The notes under the pieces: generated by a model
What the model was told of the DNA's origin: nothing
Database searches by the model: none
Seen by the model: the letters and a program-made list of their open reading frames with translations, nothing else
NCBI GenBank assembly: GCA_026126165.1
Contig: JAHCJR010000002.1
Coordinates: forward strand, 1-64,000
DNA length: 64,000 bases
Origin: Alphaproteobacteria bacterium
GTDB lineage: Bacteria > Pseudomonadota > Alphaproteobacteria > Ferrovibrionales > Ferrovibrionaceae
Direction of reading: 5' to 3'
Part shown: piece after piece, positions 1 through 64,000 of the stretch
Layout: the number at the start of each line of letters is the position of its first letter
Numbering within the stretch: position 1 is the first letter of the stretch
Program-made: the position numbers and the translations under genes

Positions 1-114
1 CACCATGACGCTCTGCACGTTGGGCAGGAAACGGCGCCGCGACTTGTTGTTCGCGTGGCTGACATTGTTGCCGGACTGGACGGCCTTGCCAGTGACTTCA
101 CAACGACGCGACAT
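1..114 (-). CDS. rpmB: 50S ribosomal protein L28, N-terminal part
   Basis: The first 38 codons of L28 are read on the minus strand from the ATG at 114; the gene runs off the left edge of the window. The visible protein starts [20 protein letters not shown] and continues with [13 protein letters not shown], the standard L28 start with its basic N-terminus and TGK..SGN..SH pattern. L28 is a component of the large ribosomal subunit. The gene lies downstream of meaB on the same strand but is separated from it by a terminator-like hairpin, so it probably has its own promoter in 115-155. Confidence 0.95.
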
Positions 115-149
115 AACCCACCTCTCCAGACTTAGCCAGCGGCCCGATC

Positions 150-179
150 AAAAGGGAAAGCGGCCCTTGGCCGGGCCGC
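150..179 (-). terminator. Probable intrinsic terminator of meaB
   Basis: On the minus strand just past the meaB stop there is a 7-bp GC stem (arms 160-166 and 173-179, GCGGCCC/GGGCCGC, 6-base loop) followed by TTTCCCTTTT. This has the form of a rho-independent terminator separating meaB from rpmB. Confidence 0.55.
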
Positions 180-218
180 ATGGCAGGGCGCGAGTTTTAC
201 GGCGCGACCGCCGCCCCG

Positions 219-1250
219 TCAAGGGCCCTCGCCGCGAAAGGCGGCAAGCAGGCGGGCCACCGCCTTTGCGGGGGCAAGGCGCCCTTGGGATACCGCTTCC
301 TCTACCTCCGGCAGCAGCCGGGCCACGCCGGAATGGGCGCGGAAGGCATCCATCAGGCTTTCCCCCAGCTCCGACCACATCCAGGCGCGCGCCTGCCGGG
401 AGCGCCTCTGGGAAAATTCTCCCGCCTGTGCCATGGCGTCCCGGTATCTGAGCACCGCATCCCAAACCTCGCCGATTCCGCTGCCGGTCAGCGCCGAGGC
501 CAGCCGCACCTCCGGGTGCCAGGCGGCGCTGGCCGGGCGCATCAGCCGCAGCGCACTGGAAAACTCCGCCGCCGCCAGCCGCGCCTCGGCAAGCAGATCG
601 CCGTCGGCCTTGTTGACCACGATCAGGTCGGCAAGTTCCATGATGCCGCGCTTGATGCCCTGCAACTCATCGCCGCCTGCCGGCGCGAGCAGCAGCAGGA
701 ACATGTCCACCATGTCGGCGACCGCGGTTTCCGACTGGCCGACGCCAACCGTTTCCACCAGCACCACGCCGAAACCCGCCGCTTCCACCAGCAGCATCGC
801 CTCGCGCGTGCGCCGCGCCACTCCGCCCAGGGTGCGGCCGGCAGGCGAGGGCCGGATATAGGCGTGCGGATCGCGCGAAAGCCGCTCCATGCGGGTCTTG
901 TCGCCGAGGATCGAACCGCCGGAGCGCGCCGAGGTCGGATCGACCGCCAGCACCGCCACCTTCTGCCCGAGCCCGGTCAGATGCTTGCCGAAAGCCTCGA
1001 TGAAGGTCGACTTGCCGACGCCCGGCGTCCCGGTGATGCCGAGCCGGACCGAGCGGCCGGTTTCCGGTAACAGCCGGGCGATCAAGGCTTCCGCCGCCGC
1101 CCGGTGATCGGCCCGGGTCGATTCGATCAGGGTGATCGCCCGCGCCAGCGCGCGCCGGTCGCCCCGAACGATGCGTTCCGCCATTTGGCCGACTTCGATT
1201 TCGCCTGCCCCGTCACGCCGGGCCGCGCGCGCTCGCGCCTCGGATTTCAT
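219..1250 (-). CDS. meaB: Methylmalonyl-CoA mutase-associated GTPase MeaB (ArgK family)
   Basis: A 343-residue G3E-class P-loop GTPase that loads and protects the adenosylcobalamin cofactor of methylmalonyl-CoA mutase in the cytoplasm. Visible motifs are the P-loop GTPGVGKST (74-82), the switch region ETVGVGQSE (166-174) and the base-specificity motif NKAD (213-216); length matches the family. The mutase itself is encoded about 930 bp away on the same strand (2176-4320), with one divergently oriented gene between, so the functional link is supported by context. The start ATG at 1250 gives an N-terminal extension of usual length. A hairpin plus T-run follows the stop. Confidence 0.93.
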
Positions 1251-1340
1251 GGCCGGAGATTAGAGCAATTCCCAAGGACGCCGACAGCCCTTTCCGGCGC
1301 CCCTTGACGCCGGGCGGTCCCGACCCCACCCTCTTGGGCC

Positions 1341-2162
1341 ATGCAGCGGGCTGTCCGGGCGATCGTCGCGACCTTTGCTTCGGCTCTGCCGGGGATCGCA
1401 CTCGGCGCGGAAGCGACGCGGCTCGAACTCTCTTTCCATATCTTCACCGGCGGCTACCACGCCGTGACGATGGCGGCCGATCTCGATCTTGGCCCGGAGC
1501 GTTATCGGCTGGAGACGCGGACCAGCACCAACGGCATCGCCGACGTCATCTTCCGCTTCACCCAGACTGCCCGCGTCGAAGGCGCGCTGACCGCGAGCGG
1601 ACCGCGGCCGCTGCGTTTCGAATCGACTTCCGACGGACGCTGGAACTTCCGGCTGATCGAGATGGCCTATGGCGCCGCGGGACCGGAGCTCAGGAAGCTC
1701 GAGCCCCCGGCGGAAGCCGACGAGCGCGACGAGGTTCCCGAACATCTGCGCCAGGCGACGCTCGACCCGCTGACCGCCGCCATTTCCGCCATCCTGCGCG
1801 AACCGGACCGGCCCTGTACCGGCAAGGCCCCGGTCTTCGACGGCCGCCGCCGCTACGACCTGCATTTCGAGGCGGCGGGTTACGACACGCTCAAGGCGGA
1901 CCAGCCGGACGGATTTGCCGGCCAGGCGCTGCGCTGCCGCATCGTGTTCGAGCCGATTGCCGGCTTCATGAAGCAGTACGAAGACCGCACGCGCGAGGCG
2001 CGTCCGCCGACAGAACTCTGGCTCGCCCGTCTTGCCGGCGCCCGCCAGTGGCTCCCGGTGCGCATGGTGAGCCATTCCGGCATCGGCCGCGCCACCGGCC
2101 ATCTGGTCAGCGCCAGCGTCGACGACCGCCCGGTCCTTCTGACCCGCGCCGCCAGCCGCTGA
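1341..2162 (+). CDS. DUF3108 domain-containing exported protein
   Basis: A 273-residue protein with a short N-terminal hydrophobic signal ending near ALGAEA (about residue 23), followed by a beta-rich DUF3108-like domain: early FHIFTGGYHAVTM, then repeated short beta segments with alternating polar and hydrophobic residues. Family members are periplasmic or outer-membrane-associated proteins of unknown function. It sits divergent from meaB and converges on the mutase gene, ending 13 bases before that gene's stop. A 6-bp inverted repeat (2164-2169/2179-2184) lies at the convergent junction. No catalytic residues can be named. Confidence 0.75.
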   Translation: MQRAVRAIVATFASALPGIALGAEATRLELSFHIFTGGYHAVTMAADLDLGPERYRLETRTSTNGIADVIFRFTQTARVEGALTASGPRPLRFESTSDGRWNFRLIEMAYGAAGPELRKLEPPAEADERDEVPEHLRQATLDPLTAAISAILREPDRPCTGKAPVFDGRRRYDLHFEAAGYDTLKADQPDGFAGQALRCRIVFEPIAGFMKQYEDRTREARPPTELWLARLAGARQWLPVRMVSHSGIGRATGHLVSASVDDRPVLLTRAASR

Positions 2163-2175
2163 AGCCGCCAGCGCC

Positions 2176-4320
<2,145 letters not shown>

Positions 4321-4439
4321 CTTACTGCCCCGCTTGGGAAATCCGGCGCAGTATCCGACCCCGCCACCCCCCTGTCAAACCGTGCGGCCGCATGGCATAG
4401 TCCGCGCCCGCACAGGGCTGAATGAGGGGGCCTTATCGC

Positions 4440-5027
4440 ATGCCGCTCGAACCGGTCACGCTCGATGGGCGCTTCGTGCGTCTCGAGCCGCTCATGGCGG
4501 AGCACGCCGCCGACCTGCGGGAAGCCGGCAACCTGCCGGCGATCTGGACGTACATGGCGCTCGATGGCTCCGGCGCGGGGTTCGACCACTGGTTCGCCAC
4601 GTCGCTTGCCTCCCAGACAAAGGGCGCGGAACTGGTCTTCGCGGTCCGCCACAAGACGAGCGGACGCGCGATCGGTTCGACCCGCTACATGGCAATCGAA
4701 CCGGCGCACCGGCGGCTCGAGATCGGCACCACCTGGTACGCGCCGGCCATGCAGGGCGGCCCGGTCAACCCGGAGGCGAAGCTGCTGCTGCTCCGGCATG
4801 CCTTCGAGGTGCTCGGCTACCACCGCGTCGAGCTGAAGTGCGACGCCCGCAACGCCCGCTCCCGCGCCGCGATCCTCAAGCTCGGCGCGAAGTACGAGGG
4901 CCTGTTCCGCAAGCATATGGTCCTGCGGGACGGCAGCCTGCGCGACACCACCTGGTTTTCCATCATCGACGACGAATGGCCCGAGGTGCGGGCGGGCCTC
5001 GAACGGCGCCTATCCGCCGCGCAGTAG
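4440..5027 (+). CDS. GNAT family N-acetyltransferase (RimJ/RimL type)
   Basis: A 195-residue acetyltransferase of the RimJ/RimL/YdaF branch. The pattern is PVTLDGRFVRLEPL at the start, IGSTRYMAIEPAHRRLEIG in the middle, and GYHRVELKCDARNARSRAAILKLGAKYEG, where the asparagine-rich helix binds acetyl-CoA. Family members acetylate ribosomal protein N-termini or small amines; the substrate here is unknown. I chose the ATG at 4440 rather than 4422 because the family domain starts immediately after it. Its last 18 bases overlap the convergent DUF1127 gene. Confidence 0.88.
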   Translation: MPLEPVTLDGRFVRLEPLMAEHAADLREAGNLPAIWTYMALDGSGAGFDHWFATSLASQTKGAELVFAVRHKTSGRAIGSTRYMAIEPAHRRLEIGTTWYAPAMQGGPVNPEAKLLLLRHAFEVLGYHRVELKCDARNARSRAAILKLGAKYEGLFRKHMVLRDGSLRDTTWFSIIDDEWPEVRAGLERRLSAAQ

Positions 5028-5252
5028 GGCGGCGAGGTCGCGCCAGAAGGGCCGCTGCGCCTCCGCCCGCGCCGCCGCGCGGTCGAGACCGAGGTCCGCG
5101 AGTTGCCAGTCCGGCATGTCCGCCAGCCTGCGGCGTTCGCGATGGCAGGCAAGCAGGTGGCGCAGCCGGCCGGCGAGCGGCAGGGCGCGGGAAGCCGGCC
5201 GATCGGCTTCAATATGAGAGAGATTGATAGTCCAGCGAGAAATACTGCTCAT
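5010..5252 (-). CDS. DUF1127 (YjiS-like) small protein
   Basis: An 80-residue protein ending with the short DUF1127 motif, here RRRLADMPDWQLADLGLDRAAARAEA, common in small alphaproteobacterial proteins, some of which bind RNA or phosphate-related regulators. The start at 5252 is favoured over the ATG at 5267 because GGGGG lies eight bases upstream of it. It is divergent from the LysR gene at 5368, whose upstream palindrome could also affect it. Specific function unknown. Confidence 0.75.
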   Translation of the reverse strand: MSSISRWTINLSHIEADRPASRALPLAGRLRHLLACHRERRRLADMPDWQLADLGLDRAAARAEAQRPFWRDLAALLRGG

Positions 5253-5331
5253 GACGATAACCCCCATATGCGCTAAAGTTGGTCTATCTGCGCACGATCG
5301 CGGGAAACCGGCAAAGCATGCTTTCTCACTT

Positions 5332-5357
5332 CATTATTAATTTTGTTCATAATAATG
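5332..5357. promoter_or_regulatory. Palindrome upstream of LysR gene (candidate operator)
   Basis: Perfect 8-bp arms CATTATTA (5332-5339) and TAATAATG (5350-5357) with a 10-base AT-rich spacer, in otherwise GC-rich DNA, ending ten bases before the LysR start codon. LysR regulators commonly bind dyads of this size in the divergent intergenic region, so this is a candidate autoregulatory site; it lies between the divergent DUF1127 and lysR genes. Confidence 0.5.
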
Positions 5358-5367
5358 GCAGCGAAGG

Positions 5368-6300
5368 ATGAGCCGCTGGCTGCCCTCGCTCAATGCCGTC
5401 CGGGCCTTCGAGGCCGCGGCGCGGCGACGCAGCTTCACCGGCGCCGCGACGGAGCTGAACGTCACCCAGGGTGCGGTCAGCCATCAGGTCAAGCTCCTCG
5501 AGGACCAGCTTGGCCGCAAGCTCTTCCGCCGCGGCGGGCGGGAACTCGCGCTGACGCTGGCAGGCATGCTGGCGCTCGAGGCCGCGAGCGGCGCGCTCGA
5601 TCGCCTCGCGCAGGCCTTCGCCGAGCTGCGACTGGGCGGCGGCGGCAAGCGCCTCACGGTCAGCGTCTCGCCCAATTTCGCCGCGAAATGGCTCGTGCAC
5701 AGGATCGGTCGCTTCAGCGCCGCACATCCGGACATCGATCTGCGCATCGCGCCCAGCCTGCATCATGTGGATTTCGCCGGTGAGGACGTGGATATCGCCG
5801 TGCGCCATGGCGATGGCAACTGGCCCGATCTGCATGTGACCTGCCTGATGCGGGAGGAACTCTTCCCCGTTTGCAGCCCGGCATTGGCAACGGGCAAGCC
5901 GCCCTTGCGCCGGCCGGCCGATCTCGCGCGTCACACGCTGATCCATACCCAGGACCGCACCGGCTGGAAGACGTGGCTCGACGCGGCCGGCATTCGTGGC
6001 GTGAACCTGGAGCGTGGCCCGGTCTATCTGGAAGCGGCACTTGCCATCGACGGTGCGATCGGCCGGCAGGGCGTGGCGCTGGCCCGCACCGCCCTCGCGG
6101 CGCACGATCTTCGCCATGGCCGCCTGCTGCGGCCGTTCGGCCCGGCGCTGAAGGCGCCCTATTCCTACTGGATCGTCTGCCCGAAGGCGGCGGCGAACCG
6201 GCCGCTGGTCCGCACCTTCCGCGACTGGCTGGTCGAGGAAGCGGCGCGCGATGTCAGCGCCATCGAGGCACCGGACCGGCGCAAGCCGGCAGTCAGATGA
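5368..6300 (+). CDS. LysR family transcriptional regulator (GcvA-like)
   Basis: A 310-residue LysR regulator. The N-terminal winged HTH begins LPSLNAVRAFEAAARRRSFT and contains TQGAVSHQVKLLEDQLGRKLFRR (about residues 30-55); the C-terminal periplasmic-binding-like effector domain includes VSVSPNFAAKWLVHRIGRF and DIAVRHGDGNWPDL, typical of the GcvA branch. A palindrome lies directly upstream. It converges on, and overlaps by eight bases, the last gene of the phn operon, so it may or may not regulate that operon; effector unknown. Confidence 0.92.
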   Translation: MSRWLPSLNAVRAFEAAARRRSFTGAATELNVTQGAVSHQVKLLEDQLGRKLFRRGGRELALTLAGMLALEAASGALDRLAQAFAELRLGGGGKRLTVSVSPNFAAKWLVHRIGRFSAAHPDIDLRIAPSLHHVDFAGEDVDIAVRHGDGNWPDLHVTCLMREELFPVCSPALATGKPPLRRPADLARHTLIHTQDRTGWKTWLDAAGIRGVNLERGPVYLEAALAIDGAIGRQGVALARTALAAHDLRHGRLLRPFGPALKAPYSYWIVCPKAAANRPLVRTFRDWLVEEAARDVSAIEAPDRRKPAVR

Positions 6301-7111
6301 TGGCGTGGCGGATGCGCGCCGAGACCCACTCGCTGACCAGGACCGTGCCGAGGATCAGGAGGAAGATCACGGAGGCTTGCGGCCAGGCGAGCGTCGAAAT
6401 CGAAGCCTGAAGCTCCAGACCTATGCCGCCTGCGCCAACCAGGCCCAGCACGGTGCTTTCGCGGATGTTGATGTCCCAGCGAAAGACGGAGATGCCGGCA
6501 AAGGCCGGCATGATCTGCGGCACGATGCCGTAGGTCAGGACCTGGCCCGGTCCGGCGCCGGTGGCGGCGACGGCTTCCACCTGCGCGGTGTCGATTTCTT
6601 CGATGGCCTCGTAGAGCAGCTTGGCGACGAAGCCGATGGAACGCAGCGCGATGGCGATGATGCCGGCCAGCACGCCCGGACCGATGATCGAGACCAGCAG
6701 CAGCGCCCAGATCAGCGAATTGATCGAGCGCGAGGCGACGATGATGAACAGCGCCACGGGGCGCACCAGCAGCCGGCTCGGCGTCGTGTTGGAAGCCGCG
6801 CAGAAGGCGACCGGCACCGCCATGACGATGGCGAGCAACGTGCCCAGGGTGGCGATGTTGATGGTGTCCCAGAGCGGCAGCCAGAGCCGGTCGATATAGG
6901 GCCAGCGCGGCGGCACCATGCGGGAGAACAGATCGCCCGCCTGCTGCGGCGCGTCCCAGACGAATTCCCAGATGGTGACGTCGGCGATGACACGGAAGCA
7001 TTCCAGCGTCACGAGCAGCCCGAGCAGCCAGCCGAACCAGACCGCGAGGTCACGCTTCGGCGCCCGCCGCCGCCAGGTCCGCGCGCCCTCCCCTCCGCCC
7101 GTCGCCATCAC
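6293..7111 (-). CDS. phnE: Phosphonate/phosphate ABC transporter permease PhnE (second copy)
   Basis: A 272-residue inner-membrane permease with about six hydrophobic segments and the cytoplasmic EAA loop around EAVAATGAGPGQVLTYGIVPQIMPAF, which contacts the ATPase. The segment SRSINSLIWALLLVSIIGPG is characteristic of PhnE. It is the last gene of a phnD-phnC-phnE-phnE operon; its start overlaps the stop of the first permease by four bases (ATGA). Two PhnE paralogues probably form a heterodimeric channel. It overlaps the convergent LysR gene by eight bases. Confidence 0.92.
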   Translation of the reverse strand: MMATGGGEGARTWRRRAPKRDLAVWFGWLLGLLVTLECFRVIADVTIWEFVWDAPQQAGDLFSRMVPPRWPYIDRLWLPLWDTINIATLGTLLAIVMAVPVAFCAASNTTPSRLLVRPVALFIIVASRSINSLIWALLLVSIIGPGVLAGIIAIALRSIGFVAKLLYEAIEEIDTAQVEAVAATGAGPGQVLTYGIVPQIMPAFAGISVFRWDINIRESTVLGLVGAGGIGLELQASISTLAWPQASVIFLLILGTVLVSEWVSARIRHAII

Positions 7112-7917
7112 TGCACCCGCCGGCGAATGAGGCCGGATGTATATTCGCAGGCCATGACGATGCCGATGATGAGCAGCAGGATCGCGCCGGCGACCGAGTA
7201 TTCATAGCGGTCGAAGGCAGTGTTGAGCGTCGCGCCGATACCGCCCGCGCCGACGATGCCGACCACCGCCGATTCCCGGAAATTGATATCGACCCGGTAG
7301 AGCGAGAGGCCGATCAGGCGCGGCAGGACCTGTGGCTGGATCGCGTAATTGACCGTCTGCGCCCAGGAGGCGCCGGTGGCGCGGATCGCCTCGACCTGCG
7401 AGCGGTCGATATCCTCGATATCCTCGGCCAGAAGCTTGGCCATGAAGCCGATGGTGGCGAAGGTGATGGTGAGCATGCCGGCGAAGGGTCCGAAGCCGAA
7501 CATGGCGACGAACAGGATGGCGATGATCACCTCCTGGAAGGTGCGCGAGGCGGCGATGAAGGCGCGGCAGAGATAATAGACCGGCCATGGTGCGACGTTC
7601 TTTGCCGCGCCCAGGGCCACGGGCAGTGCCAGCGCCACGCCGAGCACGGTCGAGACGACCGTCATCACCACGCTCTCCAGCAGGCCCTCGAAAATCTCTT
7701 CATGCCGGCTGACGAAATCGGGCGTGAGGAAGCCTTTCACGAACAGCCAGCCGCGCGACAGGCCATCCAGGATGCGTGCCCAGTTGAGTGGCACGGAATT
7801 GAGCGCGAGATAGAGATAGATGGCGGCCCCGATCACCACCGCCCAGCGCAGCCAGGGATTGGCGATCAGGGGCGGCGGCGACCAGCTTCGCCTTGCGCCG
7901 GCGACTGCCATGCTCAC
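7108..7917 (-). CDS. phnE: Phosphonate/phosphate ABC transporter permease PhnE (first copy)
   Basis: A 269-residue permease with an N-terminal cytoplasmic segment, about six membrane spans and an EAA loop [50 protein letters not shown] aligns with the PhnE signature. The gene overlaps phnC by four bases and the second phnE by four, indicating translational coupling within one operon. Together with the next gene it would form the membrane channel of a PhnD-dependent importer. Confidence 0.93.
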
Positions 7918-8777
7918 GTCATCCCGGCCAGCCGTTCGCGGTCCGGCGCGGGGGGCCCGCCCGCCTCCTCCGCCGTGCCGTCCCTGGCCGCTTCCGGATC
8001 CTCCTCCTCCTCGTCCTCGCGGCGGATCGTGCGCGACCAGTCTTCCTCGCCATAGATCGTGGTCAGCACCTCGGCGGTGAGATCGGCCGGCGGCCCGTCA
8101 TAGACCACCTCGCCCATGCGCAGGCCGACGATGCGCCGGGCGAACTGCTGGGCCAGCGCCACGTCGTGGATGTTGATGATGGCGGCAAGCCCCCGTTCCT
8201 CGCAGAGTTCGACGATCAGCCGCATGATCTGGCGCGAGGTCTTGGGATCGAGGCTCGCGGTCGGCTCGTCCACCAGCAGGATATCCGGGTCCTGCAGCAG
8301 CGCCCGGGCGATGCCGACCCGCTGGCGCTGCCCGCCGGAAAGCGCGTCCGCCCGCTTGTCGACGAACTCGGTCAGCCCGACGCGATCGAGAATGGCGAAA
8401 GCCTGCGCGATGTCGGCCGCCGGAAAGCGCCGGAACCAGCTCCGCCAGAAGCCGACATAGCCGAGCCGCCCGGAGAGCAGGTTCTCCATCACGCTGAGCC
8501 GCTCGACCAGGGCATATTCCTGGAAGATCATGCCCATGCGCCGCCGCGCCCGGCGCAACTCGCGCGCGCCGAGCCGGGTCAGCTCCAGATCGCCGAGCCG
8601 GACCGAGCCGGCGGTCGGTTCGACCAGGCGGTTGATGCAGCGGATCAGCGTGCTCTTGCCGGCGCCGGACGGGCCGATCAGCGCCATCACCTGACCCTGC
8701 GGCACCACCAGATCGACGCCGCGCAATGCGCGATCCCCGGTGGGATAGCGCTTCTCCAGACCTTTCAGCTCCAGCAT
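7914..8777 (-). CDS. phnC: Phosphonate/phosphate ABC transporter ATPase PhnC
   Basis: A 287-residue ABC ATPase. Walker [10 protein letters not shown] (35-43), signature LSGGQ (146-150) and Walker B LLVDE (167-171) are intact; the [24 protein letters not shown] start is that of PhnC. The C-terminus ends in an unusual acidic run, [12 protein letters not shown], beyond the normal PhnC fold. The gene lies three bases after phnD and overlaps phnE. No C-P lyase gene (phnG-phnM) is present nearby, so the transported compound could be phosphonate, phosphite or phosphate. Confidence 0.93.
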
Positions 8778-8780
8778 GCG

Positions 8781-9767
8781 CTACTTGCAGGCGTAGGAGA
8801 CGTTGGACGCCTTGTCGATCTTGCGGATGACGTCCCACTGCTCCTTGTAGGTGATCGGGATGAAACGCTCCTGCGGCGGCTGCGACTTCTCGTATTCCTT
8901 CAGCAGCTCCGAGCCTTCCCAGGGGAAGGTGAAGAAGGCTTCGCGCACTTTCTTCTGCAGGTCGGGGTGCAGGTTGTGGGCCATGCCGTAGGCCGTGGTC
9001 GGGAAGGGCTGCGAACGGTAGATGGTGCGGAGCTTGGCGGCATCGACCGCGTTGCGCGCCAGCATGCGCGAGAGCACGGAATTGGCGATCGCGGCCGCGT
9101 CGTAGTCCTTGTTGGCGACGCCAAGGATGGAATTGTCGTGCTTGCCGGAAAAGGCCGGCTTGAAATCCTTCTCCGCCTCGAGCCCGGCCTCGGTCTTGAG
9201 CAGCGCGGAGGGCGCCTTGAAGCCTGAATTGGACGTGGGCGAGGTGAAGGCCATCGTCCTGCCCTTGATATCGGCCAGCGACTTGATGGGGCCGTCCGCC
9301 TGCACGATGATTTCCATGTTGTAGCCGAAGCGGCCATCCTTCGCCGCCATCATCGCGAAAGGAACGAAGCCCGCGCAATTGACGGCCAGCGGCGTGGCGC
9401 CTGTATTGTAGCCGGCCACATGCAGCCGCCCGGCGCGCATCGCCTCGATCTGCGCCGCGTTCGACTGCACCGGGAAGAACTGCACGCGCTTGCCGGTCAG
9501 CTTCGAGATATGGGCGAGGAAACCGTCATAGACCTTGCGATAGACTTCCGGATCCTCGACCGGGGTATAGGCGAAGATGAGAACGGACGGATTGACCCAC
9601 TGTTTCTGATCGGTGGGGGTGTCCGCCACCAGATCGCCGTCGCGGTCGCAGAAACGCTGGTCGAGATCGCCGCGCGGACATTCCTGCGCGCCGGCCGACC
9701 CGATGCCCATGACCAGTGCGATGACCGTCGCGACGGAAGCGAGCGCTCCTTTGCGAAGCTGTTCCAT
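8781..9767 (-). CDS. phnD: Phosphonate/phosphate ABC transporter substrate-binding protein PhnD
   Basis: A 328-residue periplasmic binding protein, first gene of the transporter operon. A Sec signal ends near GSAGAQE (about residue 25). The mature protein has PSVLIFAYTPVEDPEVYRKVYDGFL, HVAGYNTGATPLAVNC and FTSPTSNSGFKAP, the phosphonate/phosphite-binding family pattern. I use the ATG at 9767, preceded by GGAGACAGATA; an in-frame ATG at 9959 would add 64 residues unlike the family and would reach into the divergent thioesterase gene. A Pho-box-like sequence lies 53 bases upstream. Confidence 0.92.
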   Translation of the reverse strand: MEQLRKGALASVATVIALVMGIGSAGAQECPRGDLDQRFCDRDGDLVADTPTDQKQWVNPSVLIFAYTPVEDPEVYRKVYDGFLAHISKLTGKRVQFFPVQSNAAQIEAMRAGRLHVAGYNTGATPLAVNCAGFVPFAMMAAKDGRFGYNMEIIVQADGPIKSLADIKGRTMAFTSPTSNSGFKAPSALLKTEAGLEAEKDFKPAFSGKHDNSILGVANKDYDAAAIANSVLSRMLARNAVDAAKLRTIYRSQPFPTTAYGMAHNLHPDLQKKVREAFFTFPWEGSELLKEYEKSQPPQERFIPITYKEQWDVIRKIDKASNVSYACK

Positions 9768-9820
9768 TATCTGTCTCCCTGCATTGCGATCCCCGCTTAA
9801 GGAATCGCCCCGCCGGAAAT

Positions 9821-9838
9821 ATGACATTATTGTTACAG
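9821..9838 (-). promoter_or_regulatory. Candidate Pho box upstream of phnD
   Basis: On the minus strand the sequence CTGTAAC-AATA-ATGTCAT matches the PhoB consensus of two CTGTCAT heptamers separated by four bases, with two mismatches in the first heptamer and one in the second. It lies 53-70 bases upstream of the phnD start, where a phosphate-starvation activator would be expected, and would explain phosphate control of the transporter. It is also in the divergent region of the thioesterase gene. Confidence 0.55.
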
Positions 9839-9903
9839 CCTGGCCACGGTCTTGCGGCCCGGCTCGTCCGCCCATGAAGATGGTTTGGCCGTGGGGAGGA
9901 AAA

Positions 9904-10329
9904 ATGCCGAAGCGCACCGAAGCCGAACTGGAGACCATGATCGAGCAGGTCATGGCCATCCCCCTGCACCGTCATCTCGGGCTGGAGCTGGTCGAGCGCG
10001 AGGAGGGACGCGCACGCCTGCGCTTCCGCGCCGGGCCGGCAGTCCTGACGAATGTCGGCAGCGTGCATGGCGGCGTGCTCTCGCTGCTGCTCGAGCCGGC
10101 GGCGCTGCTCGCACTGCTGCCCCTGCTTGACGCCGGCGAGAGCGCGGCGACGGTCGATATCCATGTGGCATTTCCGGCCGCGCCCGAGGCCGGCCACTGG
10201 ATCGAGCTTGAAGGACGGGTGATTCGCCGCGCGCGCCAACTCGCCTTCTGCGAGGCGGAAGCACGCTCGGGCGGGCGCCTCTGCGCCGCCGCGCGCCTGA
10301 CCAAGGCGGTCCTCACCGCCCGGACGTGA
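9904..10329 (+). CDS. PaaI-type hotdog thioesterase
   Basis: A 141-residue single hotdog-domain protein of the PaaI/YdiI group that hydrolyses acyl-CoA thioesters. The core motif SVHGGVLSLLLEPAALLALL (about residues 52-71) contains the HGG turn and central helix with glutamate E63 in place of the usual aspartate or glutamate nucleophile/base; TVDIHVAFPAAPEAG and the final strand follow. The ATG at 9904 is preceded by GGGGAGGAAAA. Its stop codon lies inside the left 40-bp repeat that borders the Fic island, so before the insertion this gene converged directly on the TusA-like gene. Confidence 0.82.
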   Translation: MPKRTEAELETMIEQVMAIPLHRHLGLELVEREEGRARLRFRAGPAVLTNVGSVHGGVLSLLLEPAALLALLPLLDAGESAATVDIHVAFPAAPEAGHWIELEGRVIRRARQLAFCEAEARSGGRLCAAARLTKAVLTART

Positions 10330-10334
10330 TCAGC
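10295..10334. repeat. Left 40-bp direct repeat bordering the Fic island
   Basis: Forty bases identical to 11835-11874. The repeat contains the last codons and the TGA stop (10327-10329) of the thioesterase gene and a hairpin GGCGGT-CCTC-ACCGCC (10306-10321) that would be the shared terminator of the two convergent genes. It is either a target duplication or an attachment-site (attL/attR) pair made when the Fic island inserted. Confidence 0.9.
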
Positions 10335-10449
10335 ACTATGCGACCAACGAACCCATTGGACTTTCCACGCCTAGTTCCGTGCATTTCAGTCTTTCATTCC
10401 GTATCCTTCTGGCCTGACAACCAGTTTGAGAGAACAAGGGCCGCCGCAC

Positions 10450-11817
10450 ATGCGCTCTATAGCTGGCACCGACTATGTCGTAAGCGAGGATATGGTTCGG
10501 CAGTTGGAGCAGTTGGCTTTGCGCGTGGAAAGAATGCGGCAGGCGGGCAGGCTATCGCCAGATGCGCTTCGGCGCTTGAGGAAATACTTCCGGATTAAGA
10601 ACATATACAACTCAAACGCCATAGAAGGAAACATCCTCGATATCGGCGAAACTCGAATGGTCGTCGAACAAGGACTGACCCTGACCGGCCGGCCGCTGAA
10701 GGATCAGGCAGAGGCCAAGAACCTGTCGGAAGCCATCGACTACTTGGAGGAACTCGCGGCCGACCCAATTCGGCCTATCTCCGAAGCGGACATACGGCAA
10801 CTGCATTTTCTCGTTCTCAAGAACGTGAAAGATGCCGATGCAGGTGTCTACAGGGCGGTACAGGTCGAGATAGGCGGCTCCAAGTACATGCCTCCGGGGC
10901 CCGAATCAGTGCCGGCACAGATGGAACTGTTTTGCACTTGGCTTGCGCGACGCAGCGTGAAGGAAACCAAGACAGACATTCCGTCTGCCATACTCGATGC
11001 GGCGGCGGCGCATACATGGTTCGTCACCATTCATCCGTTTGTCGATGGCAACGGCAGGGTTGCCCGGTTGATTCTAAATCTCCTCCTGATGCGGAATGGA
11101 TGCCCAATAGCAATCGTGACCAAAGCCGATCGGGGCCGCTACTACGACGCACTTGAATTATCTCAAGAGTCGGATCTCACGGCATTCTTGGCCCTGATTA
11201 TCGAGTGCATGGATGAAAGCCTCGAAGAGTACGAACACGCGGTTCGAGAGCAGGTAGAGCATCAGGAATGGGCCAGTTCAATAGTAGAGAAGCTCGACAA
11301 GCCGCAGCGCTCCCGCGCAGAGAATGAGTACGAAGTCTGGCGAAACGCAATGGAACTGCTAAAGAGTGTATTCCAACAAACGTCAGGGCTCCTTGCTGCT
11401 GGCTCGACAACGACACAGGTCTGGTTCAAAGATTTTGGCAAGTTGGAATTCGAGAAATATTACGCTCTTAGATACAGGAAATCTGCAAAGCAGACTTGGT
11501 TCTTTCGCATCGACATTCGGAGTGGTGAGAAGACCGCCCGCTATCTCTTTTTCTTCGGTTCGCCGAGCGGTCGTTTCCCGAAAGATTCGGACGTCACGCT
11601 TCATGTTGCCCGAGAAGAACCGCCCGGTTCCTTCAAGTATAATCGGCTCGATGAATTGTCCGCGCCCAACGTGCCGAACCTGGTGGAGATTGGCTACGAC
11701 GCGAAACAGGAGAGTTTTGTTTCGCGCACCAAAGCGGGAAAGCTGTCGCAAACGAAAATCGAAATACTGTGTCGACATTTTTTCGAAGAAGTTACCAACC
11801 GACACTTCAGTTCCTGA
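10450..11817 (+). CDS. Fic/DOC family protein, predicted AMPylator
   Basis: A 455-residue Fic protein. The catalytic motif HPFVDGNGRVAR is intact (195-206), predicting transfer of AMP or another nucleotide-phosphate group to a hydroxyl side chain of a target protein. An inhibitory-helix motif SNAIEG (55-60; S/T-x3-E-G/N) precedes it, which makes it a class II, self-inhibited enzyme. About 250 residues follow the motif; the last 165 (from about 290) form a domain I do not recognise, with FRIDIRSGEKTARYLFFFGSP. The ATG at 10450 has AAGGG nine bases upstream and is preferred to an in-frame TTG at 10426. Codon use is foreign to the host. Confidence 0.9.
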   Translation: MRSIAGTDYVVSEDMVRQLEQLALRVERMRQAGRLSPDALRRLRKYFRIKNIYNSNAIEGNILDIGETRMVVEQGLTLTGRPLKDQAEAKNLSEAIDYLEELAADPIRPISEADIRQLHFLVLKNVKDADAGVYRAVQVEIGGSKYMPPGPESVPAQMELFCTWLARRSVKETKTDIPSAILDAAAAHTWFVTIHPFVDGNGRVARLILNLLLMRNGCPIAIVTKADRGRYYDALELSQESDLTAFLALIIECMDESLEEYEHAVREQVEHQEWASSIVEKLDKPQRSRAENEYEVWRNAMELLKSVFQQTSGLLAAGSTTTQVWFKDFGKLEFEKYYALRYRKSAKQTWFFRIDIRSGEKTARYLFFFGSPSGRFPKDSDVTLHVAREEPPGSFKYNRLDELSAPNVPNLVEIGYDAKQESFVSRTKAGKLSQTKIEILCRHFFEEVTNRHFSS

Positions 11818-11834
11818 GAACGTTATTATTGGGT

Positions 11835-11874
11835 GCCTGACCAAGGCGGTCCTCACCGCCCGGACGTGATCAGC
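11835..11874. repeat. Right 40-bp direct repeat bordering the Fic island
   Basis: Identical to 10295-10334. This copy supplies the stop (TCA at 11870-11872, read on minus) of the TusA-like gene and a second copy of the terminator hairpin (11846-11861). Matching ends exactly at both sides: bases flanking the 40-mer differ. Confidence 0.9.
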
Positions 11875-12094
11875 CGCCCTTGCGGATGAGAAAGCGGTAG
11901 ATGCCGTCGACCTCGCTGTTGGCCAGCATCTCGTGGCCCTGCGCCTCGCAGAAGGCGGCGAAATCCTCCGGCGCCGCCGGGTCCGTCGCCTCGATGGTCA
12001 GTTCCTCGCCCGGCGCCAGCTCGCGCATCGCCTTCTGCGTCTTGAGGACCGGCAGGGGGCAGGTCAGGCCCTTCGCATCGAGCAATCGCGGCAT
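11870..12094 (-). CDS. TusA-like sulfurtransferase
   Basis: A 74-residue single-domain TusA/YeeD protein. The catalytic CPxP motif is present in DAKGLTCPLPVLKTQKAM near residues 5-20, where the cysteine carries persulfide sulfur. The ATG at 12094 is chosen over a GTG at 12115 because GGAG stands seven bases before it. It is divergent from a YeeE/YedE sulfur transporter 112 bp away; YeeD-like and YeeE-like proteins together import thiosulfate, so a role in sulfur uptake or relay is likely. Its 3' end is within the right repeat of the Fic island. Confidence 0.87.
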   Translation of the reverse strand: MPRLLDAKGLTCPLPVLKTQKAMRELAPGEELTIEATDPAAPEDFAAFCEAQGHEMLANSEVDGIYRFLIRKGG

Positions 12095-12206
12095 TTGGAA
12101 TCTCCGGCGAGGCACTCACTTTATGCCGGGCCGGCCGGGTCCGGCCAGCGACTTTCGTTGCGTGCCTGCGCCGGACCGCTAGACTGCCGGCGCGCCGGAG
12201 ATCCTG

Positions 12207-13223
12207 ATGCCCGTTTCCACCCCCCTTCTCGTCGCCCTGGGCGGCCTTGCCATCGGCCTGCTGTTCGGCGCTCTGGTGCAGCGGAGCAATTTCTGCACGA
12301 ATGGGGGCCTGAGCGACCGGCTGCTCACCGGCGATGGCCGCCGCCTGCGCGCCTGGGCGCTTGCCATCGCCGTCGCCATGCTGGGCACGCAATCGCTGCA
12401 GGCCATGTCCCTGGTCGATCTCGGCGCGAGCCCCTACCGGATGCGACAGGCCTGGGCCGGCCAGTTCCTCGGCGGACTCGTCTTCGGCTTCGGCATGGCG
12501 CTGGCCGGCGGCTGCCCGAGCCGGGCGCTGGTGCGCCTTGGCACCGGCGCGCTGGCGCAGTTCGCCGTGCTGGCCTGCATCGCGGCCGGCGCCTTCCTCA
12601 CGCTGCGCGGCCCGCTTGCCCCGTTTCGCCTCGGGCTCGACGAGGCTCTCGCGTTCGACCTTCTTCCGGCAGGCGCGCCGCTCACGGGCGCCGCGCCGCT
12701 CGTCCTCGCCGCGACGATCGCGCTGCTGCTGGTCTGGTATTGTTTCCGCGAGAAGACGTTCCGCCGCCCGCGCGACATCATCGGCGGCACCGGGGTCGGA
12801 CTTCTTGCGGCGGCGGGCTTCGCACTCAATGGTTTTGCCGCGCGCGATGAATTCGAGATCGTGCCCATCGTCTCCCTCACCTTCGTCGGACCGCTGGACG
12901 AGGCGCTGCGCTACCTGATTGCTCCGGCCGATGCGAGGCTCAGCTTCGGGTTCGCGAGCCTGCTCGGCGTGGTGGCGGGTGCGCTTGCCTCGAGCCTGCT
13001 CAACGGCCGATTTCACCTGCGCCTCGCGGCGCGTCGATCGGAAGTCGCGCGGATGATCGGGGGCGGCCTCGTCATGGGCGTGGGCGGCGTGCTCGCGCTC
13101 GGCTGCAGCATCGGGCAGGGTGTCACCGGCCTCGCGACGCTTTCCACCGGATCGTTCGCCGCAATGGCCGGTATGCTGCTTGGCGCCGTCGCGGGCATCC
13201 GCCTGCTGGCGCGGCTGGCCTGA
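12207..13223 (+). CDS. YeeE/YedE family sulfur (thiosulfate) transporter
   Basis: A 338-residue integral membrane protein with about nine to ten spans. It keeps the three family cysteine motifs: QRSNFCTNGG (C30), MALAGGCPSRALVRLG (C103) and LGCSIGQGVTGLATLS (C300), which relay thiosulfate through the membrane in characterised YeeE proteins. It follows CCGGAGATCCTG at an ATG start, is divergent from the TusA-like gene, and is followed 24 bp later by ccdA. Sulfur substrate is inferred from the family. Confidence 0.88.
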   Translation: MPVSTPLLVALGGLAIGLLFGALVQRSNFCTNGGLSDRLLTGDGRRLRAWALAIAVAMLGTQSLQAMSLVDLGASPYRMRQAWAGQFLGGLVFGFGMALAGGCPSRALVRLGTGALAQFAVLACIAAGAFLTLRGPLAPFRLGLDEALAFDLLPAGAPLTGAAPLVLAATIALLLVWYCFREKTFRRPRDIIGGTGVGLLAAAGFALNGFAARDEFEIVPIVSLTFVGPLDEALRYLIAPADARLSFGFASLLGVVAGALASSLLNGRFHLRLAARRSEVARMIGGGLVMGVGGVLALGCSIGQGVTGLATLSTGSFAAMAGMLLGAVAGIRLLARLA

Positions 13224-13247
13224 GGGCGGCGGAAACAGGAGGCGCCG

Positions 13248-13988
13248 ATGGCGGCAGAAGTATCATATCTCGTGGCGGCGGCGGGCGGGGCCGTCAGCTT
13301 TCTCAGTCCCTGCGTGCTGCCGCTGGTGCCCGCCTATCTCTGCTTCATGGCCGGCACGAGCCTCGAACAGCTCACCGACGGCGCGCAGGTTGACCCCGCC
13401 CGGTCACGAAAGGTGCTCCTCGCCAGCCTGTTCTTCGTGCTGGGCTTCACCACGGTGTTTACCGCGCTCGGCGCCACCGCCAGCGCCATGAGCCGGCTGC
13501 TGCTCGACCATATCGACCTGCTCTCGAAGGGCGCGGGCGCGCTGATCGTCGTTTTCGGGCTGCACTACATGGGCTTGTTCCGCATCGGCTTCCTCAATCG
13601 CGAGATGCGTTTCAACCCCGACCGGATCGGCGGCGGCGTGGTCGGTCCGTTCGTCATCGGCCTTGCCTTCGCCTTCGGCTGGACGCCCTGCATCGGCCCG
13701 ATCCTGGCGACGGTGCTTACCATTGCCGCCTCCGATGAAAGGCTGAGCCATGGTATCAGCCTGTTGCTGGTCTATTCGCTCGGCCTCGGAATTCCTTTCG
13801 TGGCTGCCGCCGCGGCCATCAACCCGTTCCTGCGCTTCATGCGGCGCTTCCGCCGGCACATGCGCAAGGTCGAGTTCGGCGCCGGCCTCGCCCTGGCCGC
13901 GACCGGCATCCTCGTTTTCACCGGCGGGCTCAGCCAGTTCGGCTTCTACATACTCGAGGTTTTCCCCGCGCTCGGCCGCATCGGCTGA
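13248..13988 (+). CDS. ccdA: Cytochrome c biogenesis protein CcdA
   Basis: A 246-residue inner-membrane thiol-electron carrier of the CcdA/DsbD-beta family with six membrane spans. The redox cysteines are visible in FLSPCVLPLVPAYLCFMAG (C22) and GWTPCIGPIL (C148). It passes reducing equivalents from cytoplasmic thioredoxin to periplasmic partners, for example apocytochrome c. The ATG follows AGGAGGCGCCG. It lies in the same direction as the YedE gene, so electrons may serve sulfur metabolism; it converges on the NicO gene with three bases between. Confidence 0.92.
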   Translation: MAAEVSYLVAAAGGAVSFLSPCVLPLVPAYLCFMAGTSLEQLTDGAQVDPARSRKVLLASLFFVLGFTTVFTALGATASAMSRLLLDHIDLLSKGAGALIVVFGLHYMGLFRIGFLNREMRFNPDRIGGGVVGPFVIGLAFAFGWTPCIGPILATVLTIAASDERLSHGISLLLVYSLGLGIPFVAAAAAINPFLRFMRRFRRHMRKVEFGAGLALAATGILVFTGGLSQFGFYILEVFPALGRIG

Positions 13989-13991
13989 CGC

Positions 13992-14945
13992 TCACACCAG
14001 GCCGGCCCGGTTCCAGGACGCGGCGAACAGCAGGGCGCCGAAGGCGGCGACGGCAAGCGCCGCGAGGAAGGTCATGGCCCGGAAGGCACTTGCGCCGCGC
14101 GTCTGCCCGCCGGTCAGGCGCGCCGCCAGTCCGCGGGCATGAACCGCGAGCAGCGCCAGCAGCGCCACCGTCGCCGCGGTGCCGAGCGACATGACGAAGG
14201 TGGCGAGAATCCCCGCCCAGAAGACACCCTGGGTCAGCGTGAAGACGAGGATGAGCAGCGCGCCGCTGCAGGGTCGCAGGCCGACCGCGCCGGCAAGCGC
14301 CAGAAGGCGCCCGGTGCCGCCGTCCTGCACCGGCGCGGTCATATGAGCGTGATGATGATGGCCGTGGCCATGATGATGGTGAGCATGAGCATGGTCCAGC
14401 CGACCCTGCAGGACGCGCAGGGCAAGCCAGAGACCGAACCCGGCGATCAGCGCGGCGCCGGCCAGTTCCAGAAAGCGTCCGAGATCGCGCACCGCGCCGC
14501 CGGCCAGCCCGAGCAGCCCTGCCGGAATGCCGACCAGAAGCACCGCCGTGACACCCTGGGCCAGGGCCGACAGCAGCGCCAGCATCAGGCCGCGGCGCAC
14601 CTGCCGGCCATCGGCCAGCAGATACGAGGCGACTACCGCCTTGCCATGGCCGGGGCCGGCGGCATGGAAGACGCCATACAGGAACGCAACCAGGAAAAGT
14701 CCGCCCAGTGCCTGGATGCCGCCAGCGCGCAACTCGCGGATCGCGCCGGCGGTGCGGCGCTGGAACTCGCCCTGGCGCTCGATCACGTACTGCATCGCCC
14801 GCTGCCAGGGGCCGCTTTCCGATGATGCCGGCGGCGGCGGCGCGCCGCCCGTCAGGGGATTGGCCTCGGCCCCGGGCAGCCACAGCAGCATCAGGGCGCC
14901 GAGCAGGAGGATGGCGAGCGAGCGCACCCGCCGTTCAAACCGCAT
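13992..14945 (-). CDS. NicO/RcnA-type nickel/cobalt transporter
   Basis: A 317-residue membrane protein: N-terminal signal-like segment, then about six hydrophobic helices. The key motif FHAAGPGHGKAVVASYLL is the HX..GHGK signature of NicO permeases. Between helices is a histidine-rich loop (HAHAHHHHGHGHHHHAHM, about residues 205-222) that probably binds metal. A final GLRPCSGALLILVFTL segment is also family-typical. The start overlaps the DUF1007 gene stop by 11 bases, and that pairing is widespread. Export or import cannot be decided from sequence. Confidence 0.87.
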   Translation of the reverse strand: MRFERRVRSLAILLLGALMLLWLPGAEANPLTGGAPPPPASSESGPWQRAMQYVIERQGEFQRRTAGAIRELRAGGIQALGGLFLVAFLYGVFHAAGPGHGKAVVASYLLADGRQVRRGLMLALLSALAQGVTAVLLVGIPAGLLGLAGGAVRDLGRFLELAGAALIAGFGLWLALRVLQGRLDHAHAHHHHGHGHHHHAHMTAPVQDGGTGRLLALAGAVGLRPCSGALLILVFTLTQGVFWAGILATFVMSLGTAATVALLALLAVHARGLAARLTGGQTRGASAFRAMTFLAALAVAAFGALLFAASWNRAGLV

Positions 14946-15594
14946 TACAGGACAGCCGCGTGAGCAGCGGATAGACCGACCCGAAGTAGATGGGCTCCTC
15001 GGCCCGCTCGCCATGGTCGATGCGGCAGCCGGGGATCCGCTCGCCGTCCAGACGCAGCCCTCGCTTGCCATCGAGCGCGATGTCGACGAAATAGGTTTCG
15101 TCGTACAGACCCACCACGAGCGGGGAACGGCGTGGATCGGCCGGCTCTTCGAGCGGCACGGTGAAGCGATAGACGACGCTGCCCTTCTCCACCTCGACGC
15201 GGAAGCCGTTCACCTCCCGCACCGCCTGGCGGCGCTCGCCGTGGCGGATATGGGTAAAGAAGGAATACTCGCCGAGCGAGGCCTGTGTCTGGCGGGAGAG
15301 TGCCTGCAATTCCGCCGCGTCAAGACGGCCGTCCCGGTTGCGGTCGAAGTCGAGCAGCATCTGGGCGCTGAAGAACTCGTCGAACCGCCAGACGATATCG
15401 AGCGCGCGCACCTTGCCGTCGCGAACGACGAAGGAAAGGTCGGCATCGATCCAGACATGAGGATGGGCCGCCGCCGGCCGTGCCGCCCACAGGCACGACC
15501 CCGCCACGACCCCGAGCAACACTGCCCGGAAGTGGCGGCCGGAGCGCCGGTTCAGGTGCAGAACGCTGCCAGTCGCTGGCCGCAGAGCGGGCAT
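14935..15594 (-). CDS. DUF1007 family periplasmic protein
   Basis: About 219 residues. After an uncleaved-looking leader and signal segment (RAVLLGVVAGSCLWAARPAAA) the mature part starts HPHVWIDADLSFVV, typical of DUF1007, where the HPH motif is expected to bind metal. An EF-hand-like loop DFDRNRDGRLDAAEL follows. The family accompanies NicO transporters and is thought to act as a periplasmic metal-binding partner. The start is uncertain: the ATG at 15594 overlaps the upstream gene by 43 bases; a CTG overlapping that gene's stop would give a shorter signal peptide. Confidence 0.78.
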   Translation of the reverse strand: MPALRPATGSVLHLNRRSGRHFRAVLLGVVAGSCLWAARPAAAHPHVWIDADLSFVVRDGKVRALDIVWRFDEFFSAQMLLDFDRNRDGRLDAAELQALSRQTQASLGEYSFFTHIRHGERRQAVREVNGFRVEVEKGSVVYRFTVPLEEPADPRRSPLVVGLYDETYFVDIALDGKRGLRLDGERIPGCRIDHGERAEEPIYFGSVYPLLTRLSCNAV

Positions 15595-15848
15595 TCGTTG
15601 CCTTCGCGCAGCTTGCGCCGGACTTCCTCGCTCAGCTCGCCGCGATCCAGCAGCATGGCGATCTCTTCCTCGATGGAGGCGTGCACGCGGCGTGACTGGC
15701 AAGCGCCACGCAGAGCCGCCTCGACCTCGGGCGTCGGCGTTTCCAAGGACAGGGCACGCGCGCCGCCCGCCACGCCGGCAAGGGCGACGCCGCCCGCGAC
15801 ACCCGACAGCAGGACACCCGACCGAAGGAAATGGCGGCGTGAGATCAT
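15552..15848 (-). CDS. Small Tat-exported protein with CxxC motif
   Basis: A 98-residue protein beginning MISRRHFLRSGVLLSGVAGGVALAG, a twin-arginine signal, with cleavage likely after ARA near residue 32. The mature part is mostly helical, with a final CPLC pair (ECPLCGQRL, about residue 88) that may bind metal. No family is recognised. It is the first gene of the DUF1007-NicO operon, so it may be a periplasmic metal chaperone for that system. Tat export suggests folding or cofactor loading before secretion. Confidence 0.62.
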   Translation of the reverse strand: MISRRHFLRSGVLLSGVAGGVALAGVAGGARALSLETPTPEVEAALRGACQSRRVHASIEEEIAMLLDRGELSEEVRRKLREGNECPLCGQRLAAFCT

Positions 15849-15985
15849 TCCGCACCATCCATGAAGCGTTGCGATCGTTGACAATATACGGCGCGCCGCC
15901 GCCGGAAGAAAGACCCGGGGCGCGCAAACTTCACCTCCCGCCATTCGGCGTACATAATCTGCCGGATGAACGGGGGGAGCGGGCA

Positions 15986-16666
15986 ATGTGCGGCCGCTAC
16001 AGCATCACCACACCTGTCGAAGCGCTGGCGCGACTGTTCGGGTTTCCGGAGCGGCCCAATCTGGCGCCGCGCTACAATCTGGCGCCGACCCAGATCGCGC
16101 CGGTGGTGCGCGAGAGCGAGGATGGCCGCCATCTCGCGCTGCTGCGCTGGGGGCTGGTGCCTTTCTGGGCGAAGGACGCCGATATCGGCGCGAGGATGAT
16201 CAATGCCCGGGCGGAGACATTGGCGGAAAAGCCGGCGTTCCGCGATGCGTTCCGCAAGCGCCGCTGCATTCTGCCGGCGGACGGGTTCTATGAATGGCAG
16301 GCGGCCGAGGGCCGCAAGCGCCCGCACCTGATCCGGCGCCGCGACGGAAGGCCGCTCGCCTTCGCCGGACTCTGGGAAAGCTGGCGCGGCGCCGGCGCGG
16401 AACCGCTCGAAACCTTCACTATCGTCACCACCGACGCCAACGAGACGCTGCGTCCGATCCATGAGCGTATGCCGGCGATCCTGGAGGAGGCGGACTTCGG
16501 TCTCTGGCTTGCCGCCACGAGCGATGCGGCGCGCCTGCGGGCACTGCTTCGCCCGGCGGGGAAGGACATTCTGGAAGCGATCGAAGTCTCGACCCGCGTC
16601 AACAACGTGCGCAACGACGACGCGGCCTGCGCCGCGCCGCTGGCGCGCACGGCCAGGTTGCTCTGA
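15986..16666 (+). CDS. SOS response-associated peptidase (SRAP/YedK-HMCES)
   Basis: A 226-residue SRAP-domain protein. Cys2 follows the initiator methionine (MCGRYSI), and after its removal the cysteine becomes the N-terminal nucleophile that forms a thiazolidine cross-link with abasic sites in single-stranded DNA. Other conserved elements are NLAPRYNLAPTQIAPVV, MINARAETLAEKPAF, RRCILPADGFYEW and PIHERMPAIL. The start at 15986 is required to place Cys2. It is divergent from the Tat-protein operon; a TTGACA hexamer sits at 15878 in the shared region. Confidence 0.93.
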   Translation: MCGRYSITTPVEALARLFGFPERPNLAPRYNLAPTQIAPVVRESEDGRHLALLRWGLVPFWAKDADIGARMINARAETLAEKPAFRDAFRKRRCILPADGFYEWQAAEGRKRPHLIRRRDGRPLAFAGLWESWRGAGAEPLETFTIVTTDANETLRPIHERMPAILEEADFGLWLAATSDAARLRALLRPAGKDILEAIEVSTRVNNVRNDDAACAAPLARTARLL

Positions 16667-16672
16667 CCCGCT

Positions 16673-17554
16673 TCAGGCGCCGGCGGCCGGCGGCGCTGCG
16701 GCGAGCTTGAGCACGCTCTCGCGCAGCTTCTCGAACGCCTTGTGCTCGATCTGGCGCACCCGCTCCTTGGTGATGCCGAGCCGCTGCCCGAGCTCGTCGA
16801 GGGTCAGGCGATCCTCCTGCAGGAAGCGGGCATCGACGATGATCCGCTCGCGCTCGCTCAGCTTCTTCAGCGCATGGCCAAGCCAGTCCCGGCGCACGCC
16901 GAATTCGCGCCGGTCGAGCACGATCTCCTCGGGCGTCGGCCCGGGATCGACGAGGAAGTCGCCGATCTCGTCCTGGCCGCCCTCGCCCAAGGTGGCGTTG
17001 AGCGACTGGTCGCGCTGCGCCAGCCGGTCGGACATCCGCTCCACTTCGCGCAGCGACACGCCCAGCGCCTCGGAAATCCGGCCGTTGGCCTGCAGCCTGC
17101 CCTGCGCGTCGCCATCGCGTTCGAGCTTGGCCTTGAGCCAGCGCAGGTTGAAGAACAGCGCCTTCTGGCTCGCCGAGCTTCCCGAACGCACGATCGACCA
17201 GTTGCGCAGCACATATTCCTGGATGGCGGAGCGGATCCACCATGCCGCATAGGTCGAGAAGCGGACTTCCCGCTCCGGCTCGAAGCGGGCGGCCGCCTGC
17301 ATCAGGCCGACCGTGCCTTCCTGGACCAGATCCTGCGGCGGCAGGCCATAGGCACGGAACCGGCCGGAAATCGAGATCACGAGCTTCAGATAGGCGGAAA
17401 CCAGCTCATCCAGCGCCGCCTTGTCGCCCTGGTGGCGCCAGCGCTCCGCCAGCAGCCGTTCCCGCTCGGGGCTCAGCATGGGCGAGCGCATCGCGGCCGA
17501 GAGAAAACGGCGATCCAGCTTGTCGGCGGCAATGGGATGGCTCATCTCGCTCAT
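16673..17554 (-). CDS. rpoH: RNA polymerase sigma factor RpoH, first paralogue
   Basis: A 293-residue sigma-32 family protein. Region 2 has LVQEGTVGLMQAAARFEPEREVRFSTYAAWWIRSAIQ; the RpoH box QKALFFNLR is at 130-138, the family hallmark; region 4 ends with GITKERVRQIEHKAFEKLRE. Controls heat-shock and protein-quality genes, and in alphaproteobacteria often other stresses. It is divergent from a MarR gene with tandem repeats in the intergenic region. A second RpoH is encoded at 27960-28826; identity between the two is only moderate. Confidence 0.93.
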   Translation of the reverse strand: MSEMSHPIAADKLDRRFLSAAMRSPMLSPERERLLAERWRHQGDKAALDELVSAYLKLVISISGRFRAYGLPPQDLVQEGTVGLMQAAARFEPEREVRFSTYAAWWIRSAIQEYVLRNWSIVRSGSSASQKALFFNLRWLKAKLERDGDAQGRLQANGRISEALGVSLREVERMSDRLAQRDQSLNATLGEGGQDEIGDFLVDPGPTPEEIVLDRREFGVRRDWLGHALKKLSERERIIVDARFLQEDRLTLDELGQRLGITKERVRQIEHKAFEKLRESVLKLAAAPPAAGA

Positions 17555-17578
17555 GGTCCGTCTCCCGAATTAACCATA

Positions 17579-17610
17579 GACTCGCTACTATATCGACTCG
17601 CTATTATAAT
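17579..17610. promoter_or_regulatory. Tandem GACTCGCTA repeat and TATAAT between rpoH and marR
   Basis: GACTCGCTA occurs at 17579-17587 and 17595-17603, 16 bp apart, in an AT-rich island between the divergent rpoH (start 17554) and marR (start 17666) genes. A TATAAT hexamer is at 17605-17610 on the plus strand. The geometry suits a shared operator/promoter region; whether MarR binds it is inference. Confidence 0.4.
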
Positions 17611-17665
17611 CGCTCCCACCCTCTTTCTTGCAAGCCCAATCCCACCGCCCTATCATGTCTTTTCC

Positions 17666-18247
17666 ATGACCAACCAGAATCCGCAGGTTGCCGAACGAGT
17701 CGCCGAGCTGGTGGACCGGCTGGCGCGCGTCACGCGCGAATTGCAGTATGTCGACGGGCTCAACCCGGCGCAGTGGGAGGCCCTGCGCTATCTGGCGCGC
17801 GCCAATCGCTATTCGCGTTCGCCGGGTGCTCTGGCGGATTTCCTGGGGGCGACCAAGGGAACTGCCTCGCAGACCCTGATCGCGCTGGAATCGAAGGGTC
17901 ATATCAGCCGCACCCGCAGCACCGATGACCGCCGTTCGGTGCATCTCGAACTGACGGAACAGGGCAAGGACATCCTGCGGCGCGATCCGATCCTCGCCAT
18001 CGAGCAGGCGGTCAACGGCCTCGGCGCCGATACCGGCGCGGAACTGGTGCGGGGCCTGAGCCGGCTGCTGCACGACCTCCAGAAGCGGAATGGGATCAAG
18101 GAGTTCGGTGTCTGTGCCGATTGCACGCTCTATTGCGTGGCGGGCGAGGCGCTACCGGTGGAGGGCGATCAGTGCGGCAAGACCGGGGAGCGCATCGGCG
18201 AACTGGAGAAATCGCTGATCTGCGTCAATTTCCGGGCTGCCGAGTAG
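17666..18247 (+). CDS. MarR family regulator with C-terminal cysteine cluster
   Basis: A 193-residue MarR regulator. The winged helix lies about 35-100 (LADFLGATKGTASQTLIALESKGHISRTRSTDDRRSVHLELT). Beyond the usual MarR fold there is a tail with cysteines at 150, 153, 157, 170 and 186 (CADCTLYC...), a CxxCx3C arrangement like metal or Fe-S binding sites. It may therefore sense redox, iron or nitric oxide. The start at 17666 places the HTH at normal distance. It is divergent from rpoH and followed by a strong terminator. Confidence 0.82.
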   Translation: MTNQNPQVAERVAELVDRLARVTRELQYVDGLNPAQWEALRYLARANRYSRSPGALADFLGATKGTASQTLIALESKGHISRTRSTDDRRSVHLELTEQGKDILRRDPILAIEQAVNGLGADTGAELVRGLSRLLHDLQKRNGIKEFGVCADCTLYCVAGEALPVEGDQCGKTGERIGELEKSLICVNFRAAE

Positions 18248-18268
18248 GCAGGGCCGGCTTGCCGGTGG

Positions 18269-18296
18269 GGCCGGCGATCGCGCCGGCCTTTTCTTT
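18269..18296 (+). terminator. Intrinsic terminator after the MarR gene
   Basis: Eight-bp perfect GC stem GGCCGGCG/CGCCGGCC (18269-18276, 18281-18288) with a four-base loop ATCG, followed by TTTTCTTT at 18289-18296. Classic rho-independent structure for the plus-strand marR transcript. Confidence 0.85.
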
Positions 18297-18347
18297 GCGC
18301 CGCAGCCATGCGGCGCTTCAGTAACGTGCGGGAGATGACGGCGAACC

Positions 18348-19448
18348 ATGCCTGACCTGATCGCCGAGGCGGGCGGGCTCAAGGCCGCGCTCGCGGAGCG
18401 GGCGGAGGAAACGGAGCGCCTGCGCCGGTTGCCCGAAGCGAGCGTGCGGGAACTTGCCGAGGCCGGATTCTTTCGTGCCCTGCTGCCGGCCCGGCTTGGC
18501 GGCCTCGAAGTCGAGCCCCTGCATTTCCTGAAAGCAATTGTCCGCCTTGCCGAGGCCGATGCCTCGCCCGCCTGGTGCGCCATGATCGGCGCGACCACCG
18601 GACTCACTGCCTGCTACCTGCCGGACGCGGCCGCGCGGGAGATCTTCGGCGCCCACGAGGTGGTGACCGGTGGGGTCTTCGCACCACTTGGCGAGGCCAG
18701 GCCGGTCGAAGGCGGCTACCGGCTCAGCGGACGCTGGAGCTGGGCAAGCGGCAGCGCTCATTGCCGCTGGCTGATGGGTGGGGCGAGCGTCGCCGGCAGC
18801 GGCGAGGCGAGACAGTTCTTCTTTCCCGCCGCCGAGGCGCGGCTCCACGATACCTGGCAATCCTTCGGCCTCAGCGGCACCGGCAGCGGCGATATGGAGG
18901 TGCGCGACATATTCGTGCCGGCAGAGCGCAGCCTCTCGCTGGTCGCGGGCAATCCGGAGCGGCTTCCCGGCGGCCTGCCGGTTTTCGGCCTGCTTGCCCT
19001 CGGCGTGGCCGCGGTCTGCCTTGGCATCGCGCGGGGCGCCATAGATGACTTGACCCTGCAGGCGCGCGCGCGAAGGCCGCAGGGCTCCCGCCGCCTGCTC
19101 GCCGAGCGGGCCAGGCTTCAGGCCGATCTCGCCGGCGCCGAGGCCGACTGGCGGGCGGCGGACGCCTATCTGGCACGCGCCGTGGGGCAGCGGGCGACCG
19201 GGGGCACGATCATCGACCAGCGGCTCGAGCTTCGGCTGGCGGCCAGCCATGCCACGCGCGTCGCCCAGCGCATCGTTTCCACCATGCATGAAGCGGCGGG
19301 CGGGGCGGCGATCTTTCTTGGCAATCCGTTGCAGCGGCGCTTCCGCGACGTGCATGTCGCCAGCCGCCACATGATGGTCGCGCCGGCAAGCTTCGAACTG
19401 GCGGGACGGTTGCTGTTCGGCCTGGAAACCGACACTGCTATGCTGTGA
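18348..19448 (+). CDS. Acyl-CoA dehydrogenase-fold flavoprotein (HsaA/DszC-like)
   Basis: A 366-residue member of the acyl-CoA dehydrogenase superfamily: helical N-domain with LRRLPEASVRELAEAGFFRALLPARLGGLEVEP, a beta domain with LSGRWSWASGSAHCRWLMGG, and a helical C-domain with VAQRIVSTMHEAAGGAAIFLGNPLQRRFRDVHVASRH. This pattern fits the flavin-dependent monooxygenase branch (HsaA, DszC type) more than true dehydrogenases, since no clear catalytic glutamate in the usual position was seen. Substrate unknown. It precedes the ABC transporter by 21 bp and could be cotranscribed with it. Confidence 0.82.
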   Translation: MPDLIAEAGGLKAALAERAEETERLRRLPEASVRELAEAGFFRALLPARLGGLEVEPLHFLKAIVRLAEADASPAWCAMIGATTGLTACYLPDAAAREIFGAHEVVTGGVFAPLGEARPVEGGYRLSGRWSWASGSAHCRWLMGGASVAGSGEARQFFFPAAEARLHDTWQSFGLSGTGSGDMEVRDIFVPAERSLSLVAGNPERLPGGLPVFGLLALGVAAVCLGIARGAIDDLTLQARARRPQGSRRLLAERARLQADLAGAEADWRAADAYLARAVGQRATGGTIIDQRLELRLAASHATRVAQRIVSTMHEAAGGAAIFLGNPLQRRFRDVHVASRHMMVAPASFELAGRLLFGLETDTAML

Positions 19449-19469
19449 ATTCCGGAGTAAAGCGGCACG

Positions 19470-21224
19470 ATGAGTCACGCCCTCACGCTCGACGACACGC
19501 TTCAGGGGTTGCGCGGCATCCTGCGCATCGTGCGCGCGCACGGCATGATGCGCCAGCTCACCATGATGGCGCTGCTGTTCCTCGCCGGCATGGTGGAGGG
19601 GATCGGCTGGGCATCGCTGCTGCCGCTGGTCTCGGTCGCCATGGGCGGCGCGGGCGGCAGCAGCCAGATCGACATGCTGGTGCGCGAGCTGCTGGCCCTG
19701 GTCGGCCTCGAGCCCGATCTCGGCAGCCTGCTCCTGGTGGTGGTGGCCTGCATGGCGGCCAAGGCGGCGCTGATGATTGCGGCCATGTCCTATGTCGGCT
19801 TCATGGTTGCGGCGATCTCCAACGAACTGCGGGTCGAGCTGATCGAGCGGCTGTTGCATGCGCGCTGGTCGTATTTCATCCGCCATCCGGTCGGGCGGTT
19901 CGCCACCTCGATCGGTCACGAAAGCAACCGCGCGGCACTCGCCTACAAGGCGGCCGTGCGCTTCCTGATCGACCTGATCCAGTGTGCCATCTATCTGGTC
20001 ATCGCCTTCCTCTATTCCTGGCGGGTGGCGCTGCTTTCGCTGCTGGTCGGCGGCGTCATCTCGATCATCATGCACCGGGTGACGCGGATGGCTCGTCGCG
20101 CCGGCGGCGAGCAGACCATGTTCATCGAGCGGCTGGTCAGCCGGCTGAACGACGTGGTGACCGGCATCAAGCCGCTCAAGGCCATGGACAGCTACCGTCA
20201 CATCCGCGCCCTGCTGCGCAGCGACGCGGACCGGGTGAACCGTGCGGTGGAAGACATTGTCTTTACCCAGGAAGCCGCGGACAAGATCCCGGACCTGCTG
20301 ATTATCCTGTTCCTGGCGGCGACCTTCTATCTCGCCATCAATTTCTGGCAGCTCGACGCGGCGCCGCTGGTCGTCGTCGGGCTGCTGATGGTCAAGACCA
20401 TCAGCCAGATGAGCCGCGCCCAGCGCCAGGTGCAGATCATCGCCATATCGGAAGCGGCCTATTACAGCATCCGCCGCACCATCGAAGAGGCCGGCCGGCA
20501 GCGGGAGGTCTCCACGGGCCTGCGCGAACCCCGGCTGCAGACCGGCATCAGGTTCGTCGACGTGTCCTTCGCCTATGCGACGCGGCCAGTGCTGCGCGAC
20601 GTCAATCTTGAAGTACCGGCCGGCCGCATCACGACGATCATCGGCACCTCCGGCGCCGGCAAGACCACCATCGCCGACCTGATTCTCGGCCTGCACCGGC
20701 CCGACCGTGGCGAGATCCTGATCGACGGAGAGCCGCTCGAGGAATTCGATCTCGATTCGTGGCGTGGCGCCATCGGCTACGTGCCGCAGGATGTCATGCT
20801 GTTCCACGACACGATTCTCGAGAACGTCACGCTTGGCGATGCGACCCTGTCGCGGGCGGATGTGGAGCAGGCGCTGCGCGAGGCCGGTGCACATGATTTC
20901 GTGGCGAGCCTGCCCGGCGGCCTGGACTATGTGGTCGGCGAGCGCGGCGGGCGGCTTTCCGGCGGCCAGCGGCAGCGGATTGCGCTGGCGCGGGCGCTCG
21001 TGCACCGGCCGAAACTGCTGGTGCTGGACGAGGCGACCAGCGCGCTCGATCCCGAGACCGAGGCGGAGATCTGCAGCAACGTCCGCGCGCAGGCCGGCAG
21101 GCTCACCATCCTTGCGATCACCCACAAGCCGGCCTGGGTCGATATCGCCGACCGGGTCTACCGGGTGCTGGACGCGGAGGTAAGCGAGATCGACGCAAGG
21201 CAGGCCCATTCCCTGCAGGAATAG
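19470..21224 (+). CDS. ABC exporter, fused permease-ATPase
   Basis: A 584-residue half-transporter with six predicted membrane spans in the first 320 residues and a C-terminal ATPase. The nucleotide domain has Walker A GTSGAGKTT, the signature [15 protein letters not shown] and Walker B LLVLDEATSALD. Such proteins homodimerise and export lipids, peptides or drugs; the substrate is not evident. The start has GGAGTAAAGCGGCACG upstream. The first membrane segments are unusually far from the start, leaving a cytoplasmic N-terminus of about 35 residues. Confidence 0.92.
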   Translation: MSHALTLDDTLQGLRGILRIVRAHGMMRQLTMMALLFLAGMVEGIGWASLLPLVSVAMGGAGGSSQIDMLVRELLALVGLEPDLGSLLLVVVACMAAKAALMIAAMSYVGFMVAAISNELRVELIERLLHARWSYFIRHPVGRFATSIGHESNRAALAYKAAVRFLIDLIQCAIYLVIAFLYSWRVALLSLLVGGVISIIMHRVTRMARRAGGEQTMFIERLVSRLNDVVTGIKPLKAMDSYRHIRALLRSDADRVNRAVEDIVFTQEAADKIPDLLIILFLAATFYLAINFWQLDAAPLVVVGLLMVKTISQMSRAQRQVQIIAISEAAYYSIRRTIEEAGRQREVSTGLREPRLQTGIRFVDVSFAYATRPVLRDVNLEVPAGRITTIIGTSGAGKTTIADLILGLHRPDRGEILIDGEPLEEFDLDSWRGAIGYVPQDVMLFHDTILENVTLGDATLSRADVEQALREAGAHDFVASLPGGLDYVVGERGGRLSGGQRQRIALARALVHRPKLLVLDEATSALDPETEAEICSNVRAQAGRLTILAITHKPAWVDIADRVYRVLDAEVSEIDARQAHSLQE

Positions 21225-21279
21225 AAGCGGCGCCACTGCGCCCTTGCCATCGGGGCGCGAAACGCCACACTTTGCAGAC

Positions 21280-23772
21280 ATGGCATCCCCGCCCGTCACC
21301 GGGGAGCGCCGCGTCGTCGCGGTGCTCGGCCCCACCAATACCGGCAAGACCCATCTGGCGGTCGAGCGGATGCTCGGCCATGCCAGCGGCATCATCGGCC
21401 TGCCGCTGCGCCTGCTTGCCCGCGAGATCTATGACCGGATCGCCGCCGCCAAGGGGCGCAGCCGGGTGGCTCTGATCACCGGTGAGGAGCGGATCGAGCC
21501 GGCGCACGCGCGCTGGCATGTCTGCACCGTCGAGGCGATGCCGCTCGAGCGTTCCTTCGACTTCCTGGCCGTGGACGAGATCCAGCTCTGCGCCGACGCC
21601 GATCGCGGCCATGTCTTCACCGACCGGCTGCTGCGCGCACGTGGCCGCGAGGAGACGATGTTCCTCGGTTCCGACGCCGCCCAGGGCCTGATCCGCCGGC
21701 TGGTGCCCGGCGTGGAATTCATCTCGCGGCCCCGCCTTTCCCGGCTTTCCTATGCCGGACACCGCAAGCTCTCCCGCCTGCCCAAGCGTTCAGCCATCGT
21801 CGCTTTCTCGGCACAGGACGTATATGCCATCGCCGAACTGGTGCGCCGCCAGCGCGGTGGGGCGGCCGTGGTCCTGGGCGCGCTCTCGCCCCGCACGCGC
21901 AACGCGCAGGTGGCGATGTTCCAGGCGCGCGAGGTGGATTTCCTGGTCGCCACCGACGCGATCGGCATGGGGCTCAACATGGCGATAGAGCATGTCGCCT
22001 TCGCCGAGCTCAGCAAGTTCGACGGCGAGCTGCCGCGACAGCTCTATCCGGGCGAGGTGGCGCAGATCGCGGGGCGGGCCGGACGGCATATGAACGACGG
22101 CACGTTCGGAACCACGGCCGAACTCGAGGCACTCTCGGGCGAACTGGTGGAGCGCGTCGAGGGGCATCGCTTCGATCCGATCCGCCAGGCGCGCTGGCGC
22201 AACAGCGATCTCGATTTCGCCAACCCCGAGTCGCTGATCCGCTCGCTCGACCGCCCGCCGCCGCTCGAATGTCTGCTGCGGGCGCGCGATGCGGACGACT
22301 ATCTGGCGTTCGGCCAGCTCGCGCGGCAGGCGGACATCGCGCCCCTGCTCGGGCGCCGCGACCTGCTGCGGCTGCTGTGGCAGGTCTGCCAGATTCCGGA
22401 TTTCCGCAAGACCTCGCACGATAGCCATGTCCGCCTGCTCGGCCAGATCTTCCGCGCCCTGGCCCAGGGCGAGGCGCGGCTGCCGGCCGACTGGGTGGCG
22501 CGGCAGGTGGCGGCGCAGGACCGCACCGAGGGCGACATCGACACGCTGGCGCAGCGCATCGCCCATATCCGCACCTGGACCTATATCTCCCACCGCGAGG
22601 ACTGGCTCGCGGACGCGGCGCACTGGCAGGAACGCAGCCGGGCCATCGAGGACCGGCTTTCCGACGCCCTGCACGAACGGCTGACCCAGCGTTTCGTCGA
22701 CCGGCGGACCGCGGTGCTGATGAGCCGGCTCAAGGATCGGGAGACGCTTTCCGCCAGCGTCGACGGGACCGGCGCGGTCAGCGTCGCGGGGCAGCATCTC
22801 GGGCGGCTGCTCGGGCTTTCCTTCATTCCCGACCTCTCCGCTGCCGGAACGGACGGCCGGGCGCTCCGCGCCGCCGCCAACCGCTCGCTGCATGGCGCGT
22901 TCCGGCAGCGCGCGCGTCTCCTCATGCGTGCCGGCGACGATGAATTCGCCCTCGACGACGAACTGCGCCTGGCCTGGCGGGGCGAGCCGCTGGGGCGCCT
23001 CATGCCCGGCGATCATCCGTTGCGGCCGCGGCTGCGCCTGATCGGCGGCGAGCTGCTGGATGGGGGTGCGCGGGAAGCGATCCAGAAGCGCATGACAGAC
23101 TGGCTCGCCCGGGAAATCGGCGTGCGGCTGCGCGTGCTGCGCCGCCTCGAGACGGCGGACCTTCCGGCCGGCGCGCGCGGCATCGCCTTCCAGCTCGTGG
23201 AAGGGCTCGGCAAGGTGGCGCGCCGCCAGCTTGCCCGGCAGATCTCGGAACTGGACCCGATGGAGCGCAAGCGCCTTGCCGCGCTCGGCGTCCGGCTTGG
23301 CCGGCGCTGGGTCTATATGCCCCTTCTGGTCAAGCCCGCAGCACAGCGCATGGCTGCCATGCTCTGGTGCGCGCAGCACGGAGAGCTCCTGCCGCCGGCC
23401 CGCCCGCCGGGCCGCTTCGTCCTGCCGGCCGACGGGGAGATCGCCGATGGGCTCTGGCTTGCCATGGGTTTCCAGCGCATCGACAGGCTGGCGATCCGCA
23501 TCGACATGCTGGAGCGGCTGATGCAGCGGACGGCGGCGGAAGTGGCCGATGGGCCGAAGCCGCTCTCCGCCGGGCTGCTTGCCGTGCTCGGGCTGGATGG
23601 CGAGCAGACGGCGCGCATCCTGCGCGTGCTGGGATTCGAACTGCGCCCCTCCGATGCCGGACCGCTCGTGCAGGCGCGACGCCGGCGGGTGCGCCAGAAG
23701 CGCGGGCTCGCGCCGGAGCCCGACGGGAGTTCACCCTTCGCGAAGCTGAAGGAGCTGGTTGCCTCGGGATGA
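21280..23772 (+). CDS. SUV3-like ATP-dependent RNA/DNA helicase
   Basis: An 830-residue superfamily 2 helicase resembling the mitochondrial degradasome helicase SUV3. Motif I GPTNTGKT (17-24), motif II VDEIQLCADADRGHVF (DEIQ replacing DEAD) and the motif VI region AGRAGRHMNDGTFGTT are present. The C-terminal half is a long helical region typical of alphaproteobacterial members. The ATG at 21280 is favoured over a TTG 36 bases upstream. It overlaps the S4 gene by ATGA, so the two are coupled and may act together on RNA. Confidence 0.9.
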   Translation: MASPPVTGERRVVAVLGPTNTGKTHLAVERMLGHASGIIGLPLRLLAREIYDRIAAAKGRSRVALITGEERIEPAHARWHVCTVEAMPLERSFDFLAVDEIQLCADADRGHVFTDRLLRARGREETMFLGSDAAQGLIRRLVPGVEFISRPRLSRLSYAGHRKLSRLPKRSAIVAFSAQDVYAIAELVRRQRGGAAVVLGALSPRTRNAQVAMFQAREVDFLVATDAIGMGLNMAIEHVAFAELSKFDGELPRQLYPGEVAQIAGRAGRHMNDGTFGTTAELEALSGELVERVEGHRFDPIRQARWRNSDLDFANPESLIRSLDRPPPLECLLRARDADDYLAFGQLARQADIAPLLGRRDLLRLLWQVCQIPDFRKTSHDSHVRLLGQIFRALAQGEARLPADWVARQVAAQDRTEGDIDTLAQRIAHIRTWTYISHREDWLADAAHWQERSRAIEDRLSDALHERLTQRFVDRRTAVLMSRLKDRETLSASVDGTGAVSVAGQHLGRLLGLSFIPDLSAAGTDGRALRAAANRSLHGAFRQRARLLMRAGDDEFALDDELRLAWRGEPLGRLMPGDHPLRPRLRLIGGELLDGGAREAIQKRMTDWLAREIGVRLRVLRRLETADLPAGARGIAFQLVEGLGKVARRQLARQISELDPMERKRLAALGVRLGRRWVYMPLLVKPAAQRMAAMLWCAQHGELLPPARPPGRFVLPADGEIADGLWLAMGFQRIDRLAIRIDMLERLMQRTAAEVADGPKPLSAGLLAVLGLDGEQTARILRVLGFELRPSDAGPLVQARRRRVRQKRGLAPEPDGSSPFAKLKELVASG

Positions 23773-24038
23773 GCGGAAGCCTGTCCATCCGGGTGGACAA
23801 GTGGCTCTGGCACGCCCGGTTCTTCAAGACGCGCGGCGGCGCGGCGCGCCTCTGCTGTTCGGGACGGCTGCGCATCAACGGGCTCAACGTGCTCAAGCCG
23901 GCGACGACGGTGCGACCGGGCGACGTGCTCACCTTCCCGCAGGGCGAGCGCATCCGCGTCGTCCGCCTTCTGGCCATCGGGCTGCGTCGCGGACCGCCGG
24001 CGGAAGCACAGTTGCTCTACGAGGAAATCGGCGGATAG
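23769..24038 (+). CDS. S4-domain RNA-binding protein (Hsp15-like)
   Basis: An 89-residue protein with an S4 fold: LSIRVDKWLWHARFFKTRGGAARLCCSGRLRINGLNVLKPATTVRPGDVLTF. The KxR/G..R.NG.....P...V..GD pattern matches heat-shock protein Hsp15, which rescues stalled 50S subunits carrying peptidyl-tRNA. Its start codon overlaps the helicase stop (ATGA). It converges on the TerC gene nine bases away. Confidence 0.9.
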   Translation: MSGSLSIRVDKWLWHARFFKTRGGAARLCCSGRLRINGLNVLKPATTVRPGDVLTFPQGERIRVVRLLAIGLRRGPPAEAQLLYEEIGG

Positions 24039-24046
24039 CGCCGGTC

Positions 24047-24679
24047 TCAGATATTCCCGGTCGCCCGCAGTATTTCCGTCCCGCCGCGCCAGATCATGTC
24101 GAGCGCGACATAGACGATGATCAGCAGGCCGACATAGGCGATCCAGTGATGCCGGTTGAGCAGGCGCGCGATGAAGTTGGAGGCCACTGCCATCAGCGCG
24201 ATGGACAGTACCAGGCCGATGATCAGGATATAGGGATGGTCGCGGGCCGCGCCGGCCACCGCCAGCACGTTGTCGAGCGACATGGAGACATCGGCCAGCA
24301 CGATCTGCGTAATGGCTTGGGCGCGGGTCTTGCCCTGCACCGGCTTGCCATAGTCCGGCTCCTCGCCTTCCAGCTCGATATCGGCCGTGCTGCCGGCGCG
24401 CAGCTCGCGCCACATCTTCCAGGCGACCCAGGCCAGCAGGATGCCGCCGGCAAGGGTCAGGCCGATGATCTTCAGCAGCGGAATGGCGATCGAGGCGAAG
24501 CCGACGCGCATCAGGGTCGCGGCGACAATTCCGAAGAAGATGATCTTGCCACGATCCTCGCGCGGCAGGCCGGCCACGGCCATTCCGATCACGATCGCGT
24601 TATCGCCCGAGAGGACGATGTCGATGATGATGACCTGGATGAAGGCACTGACCGCGCTGGGGTCGAGTTCGAAGAACAT
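24047..24679 (-). CDS. TerC/YjbE family membrane protein
   Basis: A 210-residue protein with about seven membrane spans. Family-conserved acidic motifs are visible in LSGDNAIVIGMAV (first half) and ADVSMSLDNVLAVAGAA (second half), which coordinate manganese or other divalent cations in characterised TerC proteins. It probably exports or loads metal to membrane or secreted proteins. The start ATG at 24679 begins MFFELDPSAVSAFIQV. It is divergent from the TerB gene, a recurring partner of TerC. Confidence 0.87.
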   Translation of the reverse strand: MFFELDPSAVSAFIQVIIIDIVLSGDNAIVIGMAVAGLPREDRGKIIFFGIVAATLMRVGFASIAIPLLKIIGLTLAGGILLAWVAWKMWRELRAGSTADIELEGEEPDYGKPVQGKTRAQAITQIVLADVSMSLDNVLAVAGAARDHPYILIIGLVLSIALMAVASNFIARLLNRHHWIAYVGLLIIVYVALDMIWRGGTEILRATGNI

Positions 24680-24866
24680 GGGAGGCGTCTGTTCGGGTCC
24701 TGGAGGGCGGGGCGGCACGTGCGGTGGCGGCGCGGGGCATACTGGCGCGGCGAGCGGCCCCGGTAAAGAGGCAATGACCCGGCCGGCCGGCGCGCGCCGC
24801 GAAGCGTGATCAATCCCACAATAGTGCCGGGGTTGAAGCGGTATCGGCGAAATGCTACGGAGGCCC

Positions 24867-25346
24867 ATGCTGACACGGCTGCGCAGGATCCTGACCGGCG
24901 AGCGCGTCGCGCCGGGTTCGGGGCGCGCCGATGCGCGTATCGCGGTCGCCGCGCTGTTGATCGAGGCGGCGGAGATGGACCGGGATTTCAGCTCGATCGA
25001 GCGTCTGGCGATCGAGGACGGGCTCAGGCACTGGTTCGGGCTGAGCGAGGAAGAGACCCGCCGGCTGGTCGCGTCGGCCGGGGTGGAACGCGGCGACAGC
25101 CACGACCTCGTGCGCTTCACGCGGCCGGTCAAGGAAGCCTACAGCCACGAGGAGCGGGTGGCGCTGATGGAGCTGATCTGGCGCATCGTCCTTGCCGACG
25201 GGTCGGTGGACGATTACGAGGCCAACCTGATGCGGCGCATCGCCGGCCTTCTGTATGTGAGCGACCAGGAGAACGGAGCGGCGCGCAAGCGGGCGGCGGC
25301 GGCGCGGACCGAAGCCGGGCTTGATCCGGGAACGAAATTGGGATAG
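24867..25346 (+). CDS. TerB-like tellurite-resistance family protein
   Basis: A 159-residue all-helical TerB domain protein. It keeps the paired acidic helices: AAEMDRDFSSIERLAIEDGL and IVLADGSVDDYEANLMRRIAGLLYVSD, each with D/E residues that bind metal. TerB proteins are cytoplasmic sensor or scaffold partners of TerC-type membrane proteins. I use the ATG at 24867, with GGAG five bases upstream, rather than the ATG at 24852. It is followed by fdxA 51 bp later. Confidence 0.85.
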   Translation: MLTRLRRILTGERVAPGSGRADARIAVAALLIEAAEMDRDFSSIERLAIEDGLRHWFGLSEEETRRLVASAGVERGDSHDLVRFTRPVKEAYSHEERVALMELIWRIVLADGSVDDYEANLMRRIAGLLYVSDQENGAARKRAAAARTEAGLDPGTKLG

Positions 25347-25397
25347 TTGGCGGCGCCCCGCATCCATGGGCAGCGGCCGAGGAGACTGGAGAGGCAA

Positions 25398-25736
25398 ATG
25401 ACCTACGTCGTGACTGAGTCCTGCATCAGGTGCAAGTACATGGACTGCGTGGAAGTCTGCCCGGTGGACTGCTTCTACGAAGGCGAGAACATGCTGGTCA
25501 TCCATCCGGACGAGTGCATCGATTGCGGCGTCTGCGAGCCGGAATGCCCGGCGGAGGCCATTGTTCCCGACACCGATGCCTCGGTCGCCCGCTGGCTCGA
25601 ACTGAACCGCGAATATGCGGAGAAATGGCCGAACATCACGCGCAAGGGCGCGGCGCCCGAAGACGCGGACGCGTTCAAGGATCAGAAGAACAAGTTCGAT
25701 CAGTTCTTCAGCCCAAATCCCGGAAAGGGCACGTGA
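25398..25736 (+). CDS. fdxA: Seven-iron ferredoxin FdxA
   Basis: A 112-residue ferredoxin with both a [3Fe-4S] and a [4Fe-4S] cluster, as in Azotobacter ferredoxin I. Cysteines at 9, 17 and 50 would hold the three-iron cluster and 21, 40, 43 and 46 the four-iron cluster, with extra cysteines at 12 and 25 in the family positions. The ATG at 25398 follows GGAGACTGGAGAGGCAA. Soluble low-potential electron carrier, partner not evident from context. Confidence 0.95.
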
Positions 25737-26048
25737 ATCTGGCGATCGGCTGGGGGTAATTTTCCGAATCCCGGCCGATTTACGATAATATTCCTCCATA
25801 GATTGGATGTTTTCCTTTCATGGCGGCTGCACGGCCGTGGAAATTTGTGATATTATTATTATGTGAATGGCTGTTGGATCGCCGCCTGGCCACCGCAGGA
25901 TCCCTGCGGGATCGCGGGGTGCGCTGGTCGGTGCCTCCAGCTTTTTCGTGAAGTGTCGACTGGTTCCGGCGGCATTCGCTGACTGCCGCCCGTCCAGGAT
26001 TGTGCCTCGAGTGAGACGCGCCGCAGGTCAGCCCTGAGAGAAGAATCC
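25737..26048. other. Gene-free leader between fdxA and carD
   Basis: This 312-base stretch has no convincing gene. Its first half is AT-rich (25770-25862), with TATTATTATTATG near 25850 that could be the carD promoter. A 7-bp hairpin CCGCAGG-ATC-CCTGCGG lies at 25893-25909, and a shorter palindrome CACGGCCGTG near 25829. The hairpin lacks a T-run, so it would more likely lie in the 5' leader of carD mRNA than terminate fdxA. No small open frame with a ribosome site stood out. Confidence 0.5.
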
Positions 26049-26957
26049 ATGCCGAACAAAGCCGTCGCGAAGAAGGCCGGTGTCTCCCGGACACCGGCAG
26101 CAAAGAATGCCGCCAGGGCCGCCTCGCGCAAGGGCGAGACCCGGAAGGCGGATGCAACCCGAAGTGAGCAGCGCAAGGCCGTGGGCGGGAAGGCCGAGAC
26201 AAAGGAAGCAAGGAAAGTGGAAGCGAAGAAAGCAGACGCCAGGAAAGCCGAGCCGCCCCGGAAGTCGGCCCAGATACACAAGCTCGAACCGAAGAAGCCT
26301 GCCGCGAAGAAAGCCGAGGCGAAGAAGCCGGAGCCCAGGAAGGCGGAGCCCCGCAAGCCGGAACAGAAGAAGGTCGAGGCGAGCCGGCCGGAAGCCGTGG
26401 TCGAGTTGGCCAAGCCCGAGGTGAAGAAGCCGGAAGCAAAAGCCGAAGTGAAAAAGCTCGAGCCGCGCAAGCTCGATTTCCAGCCGACCGATTTCGTCGT
26501 CTACCCGACCCATGGCGTGGGCAAGATCCTTCGCGTCGAGAAGACGGAGATTTCCGGCACCAAGCTCGAACTCTTCGTCATCGAGTTCGAGAAGGACAAG
26601 ATGATCCTGCGCGTGCCCATCGGCAAGGCGCAGTCGGTTGGCATGCGCAAGCTCTCCTCGCCGCAGAAGATGAAGACGGCGCTGCAGACCCTGAAGGGTC
26701 GGGCGCGGATCAAGCGGGCGATGTGGAGCCGGCGGGCCCAGGAATACGAGGCGAAGATCAATTCCGGCGACCCGATCGCCATCGCCGAGGTGGTGCGCGA
26801 CCTGCACCGCAATGCCGGCCAGCCGGACCAGTCCTACAGCGAGCGCCAGATCTACGAGGCGGCCCGCGACCGGCTGGTGCGCGAACTGGCCGCAGTCGAG
26901 CGAATCGACGAGGAACAGGCAACGGAACGGCTGGAAAAGATGCTGCGCGCCGCCTGA
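26049..26957 (+). CDS. CarD family transcription regulator with long basic N-terminal tail
   Basis: A 302-residue protein. Residues about 1-142 form a low-complexity Lys/Ala/Glu/Pro tail made of imperfect AKKAEA and PKKPE repeats, resembling histone H1-type tails. The CarD_CdnL domain follows: FQPTDFVVYPTHGVGKILRVEK (144-165) is the RNA-polymerase beta-binding N-subdomain, and the helical C-part with SSPQKMKTALQTLKGRARIKRAMWSRRAQEYEAKI binds DNA at promoters. CarD stabilises open complexes at rRNA and stress promoters. Usual alphaproteobacterial CarD is about 165-180 residues, so the tail is the unusual part. A strong terminator follows. Confidence 0.9.
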   Translation: MPNKAVAKKAGVSRTPAAKNAARAASRKGETRKADATRSEQRKAVGGKAETKEARKVEAKKADARKAEPPRKSAQIHKLEPKKPAAKKAEAKKPEPRKAEPRKPEQKKVEASRPEAVVELAKPEVKKPEAKAEVKKLEPRKLDFQPTDFVVYPTHGVGKILRVEKTEISGTKLELFVIEFEKDKMILRVPIGKAQSVGMRKLSSPQKMKTALQTLKGRARIKRAMWSRRAQEYEAKINSGDPIAIAEVVRDLHRNAGQPDQSYSERQIYEAARDRLVRELAAVERIDEEQATERLEKMLRAA

Positions 26958-27000
26958 ACCGGCGCCATCACGGTTTTACGCGTGCTGGGAGATGGGAGCG

Positions 27001-27036
27001 GGGGCTCGCCAAACTAGTTTTGGCGAGCCCCTTTTC
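27001..27036 (+). terminator. Intrinsic terminator after carD
   Basis: Thirteen-bp stem GGGGCTCGCCAAA/TTTGGCGAGCCCC (27001-27013, 27019-27031) with a five-base loop, followed by TTTTC. Long perfect stem plus T-run; ends the carD transcript before the next gene at 27077. Confidence 0.92.
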
Positions 27037-27076
27037 TTGCTTTTCGGTCGAATCACTCCGATGATCCGCTCGAATC

Positions 27077-27883
27077 ATGAGCTTCATCTCCAACGAGATA
27101 TTCGGCGTCCTGCATCAGGCACGCCGAATCTGGGCGATCGCCGCCATCCATGGTGAAGCGGGGCGGCTGAAGCGGCTGCACGACCAGATGGCGGAGCGTT
27201 ACCGCCGCGGCGACCGCATCGTCTATCTCGGGAACTATCTCGGCCTCGGGCCGGAGATCCCGGCGACCATCGACGAGATGCTGCTGTTCCGGCGCGAACT
27301 TCTGTGCATGCCCGGGATGGAGCCCGGCGACATTGTTTTCCTGCGTGGCGCGCAGGAGGAAATGTTCCGCAAGCTCATGCAGATCCAGATGGCCTCGCAG
27401 CCACGCGAGGTCTTTCGCTGGATGATGGGCCAGGGCGTCGAGCAGACCTTGCGCGCCTATGGCGGCAATCCGCAGGAATTCGAGGCGCGCGCCCGCGACG
27501 GTGTGATGGCCCTCACCCGCTGGACGCAGCGGCTGCGGGAGGCGGTGCGGGCCCATCCGGGCCATGACGAACTTCTCGCCGCGCTCCGGCGCGCCGCCTA
27601 TACCGACGATCGACGGCTGCTCTTCGTCCATGCCGGCATCGATCCGGCGCGCCCGCTTGGCGAGCAGAAAGATGCTTTCTGGTGGGGCAGCGCGGCCTTC
27701 GCCGACCTGACCCAGCCGTTCGAAAGCTTCCGCATGGTGGTGAGCGGTTACTGCCGCAAGGAGCCGAGAACCGGGCTCGGGCCGTATTCCGCTACCATCG
27801 ATGGCGGCGCGGGCCGAGGCGGCAGTCTTGCCGCCGCCTGCTTCGACGCGGATGGTCAGCCGGTCGACTGGCTCGAGGCCTGA
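27077..27883 (+). CDS. Degenerate metallophosphoesterase (predicted pseudo-enzyme)
   Basis: A 268-residue protein with the layout of bis(5'-nucleosyl)/Ser-Thr-type metallophosphoesterases, but most metal ligands are changed. GDxHG reads AAIHG (A22-G26), GDYVDRG reads GNYLGLG (52-58), GNHE reads GAQE (91-94) and the late VVHGHT reads VVSGYC (221-226). Only FVHAGIDP (183-190) is intact. The losses are distributed along an otherwise full-length reading frame without frameshift, so it is probably a maintained binding protein without phosphatase activity. It lies between carD and the second rpoH on the same strand. Confidence 0.8.
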   Translation: MSFISNEIFGVLHQARRIWAIAAIHGEAGRLKRLHDQMAERYRRGDRIVYLGNYLGLGPEIPATIDEMLLFRRELLCMPGMEPGDIVFLRGAQEEMFRKLMQIQMASQPREVFRWMMGQGVEQTLRAYGGNPQEFEARARDGVMALTRWTQRLREAVRAHPGHDELLAALRRAAYTDDRRLLFVHAGIDPARPLGEQKDAFWWGSAAFADLTQPFESFRMVVSGYCRKEPRTGLGPYSATIDGGAGRGGSLAAACFDADGQPVDWLEA

Positions 27884-27886
27884 GAG

Positions 27887-27911
27887 CCAGTTTGTAACTC
27901 ATCCAAACTGG
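27887..27911. promoter_or_regulatory. Inverted repeat upstream of second rpoH
   Basis: Arms CCAGTTT (27887-27893) and AAACTGG (27905-27911) with an 11-base spacer, starting just after the upstream gene's stop and ending 49 bp before the rpoH ATG. There is no T-run, so an operator or leader hairpin is as likely as a terminator. Confidence 0.4.
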
Positions 27912-27959
27912 CGCCCGCCCCGTAAATGCGTTGCAGAGTGCAGCGCAGGCGAGGTGGAC

Positions 27960-28826
27960 ATGACCCATATCGATACGCCGGAAACCCAGCGATCCAACAG
28001 ACGCTACATCAAGGCGGCGATGCGCGCGCCCCTGCTCAGCGCCGAGCTGGAACAGCAATATGCACGCGCCTGGCGCGAGCGCGGCGACAGCGCCGCCTTG
28101 CACCGGCTCGTCACCGCCTATATGCGCCTCGTCGTGGCACAGGCGTCGCGCTTCCGCCATTACGGACTGCCGATCGGTGATCTGATCCAGGAAGGCAATA
28201 TCGGGCTGATGCAGGCCGCCAACCGGTTCGAGCCGGAACGCGGCGTGCGTTTCTCCACCTATGCAAGCTGGTGGATACGTTCATCCATCCAGGATTTCGT
28301 GCTTCGCAACTGGTCGATCGTGCGCACCGGCACCACCTCGGCGCAGAAAGCGCTGTTCTTCAACCTGCGGCGGCTGCGCGCGCGCATCGATGGCGGCAGC
28401 GACCGCCCGCTCGAGCCGGAGGCGCGCGAGAAGATCGCGCGCGCCCTCAATGTGAGCATCGGCGATGTCATGGACATGGAGATGCGCCTGCAGGCGGGCG
28501 ACCGCTCGCTCAATGCGCCGCTGGCCGAGGACGGCGAGACGGAATGGCAGGACATCCTGGTCGACGAGCGCCCCGACCCGGAAGCCACCGTGCTGATGAC
28601 ACGCGATGGCGCGACGCGCGGGCGCTGGCTGATGCAGGCGCTGCGCGAACTGAGCCCGCGGGAGCGGACGATCATCAACGAACGCCGCCTCAAGGAAGAG
28701 GGCGTCACCCTGGAATTCCTCGGCCGGGAACTTGGCATCAGCAAGGAGCGGGTGCGCCAGATCGAGCATCAGGCGCTGCGCAAGCTCCGCGTCTCGATCG
28801 AGCGCGCCGCCGGCGAGGCCGTCTGA
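27960..28826 (+). CDS. rpoH: RNA polymerase sigma factor RpoH, second paralogue
   Basis: A 288-residue sigma-32 family protein. Region 2 LIQEGNIGLMQAANRFEPERGVRFSTYASWWIRSSIQ and the RpoH box QKALFFNLR (129-137) are intact, and region 4 ends GISKERVRQIEHQALRKLR. It is the second RpoH in 11 kb; in alphaproteobacteria such pairs often split between heat shock and oxidative or photooxidative stress. The start ATG at 27960 follows GGCGAGGTGGAC. It is cotranscribed or nearly so with the pseudo-phosphatase and converges on the M48 protease gene. Confidence 0.93.
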   Translation: MTHIDTPETQRSNRRYIKAAMRAPLLSAELEQQYARAWRERGDSAALHRLVTAYMRLVVAQASRFRHYGLPIGDLIQEGNIGLMQAANRFEPERGVRFSTYASWWIRSSIQDFVLRNWSIVRTGTTSAQKALFFNLRRLRARIDGGSDRPLEPEAREKIARALNVSIGDVMDMEMRLQAGDRSLNAPLAEDGETEWQDILVDERPDPEATVLMTRDGATRGRWLMQALRELSPRERTIINERRLKEEGVTLEFLGRELGISKERVRQIEHQALRKLRVSIERAAGEAV

Positions 28827-28829
28827 TCC

Positions 28830-30287
28830 CTATTCGGTGACCAGCTTCACGAGCTGCCCGGGCCGCAGCGGGCGTTCGGGTGAAACGGCGTTGAGAATGC
28901 GGAAGTGCTCGAGCGCGAAGCCATTGTCGGGCATATAGCGCGCCAGGTTTTCTTCCGTCTCGCCGCTGCGCACCCGATGCACGCGAATGCGCAAGGGCCG
29001 TACCTGCGCGGCTTCCTGCGCGCTGATGCCGCGGAAGCTGTAGGCGGTCTGCCGCAGGCCCAGTTCCAGATTGCGCGTCTCGGCCGCCGGCGTCACGAAC
29101 AGGAAGCGATAGAGCATGCCGCCGCCGCCCTGGATGGCGATCAGGCGCACATCGACATTCTGCCCGCTGCGCGTGCGTGCCTGACGGGTGCCGGTCGCTG
29201 CCGGAAATCCATTGATGTCGATCCGTTCCAGGCCGCGGGTTTGGCCATCGTTGGTCCAGATCCGTTCGATATAGGTGTAAGGATCGGCGGCGGCGCGATT
29301 GCGGTCGCGCTCCAGGTCGAACTTGATGCCCGCTCCGCCCGGTCCCTGCGCCACGACCGCCGCCGGCTGATTGACCAGATTGAACCGCTCGGGAACGGTG
29401 AAAGTGATGCGCAGGTCGGGATGGATGAACGTCCGCCCCTTGACCAGGCCCTCGCGCGGATCGTCGCCATAGAGCATGCCATCGATCCGCCGCAGATACT
29501 CTTCGCGGTTGCGCACCGTCGGCGCGCCGTTGGCCTGGATACCCGCCTGACGGATGGCCTGCACCACGCGATCGGGCGCGCGCGGGTGGGAATCGAAAAG
29601 ACTGGCGCCGCGCGGCTGCCCGCCGAGCCGGCGCGTGTCGAGATCGGTAAAGGCGCCCATCGATGCCAGGAAATTCGACATGGCATAGGGGTCATAGCCG
29701 GTGCGGCTCAGGATGCGCACGCCAATGCTGTCGGCCTCGAATTCCTGGTCGCGCGAGTACTTGCTGACATAGGCCGCGCCCACCACCTGCCCGATCTGGC
29801 CCAGTTCCGGCACGCCAAGGATGGCGCCGCCGATACCCGCGATCACCGAGCCAATGCCGGCGAAAATGCCCTGTGTCTCGCGTTGCGCGCCATGACGTGC
29901 GGTTACATGGCCGATTTCGTGACCGATCACGCCCGCAACCTCCGCCTCGTCGTTCGCCAGGGCGACGATCATGCGCGTGATATAGACATAGCCGCCGGGC
30001 AGGGCGAAGGCGTTTAGGACCGGGCTGTTCAGAAGGGTGAAGGTGTAACCGATCTGCGGATTGTCGGAATTGGCCGCCAGCCTTCCGGCGATGGTGGCGA
30101 AATACGCGCCGATCTGCGGATCGTCGTAGGCGCCGCCGAACTCCTCGAGAACCTTCGGATGGGTTTCCGCGCCGATGCGCTTTTCTTCCTCGAGCGAGCG
30201 GAACGTAAATTGCGCATGGGCCGCCTGGACACCGGAGAATCCCATCAGCAGGGTCAGCCCCGCAACCGCCAGCCAGCGTCTCTTCAT
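28830..30287 (-). CDS. M48 family periplasmic metalloprotease with LysM-like tail
   Basis: A 485-residue exported protease of the BepA/YfgC kind. After a signal peptide (AGLTLLMGFSGVQAAHA) the zinc motif HEIGH is at 123-127 with the third ligand in QEFEADSIG (E184), then SHPRAPDRV. The C-terminus has a LysM-like segment, VHRVRSGETEENLARYMPDNG...RPGQLVKLV, which may bind peptidoglycan. It likely cleaves misassembled outer-membrane proteins. A start nine bases upstream (30296) is equally possible. Located next to rpoH, in keeping with envelope quality control. Confidence 0.88.
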   Translation of the reverse strand: MKRRWLAVAGLTLLMGFSGVQAAHAQFTFRSLEEEKRIGAETHPKVLEEFGGAYDDPQIGAYFATIAGRLAANSDNPQIGYTFTLLNSPVLNAFALPGGYVYITRMIVALANDEAEVAGVIGHEIGHVTARHGAQRETQGIFAGIGSVIAGIGGAILGVPELGQIGQVVGAAYVSKYSRDQEFEADSIGVRILSRTGYDPYAMSNFLASMGAFTDLDTRRLGGQPRGASLFDSHPRAPDRVVQAIRQAGIQANGAPTVRNREEYLRRIDGMLYGDDPREGLVKGRTFIHPDLRITFTVPERFNLVNQPAAVVAQGPGGAGIKFDLERDRNRAAADPYTYIERIWTNDGQTRGLERIDINGFPAATGTRQARTRSGQNVDVRLIAIQGGGGMLYRFLFVTPAAETRNLELGLRQTAYSFRGISAQEAAQVRPLRIRVHRVRSGETEENLARYMPDNGFALEHFRILNAVSPERPLRPGQLVKLVTE

Positions 30288-30416
30288 CGCGTCCATCCAT
30301 CTCTTCGAGCGCCGTCTCGGCATTCTCTCACAGGCCGCGGGGCCGAGGCCAGCGGCGGATTTGGGCATGCCGGCGCGGCACTTCCATCGGCAGGTGAAAC
30401 CCGCTAAGCCTCGGGG

Positions 30417-31250
30417 ATGGCGCATCCCGCCCCCATCGCCTGGCTCCTCGCGCTGCTCGCGCTCCTGCTCGCGCAGGTGGTGGCGGCTTCCGCCAGCAGC
30501 CTGCCCGCCGGACTGCCGGCCGGACCGCCGGGGCTGGTCGTCACCGTGATCGACGGCGACACGCTCCGTCTCGATGATGGAAGGGAAGTGCGCCTGGTCG
30601 GCATCCAGGCGCCCAAGCTGCCGCTCGGGCGGGCCGGGTTCCCGACCTGGCCGCTGGCCGAGGAGGCCAAGGCGGCGCTGGAGCGAATGGCGCTGCGCGC
30701 CAGCGTCACGCCGCATTTCGGCGGCGCGCGGGAAGACCGGCACGGCAGGCTGCTCGCGCATCTGGTGACGGCAGAGGGCCGCTGGCTCCAGGGCGCGATG
30801 CTGGAAGGCGGCATGGCCCGCGTCTATACATTCCCCGACAACCGGTCCGCGGCGCGCGAGATGCTGGCGCTCGAAGCGGCGGCGCGGGCCGCGCGCCTCG
30901 GCATCTGGCGGCTCGACCATTACCGGGTTCGCCAGCATGGCGAAGTGGCGCAATTGATCGACACGTTTCAACTGGTCGAGGGCCGGGTCCTGCGCGCCGA
31001 TCAGGTGCGCGATCACCTCTACCTCAACTTCGGCGCCGACTGGCGCGATGACTTCACCATCCGCATCGCGCGACGCAACCTTCGCCTGTTCCAGCAGGCG
31101 GGAGAAGATCCGGCAAAGTTCGCCGGCCGCACGGTCCGCGTGCGTGGCTGGCTGCGACGATTGAACGGACCGATGATCGAGGTAACGCATCCCGAGCAGA
31201 TCGAGGCGCTGCCCGCGCTCAAAGCGCCTGTTCCTCGCCCTTCGCGTTGA
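30417..31250 (+). CDS. Thermonuclease-family (SNase-like) exported protein
   Basis: A 277-residue protein with a signal peptide and an SNase-type OB fold: VTVIDGDTLRLDDGREVRLVGIQAPKLPLGR and FGGAREDRHGRLLAHLV. The usual IDAPE/IDTPE motif is IQAPK, so the calcium-binding aspartate (nuclease D40) and the catalytic glutamate (E43) are replaced by Q and K, while the arginines are kept. Activity is therefore doubtful. A C-terminal domain of about 110 residues ends with an OB-like strand set. It overlaps the convergent PAS gene by 32 bases. Confidence 0.8.
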   Translation: MAHPAPIAWLLALLALLLAQVVAASASSLPAGLPAGPPGLVVTVIDGDTLRLDDGREVRLVGIQAPKLPLGRAGFPTWPLAEEAKAALERMALRASVTPHFGGAREDRHGRLLAHLVTAEGRWLQGAMLEGGMARVYTFPDNRSAAREMLALEAAARAARLGIWRLDHYRVRQHGEVAQLIDTFQLVEGRVLRADQVRDHLYLNFGADWRDDFTIRIARRNLRLFQQAGEDPAKFAGRTVRVRGWLRRLNGPMIEVTHPEQIEALPALKAPVPRPSR

Positions 31251-31725
31251 GCATCACCGACCCGCAGAGCAGCATGTCGACCTGCACATGGTCGCTTGCC
31301 AGCGGCAGGACCACGTTCTGAATCGAGACCCAGTCCCGCACCAGCCGGAAACTCGGCCGGCCCTGCCGCCAGGACGGCCGGCCTTCCGTCGCCACGCGGA
31401 CATAGCGCTGCTCGACGCCCTCCTCGCTCCGGAAGTTGGGATGCACCTCGTCGAGCCAGCGGCCGGTATAGTTGCGCTGCCCCTCCATGGTGGCGACGAT
31501 GCGGCTTCCCATCAGCCGGTAGCGGAAACGCCAGGGATCGCGCTGCACGTCGAGGAGCCAGATGCTGGGCAGGAGCTGGGGAATGTCGATCGGGTCCAGA
31601 TCGCGGCGGGAGGGCAGGCCCTCCTGCGGATGGATCGACTTCCAGTATTGATGGAGCGCCAGGATCTTCGAATGCCACGCGCGCTTCAGCGCCTCCTCGG
31701 TGGTCAAGGTCTCGTATCGTTCCAC
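31219..31725 (-). CDS. PAS_5-type (DUF1332-like) protein
   Basis: A 168-residue protein of the alphaproteobacterial PAS_5 family: ALKRAWHSKILALHQYWKSIHPQEGLPSRRDLDPIDIPQLLPSIWLLDVQRD, then RFRYRLMGSRIVATMEGQRNYTGRWLDEVHP. These stand-alone PAS-like domains have no output module and an unknown ligand. It overlaps the end of the SNase-like gene on the other strand. Confidence 0.8.
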   Translation of the reverse strand: MERYETLTTEEALKRAWHSKILALHQYWKSIHPQEGLPSRRDLDPIDIPQLLPSIWLLDVQRDPWRFRYRLMGSRIVATMEGQRNYTGRWLDEVHPNFRSEEGVEQRYVRVATEGRPSWRQGRPSFRLVRDWVSIQNVVLPLASDHVQVDMLLCGSVMLNAKGEEQAL

Positions 31726-31810
31726 GCCGTGACGCGCCCCTTCGCTGACGGCCCCATACTGGGCCGCTTCGGTGCCGCCGGCAAGGGAGCCGGAACCTGC
31801 AGCATCGCGC

Positions 31811-32506
31811 TCAGGGCGCGATGTTGAGCTGGCCGACCCTGGTATTGTCCACGACCTTGCTGACGCCGGGCACCGCCTCGGCGAGGGCGCGCAGCGCGTC
31901 GCGCTTCTCGACCGCGCTGATCAGGCCCGAAAATTCCACCACGCCGTCCTGGACGCTGGTCTGCAGGAACATCCCGCCGACCCAGCTCTCGCGCGCCATG
32001 CGCTTCTCAAGTTCGGCGCGGATCTCGGCATCGCCAATCTTGCCCGGGGCCGGCTTCTCCGCCAGTGCGGCCTTTGCGATCTGGCGTACCAGATCGGCGC
32101 GGCTGACGATGCCGACCAGCCGCCCGTCCCGCACCACCGGCACGCGCTTCACCTTGCGCGTTTCCATCAGCTCGGCCAGATCGGCAAGCCCCGCATCCTC
32201 CCCGATGCAGGCGAGGTGCCTCGTCATCACGTCGCGGGCGCGGGCGCCATGGGACTTCTGGTACTCGCGTGCCAGGGTCGCGTCGTCGAGCAGGAACTCG
32301 ACCCATCGGCTGTGGCGCCCCTCGGTGCCGATCTCGTGCCGGCGCAGCAGGTCGCGCTCGCTGACGATGCCGAGCAGCCTGCCTTCCCCGTCCACCACCG
32401 GCAGGGCGCTGATCCGGTGCTCGACGAGTTGCCGCGCGATCTCCGAGACCGGAACGTCCGGACCGACAGTGATCACCGCACTGGTCATGATGTCACGCAC
32501 GCGCAT
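31811..32506 (-). CDS. CBS-pair and BON domain protein
   Basis: A 231-residue protein with two CBS motifs (about 8-60 and 95-150; MTSAVITVGPDVPVSEIARQLVEH... and MTRHLACIGEDAGLADLAELMETRKVKRVPVVRDGRLVGIVSRADLV) followed by a BON domain (about 165-228). CBS pairs bind adenine nucleotides and BON domains associate with membranes or phospholipids. It is divergent from a universal stress protein gene; between them are two FNR-type boxes, so both may respond to oxygen limitation. Function is regulatory or structural. Confidence 0.87.
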   Translation of the reverse strand: MRVRDIMTSAVITVGPDVPVSEIARQLVEHRISALPVVDGEGRLLGIVSERDLLRRHEIGTEGRHSRWVEFLLDDATLAREYQKSHGARARDVMTRHLACIGEDAGLADLAELMETRKVKRVPVVRDGRLVGIVSRADLVRQIAKAALAEKPAPGKIGDAEIRAELEKRMARESWVGGMFLQTSVQDGVVEFSGLISAVEKRDALRALAEAVPGVSKVVDNTRVGQLNIAP

Positions 32507-32580
32507 GCTCGCCTCCCCTCGCCTTCGCCGGACCCCGGCAGGATTAGTTGCTTATTCTGGTCCAGGCCGGGCCGGACGCA

Positions 32581-32594
32581 TTGACGCGGATCAA
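32581..32594. promoter_or_regulatory. FNR/FixK-type box 1
   Basis: TTGAC-GCGG-ATCAA fits the FNR/Crp-family consensus TTGAT-N4-ATCAA with one mismatch. It lies in the 200-bp divergent region between the CBS-BON and universal stress protein genes, 75 bases upstream of the CBS-BON start. Confidence 0.6.
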
Positions 32595-32613
32595 GGGCGC
32601 AACCGGCGGCGCC

Positions 32614-32627
32614 TTGATACAGGTCAA
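32614..32627. promoter_or_regulatory. FNR/FixK-type box 2
   Basis: TTGAT-ACAG-GTCAA, one mismatch from TTGAT-N4-ATCAA. Its centre is 33 bp (about three helical turns) from box 1, and it lies 80 bases upstream of the universal stress protein start. Confidence 0.6.
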
Positions 32628-32706
32628 GGCACCAGGGAAGCAGCCCGCCTATCATTTTTTCCCAGTTACGGGATTTGCCCGGACCCGGGGATAGGGAGGC
32701 CGCCCC

Positions 32707-33156
32707 ATGTTCACGCGCATTCTCGCCCCGATCGACGGATCGGCTCCTGCCGGCCGGGCCATCCAGGTGGCCTGCGATCTGGCCGGCCGCTATGGCGCCA
32801 GCCTGACCTTCCTGCACGTGGTGGCCGATCCCGGCAGCCTCAGCATCCCGCCGCAACTCGAAGCCTACGCCCGCATCGAGCATGTGCGGGCGAGCGAACA
32901 CGAAATCATCGAGGAGGCGGCGCGCGGCCTGCTGGCCTCGGCCGAGGCCGAGGCCATGCGCAAGGGCGTCAAGGCGGCGACGCTGCTCGAATTCGGCGAC
33001 CCGGCCAGCATCATCAGCGACCATGTTCGCAAGGATGGAGTAGACTTGCTGGTCATGGGCCGACGGGGCCTGGGCCGCGTTGGCGGGCTGCTTCTCGGCA
33101 GTGTCTCGTCCAAGGTGACCCAGCTTGCCGACTGCACCTGCGTGACGGTGAAGTAG
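32707..33156 (+). CDS. Universal stress protein (UspA family)
   Basis: A 149-residue single-domain Usp: MFTRILAPIDGSAPAGRAIQVACDLA at the start and GRRGLGRVGGLLLGSVSSKVTQLADCTCVTV at the end, containing the G-x2-G-x9-G-S/T nucleotide-binding loop, so it is predicted to bind ATP. Universal stress proteins accumulate under starvation and hypoxia. Two FNR-type boxes upstream suggest induction under oxygen limitation, together with the divergent CBS-BON gene. Confidence 0.92.
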   Translation: MFTRILAPIDGSAPAGRAIQVACDLAGRYGASLTFLHVVADPGSLSIPPQLEAYARIEHVRASEHEIIEEAARGLLASAEAEAMRKGVKAATLLEFGDPASIISDHVRKDGVDLLVMGRRGLGRVGGLLLGSVSSKVTQLADCTCVTVK

Positions 33157-33186
33157 ACGCCCTCGCCGGCGCGGCAGCGATCCGGG

Positions 33187-36072
33187 ATGCCGGAAATGGC
33201 GCAGCCTTCTTCCGATGGACCGCTTTCCCACGAACCGGTGCTGCGCGCCAGGCTGCACCGGATCGTGGCCGAATTGCTGCGCGAGCTGCGCCCGGAGCGG
33301 GCGGTGCCGCGACTAGCCGACGAAAGCCGTCTCGACCACGATCTCGGCCTCGACAGCCTCGGGCGCGTCGAGCTTCTGATGCGCCTGGAGCGCGCCTTCG
33401 CGGTCCGCCTGGGCGAAAAGATCCTGGCCGAGGCCGAGACGCTGCGCGATCTGGAGATCGCCATCGCTGCGGCGCGGCCGGAAAACGCCACGCGGAAAGA
33501 GGAAGAAGCGGCGCCCGCTGGGCCGGCGCGGCCGGCGGCCGAGCCGTTCCCCGCCGAGGCATCAAGCCTTTCCGAGATGCTGGAGTGGCACGTGGCGCGC
33601 CATGGCGAGCGGGTTCACGTGCGCTTCGAAGGCGAGAATGCCGGCAGCCTGAGCTATGGCGATCTTTGGCATGGCGCGCTGAAAGCGGCCGGCGGACTGA
33701 TGGAACGCGGCATCGCCCCGGGCGAACGGGTCGCACTCATGCTGCCGACCGGCCCCGACTTTCTGACTGCCTTCTTTGCCGTGCAGTTCGCCGGCGCGGT
33801 GCCCGTGCCGGTCTATCCGCCCTATCGCGCCTCGCAGATCGAGGAACATCTGCGCCGGCAGGCGGCAATCCTCCGGAATGCCTCGGCACGCCTGCTGATC
33901 CTGCCGGAGGAAGGGCGCAGGCTTGCCGGCTTCCTGCGTGGCCATGTGGATTTGCGGGCGCGCGAAGCAACGCTCGCCGAGCTTGCGGCCGGCACGCCGC
34001 TGGAGCGGCCGCTGCGCCGCCAGGCCGGCGACATGGCTCTGGTCCAGTATACTTCCGGATCGACCGGCGATCCAAAGGGCGTGGTGCTGAGCCACGCCAA
34101 CCTGCTGGCCAATATCCGTGCCATGGGCAGCGCGCTGCGCGCCGATTCCGCCGATGTTTTCGTGAGCTGGCTGCCGCTCTATCACGATATGGGCCTGATC
34201 GGCGCCTGGCTCGGCAGCCTCTATCACGGGGCGCTGGCGGTCATCATGTCGCCGCTGCACTTCCTTTCGCGCCCGGAACGCTGGCTGCGCGCCATTCACC
34301 GCCATCGCGGCACGCTCTCGGCGGCGCCCAACTTCGCTTATGAACTCTGCCTGGCGAAGATCCCCGAAGCCGAGCTTGCCGGGCTCGACCTTTCGTCCTG
34401 GCGCGTCGCCGCGAACGGAGCCGAGCCGGTGAGTGCCGCCACCATCCGGGCCTTCGCCACGCGCTTCGCGCCCTACGGCTTCCGCCCGGAGACCATGCTC
34501 CCCGTCTATGGCCTGGCGGAATGCGCGGTCGGCCTTGCCTTTCCGGCGATCGGCCGTCCGCCGCTGGTGGACCGCATCGACCGTGGCGCCCTGTTGCGGT
34601 CCGGCGTCGCCCGCCCGGTCGAAGCGGACGATGCGGGGGCGCTGGAACTGGTCGCCTGCGGGCACGCGCTGCCTGGTCACCAGATACGCCTTGCCGATGC
34701 GCAGGGACGCGAACTGCCGGACCGGCGCGAGGGTCGCGTGCAGTTCCGCGGCCCCTCGTCGACCGAAGGCTATCTGGACAATCCCGAACGCACGCGCGCC
34801 CTGTTCGACGGCGAATGGCTGGAGAGCGGGGACCTCGGTTACAGCATCGATGGCGAATTGGTCCTCACCGGACGCAGCAAGGACATCATCATCCGTGCCG
34901 GCCGCAACATCCATCCGCAGGAGCTGGAGGAAGCGGTGGGCGACATTCCGGGCATCCGGCGCGGCTGCGTCGCGGCCTTCGGCGCGCGCGCCGAAGGCGA
35001 AGGAACCGAACGCCTCGTCGTCGTCGCCGAGACGAGGGAACAGGATGCGGAGCGGCGCGAGGCGCTGCGCCGGCGGATCGCCGAACTCGCCGCTTCGCTC
35101 CTCGATGCGCCGCCGGACGAGATCGTGCTCGCACCGCCCCATTCGGTGCTCAAGACATCGAGCGGCAAGATCCGCCGCAGCGCCTGCAGGGAGCTCTACG
35201 AACGCGGCGCCATCGGCAGGGCGCCGCTGCCGGCCTGGCTGCAACTTGCCCGACTGGCGGCGCAAGGATTGCCGCAGCGGGCGGCGCGCGGCTGGCGCAT
35301 GTTGACCGAACATCTTCATGCCGCCTGGTTCTGGAGTTGCCTCGGCCTGATCGGCGCCGCGACCTGGTGCGCAGTGATGCTCCTGCCGGGGCGCGCGATC
35401 CGCTGGCGGGTCGTGCGGGGAGGCGCCCGCGCCTTTCTCGCCGCGACGAGCCTCTCGCCGCGGCTGGTTTCGCCGCCGCCCGGGCGCGTCGGACCGGCGG
35501 TGCTGGTGGCCAATCACGCCAGCTATCTCGACTCGTTGATGCTCCTGGCGCTGCTGGACGCGCCCGCAAGCTTCGTGGCCAAGATGGAACTCTCCAGGCA
35601 ATGGATCGCCGGCCCGTTCCTCAGACGCATTGGCGCGGTCTTCGTCGAACGTTTCGAGCCGGACGCCGCCGCGGGGGGCGCGAGCGAGGTCCTGCGCAGG
35701 GCCCGCGAGGGCATGCCGGTCGTCGTCTTCCCTGAAGGCACCCTCTCCCGCCGGCCCGGCCTGCTAGCCTTCCGCCTCGGCGCTTTCTGGGTTGCGGCCC
35801 AGGCCGGACTGCCGGTCGTGCCCGTGGTGCTGCGAGGCACGCGTGCCGCGCTGCGCGGCGGCCAGTGGTTTCCCCGACGCGCGACCATCGAGGCCGAGTT
35901 CCTTCCTCCCCTGCTGCCGCGCGGCGCCGACTGGGCCGCCATGGTCGGCCTGCGCGACGCGGTGCGTCAGATAATGCTGGCGCGCCTTGGCGAGCCCGAC
36001 CTCGCTGCCGAGGATCCCGAAATCGCGCCCGCCAAGCGGAACGAGGCGGCGGATCAGCGCGGGCGGAGCTGA
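33187..36072 (+). CDS. Fused acyl carrier domain, acyl-AMP ligase and PlsC acyltransferase
   Basis: A 961-residue three-module protein. Residues about 15-95 are an acyl carrier domain with the phosphopantetheine serine in GLDSLGR (S57). Residues about 125-690 are a fatty-acyl-AMP ligase with YTSGSTGDPKG (288-298), LPLYHDMGLIG and TGRSKDIIIRAGRNIHPQE. The C-terminal 250 residues form a 1-acyl-glycerol-3-phosphate-type acyltransferase with NHASYLD (776-782) and FPEGT (848-852), preceded by a hydrophobic anchor about 700-730. The layout suggests that the ligase activates a fatty acid onto the carrier and the acyltransferase delivers it to a lipid acceptor. Followed by DUF2459 gene, convergent. 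Confidence 0.92.
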   Translation: MPEMAQPSSDGPLSHEPVLRARLHRIVAELLRELRPERAVPRLADESRLDHDLGLDSLGRVELLMRLERAFAVRLGEKILAEAETLRDLEIAIAAARPENATRKEEEAAPAGPARPAAEPFPAEASSLSEMLEWHVARHGERVHVRFEGENAGSLSYGDLWHGALKAAGGLMERGIAPGERVALMLPTGPDFLTAFFAVQFAGAVPVPVYPPYRASQIEEHLRRQAAILRNASARLLILPEEGRRLAGFLRGHVDLRAREATLAELAAGTPLERPLRRQAGDMALVQYTSGSTGDPKGVVLSHANLLANIRAMGSALRADSADVFVSWLPLYHDMGLIGAWLGSLYHGALAVIMSPLHFLSRPERWLRAIHRHRGTLSAAPNFAYELCLAKIPEAELAGLDLSSWRVAANGAEPVSAATIRAFATRFAPYGFRPETMLPVYGLAECAVGLAFPAIGRPPLVDRIDRGALLRSGVARPVEADDAGALELVACGHALPGHQIRLADAQGRELPDRREGRVQFRGPSSTEGYLDNPERTRALFDGEWLESGDLGYSIDGELVLTGRSKDIIIRAGRNIHPQELEEAVGDIPGIRRGCVAAFGARAEGEGTERLVVVAETREQDAERREALRRRIAELAASLLDAPPDEIVLAPPHSVLKTSSGKIRRSACRELYERGAIGRAPLPAWLQLARLAAQGLPQRAARGWRMLTEHLHAAWFWSCLGLIGAATWCAVMLLPGRAIRWRVVRGGARAFLAATSLSPRLVSPPPGRVGPAVLVANHASYLDSLMLLALLDAPASFVAKMELSRQWIAGPFLRRIGAVFVERFEPDAAAGGASEVLRRAREGMPVVVFPEGTLSRRPGLLAFRLGAFWVAAQAGLPVVPVVLRGTRAALRGGQWFPRRATIEAEFLPPLLPRGADWAAMVGLRDAVRQIMLARLGEPDLAAEDPEIAPAKRNEAADQRGRS

Positions 36073-36701
36073 CGCATCACTTCCTCCGCCGTGATGACCC
36101 CGCTTGCCCTGACCGGATAACCGATATCCTCCAGCAGCCGCGCGGTCCAGGTGTTGCAGGTATTGAACAGGTGGAAGCGACCGGTGGCGGGATAGAAACG
36201 ACTGTTGCGCGTCGAACCCTCGCTCAGGGCCATGGCACGTGCCGCCCCGGCGCGATCGACATGGCCGTCGATGGCCAGATAGAGCCGCCGGAGCTGATCG
36301 GCGGTGAGAAGGATCGTCCGCACCTCGTCTTCGGCGGCTCGGGCGAGGGCCGGCTCCAGCAGGGCGACGACATGCAGCACCGCGGGCGTCGGCGCCAAAG
36401 CCGCGTTCAGCGTCATGGCAAGGGTAGGGCGGGCCGCCGGATAGTATTCGCGATCACCCCAGCCGAAGCGCAGGAATTCCGAGTCCGGCAGATCGTCGAT
36501 TTCGGGCATCAGCCCCTCGGGACGCGCCGCGCGCGGCAGGACGATGCCGGTATGCCAGCCATTGCTGACGATCTGTATTTCATGCTGCGCGTGCAAGCGT
36601 CGCGCATCGCCCGTCTCGGTCCCGACGCCTTCTGCAGCGCCGCTGCAGGCCCCCAGGCAGAGCAGCGCCAGCATGGCCGCCAGCACGCGGCGGCTCATCA
36701 T
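36054..36701 (-). CDS. DUF2459 (TIGR02117) family lipoprotein
   Basis: A 215-residue protein with a lipoprotein signal (LLCLGACSG lipobox). The mature domain has EIQIVSNGWHTGIVLP, FGWGDREYYPAARP and FNTCNTWTARLLEDIGYP, which carry the histidine and cysteine pattern of the family and hint at a papain-like or NlpC-like fold with H and C catalysts. Function unknown, commonly linked to polyhydroxyalkanoate or lipid contexts. It overlaps the end of the fusion gene by 19 bases and the next gene's stop by four. Confidence 0.78.
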   Translation of the reverse strand: MMSRRVLAAMLALLCLGACSGAAEGVGTETGDARRLHAQHEIQIVSNGWHTGIVLPRAARPEGLMPEIDDLPDSEFLRFGWGDREYYPAARPTLAMTLNAALAPTPAVLHVVALLEPALARAAEDEVRTILLTADQLRRLYLAIDGHVDRAGAARAMALSEGSTRNSRFYPATGRFHLFNTCNTWTARLLEDIGYPVRASGVITAEEVMRQLRPR

Positions 36702-37981
36702 CGTCCAGCCTGTTCCGCGATCCAGCCGGCAAGGATCGCCGTCGCATCCAGCAGATCGTCCATGCGCATCGCCTCCGCCGGATTGTGGCTACCATTGGCA
36801 TTGCGGGTAAACAGCATGCCGACCGGGATGCCGGCCGCGGCGAAAGCGGCCGCGTCATGGGACGCCGGCGAGCCGAGACGTCGCGTGCGGATGCCAAGCG
36901 CGACGGCGCACCGCTCGAATCCGCCAAGGATCTCCGGGTCCATCGGCCCGGGAGGAACGCCGGTGCGTGGGCCGAACTCGAACGTGACGCCGCGCCGCGC
37001 GGCGATGTCGCGGGCGAGGCGCGCCACCTCGCCTTCGAGTTCGGCAAGATCGTCGGCCACGCAGCTCCGCACATCGAGCGAGAAGGCGACTTCCCCCGGC
37101 ACCTTGGTCAAAGCATGAAGCGCCGGGTCGGTGCCGAAGCGGCCGATCGTTGCCGCCATTTCCCTTCCCGGACGTTGCCGCTCCGACCAGAGCCGATCGA
37201 GCGCGAGGGCGAACTCGGACGCGGCGAGCAGCGCGTCGCGCCGCCAGTCGCGCAGAAGCCCGACATGGCCCCATTCGCCCCGCACGCGCACGTCGGGATG
37301 GCGGAAATTGCCCGGGATGCCGGTCACGATGCCGACCGGTATCTGCTCGCTCTCGAGCAACGGCCCCTGCTCGATATGGAGTTCGAGAAAGGCGCGGATG
37401 CGCGTCGGATCGAGGAAGGCTTCACCGGCGGCGATTCGCCCCGGCTCGCCGCCCGCTTCGGCAAGATGGCTGGCGAGATCGCGTCCGGTATCGACCCGCC
37501 GTGCCGTCAGCGCCTCCGCCGGCAGTCGACCGAGCGCGGCGCGGGAGCCGATATAGGACACATTGAACCAGGCACTCTCCTCCGCCCGCACGCCCATGAC
37601 GGTCAGGTCGCAATCCGGCCGCACGCCCGCGGCGTCGAGGGCGGCAAGTGCTATCAGCCCGCCGACGACCCCGGCAGCGCCATCGAAATTGCCGCCCTGC
37701 CGCACCGAATCGAGGTGCGATCCGATCAGGATCGCCGGCCGAAGCGGATCGCGCCCGCGCCGGGTCATGTAGGTGTTCGCCGCGAAGTCGCGCGTGACTT
37801 CGAGACCGAGTGCGCGGGCTTCATGCGCCAGCGCCTCGTGCACCCGGCTTTCCGCCGCGCTGTAGGCCGGACGGGTAATGCCGATGCCATCGAAGGAAAG
37901 CGAGCGCATGGTCTCGAAGAGTGTTTCGGCGCGGTCGCGTTCCGCGCGCACGCACGCGGCAAGGCGGGCCGTTTCAACCAT
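36698..37981 (-). CDS. Hydantoinase/carbamoylase-type M20 amidase
   Basis: A 427-residue zinc-dependent amidase of the N-carbamoyl-L-amino acid hydrolase/beta-ureidopropionase/allantoate amidohydrolase family. Ligands are H89 and D100 in ILIGSHLDSVRQGGNFDGAAG and the glutamate pair in VRAEESAWFN (E134/E135), with FLELHIEQGP and VMLFTRNANGSHNP downstream. It releases ammonia and CO2 from carbamoylated amines. The start at 37981 is chosen because the family begins near it. It overlaps the upstream 231-residue gene by eight bases. Confidence 0.9.
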   Translation of the reverse strand: MVETARLAACVRAERDRAETLFETMRSLSFDGIGITRPAYSAAESRVHEALAHEARALGLEVTRDFAANTYMTRRGRDPLRPAILIGSHLDSVRQGGNFDGAAGVVGGLIALAALDAAGVRPDCDLTVMGVRAEESAWFNVSYIGSRAALGRLPAEALTARRVDTGRDLASHLAEAGGEPGRIAAGEAFLDPTRIRAFLELHIEQGPLLESEQIPVGIVTGIPGNFRHPDVRVRGEWGHVGLLRDWRRDALLAASEFALALDRLWSERQRPGREMAATIGRFGTDPALHALTKVPGEVAFSLDVRSCVADDLAELEGEVARLARDIAARRGVTFEFGPRTGVPPGPMDPEILGGFERCAVALGIRTRRLGSPASHDAAAFAAAGIPVGMLFTRNANGSHNPAEAMRMDDLLDATAILAGWIAEQAGR

Positions 37982-38669
37982 GCGCCGGTTCCCCGGCCGT
38001 CCGAAACCGCTCGAGGCCCGCGCGCAGGGATGCGAGAAGGCCGCCGCCATGATCCCGCCGGCAGCGTTCGACCCATGCGGGGTCCACATAGCGGATCAGC
38101 ACCGGCACGTCCGGAAGGCGCAGGATCCGCGCCAGCGCCAGCCGGTGATTGGCACGCCAGAGATGCACCGGCTCCCCCTCGGCATCGATGGCGATCACGA
38201 TGCGCCCGCCCGTGCCGGCAAGGCGCCAGCCATTGACCCGCATATCCTCCGCGATCTCCATATAGCGCCGGCAATAGGCCTCGACCCGTTCCGGCGTGTC
38301 GATCACATTGCCGTCCTTGCGTGCCGCATCGCCGCGAGCGCCGCGCGCGACCAGTTCCGCATAGGTCTGCGAGCCGCGCGGATCGTCGACATGCGCCATA
38401 AGGTCGCGCACCTTCCGCGCGGTGCGCGTTTCGTCGATGGGCCCTGCTCCACCCAGTTCGGCAATGGAGACGACGAAGCCGCCAGGCCGGCCCTTGCGAT
38501 CGGGATACGGCACTTTCCGCCGGATCCTTGCCGGATCGATGGAGGGCGTGAGCTGGTTGCGAAACAGGGCGCGCGCGGCGCGCCAGCCGAGCCGGCCGGG
38601 CAGCCGGACAGGCAGCAAGCGGCCGAGCAGCCGATCAACGGCGATATCCATGACCTCCGTACCCCGCAA
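37974..38669 (-). CDS. Unrecognised protein with ParB-like C-terminal motif
   Basis: A 231-residue protein I do not recognise overall. Residues about 150-205 (RIVIAIDAEGEPVHLWRANHRLALARILRLPDVPVLIRYVDPAWVE) look like the ParB/sulfiredoxin-type module of bacterial sugar-cluster proteins, with RANHRLA in place of DGHHRL. The first half is basic with no known motif. It is encoded upstream of the amidase on the same strand with an 8-base overlap. No signal peptide is evident. Confidence 0.6.
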   Translation of the reverse strand: MRGTEVMDIAVDRLLGRLLPVRLPGRLGWRAARALFRNQLTPSIDPARIRRKVPYPDRKGRPGGFVVSIAELGGAGPIDETRTARKVRDLMAHVDDPRGSQTYAELVARGARGDAARKDGNVIDTPERVEAYCRRYMEIAEDMRVNGWRLAGTGGRIVIAIDAEGEPVHLWRANHRLALARILRLPDVPVLIRYVDPAWVERCRRDHGGGLLASLRAGLERFRTAGEPAHG

Positions 38670-38905
38670 GTATCGGAAGCGATTATACTTCTTCCCATTT
38701 CGTGGGTCGCGGAGAATATCCGGCCATGCGGGCCGTCACTATTGTGGCCCTGCATCACTTCGCCGAAAAATACCTACGGATAGACAATGATGATATTGGC
38801 GCGGCTTCCGCGTTAACGTGCGTTCATATATTGATTTGGCGTGTGCGAGCTTTTGGGGGAGTCCTTGCGCCCACCTTTCCATTGTGAAGTCCTGAGGCCC
38901 CTGGC

Positions 38906-40852
38906 ATGACGCTGCCGATGCTCAAGGGGCTGAAACAGGTCCTGGGCCTACCGGAAAACCGGCAGAAGACCAAAATCAAGGTCGGCGAAGCAGCGGCCGG
39001 AGCCAGGGCGCGGCCGACGACACGCATGCCGCAAACCTCCGATCAGGTTCGCCTTTTGCTGGGCGAGGACGGCGCCCGGCGTATCGGCATCCAGGGTGAC
39101 CGCGGCTTCCGTGACCAGTTTGCGGCAGTTCTCGATCCAGGGAGGGTCGCCGGCTGGTTCTCCGTCGAAGCGGCGGATCTCGCCGCCGGCGCGGAGCTGC
39201 CCTCGGTTCGCGGCTTCGCCGGCCTCGATGCGCTGGTGGTCGGCGGCCGTGAGCCGGAGCTCGGCTTCCGGCAGGCGCTGCGCATAATGCAGAAATGCAA
39301 TGCCTCGACGCCGGTCCATTATGTCGGCGACTTCGAGTTCTGTGGCGGCACGCTCGCCATTCCGGCGGAGGCCGATGGCTGCCTCGCCCTGCTCTACAAC
39401 CATTTCCAGCAATTCTTCAACCAGCGCGACGTGCTGCAATTCCGCATCGAAGCCGCGGACGATGATCGCCGCGTGCGCCGCTGGCGCCTGCTTGGGCCGA
39501 ACCAGTCGATGATCCTCGATATCGACGAACTCCTGCCCGGCAGGCGGGGGCCTTCGATGGTGAAAGTCCTGGTCGGCCATCCGCTTCTCACCGGCGGACG
39601 CCATTACCGGCTCAGGCTCTGCGCCGATGTCGAGTGGCGGCGTTCTTTCACGATCGTCCATGGCTCGCACCAGTTCTTCAAGAGCCCCGACAGGCGCAAG
39701 GAATTCCGCCTGGCCGAGGAAGTCCTGCGCGGCGGCCATGCGGTGGTGACGGTACCGAACTACGATCTGGACATGGGCGAGAGCCCGGTGGTCGACCTGC
39801 TCGCCGGCACCGAACGCCATCAGATCGAACGCCGCCGCGACCGTCGCGTCGCCGAAATCCGCTTCGAGCATCGGCCGGGGCGCGCGAACGCGGGTCGCCA
39901 TTTCGGCCTGGGCTATAACGGCTTCGGCACTTCCTTCTGGTACGCCTTCGAAGAAGGTGTCGCGGGACCCGGCGGACCGGTCGATTCGCTTGCCGGAAAC
40001 CACCTCTGCCGCGTGCGCATCGAAGACCGCCAGGACGCAGCGCTCTCGTCCGAGGAATCCGCCCGGCTGGAGATGGTCGAGGCATCGGGCTTCATGATCC
40101 ATCCCTGTACCGTTCCGATCCTGCGCGGCCGGGACGGCCTCGCCTTCGGCTTCAATTATGGCGCATCGAACCCGCCGGTGCGGGATTTCGATATCCGGTT
40201 CTTCGATGCCGCAGGCTCCCATCTCGGCCGCATGCGCTGGCGCACGGAACGTGCCGGCCCGGTCCTGATCGAGGACGTTCTCGCGGACTGGGCCGATCCG
40301 GCGGCGGCGCGGGCAGCCGCGGCGCTGGTCGCCCCGGACTGGCGCAAGATCGGCTATGCCCCCGGCCGCGTGGTGACCGCCGCCGATCTGGTTCTGCAAT
40401 CGCTCCGTACCGGCGATCGGGACCTGACCGAATTCCAGTCGTCCTGGCGCAACCTCGGCATGCAGATACCCGATCTGCCGCACTGGCTCCATCCCTCCAT
40501 CGGCGTCTTCGGCCGGACCAACGTCATCGGCCGCGCGCGCACGCGCGATGGCCATCGCACCGGCGTGCTGCTGGCCAATGCCAGCGGCAATCTCGGCTAT
40601 CGCAGGCAAGTGAACGCGCAGATCCAGGTTCTCGACCTTGCCGGGAAGGCATTGCGAGCGGACATACCCCTCGCCGCCTTCACGGCGAAGCTCGTCTGGC
40701 TCGACGAACTGCTACCGGGCCTAGATGAGCATCTGGGCACCCCCGGCATGGGGCCGCTGGTCGTCACCTGCGGCGAGGCCGATCTCGGCGCGCAAGTCAT
40801 ATCGGTCAATCCGGCCGGCGCGGTCGGCCTGCAGCATCTCTGGGGTTACTGA
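38906..40852 (+). CDS. Large unrecognised protein, beta-rich with repeated modules
   Basis: A 648-residue soluble-looking protein with no signal peptide, membrane span or recognised family. Its middle and C-terminal parts repeat a theme of short beta strands ending in polar turns: one block spans GYNGFGTSFWYAFEEGVAGPGGPVD to HPCTVPILRGRDG, and another ends GVFGRTNVIGRARTRDGHRTGVLLANASGNLGYRRQVNAQIQVLDLAG. The latter resembles a concanavalin-like or adhesin-type sandwich. The 236-base region upstream has AT-rich promoter-like DNA. Context with the ATP-grasp/peptidase operon on the opposite strand is the only functional hint. Confidence 0.6.
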   Translation: MTLPMLKGLKQVLGLPENRQKTKIKVGEAAAGARARPTTRMPQTSDQVRLLLGEDGARRIGIQGDRGFRDQFAAVLDPGRVAGWFSVEAADLAAGAELPSVRGFAGLDALVVGGREPELGFRQALRIMQKCNASTPVHYVGDFEFCGGTLAIPAEADGCLALLYNHFQQFFNQRDVLQFRIEAADDDRRVRRWRLLGPNQSMILDIDELLPGRRGPSMVKVLVGHPLLTGGRHYRLRLCADVEWRRSFTIVHGSHQFFKSPDRRKEFRLAEEVLRGGHAVVTVPNYDLDMGESPVVDLLAGTERHQIERRRDRRVAEIRFEHRPGRANAGRHFGLGYNGFGTSFWYAFEEGVAGPGGPVDSLAGNHLCRVRIEDRQDAALSSEESARLEMVEASGFMIHPCTVPILRGRDGLAFGFNYGASNPPVRDFDIRFFDAAGSHLGRMRWRTERAGPVLIEDVLADWADPAAARAAAALVAPDWRKIGYAPGRVVTAADLVLQSLRTGDRDLTEFQSSWRNLGMQIPDLPHWLHPSIGVFGRTNVIGRARTRDGHRTGVLLANASGNLGYRRQVNAQIQVLDLAGKALRADIPLAAFTAKLVWLDELLPGLDEHLGTPGMGPLVVTCGEADLGAQVISVNPAGAVGLQHLWGY

Positions 40853-40857
40853 AGTCT

Positions 40858-41883
40858 TCAGCCTGCGCGGGCCGCGGAACGGCTTATTCCCAGTGCCAGG
40901 ATGCGGTTGAGCAGCGCCGGATAATCGAGCCCGTCATGCAGCGCGGCTTCGGCGAACTCCTCGCGCCGCGCGATCTCGGGATTGGGATTGGCCTCAAGGA
41001 AATAAGGCGTGCCGTCCGCGGCCAGGCGGAAGTCGATGCGGGAATAGCCATCGAGCGCCAGGGTGCGGCAGATGCGCCTGGCCATGCGCTGGATGCGCGC
41101 GGTGAGTTCGGGCCCCAGCCCCTCCGCCGGTCCCTGCAGGATGCCGCGCCGCTCCTGATACTCCGGGTCGTGCTTGACCCGCTCGGTCGCGATGCGGCTG
41201 GCGCCGGGCGCGAGGCTGCCGAAAACCAGTTCCCAGACCGGCAGCACGCGCAGCCGCTCGTTGCCGAGCACGCCCACATAGAGCTCGCGCCCCTCGATAT
41301 ACTGTTCGGCAATGGCGTCGGTGCCGATGCGCTCATGGATGAAGCTCACCCGCTCTTCCAGCTTCTCGTCGCTGTCGACGAGCGATGCCTGTGCGATCCC
41401 GACCGATGCATCCTCGCTCAGGCTCTTGACGATGAGCGGCAGCCCGAGACGGGCGGGCCTGCGGACCTTGCGCCCCTTCGGATAGACGGCGAAAGCCGGC
41501 ACCGGAATGCGGTGATAATGCAGCAGCTTCTTTGCCAGGTCCTTGCCGCGGGCAAGCATCAGGCCGCGCGGGTTGCAGCCGGTATAGGGAATGCGCAGCA
41601 ATTCGAGATAGCTGGCCACGTTCTGGTCATAGGCAGTCTCGCCATGAAACTGTTCGAGCAGGTTGAAGACGACGTGCGGGTGCCACTCCTCGATCGCCTC
41701 GCGGATCGGTTTGAGTTCGTCCTGCACGCCGAGCGGTCGCACGTCGTGCCCGGACGCGCGAAGCGTGCTTACCACGTCGTACTCGGTCTTCCAGGCATTG
41801 ATTTCCTGCTCGCCATAACCTTCGAGGGTATCGGGCGGCAGCAGGTCCGGATGCATGAGCACCAGAACGCGTAATCGTTTCAT
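40858..41883 (-). CDS. ATP-grasp ligase (D-Ala-D-Ala ligase-like)
   Basis: A 341-residue ATP-grasp enzyme. Typical blocks are HVVFNLLEQFHGETAYDQNVASYLELLRIPYTGCNP (N-domain), PLIVKSLSEDASVGIAQASLVDS (lysine and glycine-rich loop), and YSRIDFRLAADGTPYFLEANPNPE (magnesium ligands). It should join an amine to a carboxylate with ATP hydrolysis. The ring sequence is unlike MurF or true Ddl, so it is probably a peptide or amino-acid ligase of unknown substrate. Its ATG overlaps the stop of the zinc-peptidase gene (ATGA), so the two are coupled. Confidence 0.88.
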   Translation of the reverse strand: MKRLRVLVLMHPDLLPPDTLEGYGEQEINAWKTEYDVVSTLRASGHDVRPLGVQDELKPIREAIEEWHPHVVFNLLEQFHGETAYDQNVASYLELLRIPYTGCNPRGLMLARGKDLAKKLLHYHRIPVPAFAVYPKGRKVRRPARLGLPLIVKSLSEDASVGIAQASLVDSDEKLEERVSFIHERIGTDAIAEQYIEGRELYVGVLGNERLRVLPVWELVFGSLAPGASRIATERVKHDPEYQERRGILQGPAEGLGPELTARIQRMARRICRTLALDGYSRIDFRLAADGTPYFLEANPNPEIARREEFAEAALHDGLDYPALLNRILALGISRSAARAG

Positions 41884-42905
41884 AGCGCGAACCACCTCCG
41901 CCGCGACGGAGAGTAAAGCGAATGCACGGTCTGCGCCGTGAGCAGGACGGTGAAGTCCATGCGGAGCTGCCGCTCCGGACCCGCCGCCCGCAGACGCAGC
42001 TCCCGGCACCGGTCGATCATATCATCGAGCACGGTCTCCAGCGTTAGCTGATACTCGCCGGTCCATTTCGACACCATCTGCCGGATCTTCGCGCGGTTCT
42101 TGCGCAGGAAGGTCGAAGCAGCCGGCCAGTCGCGCCGGCCATCGTCCTCGCGAAAGATGCGCAGCAGGTCGCGGTCGTAGATCTTCGGCGCGCCGGTCGC
42201 ATACTGCGCCTGCTTGCGCCGGTAATGTTCGGCCAGGGTCGTGTTCATGCGGCTGATCGGCTCGACCTGCAACCGCCGGGTGAGAACAGGTTTCTCGCGC
42301 GCGATCTCCGCCATCAGCTCGTCGACATATTCGAGCTTGCGCAGCGCCGGCCAGCCGGCGTAGCGCCGCCGCCAGTCCGAACGCGGGCGCAGCCAGACGG
42401 CGAAGGTTTCGGCGAAATCCTCGTCGGGATGGCTCTGGGCATACCAGAGCCTGAGATGCTGCACGAAATTCTTGCTGGCCGGGTTGGGGCGATAGTAGCT
42501 CGGATAGCGCATCGAGGAGGGCCCGAAGAGCTGCTGCCAGCGGCGACGGCGCTGCAGCCGATAGGCATGCTGCACCACGTGCCCGGCCTCGTGCCGGAGG
42601 ATGCGCATGCATTCGGCGGCCGAGCCGCCCTCGACATCGATGATCTTCCGGCGCTCGAGACGTATCAGCCGTGGATGGGCGAGGTAGAACGGAATAGCGA
42701 TGCCCGGCGTCGTGTCCGGGCTGAACCATTCGTCGGAAATCCAGAAATGCGGCTTCACCCGGATGCCGCGCTGATCCAACTCATCATGCAGCTCGCGAAT
42801 GCAGGTCTCGAGCCAGGTCCCGCGAATGGTGACCTTGAGATCGCGCAGGCGCAGCTCGAGAAGCTGATCGTCAGGCAGCGTGGCCCAGGGAAAGCGGCGC
42901 GGCAT
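41880..42905 (-). CDS. Putative zinc metallopeptidase (HExxH)
   Basis: A 341-residue protein with a HEAGH zinc motif at H105-H109, consistent with gluzincin-type peptidases of the putative zinc-binding family; a possible third ligand is E166 in DEDFAETFAVWLRP, about 57 residues later. The first 100 residues contain HFWISDEWFSPDTTPGIAIPFYLAHPRL. No signal peptide is seen, so it is likely cytoplasmic. It is the first gene of a two-gene operon with the ATP-grasp ligase. The substrate cannot be deduced. Confidence 0.8.
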   Translation of the reverse strand: MPRRFPWATLPDDQLLELRLRDLKVTIRGTWLETCIRELHDELDQRGIRVKPHFWISDEWFSPDTTPGIAIPFYLAHPRLIRLERRKIIDVEGGSAAECMRILRHEAGHVVQHAYRLQRRRRWQQLFGPSSMRYPSYYRPNPASKNFVQHLRLWYAQSHPDEDFAETFAVWLRPRSDWRRRYAGWPALRKLEYVDELMAEIAREKPVLTRRLQVEPISRMNTTLAEHYRRKQAQYATGAPKIYDRDLLRIFREDDGRRDWPAASTFLRKNRAKIRQMVSKWTGEYQLTLETVLDDMIDRCRELRLRAAGPERQLRMDFTVLLTAQTVHSLYSPSRRRWFAL

Positions 42906-42983
42906 GACTCTCCGGACGCAGAAGGGAACGACGCCCGGATCGTGTCATGCCGGGCGGATGCCGGCAACCCTTGCGCGCATCGT

Positions 42984-44702
42984 TCACTTCGCGGACAGAC
43001 GCCAGACCCCGTCCCAGTCGGGACCGGGCGGGGTCGCGCGCAGCAGGTCGGTGCGCTCCCGGAAGGCCCGTGCCGGACCATCGTCCGGGCGGATCGCCAG
43101 GCACTCGTCGAAGCGCGCCGCGGCCAGGTCCCAGTCCTGGCGGCGATAGGCGGCGAGCCCCGCCGCGAAAGCCTCGGTGAGCGCCATCATGTCCGGCGCC
43201 AGGCTTCCGGCCTCGCCAAGCAGTTCGTAGACACGGATCGGCTCGCTCTTGCCGGCCACGGCCAGCAGGTCGAGTTCGCGGACCTCGATCGCCTGGGCGG
43301 CCAGACGGCAGGTCGTCTCGTCGATCACTATCGAGGTGCCGTAGGCCTTGTTCGCACCCTCCAGACGCGAGGCCGAATTGACGATATCGCCGATGACCGT
43401 GTAGGAGCGGGTGATGTTGGAGCCGATGGTGCCCATCACCACCTCGCCCGACGCCAGGCCCATGCGCACGACGAAATCCGGGACGTTGCGCCGCAGCCCG
43501 AGGATCTGCGGAAGCTCCGCGCGGAAGGCTTCGATGGCGCGCTGCTGCGCCAGCGCCGCGAGACACGCATCGCTCGCATGCGCGTCCCCGTCCGAGAACG
43601 GCGTCGTCCAGAAGGCCATGACCGCATCGCCGATGAACTTGTCGATGATTCCGTTGCGCGCCCGGATCTCGCCGGTGACCGCCGCGAAATAGCTGTTCAG
43701 CAAATGGACCATCGCGCTCGCGGTCAGGCTCTCGCTCATGCCGCTGAAGCCCTTGATGTCGGAGAAGAACACGGTGGCGGGCTTGCGTTCCGAAAGCGTC
43801 GCATCGCCGGCGCTGCCCTCGACCAGCCGGGCGACGATGCGCGGGTCGAGATACTTGCCGAACGTGTCCCTGATCTGCTCCTTGTCGCGAAGCTGGCGCA
43901 CCATGTGGTTGAAGGCGCGGGCGAGCTGTCCGATCTCGTCGCGGGATTCGACCGGCACGGCGACGTCGAGCCGCCCGCCTTCCACGGCGCGCGTGCCCGC
44001 CAGAAGTGCCGCGAAAGACCGCTGCAGCCGGGCCGCCAGCATGGCGAAGAGAACGAGGCCGAGCAGGGTGGCCGCGGCAAACAGCCCGCCATTGAGCGCC
44101 AGGACGCGGAGCTGGTGCGCCTCGGTCTCGCGCACCGATCCGGCGATCAGCTCGTCGACGGCGGCGCGGACGGCGGCGATGTCCTGATCGAACGCATCCT
44201 CGAATAGCCGGAACCCGGCCGCATGGGCGCGGGCCAGCGCCATGTCGCCGCCACGCAGCGCCGCCACCACCTGTTCGGCGAGGGCGAGGAAGGGCGCGAG
44301 GCGGCGTTCGAGCAGCGCCACGCTACCCTCGATGCGCGAAAGCGCGATGCGGTCGGCCACGTCGTTGCGCGGATCGGCGATGCCCCGAGCCAGGATCCTG
44401 CCCGCCTCCGCGAAGTCCCGCCTGAGCCCGGCGGCGACAGAGGCAGCACGCGCCAGCAACATCTCGCGCCGCTCGGCATCCGGCGGATCGTTCTCGGCCG
44501 CCCGCCGGAGGTTCAACTCCAGTTCGTAGGTCAGGACATCGATACTTGCGATCCGCGCCACAAGCGGCACATGCTCTTCGGCGATCGCGTCGATCTCGTC
44601 CACCACCTCGTCCAGCAGGTAGGTGGCGATGCCGGTCGCGGCGGCGAACAGCGCCAGCAGCGCCGTCGTCACCGCGAGAATCTTGACACGAATGCTATGC
44701 AA
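42984..44702 (-). CDS. Membrane adenylate cyclase with HAMP domain
   Basis: A 572-residue sensor cyclase: TM1 at about 5-30, a periplasmic sensory domain 31-200, TM2 203-224, HAMP 225-278, and class III cyclase from about 305. The catalytic metal aspartates are in VFFSDIKGFSGMS (D315) and GDAVMAFW (D359), and the lysine in DKFIGD (K355) points to ATP rather than GTP. A C-terminal TPR-like segment of about 70 residues follows (RFDECLAIRPDDGPARAF). It lies on the same strand as the downstream chemotaxis receptor. Confidence 0.92.
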   Translation of the reverse strand: MHSIRVKILAVTTALLALFAAATGIATYLLDEVVDEIDAIAEEHVPLVARIASIDVLTYELELNLRRAAENDPPDAERREMLLARAASVAAGLRRDFAEAGRILARGIADPRNDVADRIALSRIEGSVALLERRLAPFLALAEQVVAALRGGDMALARAHAAGFRLFEDAFDQDIAAVRAAVDELIAGSVRETEAHQLRVLALNGGLFAAATLLGLVLFAMLAARLQRSFAALLAGTRAVEGGRLDVAVPVESRDEIGQLARAFNHMVRQLRDKEQIRDTFGKYLDPRIVARLVEGSAGDATLSERKPATVFFSDIKGFSGMSESLTASAMVHLLNSYFAAVTGEIRARNGIIDKFIGDAVMAFWTTPFSDGDAHASDACLAALAQQRAIEAFRAELPQILGLRRNVPDFVVRMGLASGEVVMGTIGSNITRSYTVIGDIVNSASRLEGANKAYGTSIVIDETTCRLAAQAIEVRELDLLAVAGKSEPIRVYELLGEAGSLAPDMMALTEAFAAGLAAYRRQDWDLAAARFDECLAIRPDDGPARAFRERTDLLRATPPGPDWDGVWRLSAK

Positions 44703-44788
44703 GTCCGGCCCCCACCCGTCCCTTCCGACTATGACGCAGGACGGGCGGGGCCGACAACCCGATTACGCGGCCGGGGCCGCGACGCCGG

Positions 44789-46552
44789 TCAGGCGGCGCG
44801 GACCTGCTCGATGAACTGGCCGACCTCGCCGCGCAGGCGCTCGGCCTGCTGCGAGAGTTCGCCGGCGGCGGAAAGGACCTGGTCGGCGGCCTGCCCGGTT
44901 TCGCGGGCGATCGCCGTGACACCCATGATGTTGGACGAAACCTCCTGCGTGCCCTGCGAGGCCTGCTGGACGTTCCGCGCGATTTCCTGCGTGGCGGAGC
45001 CCTGCTCTTCGACCGCAGAGGCGATGACCGTGGCGATCTCGTTTACCTGTCCGATGGTCGAGCCGATATCGCGGATCGATTCGACCGCATGTCGCGTCGC
45101 CGCCTGTATGGCGGCGACCTGCGAGCCGATATCCTCCGTCGCCTTGGCCGTCTGGTTGGCCAGGGTCTTGACCTCGGAGGCCACCACGGCGAAGCCCTTG
45201 CCCGCCTCGCCCGCCCGCGCCGCCTCGATGGTGGCGTTGAGGGCGAGCAGGTTGGTCTTGCCGGCGATATCGGTGATCAGGCTGACGATCTGGCCGATCC
45301 GCTCCGCCGACTCGGCAAGGCCCTGCATCTGCGCATTGGTCTTGTCCGCCTGCGTGACCGCCTGCCCGGTGACGCTCGATGACGTCTGCACCTGCCGGCT
45401 GATCTCGCCGACCGAGGCCGCGAGTTCCTCGGCCGCCGCCGCCACCGTCTGCACGTTGGCCGAGGCCTGTTCCGACGCGGCCGCCACCGCGGACGCGCGC
45501 TCGTTGGTGGTGCCGACCGAACTCACCATCTGGCTGGCGAGCGCCTGCAACTCGGTCGCCGCGGCGGCCACCGAATCGACCACGCCGGCCACCGACCGCT
45601 CGAAGTTCGCGAAAATCGCGTTCAGCCGCTCCTGTCGTTCCGCCGCCGCACGCATGCGATTCTCCTCTTCGGCGCGCCTGGCTTCGGCGGCTTCGCGCTC
45701 GCGGCGTTCCTCGGCCAGCTTCGCCTCCTCCTCGCGCTTGCGCGCCTCCTCGGCTTCCGCCTGCAGCCGGCGGTTTTCGAGGCCATTGTCCTTGAACAGG
45801 CGCAGCGCGCGCGTCATCTCGCCAATCTCCGTCTGCCGCTCGTCGGCCGGGATATCGACTTCGAGGTCGCCCTGGGCGAGGCGCGTCATGGTCCCGGTCG
45901 TCGCCTTGAGCGGGCCCAGCACGCCGCGGAAAGTGACCATCAGGGCCGCAAGCAGCGCGAGCAGGCCGAAGACCGCCGCCGCCGCGAACACCAGGACTGC
46001 GGTGCGTGCCGAGGCGTCGAAGCTGGCCGCCTCTTCGCCGGCGACCTTGAGCTGCAGGTCGACGAGGTCGGATATGGCGAGCGACACCGGTTCTATCACC
46101 TGGTAGAGCTCGCCCCGCACCATCACATCCAGCGCCGCCTGGTCCTGCCGGCGCAGGATGTCGCGCAGCCGGTTCGTCATCTCGCCCGCCTTGCGCATCA
46201 AAGGCCCGGCCTGCTCCACCAGCCGCCGCTCTTCCGGCACCAGGAAAGTCGATGTATAGGCCGACCAGGCCTTGCCGAGCTGCTGCTGGGCCTCGTCGAC
46301 CAGGCCCAACGCCTCGGCCGGCGTGATATTGCCGTTGCGCGCCTTGTGCGAGGCATCGACGATGTTCACGGCATACATGTCGGCGACGATCTTCAGGTCG
46401 CGCAGCGGCACGACCCGATCCTCGTAGAGCGTATTGAAGCCAGCCTCCGCCTGCCGGAAGACGAACCAGCCGGTGGCGATCGACGTGACGAGCGCCAGGG
46501 CAAGGGCGACCAGGGTCGCGCTGAGACTGAACTTGATTGTCAGGTTCTTCAT
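44789..46552 (-). CDS. Methyl-accepting chemotaxis protein
   Basis: A 587-residue receptor: TM1 near 8-28, a helical periplasmic ligand domain, TM2 near 185-205, a HAMP domain, a coiled coil rich in glutamate ([32 protein letters not shown]), and the signalling tip with [40 protein letters not shown]. The C-terminus lacks an obvious pentapeptide tether for CheR/CheB. No che genes are nearby. I use the ATG at 46552, after AGAGGGACCTCCC; a much longer frame runs into the next divergent gene and is rejected. Confidence 0.93.
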
Positions 46553-46704
46553 GGGAGGTCCCTCTGGATTCAGCGGCGCATTGTTGGCCCTGAGGATTAA
46601 GGCCGGGTAAACCGTCGTCCGGGTCGGCCCGGCCCGCCGGGAAGCGGATTGATCCCGGCCTTGTCCGGGGCGAGAATGCCGGCAACGGCGGAGGATCGGC
46701 GCAG

Positions 46705-48124
<1,420 letters not shown>

Positions 48125-48135
<11 letters not shown>

Positions 48136-48517
48136 GGAAAGGATTCTGCCAGCCACCGCGCCCGGCCGGCTGGCGCGGCGGGTAGGCGGCCTCGAGATAG
48201 TCGAGGATGAGCTTGCGCTCCTCCGCATCGAGTTCGGGCATGCCGTGACGTTCCTGCATCCAGTCAAGGGACTCGTCCCACTGCCGCCGCGTCAGGCCCT
48301 GTTGTGCCACGATCTTGAAGCCGTGACAGGCCGTGCAGGCATAGAAGGTCTCCTCGCGCCCCGGAGCGTCCGGATAATCCTCCGGCGCCTCGTCGCCCGG
48401 CGTGAATTCGGCCGCGCTCTGCGCACTTGAAGGTGCCGGCACTTGCGACAGCAGGAGCGCGCCCGCGAGCAACAGGACGATGCGCGCGGGCGCCCGAGCC
48501 ATGCCCCGATGCCTCAT
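48125..48517 (-). CDS. sorB: Sulfite dehydrogenase cytochrome c subunit SorB
   Basis: A 130-residue periplasmic monohaem cytochrome. A signal peptide ends near PSSAQS, and the haem motif CTACH is at 61-65 (FYACTACHGFKIVAQQGL), with the sixth ligand probably the methionine in RHGMPELDAEERKLILDYLEAAYP. It would accept electrons from SorA. Its ATG overlaps the sorA stop codon (ATGA), so the pair is coupled. The last 11 bases overlap the convergent M20 gene. Confidence 0.8.
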
Positions 48518-49854
48518 GCGACGAGGACGGCCACGCGGTGCATCGGATTGGCCCCGTATCCCTGCGGATTCCAGTTGCCGGCGACGTGCGGCTGCGCAAC
48601 GCCGCGCGAATCCGTGGCGCGGGCCCAGATCTCGTAATATCCATCCGCCGGCAGGCGCAGTCGCGCGGTCCAGCGCTGCCAGTCATAGGGGTTGCGCTGG
48701 GGCTGAAGCGCCGCCGGCATCCAGGTGGCACCGTAATCGATGGAGAGGTCCACCTGGCGCACCCAATGGTCGCCGGCCCAGGATGCGCCGCGCAGTCCGA
48801 TCTCCCGCGTGCCGGCGGGCAGCCGATGGCCGTTCTCGGGACTGGTGATGATCGAGCGAACCGGCATGGATTCCAGGTCGCGGAAATTTTTCGGGTCCGC
48901 CTTGTCGCCGGGCACCATCGGATTGATCGTCACCCTGTAGGACGTCCCGCCCATGCCCTGGCCGTCATGGGGCTTGTCGCGGAGCCAGATGCGGTTCAGC
49001 CATTTCTGCGACGCCGAACCGGGCCAGCCGGGGATGACCAGCCGCAAGGGAAATCCATGGATCAGCGGCAACGGTTGGCCGTTCATTTCCCAGACCAGCA
49101 GGTTGTTCTCGTCCATCAGCTTGGCGATGGGCACGCCGCGCGAGAGCGCCTGCCGCGCCGCATCGCCGGAGAGGTGCGGATCGGCGCCGTAATGGCCACT
49201 GAAGACGGCCGAGGATTTCACGCCAGCGGCCTTCAGGACGTCGGCCAGACGCACCCCGGTCCAGACCGCGCAGCCGGCGCCGCCGTTGGTCCATTGGTTG
49301 CCGCGCGCCTGCGGCGAGAAGAAGGAGCGGCCGTTGCCGCCGCATTCCAGCACCATGCGCTGCGACACGGCGCGGAAGCGGGATTTCAGCTCGCCGAGCG
49401 TGATCTCCATCGGCCGCTCGACCTCGCCGTCGATGGCGAGCTTCCATTTGTCGGGCTCGCCGGCCTGATCCGGAATCTGGCCATTGTTGCGGATGAAGAA
49501 CTTCTCGATCGGCGTCGTGTCGTCGTCAAGCAGATGCTCGGGCGTCTCCGCAACCAGCGGCCGCTCGCCGATCACCACCAGCCGGTCATGCTTGCCGGGA
49601 AAGTTCAGATAGACCGGGCCGCTCGGCTTGGGCGGCGCGCTTCCCTGGGCCATGGCGGCAGGGATCAGGCCGGCCGGCATGTTCGCCGCATAGGGAATGG
49701 CGCCGCCGACGACGGCGCCGAGAGCGGCGAGGCCGGCACCTTCAAGAAAGCCCCGGCGGCTCGGACCGGTCCTGCGGCCGAACACCACCGCATCCGCCCG
49801 TTCCGGATCGTCCCGATACAGCTCGTCAATGGAACGCTCGATCTTCCCAGCCAT
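48514..49854 (-). CDS. sorA: Sulfite dehydrogenase molybdopterin subunit SorA
   Basis: A 446-residue sulfite oxidase-family protein. It starts with a Tat signal (SRRGFLEG at 32-39) exporting the folded molybdenum enzyme. The Mo-ligand cysteine is C171 in MVLECGGNGRSFF, and the dimerisation beta domain follows (VRQVDLSIDYGATWMPAAL). It oxidises sulfite to sulfate in the periplasm and passes electrons to SorB. The start at 49854 is preferred to 49926. Sulfur genes at 11870-13988 in the same window fit this role. Confidence 0.92.
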   Translation of the reverse strand: MAGKIERSIDELYRDDPERADAVVFGRRTGPSRRGFLEGAGLAALGAVVGGAIPYAANMPAGLIPAAMAQGSAPPKPSGPVYLNFPGKHDRLVVIGERPLVAETPEHLLDDDTTPIEKFFIRNNGQIPDQAGEPDKWKLAIDGEVERPMEITLGELKSRFRAVSQRMVLECGGNGRSFFSPQARGNQWTNGGAGCAVWTGVRLADVLKAAGVKSSAVFSGHYGADPHLSGDAARQALSRGVPIAKLMDENNLLVWEMNGQPLPLIHGFPLRLVIPGWPGSASQKWLNRIWLRDKPHDGQGMGGTSYRVTINPMVPGDKADPKNFRDLESMPVRSIITSPENGHRLPAGTREIGLRGASWAGDHWVRQVDLSIDYGATWMPAALQPQRNPYDWQRWTARLRLPADGYYEIWARATDSRGVAQPHVAGNWNPQGYGANPMHRVAVLVA

Positions 49855-49994
49855 GTCTTCCTCCCCGAAAAGGCGGCCGCGAACGGACCCCCCGCCATGC
49901 CAACCCGGTGCATTCAAACGAGACATGAATTACAAGAAAAATTCGTTGTTTATGTAAGTTATGCCGGCGCGCGGTCGATGGCAATGACCCTTTT

Positions 49995-50384
49995 TCAGCG
50001 GCGGCAGAGCCGATGCCCGAGCCAGGCCGCCGCGATCCAGCCGGCCAGCGAAATCGCGACATTGAGCAGGGCCGACGCCGCGCCCGTCGCGCGGAACAGT
50101 TCGACCGTTTCGAGACTGAAGATCGAGAAGGTCGTGTAGCCGCCACAGAGTCCGGTCATGACGAAGTGGCGGGCGAGGGTTCCATGTCCCTCCGCGCGGG
50201 CCGCATAGGCGCCGATGGCGAAGGATCCGGTGACATTGACAAATAGCGTGCCCCAGGGAAATCCGCCGCCGGCCAGCATCAGCAGCAATTCGGAGAGGGC
50301 CCAGCGCAGGCTGCCGCCGATCAGGCTGCCGAAGCCGGCTGCGACATAGGCCAGGGGCGGTGGAGAAGAGGCGCGGACGTTCAT
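49995..50384 (-). CDS. crcB: Fluoride channel CrcB/Fluc subunit 1
   Basis: A 129-residue four-span membrane protein with the Fluc signature GGSLRWALSELLL, PWGTLFVNVTGSFAIGAY and TGLCGGYTTFSIFSLETVEL, which line the fluoride pore and bind sodium. Fluc channels expel cytoplasmic fluoride and work as dual-topology dimers. It is coupled to a second crcB by an ATGA overlap, indicating a heterodimer. The protein starts MNVRASSPPPLAY. Confidence 0.93.
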   Translation of the reverse strand: MNVRASSPPPLAYVAAGFGSLIGGSLRWALSELLLMLAGGGFPWGTLFVNVTGSFAIGAYAARAEGHGTLARHFVMTGLCGGYTTFSIFSLETVELFRATGAASALLNVAISLAGWIAAAWLGHRLCRR

Positions 50385-50767
50385 CCGCCGGCCCCCGCGC
50401 CGCCGCCGGCCAGAAGTCCGAGGAGTCCGGCGCCGACGCATCCGGCGAGAGAGAGTGCGGCCAGGAGGAGCGCACGCGAGCGTTCGCCGCCCCGCAGCAT
50501 CAGCAGGCATTGCAGGCTGAAGGCGGAGACGGTCGTATAGCTGCCTAGGAAGCCGGTCGCCGCAAGCCGCCAGGCAAACCCATCGGCGAGCCAGGCATGG
50601 CGCGTGGCAGTTGCCGCCAGCATGCCGAGCGCGAAGGTGCCGCTGACATTGACCGCGAGCGTGCCCCATGGGAAACGCTCGCCCACGATCCGGCCCACGC
50701 GCCCGGCGAGCCAGAGGCGCGCCATGCCGCCCAACGCGCTGCCGATCATCACGCCGACCAGGTCCAT
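50381..50767 (-). CDS. crcB: Fluoride channel CrcB/Fluc subunit 2
   Basis: A 128-residue four-span Fluc protein: GGMARLWLAGRVGRIVG, PWGTLAVNVSGTFALGML and TGFLGSYTTVSAFSLQCLL are the paired pore motifs. It is the first gene of the tandem; its start at 50767 has GAGGTGGC in front. Two distinct homologues in opposite membrane orientation are the usual arrangement when two crcB genes occur together. No fluoride riboswitch consensus was seen in the upstream 130 bases. Confidence 0.9.
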   Translation of the reverse strand: MDLVGVMIGSALGGMARLWLAGRVGRIVGERFPWGTLAVNVSGTFALGMLAATATRHAWLADGFAWRLAATGFLGSYTTVSAFSLQCLLMLRGGERSRALLLAALSLAGCVGAGLLGLLAGGGAGAGG

Positions 50768-50897
50768 GCCACCTCGCACCCGCCACGAAAGCCGTGAACC
50801 TTGGAACACGGTTGGCGGAGAATTTCCAGTGTCCTCGTGCCGATGTTACATTGCCCGCCGGCCTGCCGCGCTGCGGGCGAGCGAGAGGGGATGGGGG

Positions 50898-51572
50898 ATG
50901 ATCGGATTTCGGGTCTGCGCACGCCGGCGCAAGGTGGCGGATGAATGGGTGGCGCGCTTCCGCGTCCTGCCGGTGGCGAATGTGAGCGACAGCATGGCGC
51001 GCCTCTCGGCCGGCGGCGCGGGCCTGCGGCCGATGCATGCGGGCGGCGCCATGGCCGGCGTGGCGCTCACGGTCAAGACGAGGCCGGGCGATAACCTGAT
51101 GCTACATCACGCCCTCGACATCGCCGGACCGGGCGACGTGGTTGTGGTCGATGCGGGCGGCCAGCTCGCCAATGCCATGCTGGGCGAGATGATGGCGCTG
51201 CATGCGCGAAGGCGCGGACTTGCCGGCATCGTGGTCAATGGCGCGATCCGCGACGCCGACACCATCCGCCAGTGGAACCTGCCGATCTATGCGCTGGGCA
51301 TCACCCATCGCGGGCCCTACAAGAACGGCCCGGGCGAGATCAATGTGCCGGTGGCGATCGACGGCATGGTGATCCAGCCCGGCGATCTGGTGATCGGCGA
51401 TGGCGATGGCGTGCTCTGCGTGCCGTTCGACGAGGTGCCGGACGTCTGCGCCGCCGCCGAGGCCAAGCTCGCCGCCGAGCAGAAAGAGATGCCCCTGATC
51501 GAGGCCGGCCGGAGCGAGCGCGGCTGGGTTCTTGAGACGCTCAGGGCGGCCGGCTGCACCTTCGAGACCTGA
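50898..51572 (+). CDS. RraA-like 4-hydroxy-4-methyl-2-oxoglutarate aldolase
   Basis: A 224-residue protein of the RraA/HMG aldolase fold. The conserved loops are NVSDSM, GGQLANAMLGEMMALHARRRGLAGIVVNGAIRDADTI and GPGEINVPVAIDGMVIQPGDLVIGDGDGVLCVP, with the R-D pair that binds the divalent metal and pyruvate moiety. Such enzymes cleave 2-keto-4-hydroxy acids, typically in aromatic ring meta-cleavage pathways. The ATG at 50898 follows GAGAGGGGATGGGGG. It faces the RidA-family gene to form a likely catabolic cluster. Confidence 0.87.
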   Translation: MIGFRVCARRRKVADEWVARFRVLPVANVSDSMARLSAGGAGLRPMHAGGAMAGVALTVKTRPGDNLMLHHALDIAGPGDVVVVDAGGQLANAMLGEMMALHARRRGLAGIVVNGAIRDADTIRQWNLPIYALGITHRGPYKNGPGEINVPVAIDGMVIQPGDLVIGDGDGVLCVPFDEVPDVCAAAEAKLAAEQKEMPLIEAGRSERGWVLETLRAAGCTFET

Positions 51573-51591
51573 CGCCGCTTCCGCGCCGCCT

Positions 51592-52737
51592 TCAGCGAAC
51601 CTGGACGATGGTTGCATTCGCCCCGTCGCGGTGCGCGATCGCCTCGACCTGCACCAGCGCCGGGGACAGCGCAAGGCCGCCCAGCACCGTCGCGCGTGGT
51701 GGATAGGGCTCCGTCACATGCGCGCCGTAGCCGGCATTGAACCCGGCATAGTCCCGCCAGTCGACGAGGACGTTGTTGGTGCGCAGGACGTCCGCGCCTG
51801 ACATGCCGGCGGCGGCCAGCAGCGCCTCGACCCGCATCCAGGCCGCCCTGGTCTGCGCCTCGACACCGGCGGCGAGCGCGCCATCCGATGCGAGGCCGAG
51901 CTGCCCCGACACATAGAGATCCGGCCCGGCCAGCATGGCCGGCGAACCCGGCAGCGGTCCTGCCGGCAATCCCGTCGGCACGATGGGCCGCCCGCCCCCC
52001 GCGGCGGCCACCGCCTCGATCTGCAGCCGCCAGCCCGGCTCGCCAGGCTGTGCCACGACCACGCTCAGCGCCGGCAGCGGCGCCGGCAGACGGGCGCGGA
52101 TCGCCTCGCCGAAGGCCGGGATATCCCGCGCATCGGCGAGCGTCGCATGCAGATAGACGAGATCGGACGGCGCGAAGCCACAACCGGTCACGTCGGCCTG
52201 GAGCAGCGCCAGCGCGGCCTCGCACTGCGCGATGAAGCCGGCAGGCGCCGCTTCACCGGGCCGGGCCGGGCCGGCAAGGGAATGGAGGCGACCGCCGGCC
52301 GAGACCGCGCCACCCTGCGCGGGGTGGCGGCGGATGGCGCCTTCGGCGAGTGCGAGCAGATCGAGTTCGATGGCGGCCTGCGGCAGCGGGAAGCCGGCCG
52401 AGCCGACCACCACGTGGCAGGGCGCATCCCGGCCGCAGAACTCGGCGAAGAGCGCGTCATAGACTGGCCGGTCGCGCAAGTCGTTGAGATAGGTCTTGAC
52501 CTTGACCGCGCGCGCGAGATCCGTTCCGGCAAGGCCGAGTACCAGCGCCGCGTTCTCGAACATGCGTCGCGTCTGCGCCGCCACATCGACCAGGCCCGGC
52601 GTGCTGCCCGAAAGCCGCCGCGCCGCATCGGTGCCGGCCGTGGCGCCGAGATGGACGATCCCTCCGATCCTGGCCGCATGGGAGAAATGCGCGATCGGGC
52701 GCATCACCTGGTCGGTATGGATGACCTGCTTGCCCAT
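51592..52737 (-). CDS. Triple RidA-domain protein (single-chain pseudo-trimer)
   Basis: A 381-residue protein made of three consecutive RidA folds: about 1-132, 140-246 and 250-370. Each has the RidA core (for example GDVxRTxxYL-like VKVKTYLNDLRD, DLVYLHATLADARD and DVLRTNNVLVDWRD) and the late VEAIA-like strand (E124, E241, E365). RidA normally forms homotrimers with an arginine at each interface; here only the third domain keeps it (PPRATVLGG, R348), while domains 1 and 2 have C107 and A223. It may deaminate a 2-aminoacrylate or muconate-type enamine, or be largely structural. It lies between RraA and the unrecognised gene. Confidence 0.82.
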   Translation of the reverse strand: MGKQVIHTDQVMRPIAHFSHAARIGGIVHLGATAGTDAARRLSGSTPGLVDVAAQTRRMFENAALVLGLAGTDLARAVKVKTYLNDLRDRPVYDALFAEFCGRDAPCHVVVGSAGFPLPQAAIELDLLALAEGAIRRHPAQGGAVSAGGRLHSLAGPARPGEAAPAGFIAQCEAALALLQADVTGCGFAPSDLVYLHATLADARDIPAFGEAIRARLPAPLPALSVVVAQPGEPGWRLQIEAVAAAGGGRPIVPTGLPAGPLPGSPAMLAGPDLYVSGQLGLASDGALAAGVEAQTRAAWMRVEALLAAAGMSGADVLRTNNVLVDWRDYAGFNAGYGAHVTEPYPPRATVLGGLALSPALVQVEAIAHRDGANATIVQVR

Positions 52738-52764
52738 CGCGGCCCCTCGCCCGCTCCCGCGATC

Positions 52765-53520
52765 TCAGCCGAGAACGAGTTCGTGCGGCACGCCGCGCAC
52801 ATCCATCTCGAAATCAAGGTCGCGCACCGGCGGTCGCGCGAAGTGCCAGGTGAGGCCGGCAGGTGTGGCGCCGCGTCCGACGATCTCCTCCTGCAGGAAC
52901 GGATGCACGTCGAAAACGGTATAGAGATGCGTGCCCGTGGCATGCGACCAGTCGAAACCCAGCGCCGACATGCGCCGCTCCATCTCGCCCAGCACCCAGC
53001 GTGCCTTCTCCCGCAAACCTTCCGGACTGCGGTCGCCGAGCCGGATCGCGTGATCACGGTAGCTGCCCTTGCCTTCGGGCGCCTCGCCGCTGCCGGCGGC
53101 GACGAAACTGCCGCGCGCCCTGCCCTGGCTCGGCACCGTGTAGCTGAAGGCGTAGAAGCTGGGACCCGCCGGCTTGTCGAGTTCCGGACAGATATTGGTA
53201 CGGGCGACCGGGTTGACGCCATCGAGCAGCACGCCCCAGCGCTCCAGGGTTCCGACATAGAGCCGGTTGAACGCGGCGAACTCCGCCTCCGTGAAGGGCG
53301 CGGGCGAGCGCAGTTCGCAGGCACAGAAGGCCGAGAGCGGCCGGTCCAGGGATTTCAGGTGCTTCTCGATGGCGGCGAAGCCTTCGGCAAGCGGCACCGG
53401 CCGGATGAAGCGCGCACGGCGAATCTCGTGGCCCGCTTCGGAGGCGACGCCACCCGAATACTGGAACACACCCTTGATGAAGCGAAAGCCCGCCGCATCG
53501 ACGGTCAGGACCTCGGGCAT
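52765..53520 (-). CDS. Unrecognised protein in an aromatic-catabolism-like cluster
   Basis: A 251-residue soluble protein starting MPEVLTVDAAGFRFIKGVFQYSGGVASEAG. It contains GFDWSHATGTHLYTVFDVHPFLQEEIVGRGA and LTWHFARPPVRDLDFEMDVRG with several conserved histidines, but I recognise no family. The neighbours are a RidA-family deaminase, an RraA-like aldolase and a divergent LysR regulator, so a role in aromatic or 2-aminomuconate breakdown is plausible but unproven. The start at 53520 is chosen because earlier in-frame codons extend into the divergent control region. Confidence 0.55.
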   Translation of the reverse strand: MPEVLTVDAAGFRFIKGVFQYSGGVASEAGHEIRRARFIRPVPLAEGFAAIEKHLKSLDRPLSAFCACELRSPAPFTEAEFAAFNRLYVGTLERWGVLLDGVNPVARTNICPELDKPAGPSFYAFSYTVPSQGRARGSFVAAGSGEAPEGKGSYRDHAIRLGDRSPEGLREKARWVLGEMERRMSALGFDWSHATGTHLYTVFDVHPFLQEEIVGRGATPAGLTWHFARPPVRDLDFEMDVRGVPHELVLG

Positions 53521-53622
53521 CTTGCAAAGTCCTCTCGTTGCCAGGGCCGGGCACGATGCCACGCATTGCGGTTGGCGCATCGGCCGGGCCATCCCGGCGA
53601 ACCATGGCGCGGCGTTTCTGTT

Positions 53623-53645
53623 GTTGCAAGAACGTATATTGCAAC
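53623..53645. promoter_or_regulatory. Palindrome 1 in divergent LysR control region
   Basis: Inverted repeat GTTGCAA (53623-53629) / TTGCAAC (53639-53645), spacer nine bases, 37 bp upstream of the LysR start and 103 bp upstream of the divergent gene. A typical size for a LysR recognition site. Confidence 0.5.
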
Positions 53646-53650
53646 GTAGC

Positions 53651-53667
53651 GTTCTGAAAATCAGAAC
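53651..53667. promoter_or_regulatory. Palindrome 2 in divergent LysR control region
   Basis: Perfect palindrome GTTCTGA-AAA-TCAGAAC (53651-53667), 15 bp before the LysR ATG. Together with the preceding palindrome it forms the likely operator pair for autoregulation and for the divergent gene. Confidence 0.55.
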
Positions 53668-53681
53668 GGAAAGCGGCCCGC

Positions 53682-54578
53682 ATGCCACTGGCCCAGTTAC
53701 GCTATTTCAACGAGGTCGTGCGGACCGGATCGATCCGCGAAGCGGCGGAACGGCTCAATGTCGCGCCCTCGGCCATCAGCCGCCAGATCCGCAACCTCGA
53801 GGAGGAGTTCGGGCTGCCGCTGTTCGAGCGCCATGCCCGTGGCGTGGTGCCGACCTCCGCCGGGGAGCTCTATGCGCGCTATGCCCGTGCCGCGCTGCTC
53901 GACCAGGAACGGATCCAGTCTGAAATCGACGACCTCAAAGGACTGCGTCGCGGTCACGTGCGCATCAGCTCCGTCGAGGGCGTGGTGGCGAACGGCCTGA
54001 CCCATGCGCTGGCCGCCTTTCGCCAGCGCTTCGCCGGCGTGAGCTTCAGCCTGTCGATCATGGGCGCGGAGATGGTGGTGGCGGCGGTGCGCAACGGCGA
54101 GACCGATATCGGCATCTCCTTCACGTCGAACCCGGAACCAGGCGTGCGCTATGCCGCGCGCATCCGCGACCCCCTGTGCGCCATCATGGCGCCCGACTAT
54201 CCGCTGGCGCGCCATCGACGCATCGCCTTCGGCGATACGCTCGCCTATCCGCTCGCCGTCCCGCCCAAGAGCTTCGGCATCCGCACCCTGCTCGATGCCC
54301 GCTGCCGTTCGGCGCGCCTCGCCATGCATCCGGCGCTGGAGACCAATTCCATCGAGGCGATGCGCGGCTTCGCGCGTACCGGCAGCGGCATCACCTTCCT
54401 GCCGCGCCTCACCGTGCGGCGCGAGATCAGGGAAGGGCTGGCGGTCGCCGTGCCGCTGACCAATCGCGACCTGCAGCAGGCGACCGTCGATCTCTGCGTG
54501 CTGGAAGGCCGGCGCCTGCCGGGCGCGGTCGAGGGCTTCCTGAACCACCTGAGACAGGTTCTGCCGACATTGCGCTGA
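53682..54578 (+). CDS. LysR family transcriptional regulator
   Basis: A 298-residue LysR protein: winged HTH LAQLRYFNEVVRTGSIREAAERLNVAPSAISRQIRNLEEEFGLPLFERHARGV (3-55) and a C-terminal effector domain with DIGISFTSNPEPGVRYAARIRDPLCAIMAPDYPL. It is divergent from the 251-residue gene and has two palindromes just upstream. Probably controls the RraA-RidA cluster; inducer unknown. Confidence 0.92.
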   Translation: MPLAQLRYFNEVVRTGSIREAAERLNVAPSAISRQIRNLEEEFGLPLFERHARGVVPTSAGELYARYARAALLDQERIQSEIDDLKGLRRGHVRISSVEGVVANGLTHALAAFRQRFAGVSFSLSIMGAEMVVAAVRNGETDIGISFTSNPEPGVRYAARIRDPLCAIMAPDYPLARHRRIAFGDTLAYPLAVPPKSFGIRTLLDARCRSARLAMHPALETNSIEAMRGFARTGSGITFLPRLTVRREIREGLAVAVPLTNRDLQQATVDLCVLEGRRLPGAVEGFLNHLRQVLPTLR

Positions 54579-54596
54579 CGGACGCGACGGAGGATT

Positions 54597-55214
54597 TCAG
54601 AAGGAGGGCGGCGTGGAGATCCAGATGACCTCCGCCTCGCTGTCGGTGTCGTTGCGCCAGCGATGCGGCAGTTCACTGTTGAAATACAGGCTGTCGCCCT
54701 TGCCCAGCGCATGCCATATGCCGCCGATCTCCACCAGCAGCCGGCCTTTGAGCAGGATCACCGCATCCTCGCCCTCATGGGCGAAGACCGGCCCGCTTTC
54801 CGCGCGCGGCGGCGCGGTCAGGAACAGCACCGACATGCGCCGGCGCATGTCGGGGGTGAGCATTTCGTAAACGATCTTCGAATCGGGGAAGACCACCCGC
54901 TTGCGGCTGCCTGCGCGCACGAGGCCGACGCCGGCCATGCCGCTGCGCATCTCCGCGCCGAACATCAGCGAACCGGCGGGTATGCGCAGCACGTCGGCGA
55001 TGCGCTTGAGCGCGCTCACCGATGGCGAGAGCAGGTTGCGCTCCACTTGACTGAGGAAACTGATCGAAAGATCGGAACGCCCGGCCAGATCCTGCAGGGT
55101 CATGCCGGCCTCCCTGCGGGCCTTGCGGATGACGCCACCCAGGCTCGCCAGTACGCGGGGCTCGCCCACCATCGGCGCATCCTCCGCCGCTCCCGCCTTT
55201 CTCGCCCTGCTCAC
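54597..55214 (-). CDS. XRE family regulator with cupin domain
   Basis: A 205-residue protein: an XRE helix-turn-helix at about 25-80 (VIRKARREAGMTLQDLAGRSDLSISFLSQVERNLLSPSVSALKRIADVL) and a cupin sensor at about 125-200 (GPVFAHEGEDAVILLKGRLLVEIGGIWHALGKGDSLYF). The GTG at 55214 follows GGGAGAATGAC. It lies 58 bp after the last transporter gene on the same strand, so it probably regulates that operon or its substrate catabolism. Effector binds the cupin pocket. Confidence 0.87.
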   Translation of the reverse strand: MSRARKAGAAEDAPMVGEPRVLASLGGVIRKARREAGMTLQDLAGRSDLSISFLSQVERNLLSPSVSALKRIADVLRIPAGSLMFGAEMRSGMAGVGLVRAGSRKRVVFPDSKIVYEMLTPDMRRRMSVLFLTAPPRAESGPVFAHEGEDAVILLKGRLLVEIGGIWHALGKGDSLYFNSELPHRWRNDTDSEAEVIWISTPPSF

Positions 55215-55272
55215 GTCATTCTCCCGAACCCGGCACCTCGCGCCTCTCGATAGTTGTATTGCGCCCCGCTCG

Positions 55273-55992
55273 TCAAGTGTCCGGACCAAGTCGGCCGAGA
55301 AAGGCCTGGCGCACCCGGTCGTCACCCGCCAGTTCGGGCGAGGCCCCTTCGAGCACCACCCGCCCCTCGCGCAGGACATAGGCGCGCCGGCTCATCGCCA
55401 GCGCCGCGGCCACATTCTGCTCGATCATGAGGATGGCAACACCCTCGGCATTGATCCGCTCCAGAGCCGCCGCCACATCCGCCCGCATCTGCGGCGAGAG
55501 GCCGATGAACGGCTCGTCGACCAGCAGCAGGCGCGGCGCGCTCATCAGCCCGCGGGCGATGGCGCACATCTGCTGCTCGCCGCCCGAGAGCGAACCCGCC
55601 ATCTGTCCGGTACGCTCCTTCAGGCGCGGAAAAAGCGCATAGGCCCGCTCGAGTCCCTCGCGCACGCGCTGGCGCGGCGCCCGCGGACCGGCGCCTAGCT
55701 GCAGGTTCTCCAGCACGCTCATATAGGGGAAGAGCCGGTGGCGTTCGAGGACGTGCGACAGGCCGTGCCGCAAGAGCCGGTGCGCCGGCAACTCGTGCAG
55801 CGCCACGCCATCGAAGACGATGCTGCCCGCCAGCCGTTCGACCAGCCGCGAGATGCTGTTCATCAGCGTGCTCTTGCCCGAGCCGTTCGGCCCGAGCAGG
55901 GCCACGACTTCGCCCGGCCCGACATGGATGGAAACGTCCCACAGCACCTGATGACCGCGATAGCCGGCGGCAAGCCCACTCACCTCAAGCAT
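55273..55992 (-). CDS. livF: Branched-chain amino-acid-type ABC transporter ATPase LivF
   Basis: A 239-residue ATPase with Walker A GPNGSGKST (34-42), signature LSGGEQQMCAIARGL and the LLLVDEPFIGLSP Walker B. LivF is the second ATPase of the Liv-type importer. It overlaps LivG by eight bases. The actual ligand need not be a branched-chain amino acid: family members carry many small organic acids. Confidence 0.9.
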   Translation of the reverse strand: MLEVSGLAAGYRGHQVLWDVSIHVGPGEVVALLGPNGSGKSTLMNSISRLVERLAGSIVFDGVALHELPAHRLLRHGLSHVLERHRLFPYMSVLENLQLGAGPRAPRQRVREGLERAYALFPRLKERTGQMAGSLSGGEQQMCAIARGLMSAPRLLLVDEPFIGLSPQMRADVAAALERINAEGVAILMIEQNVAAALAMSRRAYVLREGRVVLEGASPELAGDDRVRQAFLGRLGPDT

Positions 55993-56716
55993 GCGCCGCC
56001 TCGCTGGCGCCGAGATAGGCCTGCACGACGCGCGGGTCGCCGGTCACCTGCTCCGGCGTGCCTTCCGCGATCGTCTCGCCCAGATGCATGGCCAGCACCC
56101 GGTCCACGAAGCGATGCACCGCCTCCAGATTGTGCTCGATGAGCAGCAATGTCATGCCCTGCTCGCGCACCAGCCGGAGCAACTCGATAAGTGCATCGAT
56201 CGATGGCAGGTCCACGCCGCCGAATGGTTCGTCGAGCAGCAGAAGCCGCGGCGCGGTCGCCAGCGCGCGCGCAATCTCGAGGCGCTTGCGCTGCCCCGTG
56301 CTCGCCCAGGAGGCGGGCGCGTCGGCCTGGCTTTCCAGGCCGACCGTGCGCAGCGCGTCAAGCGCGATGTCGCGCGCGCGGCGCAGGCCGACACCCTGCG
56401 CCAGCGCGCCGACCATGGCATTCTCGAGAAATGTCATGCTGGCGAAGGGCCGCGAGGTCTGGAAGGTCTTGACCAGTCCGCGCCGCGCCACCGCCTCCGC
56501 CGGCAAGCCGGTGATGGGCCGTTCCTCGAACAGGATCTCGCCGGAATCGGCGCGTTCCTGGCCGGCAATCAGGTTGAAAAGCGTCGACTTGCCGGCGCCG
56601 TTCGGACCGATGATGGCGAGGATCTCCCCCGGGGCCAGATCGAAGGACACCGACCGGACGGCCTGCAGGCCGCCGAAAGCCTTGGATGCGCGCCGCACGG
56701 AGAGAATTGGCGCCAC
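55985..56716 (-). CDS. livG: Branched-chain amino-acid-type ABC transporter ATPase LivG
   Basis: A 243-residue ATPase with Walker A GPNGAGKST (37-45), LSGGQ-like and LLLLDEPFGGVDLPS motifs. Its Q-loop region uses RKRLEIARALA. LivG pairs with LivF on the cytoplasmic face of the LivH/LivM channel. Two bases separate it from the DUF3830 gene upstream, indicating coordinated expression in one operon. Confidence 0.9.
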   Translation of the reverse strand: MAPILSVRRASKAFGGLQAVRSVSFDLAPGEILAIIGPNGAGKSTLFNLIAGQERADSGEILFEERPITGLPAEAVARRGLVKTFQTSRPFASMTFLENAMVGALAQGVGLRRARDIALDALRTVGLESQADAPASWASTGQRKRLEIARALATAPRLLLLDEPFGGVDLPSIDALIELLRLVREQGMTLLLIEHNLEAVHRFVDRVLAMHLGETIAEGTPEQVTGDPRVVQAYLGASEAAHA

Positions 56717-56718
56717 GC

Positions 56719-57153
56719 CTAGTCCCCGATGACGCGGATCGAGATGCCCTCGCCGCCCTCGCGCCAGACCCGCTCACCGATCTGCAGCAGCAGGTCGAAC
56801 TGCTGCGGATCGATCCGTCCGAACACGTTGGCCGGCGCATCGCCGCGCCATTCGCGGATGATCTCCGGACCATAGAAGAAGCCGATCGCCTCGAAGCCGG
56901 TGTAGTTGTAGGAGTCGCTCCATTCGCTGAAATAGATCACATCGCCCAGGCTGGCGCGGATGCTCTGGTTCTCGCGCGGTGGCTTCTTGCGGAAGTTGAC
57001 CGGCACGAAACTCTCCTTGCCCGACCAGCGCGCCTGGAAAACCTTGGCCTCGATCGGCAGCTCGGCGCGCACCGCCTCGACGGTTTTCGGCGCCGTCGCG
57101 AGCGTGTTGACATTGAGCACGCCGCCGCGCTGGAAGGTGAATGACAGACGCAT
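56719..57153 (-). CDS. DUF3830 family (cyclophilin-like fold) protein
   Basis: A 144-residue protein of DUF3830, which has a cyclophilin-like barrel and is repeatedly found inside catabolic or transport operons. Visible features include FVPVNFRKKPPRENQSIRASLGDVIYFSEW and EAIGFFYGPEIIREWRGDAPANVFGRI. Its role is unknown; it might bind the transported molecule or an early intermediate. It is sandwiched between livM and livG with 2-4 base gaps. Confidence 0.8.
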   Translation of the reverse strand: MRLSFTFQRGGVLNVNTLATAPKTVEAVRAELPIEAKVFQARWSGKESFVPVNFRKKPPRENQSIRASLGDVIYFSEWSDSYNYTGFEAIGFFYGPEIIREWRGDAPANVFGRIDPQQFDLLLQIGERVWREGGEGISIRVIGD

Positions 57154-57157
57154 GGAC

Positions 57158-58162
57158 TTATCCTTTCCTGACAGGGACCGATTGCCGGCGGAACGGGTTG
57201 ACGCGCTGCCACAGGCCCATCAGCCCGTCCGGGCGGTAGACCGCGATCAGCATGATGAGCGCACCATAGATCAGCAGGTCGACATTGCGGCCGCTGCCCG
57301 AAAGATAGACACGGGAATATTCCGACATCGGCACCAGGATCGCCGCGCCGAGAATGGGTCCGGCAAGGGTGCCGACCCCGCCCATGATGGCAAACAGCGC
57401 GACCAGGACCGAAATGTGCAGCCCCAGAACGCTGAACGGATCGACGAACAGCACATACTGGGCATGGAAGACGCCGGCCGCGCCAAGAATTCCGCCACTG
57501 ATGGCCATGGCAACGGACTTGTAGAATTGCGGCGAGAAGCCGAGGCTCCTCACCGCCTCCTCCTCGTCGCGGATGGCGCGCAGGATGAAGCCAAGACGCG
57601 AGCGGTGCAGCCACCACTTGCCCGCAGTGACCAGAACCAGCATGGCCAGCGCGATGTAATAGTAGGGCGTCTTGTCGCGATGAAACTGGAAGTTGGCCCA
57701 ACCTTCGCTCTTAACTGGCATCTCGATGCCCACCGCGCTGCCGACCCATTCCCAGACGGTGAAGATCTGGAACACCGACTCGGCCACGACCAAAGTCGCG
57801 ATGACGAAATAGTGCCCGCGCAGCCGAAAGCAGGGGATGCCGACGAGCACCGCGCAGAAGGCGGGGAACAACGTCCCGGCCAACAATCCGATCCAGGGAC
57901 TGAGATCGAGGCGCACCGCGAGCAGCACCGCCGTATAGGCGCCGAGACCGAAATACAGGCCGTGGCCGATCGAGACCTGGCCGGCATAGCCGCCAAGGAC
58001 GTTCCAACCCTGCCCCATGATCGCGAATAGCAGGATCACCGTCGCCATGCGCAGCTCGAAAGGACGCTCGCCGATCAGGAGCGGCAGCGCAATCAGGACC
58101 GCGAGCAGCAGCAGGAGCGCGGCGAGGCCGGCGGGCGAGGTGACGCGCGAGGGCATGCTCAT
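57158..58162 (-). CDS. livM: Branched-chain amino-acid-type ABC transporter permease LivM
   Basis: A 334-residue permease with about nine membrane spans and the LivM patterns YAGQVSIGHGLYFGLGAYTAVLLA and SRLGFILRAIRDEEEAVRSLGFSP (the EAA-like loop). It forms the channel with LivH. Three bases separate it from livH and four from the DUF3830 gene. Its presence with LivH and two ATPases completes the importer. Confidence 0.92.
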   Translation of the reverse strand: MSMPSRVTSPAGLAALLLLLAVLIALPLLIGERPFELRMATVILLFAIMGQGWNVLGGYAGQVSIGHGLYFGLGAYTAVLLAVRLDLSPWIGLLAGTLFPAFCAVLVGIPCFRLRGHYFVIATLVVAESVFQIFTVWEWVGSAVGIEMPVKSEGWANFQFHRDKTPYYYIALAMLVLVTAGKWWLHRSRLGFILRAIRDEEEAVRSLGFSPQFYKSVAMAISGGILGAAGVFHAQYVLFVDPFSVLGLHISVLVALFAIMGGVGTLAGPILGAAILVPMSEYSRVYLSGSGRNVDLLIYGALIMLIAVYRPDGLMGLWQRVNPFRRQSVPVRKG

Positions 58163-58165
58163 CGC

Positions 58166-59032
58166 TCACATCTTTCCGAACAGACCGCGCGGGCGCAGCA
58201 GGACGACGATGAGATAGAGCATGTAGACAGGAACGAACTTGAGTTCCGAGCTGATGAAGAAACCGGAAGCGACCTGCAGCAGGCCGATCAGCAGTCCCGC
58301 GACCAGCGCGCCATGGATCGACCCGAAGCCACCCAGCGCCACCGCGACATAGGCCAGCAGAACGAAGATCGCTCCGACCCGCGGGAACACATAGTAGAAG
58401 TTCGAGAGAAGCGAAGCCGCCACGCCGACGCAGGCGGAGCCGATGCCCCAGGCGAGGGCGTACATGCCGGATGCATTGATGCCGAGCGTGGATGCCGCCT
58501 GCGCATCCTGCGAGGCGGCACGGAGCTGCCGGCCCACGCCGGTCCGGAATACCAGACCGTAAAGGACCAGGGTGGCGAGCGATGATCCGACCAGCGCCGC
58601 CACCTGCGGCACCGGCAGGATGACGCCGCCCAGCGTGATGACGCCGGAGAGATAGCTGTTCTGCACCGCAAAGTAATCGGCGCCCATGAAGAACTGGGCG
58701 AGCGCCTGCAGGAAAACCATCAGGCCGAAAGTGGCGAAGATCTGCGATTGCATGCTGCCGGTCAGGACCTTGCGGATCAGCAGGTAATAGACCATCAGTC
58801 CGAACAGGAACATCGCCGCCGCCACGAAGGGCAGGGTCACCAGCGGGTCCGCGCCCCAGGTGGCGTAGGCCAGATAGCTCGCATACATGCCGAGCATGAG
58901 AAACTCGCCATGGGCAAAGTTCACGACGTTCATCACCCCGTAGATCAGGGTGAGCCCGATGGCGATCAGCGCGAAGATGAAGCCCATGCCCAGGCCACTG
59001 ACGATCAGCTGGATGATCAGTTGCTCGGACAT
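58166..59032 (-). CDS. livH: Branched-chain amino-acid-type ABC transporter permease LivH
   Basis: A 288-residue inner-membrane permease with about eight spans. Family motifs include IYGVMNVVNFAHGEFLMLGMYASYLAY and FRTGVGRQLRAASQDAQAASTLGINASGMYALAWGIGSACVGVAA. Together with LivM it forms the translocation path. The gene follows the binding-protein gene with a 30-base gap. Confidence 0.92.
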   Translation of the reverse strand: MSEQLIIQLIVSGLGMGFIFALIAIGLTLIYGVMNVVNFAHGEFLMLGMYASYLAYATWGADPLVTLPFVAAAMFLFGLMVYYLLIRKVLTGSMQSQIFATFGLMVFLQALAQFFMGADYFAVQNSYLSGVITLGGVILPVPQVAALVGSSLATLVLYGLVFRTGVGRQLRAASQDAQAASTLGINASGMYALAWGIGSACVGVAASLLSNFYYVFPRVGAIFVLLAYVAVALGGFGSIHGALVAGLLIGLLQVASGFFISSELKFVPVYMLYLIVVLLRPRGLFGKM

Positions 59033-59062
59033 GGGCCCCCCTTCTTCAGCCGGACTATGCCA

Positions 59063-60340
59063 TCAGCGCCAGGCCGGACGCGGGAAGACCAGCTTCGCCG
59101 CCGCCTGGTCGGCCGGCCAGGTCATCTTCGGAACGCCATCGAGCGTCTGCACGAAGATGCCGCGGGTCAGCGTGTTCTGTCCGGTCTTGTCGAATGCCAC
59201 GCCTTCCCAGGGCATGATCATGTCCGACGGCGCGATCTTCGTCGCCGCGAGCGCGGCGCGGATCTTCTCCGGCTCGGTCGAGCCTGCCCGGTTCAGGGCG
59301 TCGGCCAGTACCATCATGGCCGTAAAGGCGCGAGCCGGCGTGCCATCCATGTCCTTGCCATAGCGGTCGCGGTACATCTTGCCGACCTGGCCGACCAGCG
59401 GGTTGCGGCTCGCCAGATCGCGCGACCAGTGCTCGCGCACAAAGAAATAGTTGGCGTCGGGACCGAGTGCGTCGCGGAAGGCGCTCGAGCCGAAGGCGGC
59501 ACCGATGGCGAGAACGGCGCGGGGATTGAAGTTGAACTGCTTGTAGGTCCGCGCGAAGAGAATGGCCTCGGCGTCGTAGGAGGCATGGAAGACCACGTCA
59601 GGCTTCGCCGCGATCAGCTTTTGCACCTCGCTGGTCACATCGGCCGTGCCCTGCTGGTAGCCGACCATGATCGCCGGCTTGAACTCGCTGAACTCCTTGA
59701 AGTAGCCCTCGACCGACTTCTGGAATTCCTGGCCCCAGAGCGTGTTCTCGTGCACCACGGCGATGGTCTTGACGCCGGCATTCTGGGACTTGTTGATGTC
59801 GCGCAGGAAGGTGAAGAAATCGCGCGCCTGGGTGCGCGAGGACGGTGTCGTGCGGAAGAACCACTTGTAGCCGCGTTCGGTCAGGGTGGAGGCTTCCGAT
59901 TCGCCGGAGATGTAGGGCGTGCCCATGCGTTCCGCCACCTGGCTCGACGTGGCGGCGACCGAAGAGTGGAAGGCGCCGATCAGCGCCGCCACCTTGCGCT
60001 GCACGATCAGCCGTTCGGCTTCTGCCGCGCCGATCTCCGGCGATCCCTGATGATCGGCGGCGATCAGCTCGATCTTCGCGCCGCCCAGTCCGGGCAGGCC
60101 CTCGCCGGCGGCGAACGGCATCTTCAGATCGGCATGCCGGTTGTTGACGATGTCGATGGCTAGGCGGATGCCGTTCAGCGTGTCCTCGCCGGACTTCGCG
60201 ACCTGTCCGGACAGCGGATAGAGCGCGCCGACCTTGACCGGATCCGCGGCACTCGCCGGACCGAAAGCAAGGCCGACCATGGCTATGGCGATGGCGGACG
60301 CATAACCAAGCTTGGGCATTCTGAAGCGTTTCCTGGACAT
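59063..60340 (-). CDS. Branched-chain amino-acid-type ABC transporter binding protein
   Basis: A 425-residue periplasmic binding protein of the LivJ/LivK group. A signal peptide runs AIAIAMVGLAFGPASAAD (cut near residue 32), and the mature part has VKVGALYPLSGQVAKSGEDTLNGIRLAIDIVNN and GAFHSSVAATSSQVAERMGTPYISGESEASTL. Its ATG follows AAAGAGGTGCTGCC. Ligand unknown; the neighbouring amidase and hydrolase genes suggest an amide or hydantoin-related compound. Confidence 0.92.
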   Translation of the reverse strand: MSRKRFRMPKLGYASAIAIAMVGLAFGPASAADPVKVGALYPLSGQVAKSGEDTLNGIRLAIDIVNNRHADLKMPFAAGEGLPGLGGAKIELIAADHQGSPEIGAAEAERLIVQRKVAALIGAFHSSVAATSSQVAERMGTPYISGESEASTLTERGYKWFFRTTPSSRTQARDFFTFLRDINKSQNAGVKTIAVVHENTLWGQEFQKSVEGYFKEFSEFKPAIMVGYQQGTADVTSEVQKLIAAKPDVVFHASYDAEAILFARTYKQFNFNPRAVLAIGAAFGSSAFRDALGPDANYFFVREHWSRDLASRNPLVGQVGKMYRDRYGKDMDGTPARAFTAMMVLADALNRAGSTEPEKIRAALAATKIAPSDMIMPWEGVAFDKTGQNTLTRGIFVQTLDGVPKMTWPADQAAAKLVFPRPAWR

Positions 60341-60372
60341 GGCAGCACCTCTTTCCTGTTGATCGTCGTTAT

Positions 60373-60416
60373 GGCGGCTGCGCCGCCCTCCCCTCCGACG
60401 TCGCCCGCGGCGTCGG
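60373..60416. other. Two hairpins between the SDR and binding-protein genes
   Basis: In the 82-base gap, read through by the operon, there are two inverted repeats: GGCGGC-TGC-GCCGCC (60373-60387) and CCGACG/CGTCGG (60395-60400/60411-60416, loop 10). No T-run follows, so they are more likely mRNA-stability or processing hairpins that set the level of the binding protein than terminators. Confidence 0.4.
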
Positions 60417-60422
60417 CTGTCC

Positions 60423-61172
60423 TCAGCCCATGTAAATCCCTCCGTTCACGTTCAGCGTCTGCCCCGTGACGAAGGATGAATCCTCTCCTGCAAGGAACAG
60501 CGCCGCCCCGCGAACTTCGCTTACGTTCCCGAAGCGGCCGAGCGGCGTCATCGCCTTGAGGCGCTGGCGCAGTTCCTCGGGCCAGCCCGCGGTCATGTCG
60601 GTCTCGATATCGGCGGGCGCGATGCAGTTGACGCGGATGCCGAACGGCGCGAGATGGCGCGCCAGCGACCGGGTCAGGCCGATCATCCCCGCCTTGGCGG
60701 CGACATAGGCCGGTCCGGTCGCGGCGCCGCCAATCTGCCCGGCAACGGAGGAGATGTTGACGATGGAACCGCCGGCGCGCTGGCGCATGACGCCCGCTGC
60801 GGTGCGCGCGCAGAAGAAGGCCGCGCGCAGATTGACCGCCTGCACCTGATCCCAGGCCGCTTCGTCCACGCTCCAGGGATCCGTCGGCCCGGCGAGCCCC
60901 GCATTGTTCACCAGAATGTCGAGACCGCCGAGAGCAGCGGCGGCGGCCTCCACGAGGCGCGCGGGAGCGCCCGGCTCGGCAAGGTCGGCCGCAAGCACAT
61001 GCAGCGCGGATTTCGGCGCGCCAAGCTCGGCGGCCGCTTTCGTCAGCCCCGCTTCGCTGCGGCCGGAGATGGCCACGCGCGCGCCCGCCTCCAGGAACGC
61101 GCGCGCCAGGTCGAAGCCGATTCCCCGGCTGCCGCCGGTCACCAGTACGATCTTTCCCGCGAAATCCGCCAT
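60423..61172 (-). CDS. Short-chain dehydrogenase/reductase (FabG-like)
   Basis: A 249-residue SDR: NAD(P)-binding TGGSRGIG (12-19), NNAG and the catalytic serine-tyrosine-lysine set in NISSVAGQIGGAATGPAYVAAKAG (S, YxxxK). It reduces or oxidises a hydroxyl/keto group of the imported compound. The protein starts MADFAGKIVLVTGG, and five bases separate its start from the hydrolase upstream. It belongs to the same operon as the transporter. Confidence 0.9.
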   Translation of the reverse strand: MADFAGKIVLVTGGSRGIGFDLARAFLEAGARVAISGRSEAGLTKAAAELGAPKSALHVLAADLAEPGAPARLVEAAAAALGGLDILVNNAGLAGPTDPWSVDEAAWDQVQAVNLRAAFFCARTAAGVMRQRAGGSIVNISSVAGQIGGAATGPAYVAAKAGMIGLTRSLARHLAPFGIRVNCIAPADIETDMTAGWPEELRQRLKAMTPLGRFGNVSEVRGAALFLAGEDSSFVTGQTLNVNGGIYMG

Positions 61173-61177
61173 TGCCT

Positions 61178-62032
61178 TCAGTCCTGCACGACCTGGTTCT
61201 CCAGCACGCCGATCCCGGCAATCTCGACGCGCACCACGTCTCCTTGCTTGAGGAAGATCTTGCGGAACCCGCCGACGCCCACCGGCGTTCCGGTCGAAAG
61301 CACATCGCCCGGGCGCAGCGTGACGCGGGCCGAAAGGAACTCGATCAGGTCCCAGACCGAAAAGACCATCAGCGAGGTCTCGCCATCCTGCATCCGTTCG
61401 CCGTTCAGATCGGTGGTCAGATGCAGCCGATGCGGATCGGGCAGGTTCGTCCGGCTGACGATGCCGGGGCCCATGGGGGTAGAACTGTCCAGCGCCTTGG
61501 ACGAGAGCCAGTCGACGATTCTGTGCTTGCCGAGATTGACCCATTGCAGGTCGCGCGCGGTTACGTCATTGACCACCGTCATGCCGGCGATATGCCGCGG
61601 CGCGTCCGCCTTGCTGACCCGGCGCGCCGTGCGGCCGATCACGACCGCAAGCTCCCCTTCGTAGTCCATCTCCGAGGAGATCGGCGGCAGGCGAATTGGA
61701 TCGTCCGGTCCGACCAGCGCGGTCGTGGGCTTCATGAAGATGACCGGAGTCTGCGGCACGTCGAGGCCCGCTTCCTCGGCATGCTTCTTGTAGTTGGCGC
61801 CGACCAGATAGATGCTTGCCCCGTCATCGGCCGGCGGCAGCAGATGTACGGCGCCGGCCGGATGCGCTGCGCCGCCGGTCGCGCCGACGACGCTGTCGTC
61901 CCAGCCGTCGGGATGCGCGGCGAGGAAGGACTGGATCGTCGGGTATCGCCCGGTCAGGTCGTGGATACGCTCGCCAACCCGCAGGCCCACGCGCGGCAGG
62001 GGCGACCCTTCGATGGTGAAACGGATCAGCAT
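61178..62032 (-). CDS. Fumarylacetoacetate hydrolase family protein
   Basis: A 284-residue FAH-fold protein. Metal-binding acids are in MDYEGELAVVIGRTARRVS (E..E), and VVNDVTARDLQWVNLGK (D) with FSVWDLIEFLSARVTLRPGDVLSTGTPVGVG further on. FAH-family enzymes hydrolyse C-C bonds in beta-diketo acids, or hydrate/decarboxylate dicarboxylic acids, often the last step of ring breakdown. It lies between HyuB and the SDR in the operon. Confidence 0.9.
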   Translation of the reverse strand: MLIRFTIEGSPLPRVGLRVGERIHDLTGRYPTIQSFLAAHPDGWDDSVVGATGGAAHPAGAVHLLPPADDGASIYLVGANYKKHAEEAGLDVPQTPVIFMKPTTALVGPDDPIRLPPISSEMDYEGELAVVIGRTARRVSKADAPRHIAGMTVVNDVTARDLQWVNLGKHRIVDWLSSKALDSSTPMGPGIVSRTNLPDPHRLHLTTDLNGERMQDGETSLMVFSVWDLIEFLSARVTLRPGDVLSTGTPVGVGGFRKIFLKQGDVVRVEIAGIGVLENQVVQD

Positions 62033-62041
62033 GCTGTCTCC

Positions 62042-64000
62042 TTATCCAACGCTCTTCTGTTCGGGCCAGTTGCCGATGCGGAAATAGGGCCGCGGCGCTC
62101 CATCGAGTGCGACCTGCACGTCGATCAGCGTGCCACAATTGCCACAGCAGAGCTGGCGCAGGCGGAAGCGGCCCACATCGTAGTCTTCGCCCCGCACTGG
62201 CCCGGCCGCATCGAGTGGCGCATCCACCTCGCGCAGATACAGCAGGAGATTGTCTTCCGGACGGCAATGGACGTGCCCGCATTGTCCGCAGGCGACCTGC
62301 CCCGCATCCAGATCGACGATCAGGTTATCCCCGATGCTCCTGCGTCCCGTGCCGCGGAAACTGATCACGGCGTCGCCCGGCTCCGGCGTGGTCGCATGAT
62401 CAAGGCGCTGACGCCTGATCTCGGCGCGGCGCGCTTTCGTCGCCTCGATGTCGCAGGCGCCGGCATCGTCGGTCACGACGCCATAGATGTCGCGCGCCGC
62501 TTCGCGCGAGACGACGCGGCGCGCCACTTCCTGCGCCACGCGCGCGGGGTCGCGGTCGAGCGGATCGCCGTAACCCCCACCCGCCTGCCAGCTATGGTAC
62601 CAGACGTCGCCACGACCGATCGGCGAGCGCGTGTGCTTCGGAGCGAGGATTTCGAGCTTGCCGTCGATCTCCTGCAGCGAGGCCGGAAGCGGCGCGCCGC
62701 GCGCCACCCGTTCGGCAAGGTCGGTTCCCGGCACGCGCGCCACGCGGATCGCCGCGCCTGGCATGCCGCCGCCGATGCCGATGGCATTCGGCATCTCCGC
62801 GCCGGTTCCGGCGAACAGTCCTTCGAGCCGGTCGTCCGGCGCCTTGTGGGCGATATACGCGAGTTCGGCCGAGCGCCCGCCGCGATAGCGTCCCGGCCCG
62901 CCGGAGTCGCGCAGATGGCGGCGGAACAGGTAAAGGACGGGATACTCCGACTCCTGATCCTCGATGTTGGGCATGTTGGGCGTGGTGTTGAAGACGATGC
63001 CCGCCGTGTCCACGCCATCGTCGTAGGTCCGCGCGCCGCCGCCGCCGCCGAAATGGCTCATCTCCGTGGCCGCGAAGGGAAAGCCATGCTGGCTGGTTCC
63101 GGCGAAGATCGGCGCCATCGACGTGCCCGACCAGACCGCCATCGCCTGCTCGCGATACTTCTCCTCCGCCAGCAGCATCTGCGACAGGCAGCGCCAGGAG
63201 GCATCTATGGTGACGATCACCGCCGAGATGGTCGCCATGGCGCAGGGTGCGGGATAGGCGCAGTTGTTGACCGTGCCGACCCGGCTGCGCAGCTCGATGC
63301 AGTCGCGCACGCCGCGGTTCCAGGGAATGTCCCAGCAGAGATTGATGTAGACCGCGGACAGGACAGCAGCCTGCAGGCCGGAGAAGGTGGCGTTGATCAG
63401 GCCGCGCGCATTGTCGCTGGTGCCCTCGAAGTCGAAGGTCAGCCGGTCGCCCTGCTTGGTCATGGTGCAGACGATCTGGTAGATCAGCGGCTGATGGCCG
63501 TCATGGTCGATGTACTGCACGTCGCGCCAGACGCCGTCGGGCAGTTCGGCGAGGCGCTGGCGCAGCTTGTCCCGGGCATGCTCGATCGAGCGCGCCATCA
63601 CGGCCTTCACCGTGGCCACGCCCCAGGTTTCGATCAGTTCGAGGATGCGCCGGCGTCCGGTATTCAGTGCCGCCACCTGGCCCTTCACGTCGAGCCCGAC
63701 CAGCGGATCGCGCACCTGGTTCATGATCCAGCGCAGCACGTCCTCGCGCATGACGCCGCCATCCACCAGCTTGACCGGCGGCATGCGCAGGCCTTCCTGG
63801 TGCACGTCGACCGCCTTGATCGAGAAGCCGCCCGGATCCATGCCTCCGGTATCGAGCTGATGGCCGGAGGCGCCGATCCAGCCGATCAGCTCGCCCTTCC
63901 AGTAGATCGGCGCCACCGTCGCGAAGTCCGGATGATGGATGGCGCCGAGATAGGGGTCGTTGCATATGAAGATGTCGCCATCCCGGATGCCCACGTCGCC
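62042..64000 (-). CDS. Hydantoinase B/oxoprolinase-type protein with zinc-ribbon tail, 5' end outside window
   Basis: At least 653 codons on the minus strand; the frame is open to the right edge, so the N-terminus is missing. The visible part has the HyuB signature GDIFICNDPYLGAIHHPDFATVAPIYWKGELIGWIGASGHQLDTGGMDPGGF and FGGGGGARTYDDGVDT. The last 80 residues have two cysteine pairs, CGQCGH.HC and CCGNCG, in the manner of the acetone/acetophenone carboxylase gamma subunit. HyuB hydrolyses cyclic amides or carboxylates ketones with ATP together with HyuA, which is expected just outside the window. First visible gene of the operon. Confidence 0.88.
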   Translation of the reverse strand, partial: GDVGIRDGDIFICNDPYLGAIHHPDFATVAPIYWKGELIGWIGASGHQLDTGGMDPGGFSIKAVDVHQEGLRMPPVKLVDGGVMREDVLRWIMNQVRDPLVGLDVKGQVAALNTGRRRILELIETWGVATVKAVMARSIEHARDKLRQRLAELPDGVWRDVQYIDHDGHQPLIYQIVCTMTKQGDRLTFDFEGTSDNARGLINATFSGLQAAVLSAVYINLCWDIPWNRGVRDCIELRSRVGTVNNCAYPAPCAMATISAVIVTIDASWRCLSQMLLAEEKYREQAMAVWSGTSMAPIFAGTSQHGFPFAATEMSHFGGGGGARTYDDGVDTAGIVFNTTPNMPNIEDQESEYPVLYLFRRHLRDSGGPGRYRGGRSAELAYIAHKAPDDRLEGLFAGTGAEMPNAIGIGGGMPGAAIRVARVPGTDLAERVARGAPLPASLQEIDGKLEILAPKHTRSPIGRGDVWYHSWQAGGGYGDPLDRDPARVAQEVARRVVSREAARDIYGVVTDDAGACDIEATKARRAEIRRQRLDHATTPEPGDAVISFRGTGRRSIGDNLIVDLDAGQVACGQCGHVHCRPEDNLLLYLREVDAPLDAAGPVRGEDYDVGRFRLRQLCCGNCGTLIDVQVALDGAPRPYFRIGNWPEQKSVG

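Follow-up and report, generated by a model that had tools for sequence, protein, structure and literature searches.

How does a single gene, accompanied by no recombinase, enter a chromosome so cleanly that the host genes on either side of it stay intact? Lone genes that resemble TA or defence genes move across phyla, and their clean entry into a chromosome usually remains invisible. The window analyzed here, a stretch of 64,000 nucleotides from an alphaproteobacterium (GenBank assembly GCA_026126165.1, contig JAHCJR010000002.1, positions 1 to 64,000 of the forward strand), raises this question at positions 10295–11874 in the numbering of the contig, where a gene for a Fic protein is enclosed by two copies of the end of a host gene. 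The source genome (G000) is a 3.43-Mb draft that is 81% complete. It was compared with a single relative, a sister species of the same genus (G001), which is represented by a draft that is 84% complete.

Organization of the Fic Locus

The arrangement of the locus is as follows:

9904–10329, + strand: 4HBT thioesterase of 141 aa (ORF; Pfam 4HBT), the last 11 codons and the stop of which lie inside the left repeat
10295–10334: left 40-bp direct repeat, att-like, ending 5 bp beyond the thioesterase stop
10305–10320, and again 11845–11860: 6-bp inverted repeat GGCGGT-CCTC-ACCGCC within the thioesterase codons
10335–11834: inserted foreign segment of 1,500 bp, identified by its composition and by being missing from G001
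10450–11817, + strand: gene for a class II Fic protein of 455 aa, with its ATG at 10450 (Pfam Fic, E 2.4e-20)
11835–11874: right 40-bp direct repeat, with the TusA stop in its final 5 bp
11870–12094, − strand: TusA-family sulfurtransferase, convergent with the thioesterase (Pfam TusA, E 6e-24)

The two repeats are identical at 40 of 40 positions. The left copy contains the stop of the thioesterase (TGA, 10327–10329) and the right copy that of TusA (TCA, 11870–11872), and both genes are intact on either side of the insert. With a GC content of 0.53, the insert is richer in AT than its flanks (0.65 and 0.70). Its content, as judged from ORFs and Pfam, is one Fic gene; by the same means no recombinase was detected in the insert and no integrase in its near neighborhood, and the segment contains no transposase and no terminal inverted repeats. 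The original prediction, made from the letters of this DNA, had described these identical repeats, one stop in each of them, and an AT-rich interior that holds a single Fic gene but lacks a recombinase, and composition, ORFs, and Pfam bear this description out.

Two further elements of that prediction did not withstand analysis. It had located the insertion in a terminator hairpin, but the inverted repeat belongs to the coding sequence of the thioesterase, there is no T-run that would correspond to a U-tract, and the terminator scan remained blank, so that an intrinsic terminator was rejected for either copy. The fold of the 40-mer scores z = −0.73 against shuffled sequences, and an inverted repeat of equal quality occurs in 6.7% of random genomic 40-mers. 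It had also envisaged other copies of the repeat with different cargo; when up to three mismatches are allowed, the whole draft genome of G000 holds the two copies described above and no others.

An Empty Site in the Sister Species

With the insert removed, the window and contig C168 of G001 form a gap-free alignment of 3,176 bp that contains 92 mismatches (~97% identity). The sister species carries a single copy of the 40-bp sequence (39/40 matches) between a thioesterase, whose protein is 97% identical, and the same TusA gene. An empty 40-bp site in a relative had been set beforehand as the main test of the insertion, and this is the site that was found. Its thioesterase/TusA junction is formed by the abutting stops TGATCA, which is the product that had been foreseen for an excision and which also agrees with the ORFs of the window. 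By its sequence and its absence from G001, the Fic segment looks like a small horizontally acquired genomic island, which was either gained in the lineage of G000 or lost from the sister species; because one sister species was compared, gain and loss are not strictly separable.

Further Islands in the Genus

The comparison of islands was a sample that covered ~1.05 Mb of G000 and ~0.97 Mb of G001, which have ~212 kb of collinear DNA in common. Within this collinear DNA, the length differences of at least 1 kb consist of the Fic island, an island with a HipA_C gene, an island with three ORFs, and one change in repeat number; all three islands are present in G000, and all three sites are empty in G001. 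The length difference at position ~35.6 kb of G000:C107, which was considered as an island, reflects the repeat number in a VCBS-type protein instead. In addition, all 2.0 Mb were scanned for exact direct repeats of at least 20 bp that lie 0.4–8 kb apart, and the hits were ranked by their drop in GC: the top ranks are occupied by a five-gene island, the Fic island, the three-ORF island, and an island at the acs gene of G001. As a control, the reversed sequence (2.0 Mb) yielded 0 pairs of exact 20-mers at a distance of 0.4–8 kb, which excludes a chance origin of the repeats. Three more 20-kb comparisons revealed no clean new island.

What is new here is that at least four more islands of the genus are likewise small, rich in AT, and devoid of a recombinase; their direct repeats, 18–166 bp long, stem from different host gene ends:

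G000:C151:29005–31391: single HipA_C-domain gene; 18-bp repeat that is the exact 3′ end of tRNA-Arg(TCT); site empty in G001
G000:C107:58995–61022: three ORFs; 107-bp repeats (103/107 identical) at a convergent gene junction; site empty in G001
G000:C107:24618–29705 and the region of G001:C1:46347: five genes; 109-bp repeat at the end of a lipoprotein gene; present in both species
G001:C4:5401–6804: acs island; 166-bp repeats at the 3′ end of the acs gene

The islands differ in how their repeats and target genes have fared. The three-ORF island, in which one ORF has a weak HTH match, shortens its target gene, which encodes an N-formylglutamate amidohydrolase-like protein, by about 16 aa, and the differences between its repeat copies are mostly non-synonymous. 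The five-gene island carries an EamA transporter, a B12-binding radical SAM protein, a TenA-like protein, and others, and remnants of an IS3-type transposase can be read from translated ORFs at one of its ends. It is ~100% identical between the two species, while its flanks are ~95% identical, and the tract of low divergence extends about 0.9 kb beyond the left repeat; this pattern suggests that the island was recently exchanged, probably by homologous recombination. The acs island encodes a 176-aa ORF that matched no Pfam family. Its repeat copies differ by seven synonymous changes and one non-synonymous change at the edge, and since the differences are nearly all synonymous, both copies were presumably once working gene ends. 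A separate repeat of ~240 bp (G000:C118:42317–42556) is matched dozens of times in G001, once inside the acs island.

Each of the five islands is located at or near the 3′ end of a gene, and none of them encodes an integrase. No motif, no consistent inverted arms, and no recombinase core were seen in common among the five repeats. That five unrelated islands cluster in a single genus is more unusual than the Fic island itself.

Origin of the Fic Island

The explanation that we rank first, and to which we give about an even chance, is an att-type integration at a gene 3′ end by an integrase that was lost or that acted in trans, as in a CIME. The 40-bp repeats would then be the attL- and attR-like ends of the island at the 3′ end of the thioesterase gene: the island may have arrived in circular form with its own copy of this gene end, and a single recombination between that copy and the chromosomal 3′ end, an exchange of the attP × attB type, would have inserted it. 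The tyrosine integrase might never have been part of the element and might have acted in trans, or it might have been deleted afterwards, leaving a CIME-like remnant. Ordinary homologous recombination in the flanks could then have spread the island among strains. Attachment sites in tDNAs and at gene 3′ ends are standard, and icd/e14 is a case of a tyrosine integrase acting at the 3′ end of a protein gene. An exchange between an element-borne and a chromosomal gene end is favored by the gene 3′-end positions of the islands, the tRNA site, the regenerated genes, and the synonymous divergence of the acs copies. The att-type reading is supported in particular by the island at tRNA-Arg(TCT), which has a textbook integrase site. 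The three-ORF island is less att-like, given its shortened target gene and the mostly non-synonymous differences between its copies, and at the Fic island the identity of the two 40-bp copies makes a carried-in end and a duplicated end indistinguishable.

The recombination functions of the host bear on this reading from both sides. The tyrosine recombinases of G000 comprise two XerC/XerD-like proteins, which were recognized by sequence reading and not with a family model, and a fragment of 103 aa; there is also one match to a serine resolvase. The fragment (G000:C74:73053–73364) is situated in an AT-rich dip beside a tRNA-like sequence on the same contig as the Fic island and is, judging by these sequence features, a decayed tDNA island. 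Its survival indicates that integrase loss does happen here. What counts against the att-type reading is that the genome, 81% complete, yielded no functional tyrosine integrase beyond the XerC/XerD-like proteins, and that the phage, plasmid, and viral collections contain no attP-like copy of the 40-bp site but only weak chance matches. Moreover, because the five repeats have no common motif, one integrase would not suffice, and the several that would be required are all missing. The initial proposal of a non-autonomous element that relies on a recombinase elsewhere is strengthened by the four further islands of the genus, whereas a single trans-acting recombinase is not indicated, since the repeats of the islands differ in sequence.

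Ranked second is an integration without a dedicated recombinase, which is possible but on the whole doubtful. Here, a circle or fragment with a short host-like piece would be incorporated by a single crossover, via RecA or a RecA-independent path, and would later be passed on by homologous exchange. This would agree with the lack of a recombinase in all five islands, with a host repertoire of integrases that is limited to Xer-like proteins and one fragment, and with repeats that are unrelated in sequence and variable in length. The pattern of the five-gene island shows that homologous exchange does occur, a ComEC-family gene is present, and the H47 island of Escherichia coli (PMC3191183, PMC5426353) and UCSs provide precedents for which such a path has been proposed. 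However, a repeat of 40 bp, and still more one of 18 bp, is very short for RecA, the first acquisition of a gene end by the element is left unexplained, and the site of the tRNA island matches integrase sites too closely. A generalization of this idea, which we regard as unlikely, is that some very small islands of the genus form a class that has always lacked a recombinase, and that each of them carries a copy of a host gene 3′ end and integrates there by a host recombination path. If this were true, single defence-type genes would be gained one by one at many different sites.

Our third explanation is a target duplication: a staggered break or a transposase-like cut would leave a long overhang that is filled around captured DNA, which results in a 40-bp duplication of the target. 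Some IS families make long duplications of variable length, and the identity of the two Fic copies, the varying repeat lengths, and the divergence of the three-ORF copies regardless of codons are in line with such an event. We nevertheless consider it quite unlikely, as the Fic segment has neither a transposase nor terminal inverted repeats, the acs copies differ mostly synonymously, and neither genome has a Ku protein; on this last point, capture by NHEJ via Ku was rejected as well. Finally, two genomes of the genus were examined and both are drafts, but vertical inheritance of a fixed tandem duplication that always held the Fic gene, or a chimeric contig, is very improbable in view of the exact empty site in the sister species, the occurrence of the C-terminal half of the Fic protein in a single one of 385 genomes from this class, and the real reads over both junctions that an assembler needs.

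Relation to Known Systems

The original prediction raised the possibility of an undescribed integration class. Such a class is not needed, as integrase-less islands flanked by repeats are known in the form of CIMEs, the H47 island, and UCSs. A CIME is defined by missing integration and transfer genes and by the retention of attL and attR (PMC5704250). The Fic island likewise has attL/attR-like direct repeats and no integrase or transfer genes, but it measures only 1.5 kb with one gene, and no parent ICE or IME, integrase partner, or decayed transfer genes were seen. The H47 island is a 13-kb microcin cluster without a recombinase, bounded by repeats of 148 and 144 bp with 76% identity; its excision does not depend on RecA or on 16 known recombinases, with the caution of its authors that PCR chimeras are not fully excludable (PMC3191183, PMC5426353). 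Both islands are small and recombinase-free, have direct repeats and empty sites in natural strains, and would have to obtain any mobility from the host. They differ in that excision of H47 was seen by PCR, whereas the Fic island is known from sequence and its empty site comes from a different species, and in that the repeats of the Fic island are 40 bp long and identical. UCSs, described for resistance genes, are circle-forming segments that lie between direct repeats and contain no recombinase (PMC7843796). The Fic island corresponds to them in its recombinase-free organization between direct repeats and differs in its cargo and in its repeats, which are usually much longer in UCSs. It is smaller than all three of these systems and has a short perfect repeat.

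Islander-type islands have a tyrosine integrase and a site at a gene 3′ end, restore this end upon integration, and leave the displaced copy on the far side (PMC4383910). The Fic island at the regenerated 3′ end of the thioesterase gene conforms to this scheme, of which the tRNA-Arg island is a textbook example; in contrast to the present islands, however, Islander-type islands normally encode their integrase. The genus offers fresh, datable cases in which there are empty sites and in which the att-like repeats derive from the ends of host genes. Should the islands be mobile without a recombinase of their own, they would serve as compact models of gene gain that needs none; should they be integrase-stripped remnants, they would show cargo outliving its vehicle.

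The Fic Protein and Its Homologues

The inhibitory motif SNAIEG is found at residues 55–60 of the Fic protein and the catalytic motif HPFVDGNGRVAR at residues 195–206. Both motifs of class II Fic AMPylases, (S/T)xxxE(G/N) and HxFx(D/E)GNGRxxR, are intact in the window protein, and their cores are invariant across 22 homologues, which makes it likely that the protein is an active, self-inhibited AMPylase. Human FICD is the best PDB match both by sequence and by the fold of the predicted model (mean pLDDT 82.6), and the protein also matches the PADLOC SoFic and PDC-S04 models. With SoFic and FICD-type proteins it shares the class II Fic core, the inhibitory helix, and the intact catalytic motif; it differs from them by an additional conserved C-terminal domain (residues ~284–455, window positions 11259–11814), which is predicted with good confidence and has no match in Pfam or, by sequence and fold, in the PDB.

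Full-length homologues with 42–65% identity occur in many phyla, including proteobacteria, cyanobacteria, and Chloroflexi. Nearly all of them are lone genes between core genes, with a GC content below that of their surroundings. The rarity of the C-terminal half within the class (1 of 385 genomes) points to patchy horizontal spread. The 22 other full-length Fic loci have neither an exact flanking repeat of at least 15 bp within 1 kb nor end sequences in common; on these grounds a Fic-specific mobile unit was rejected, and the repeats were assigned to the present event and its host, not to the Fic gene. The GC content of the lone Fic genes ranges from 0.37 to 0.53 in more GC-rich genomes of many phyla. 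In four Chloroflexi, the Fic gene occupies the same place beside a P-type ATPase and is still AT-rich.
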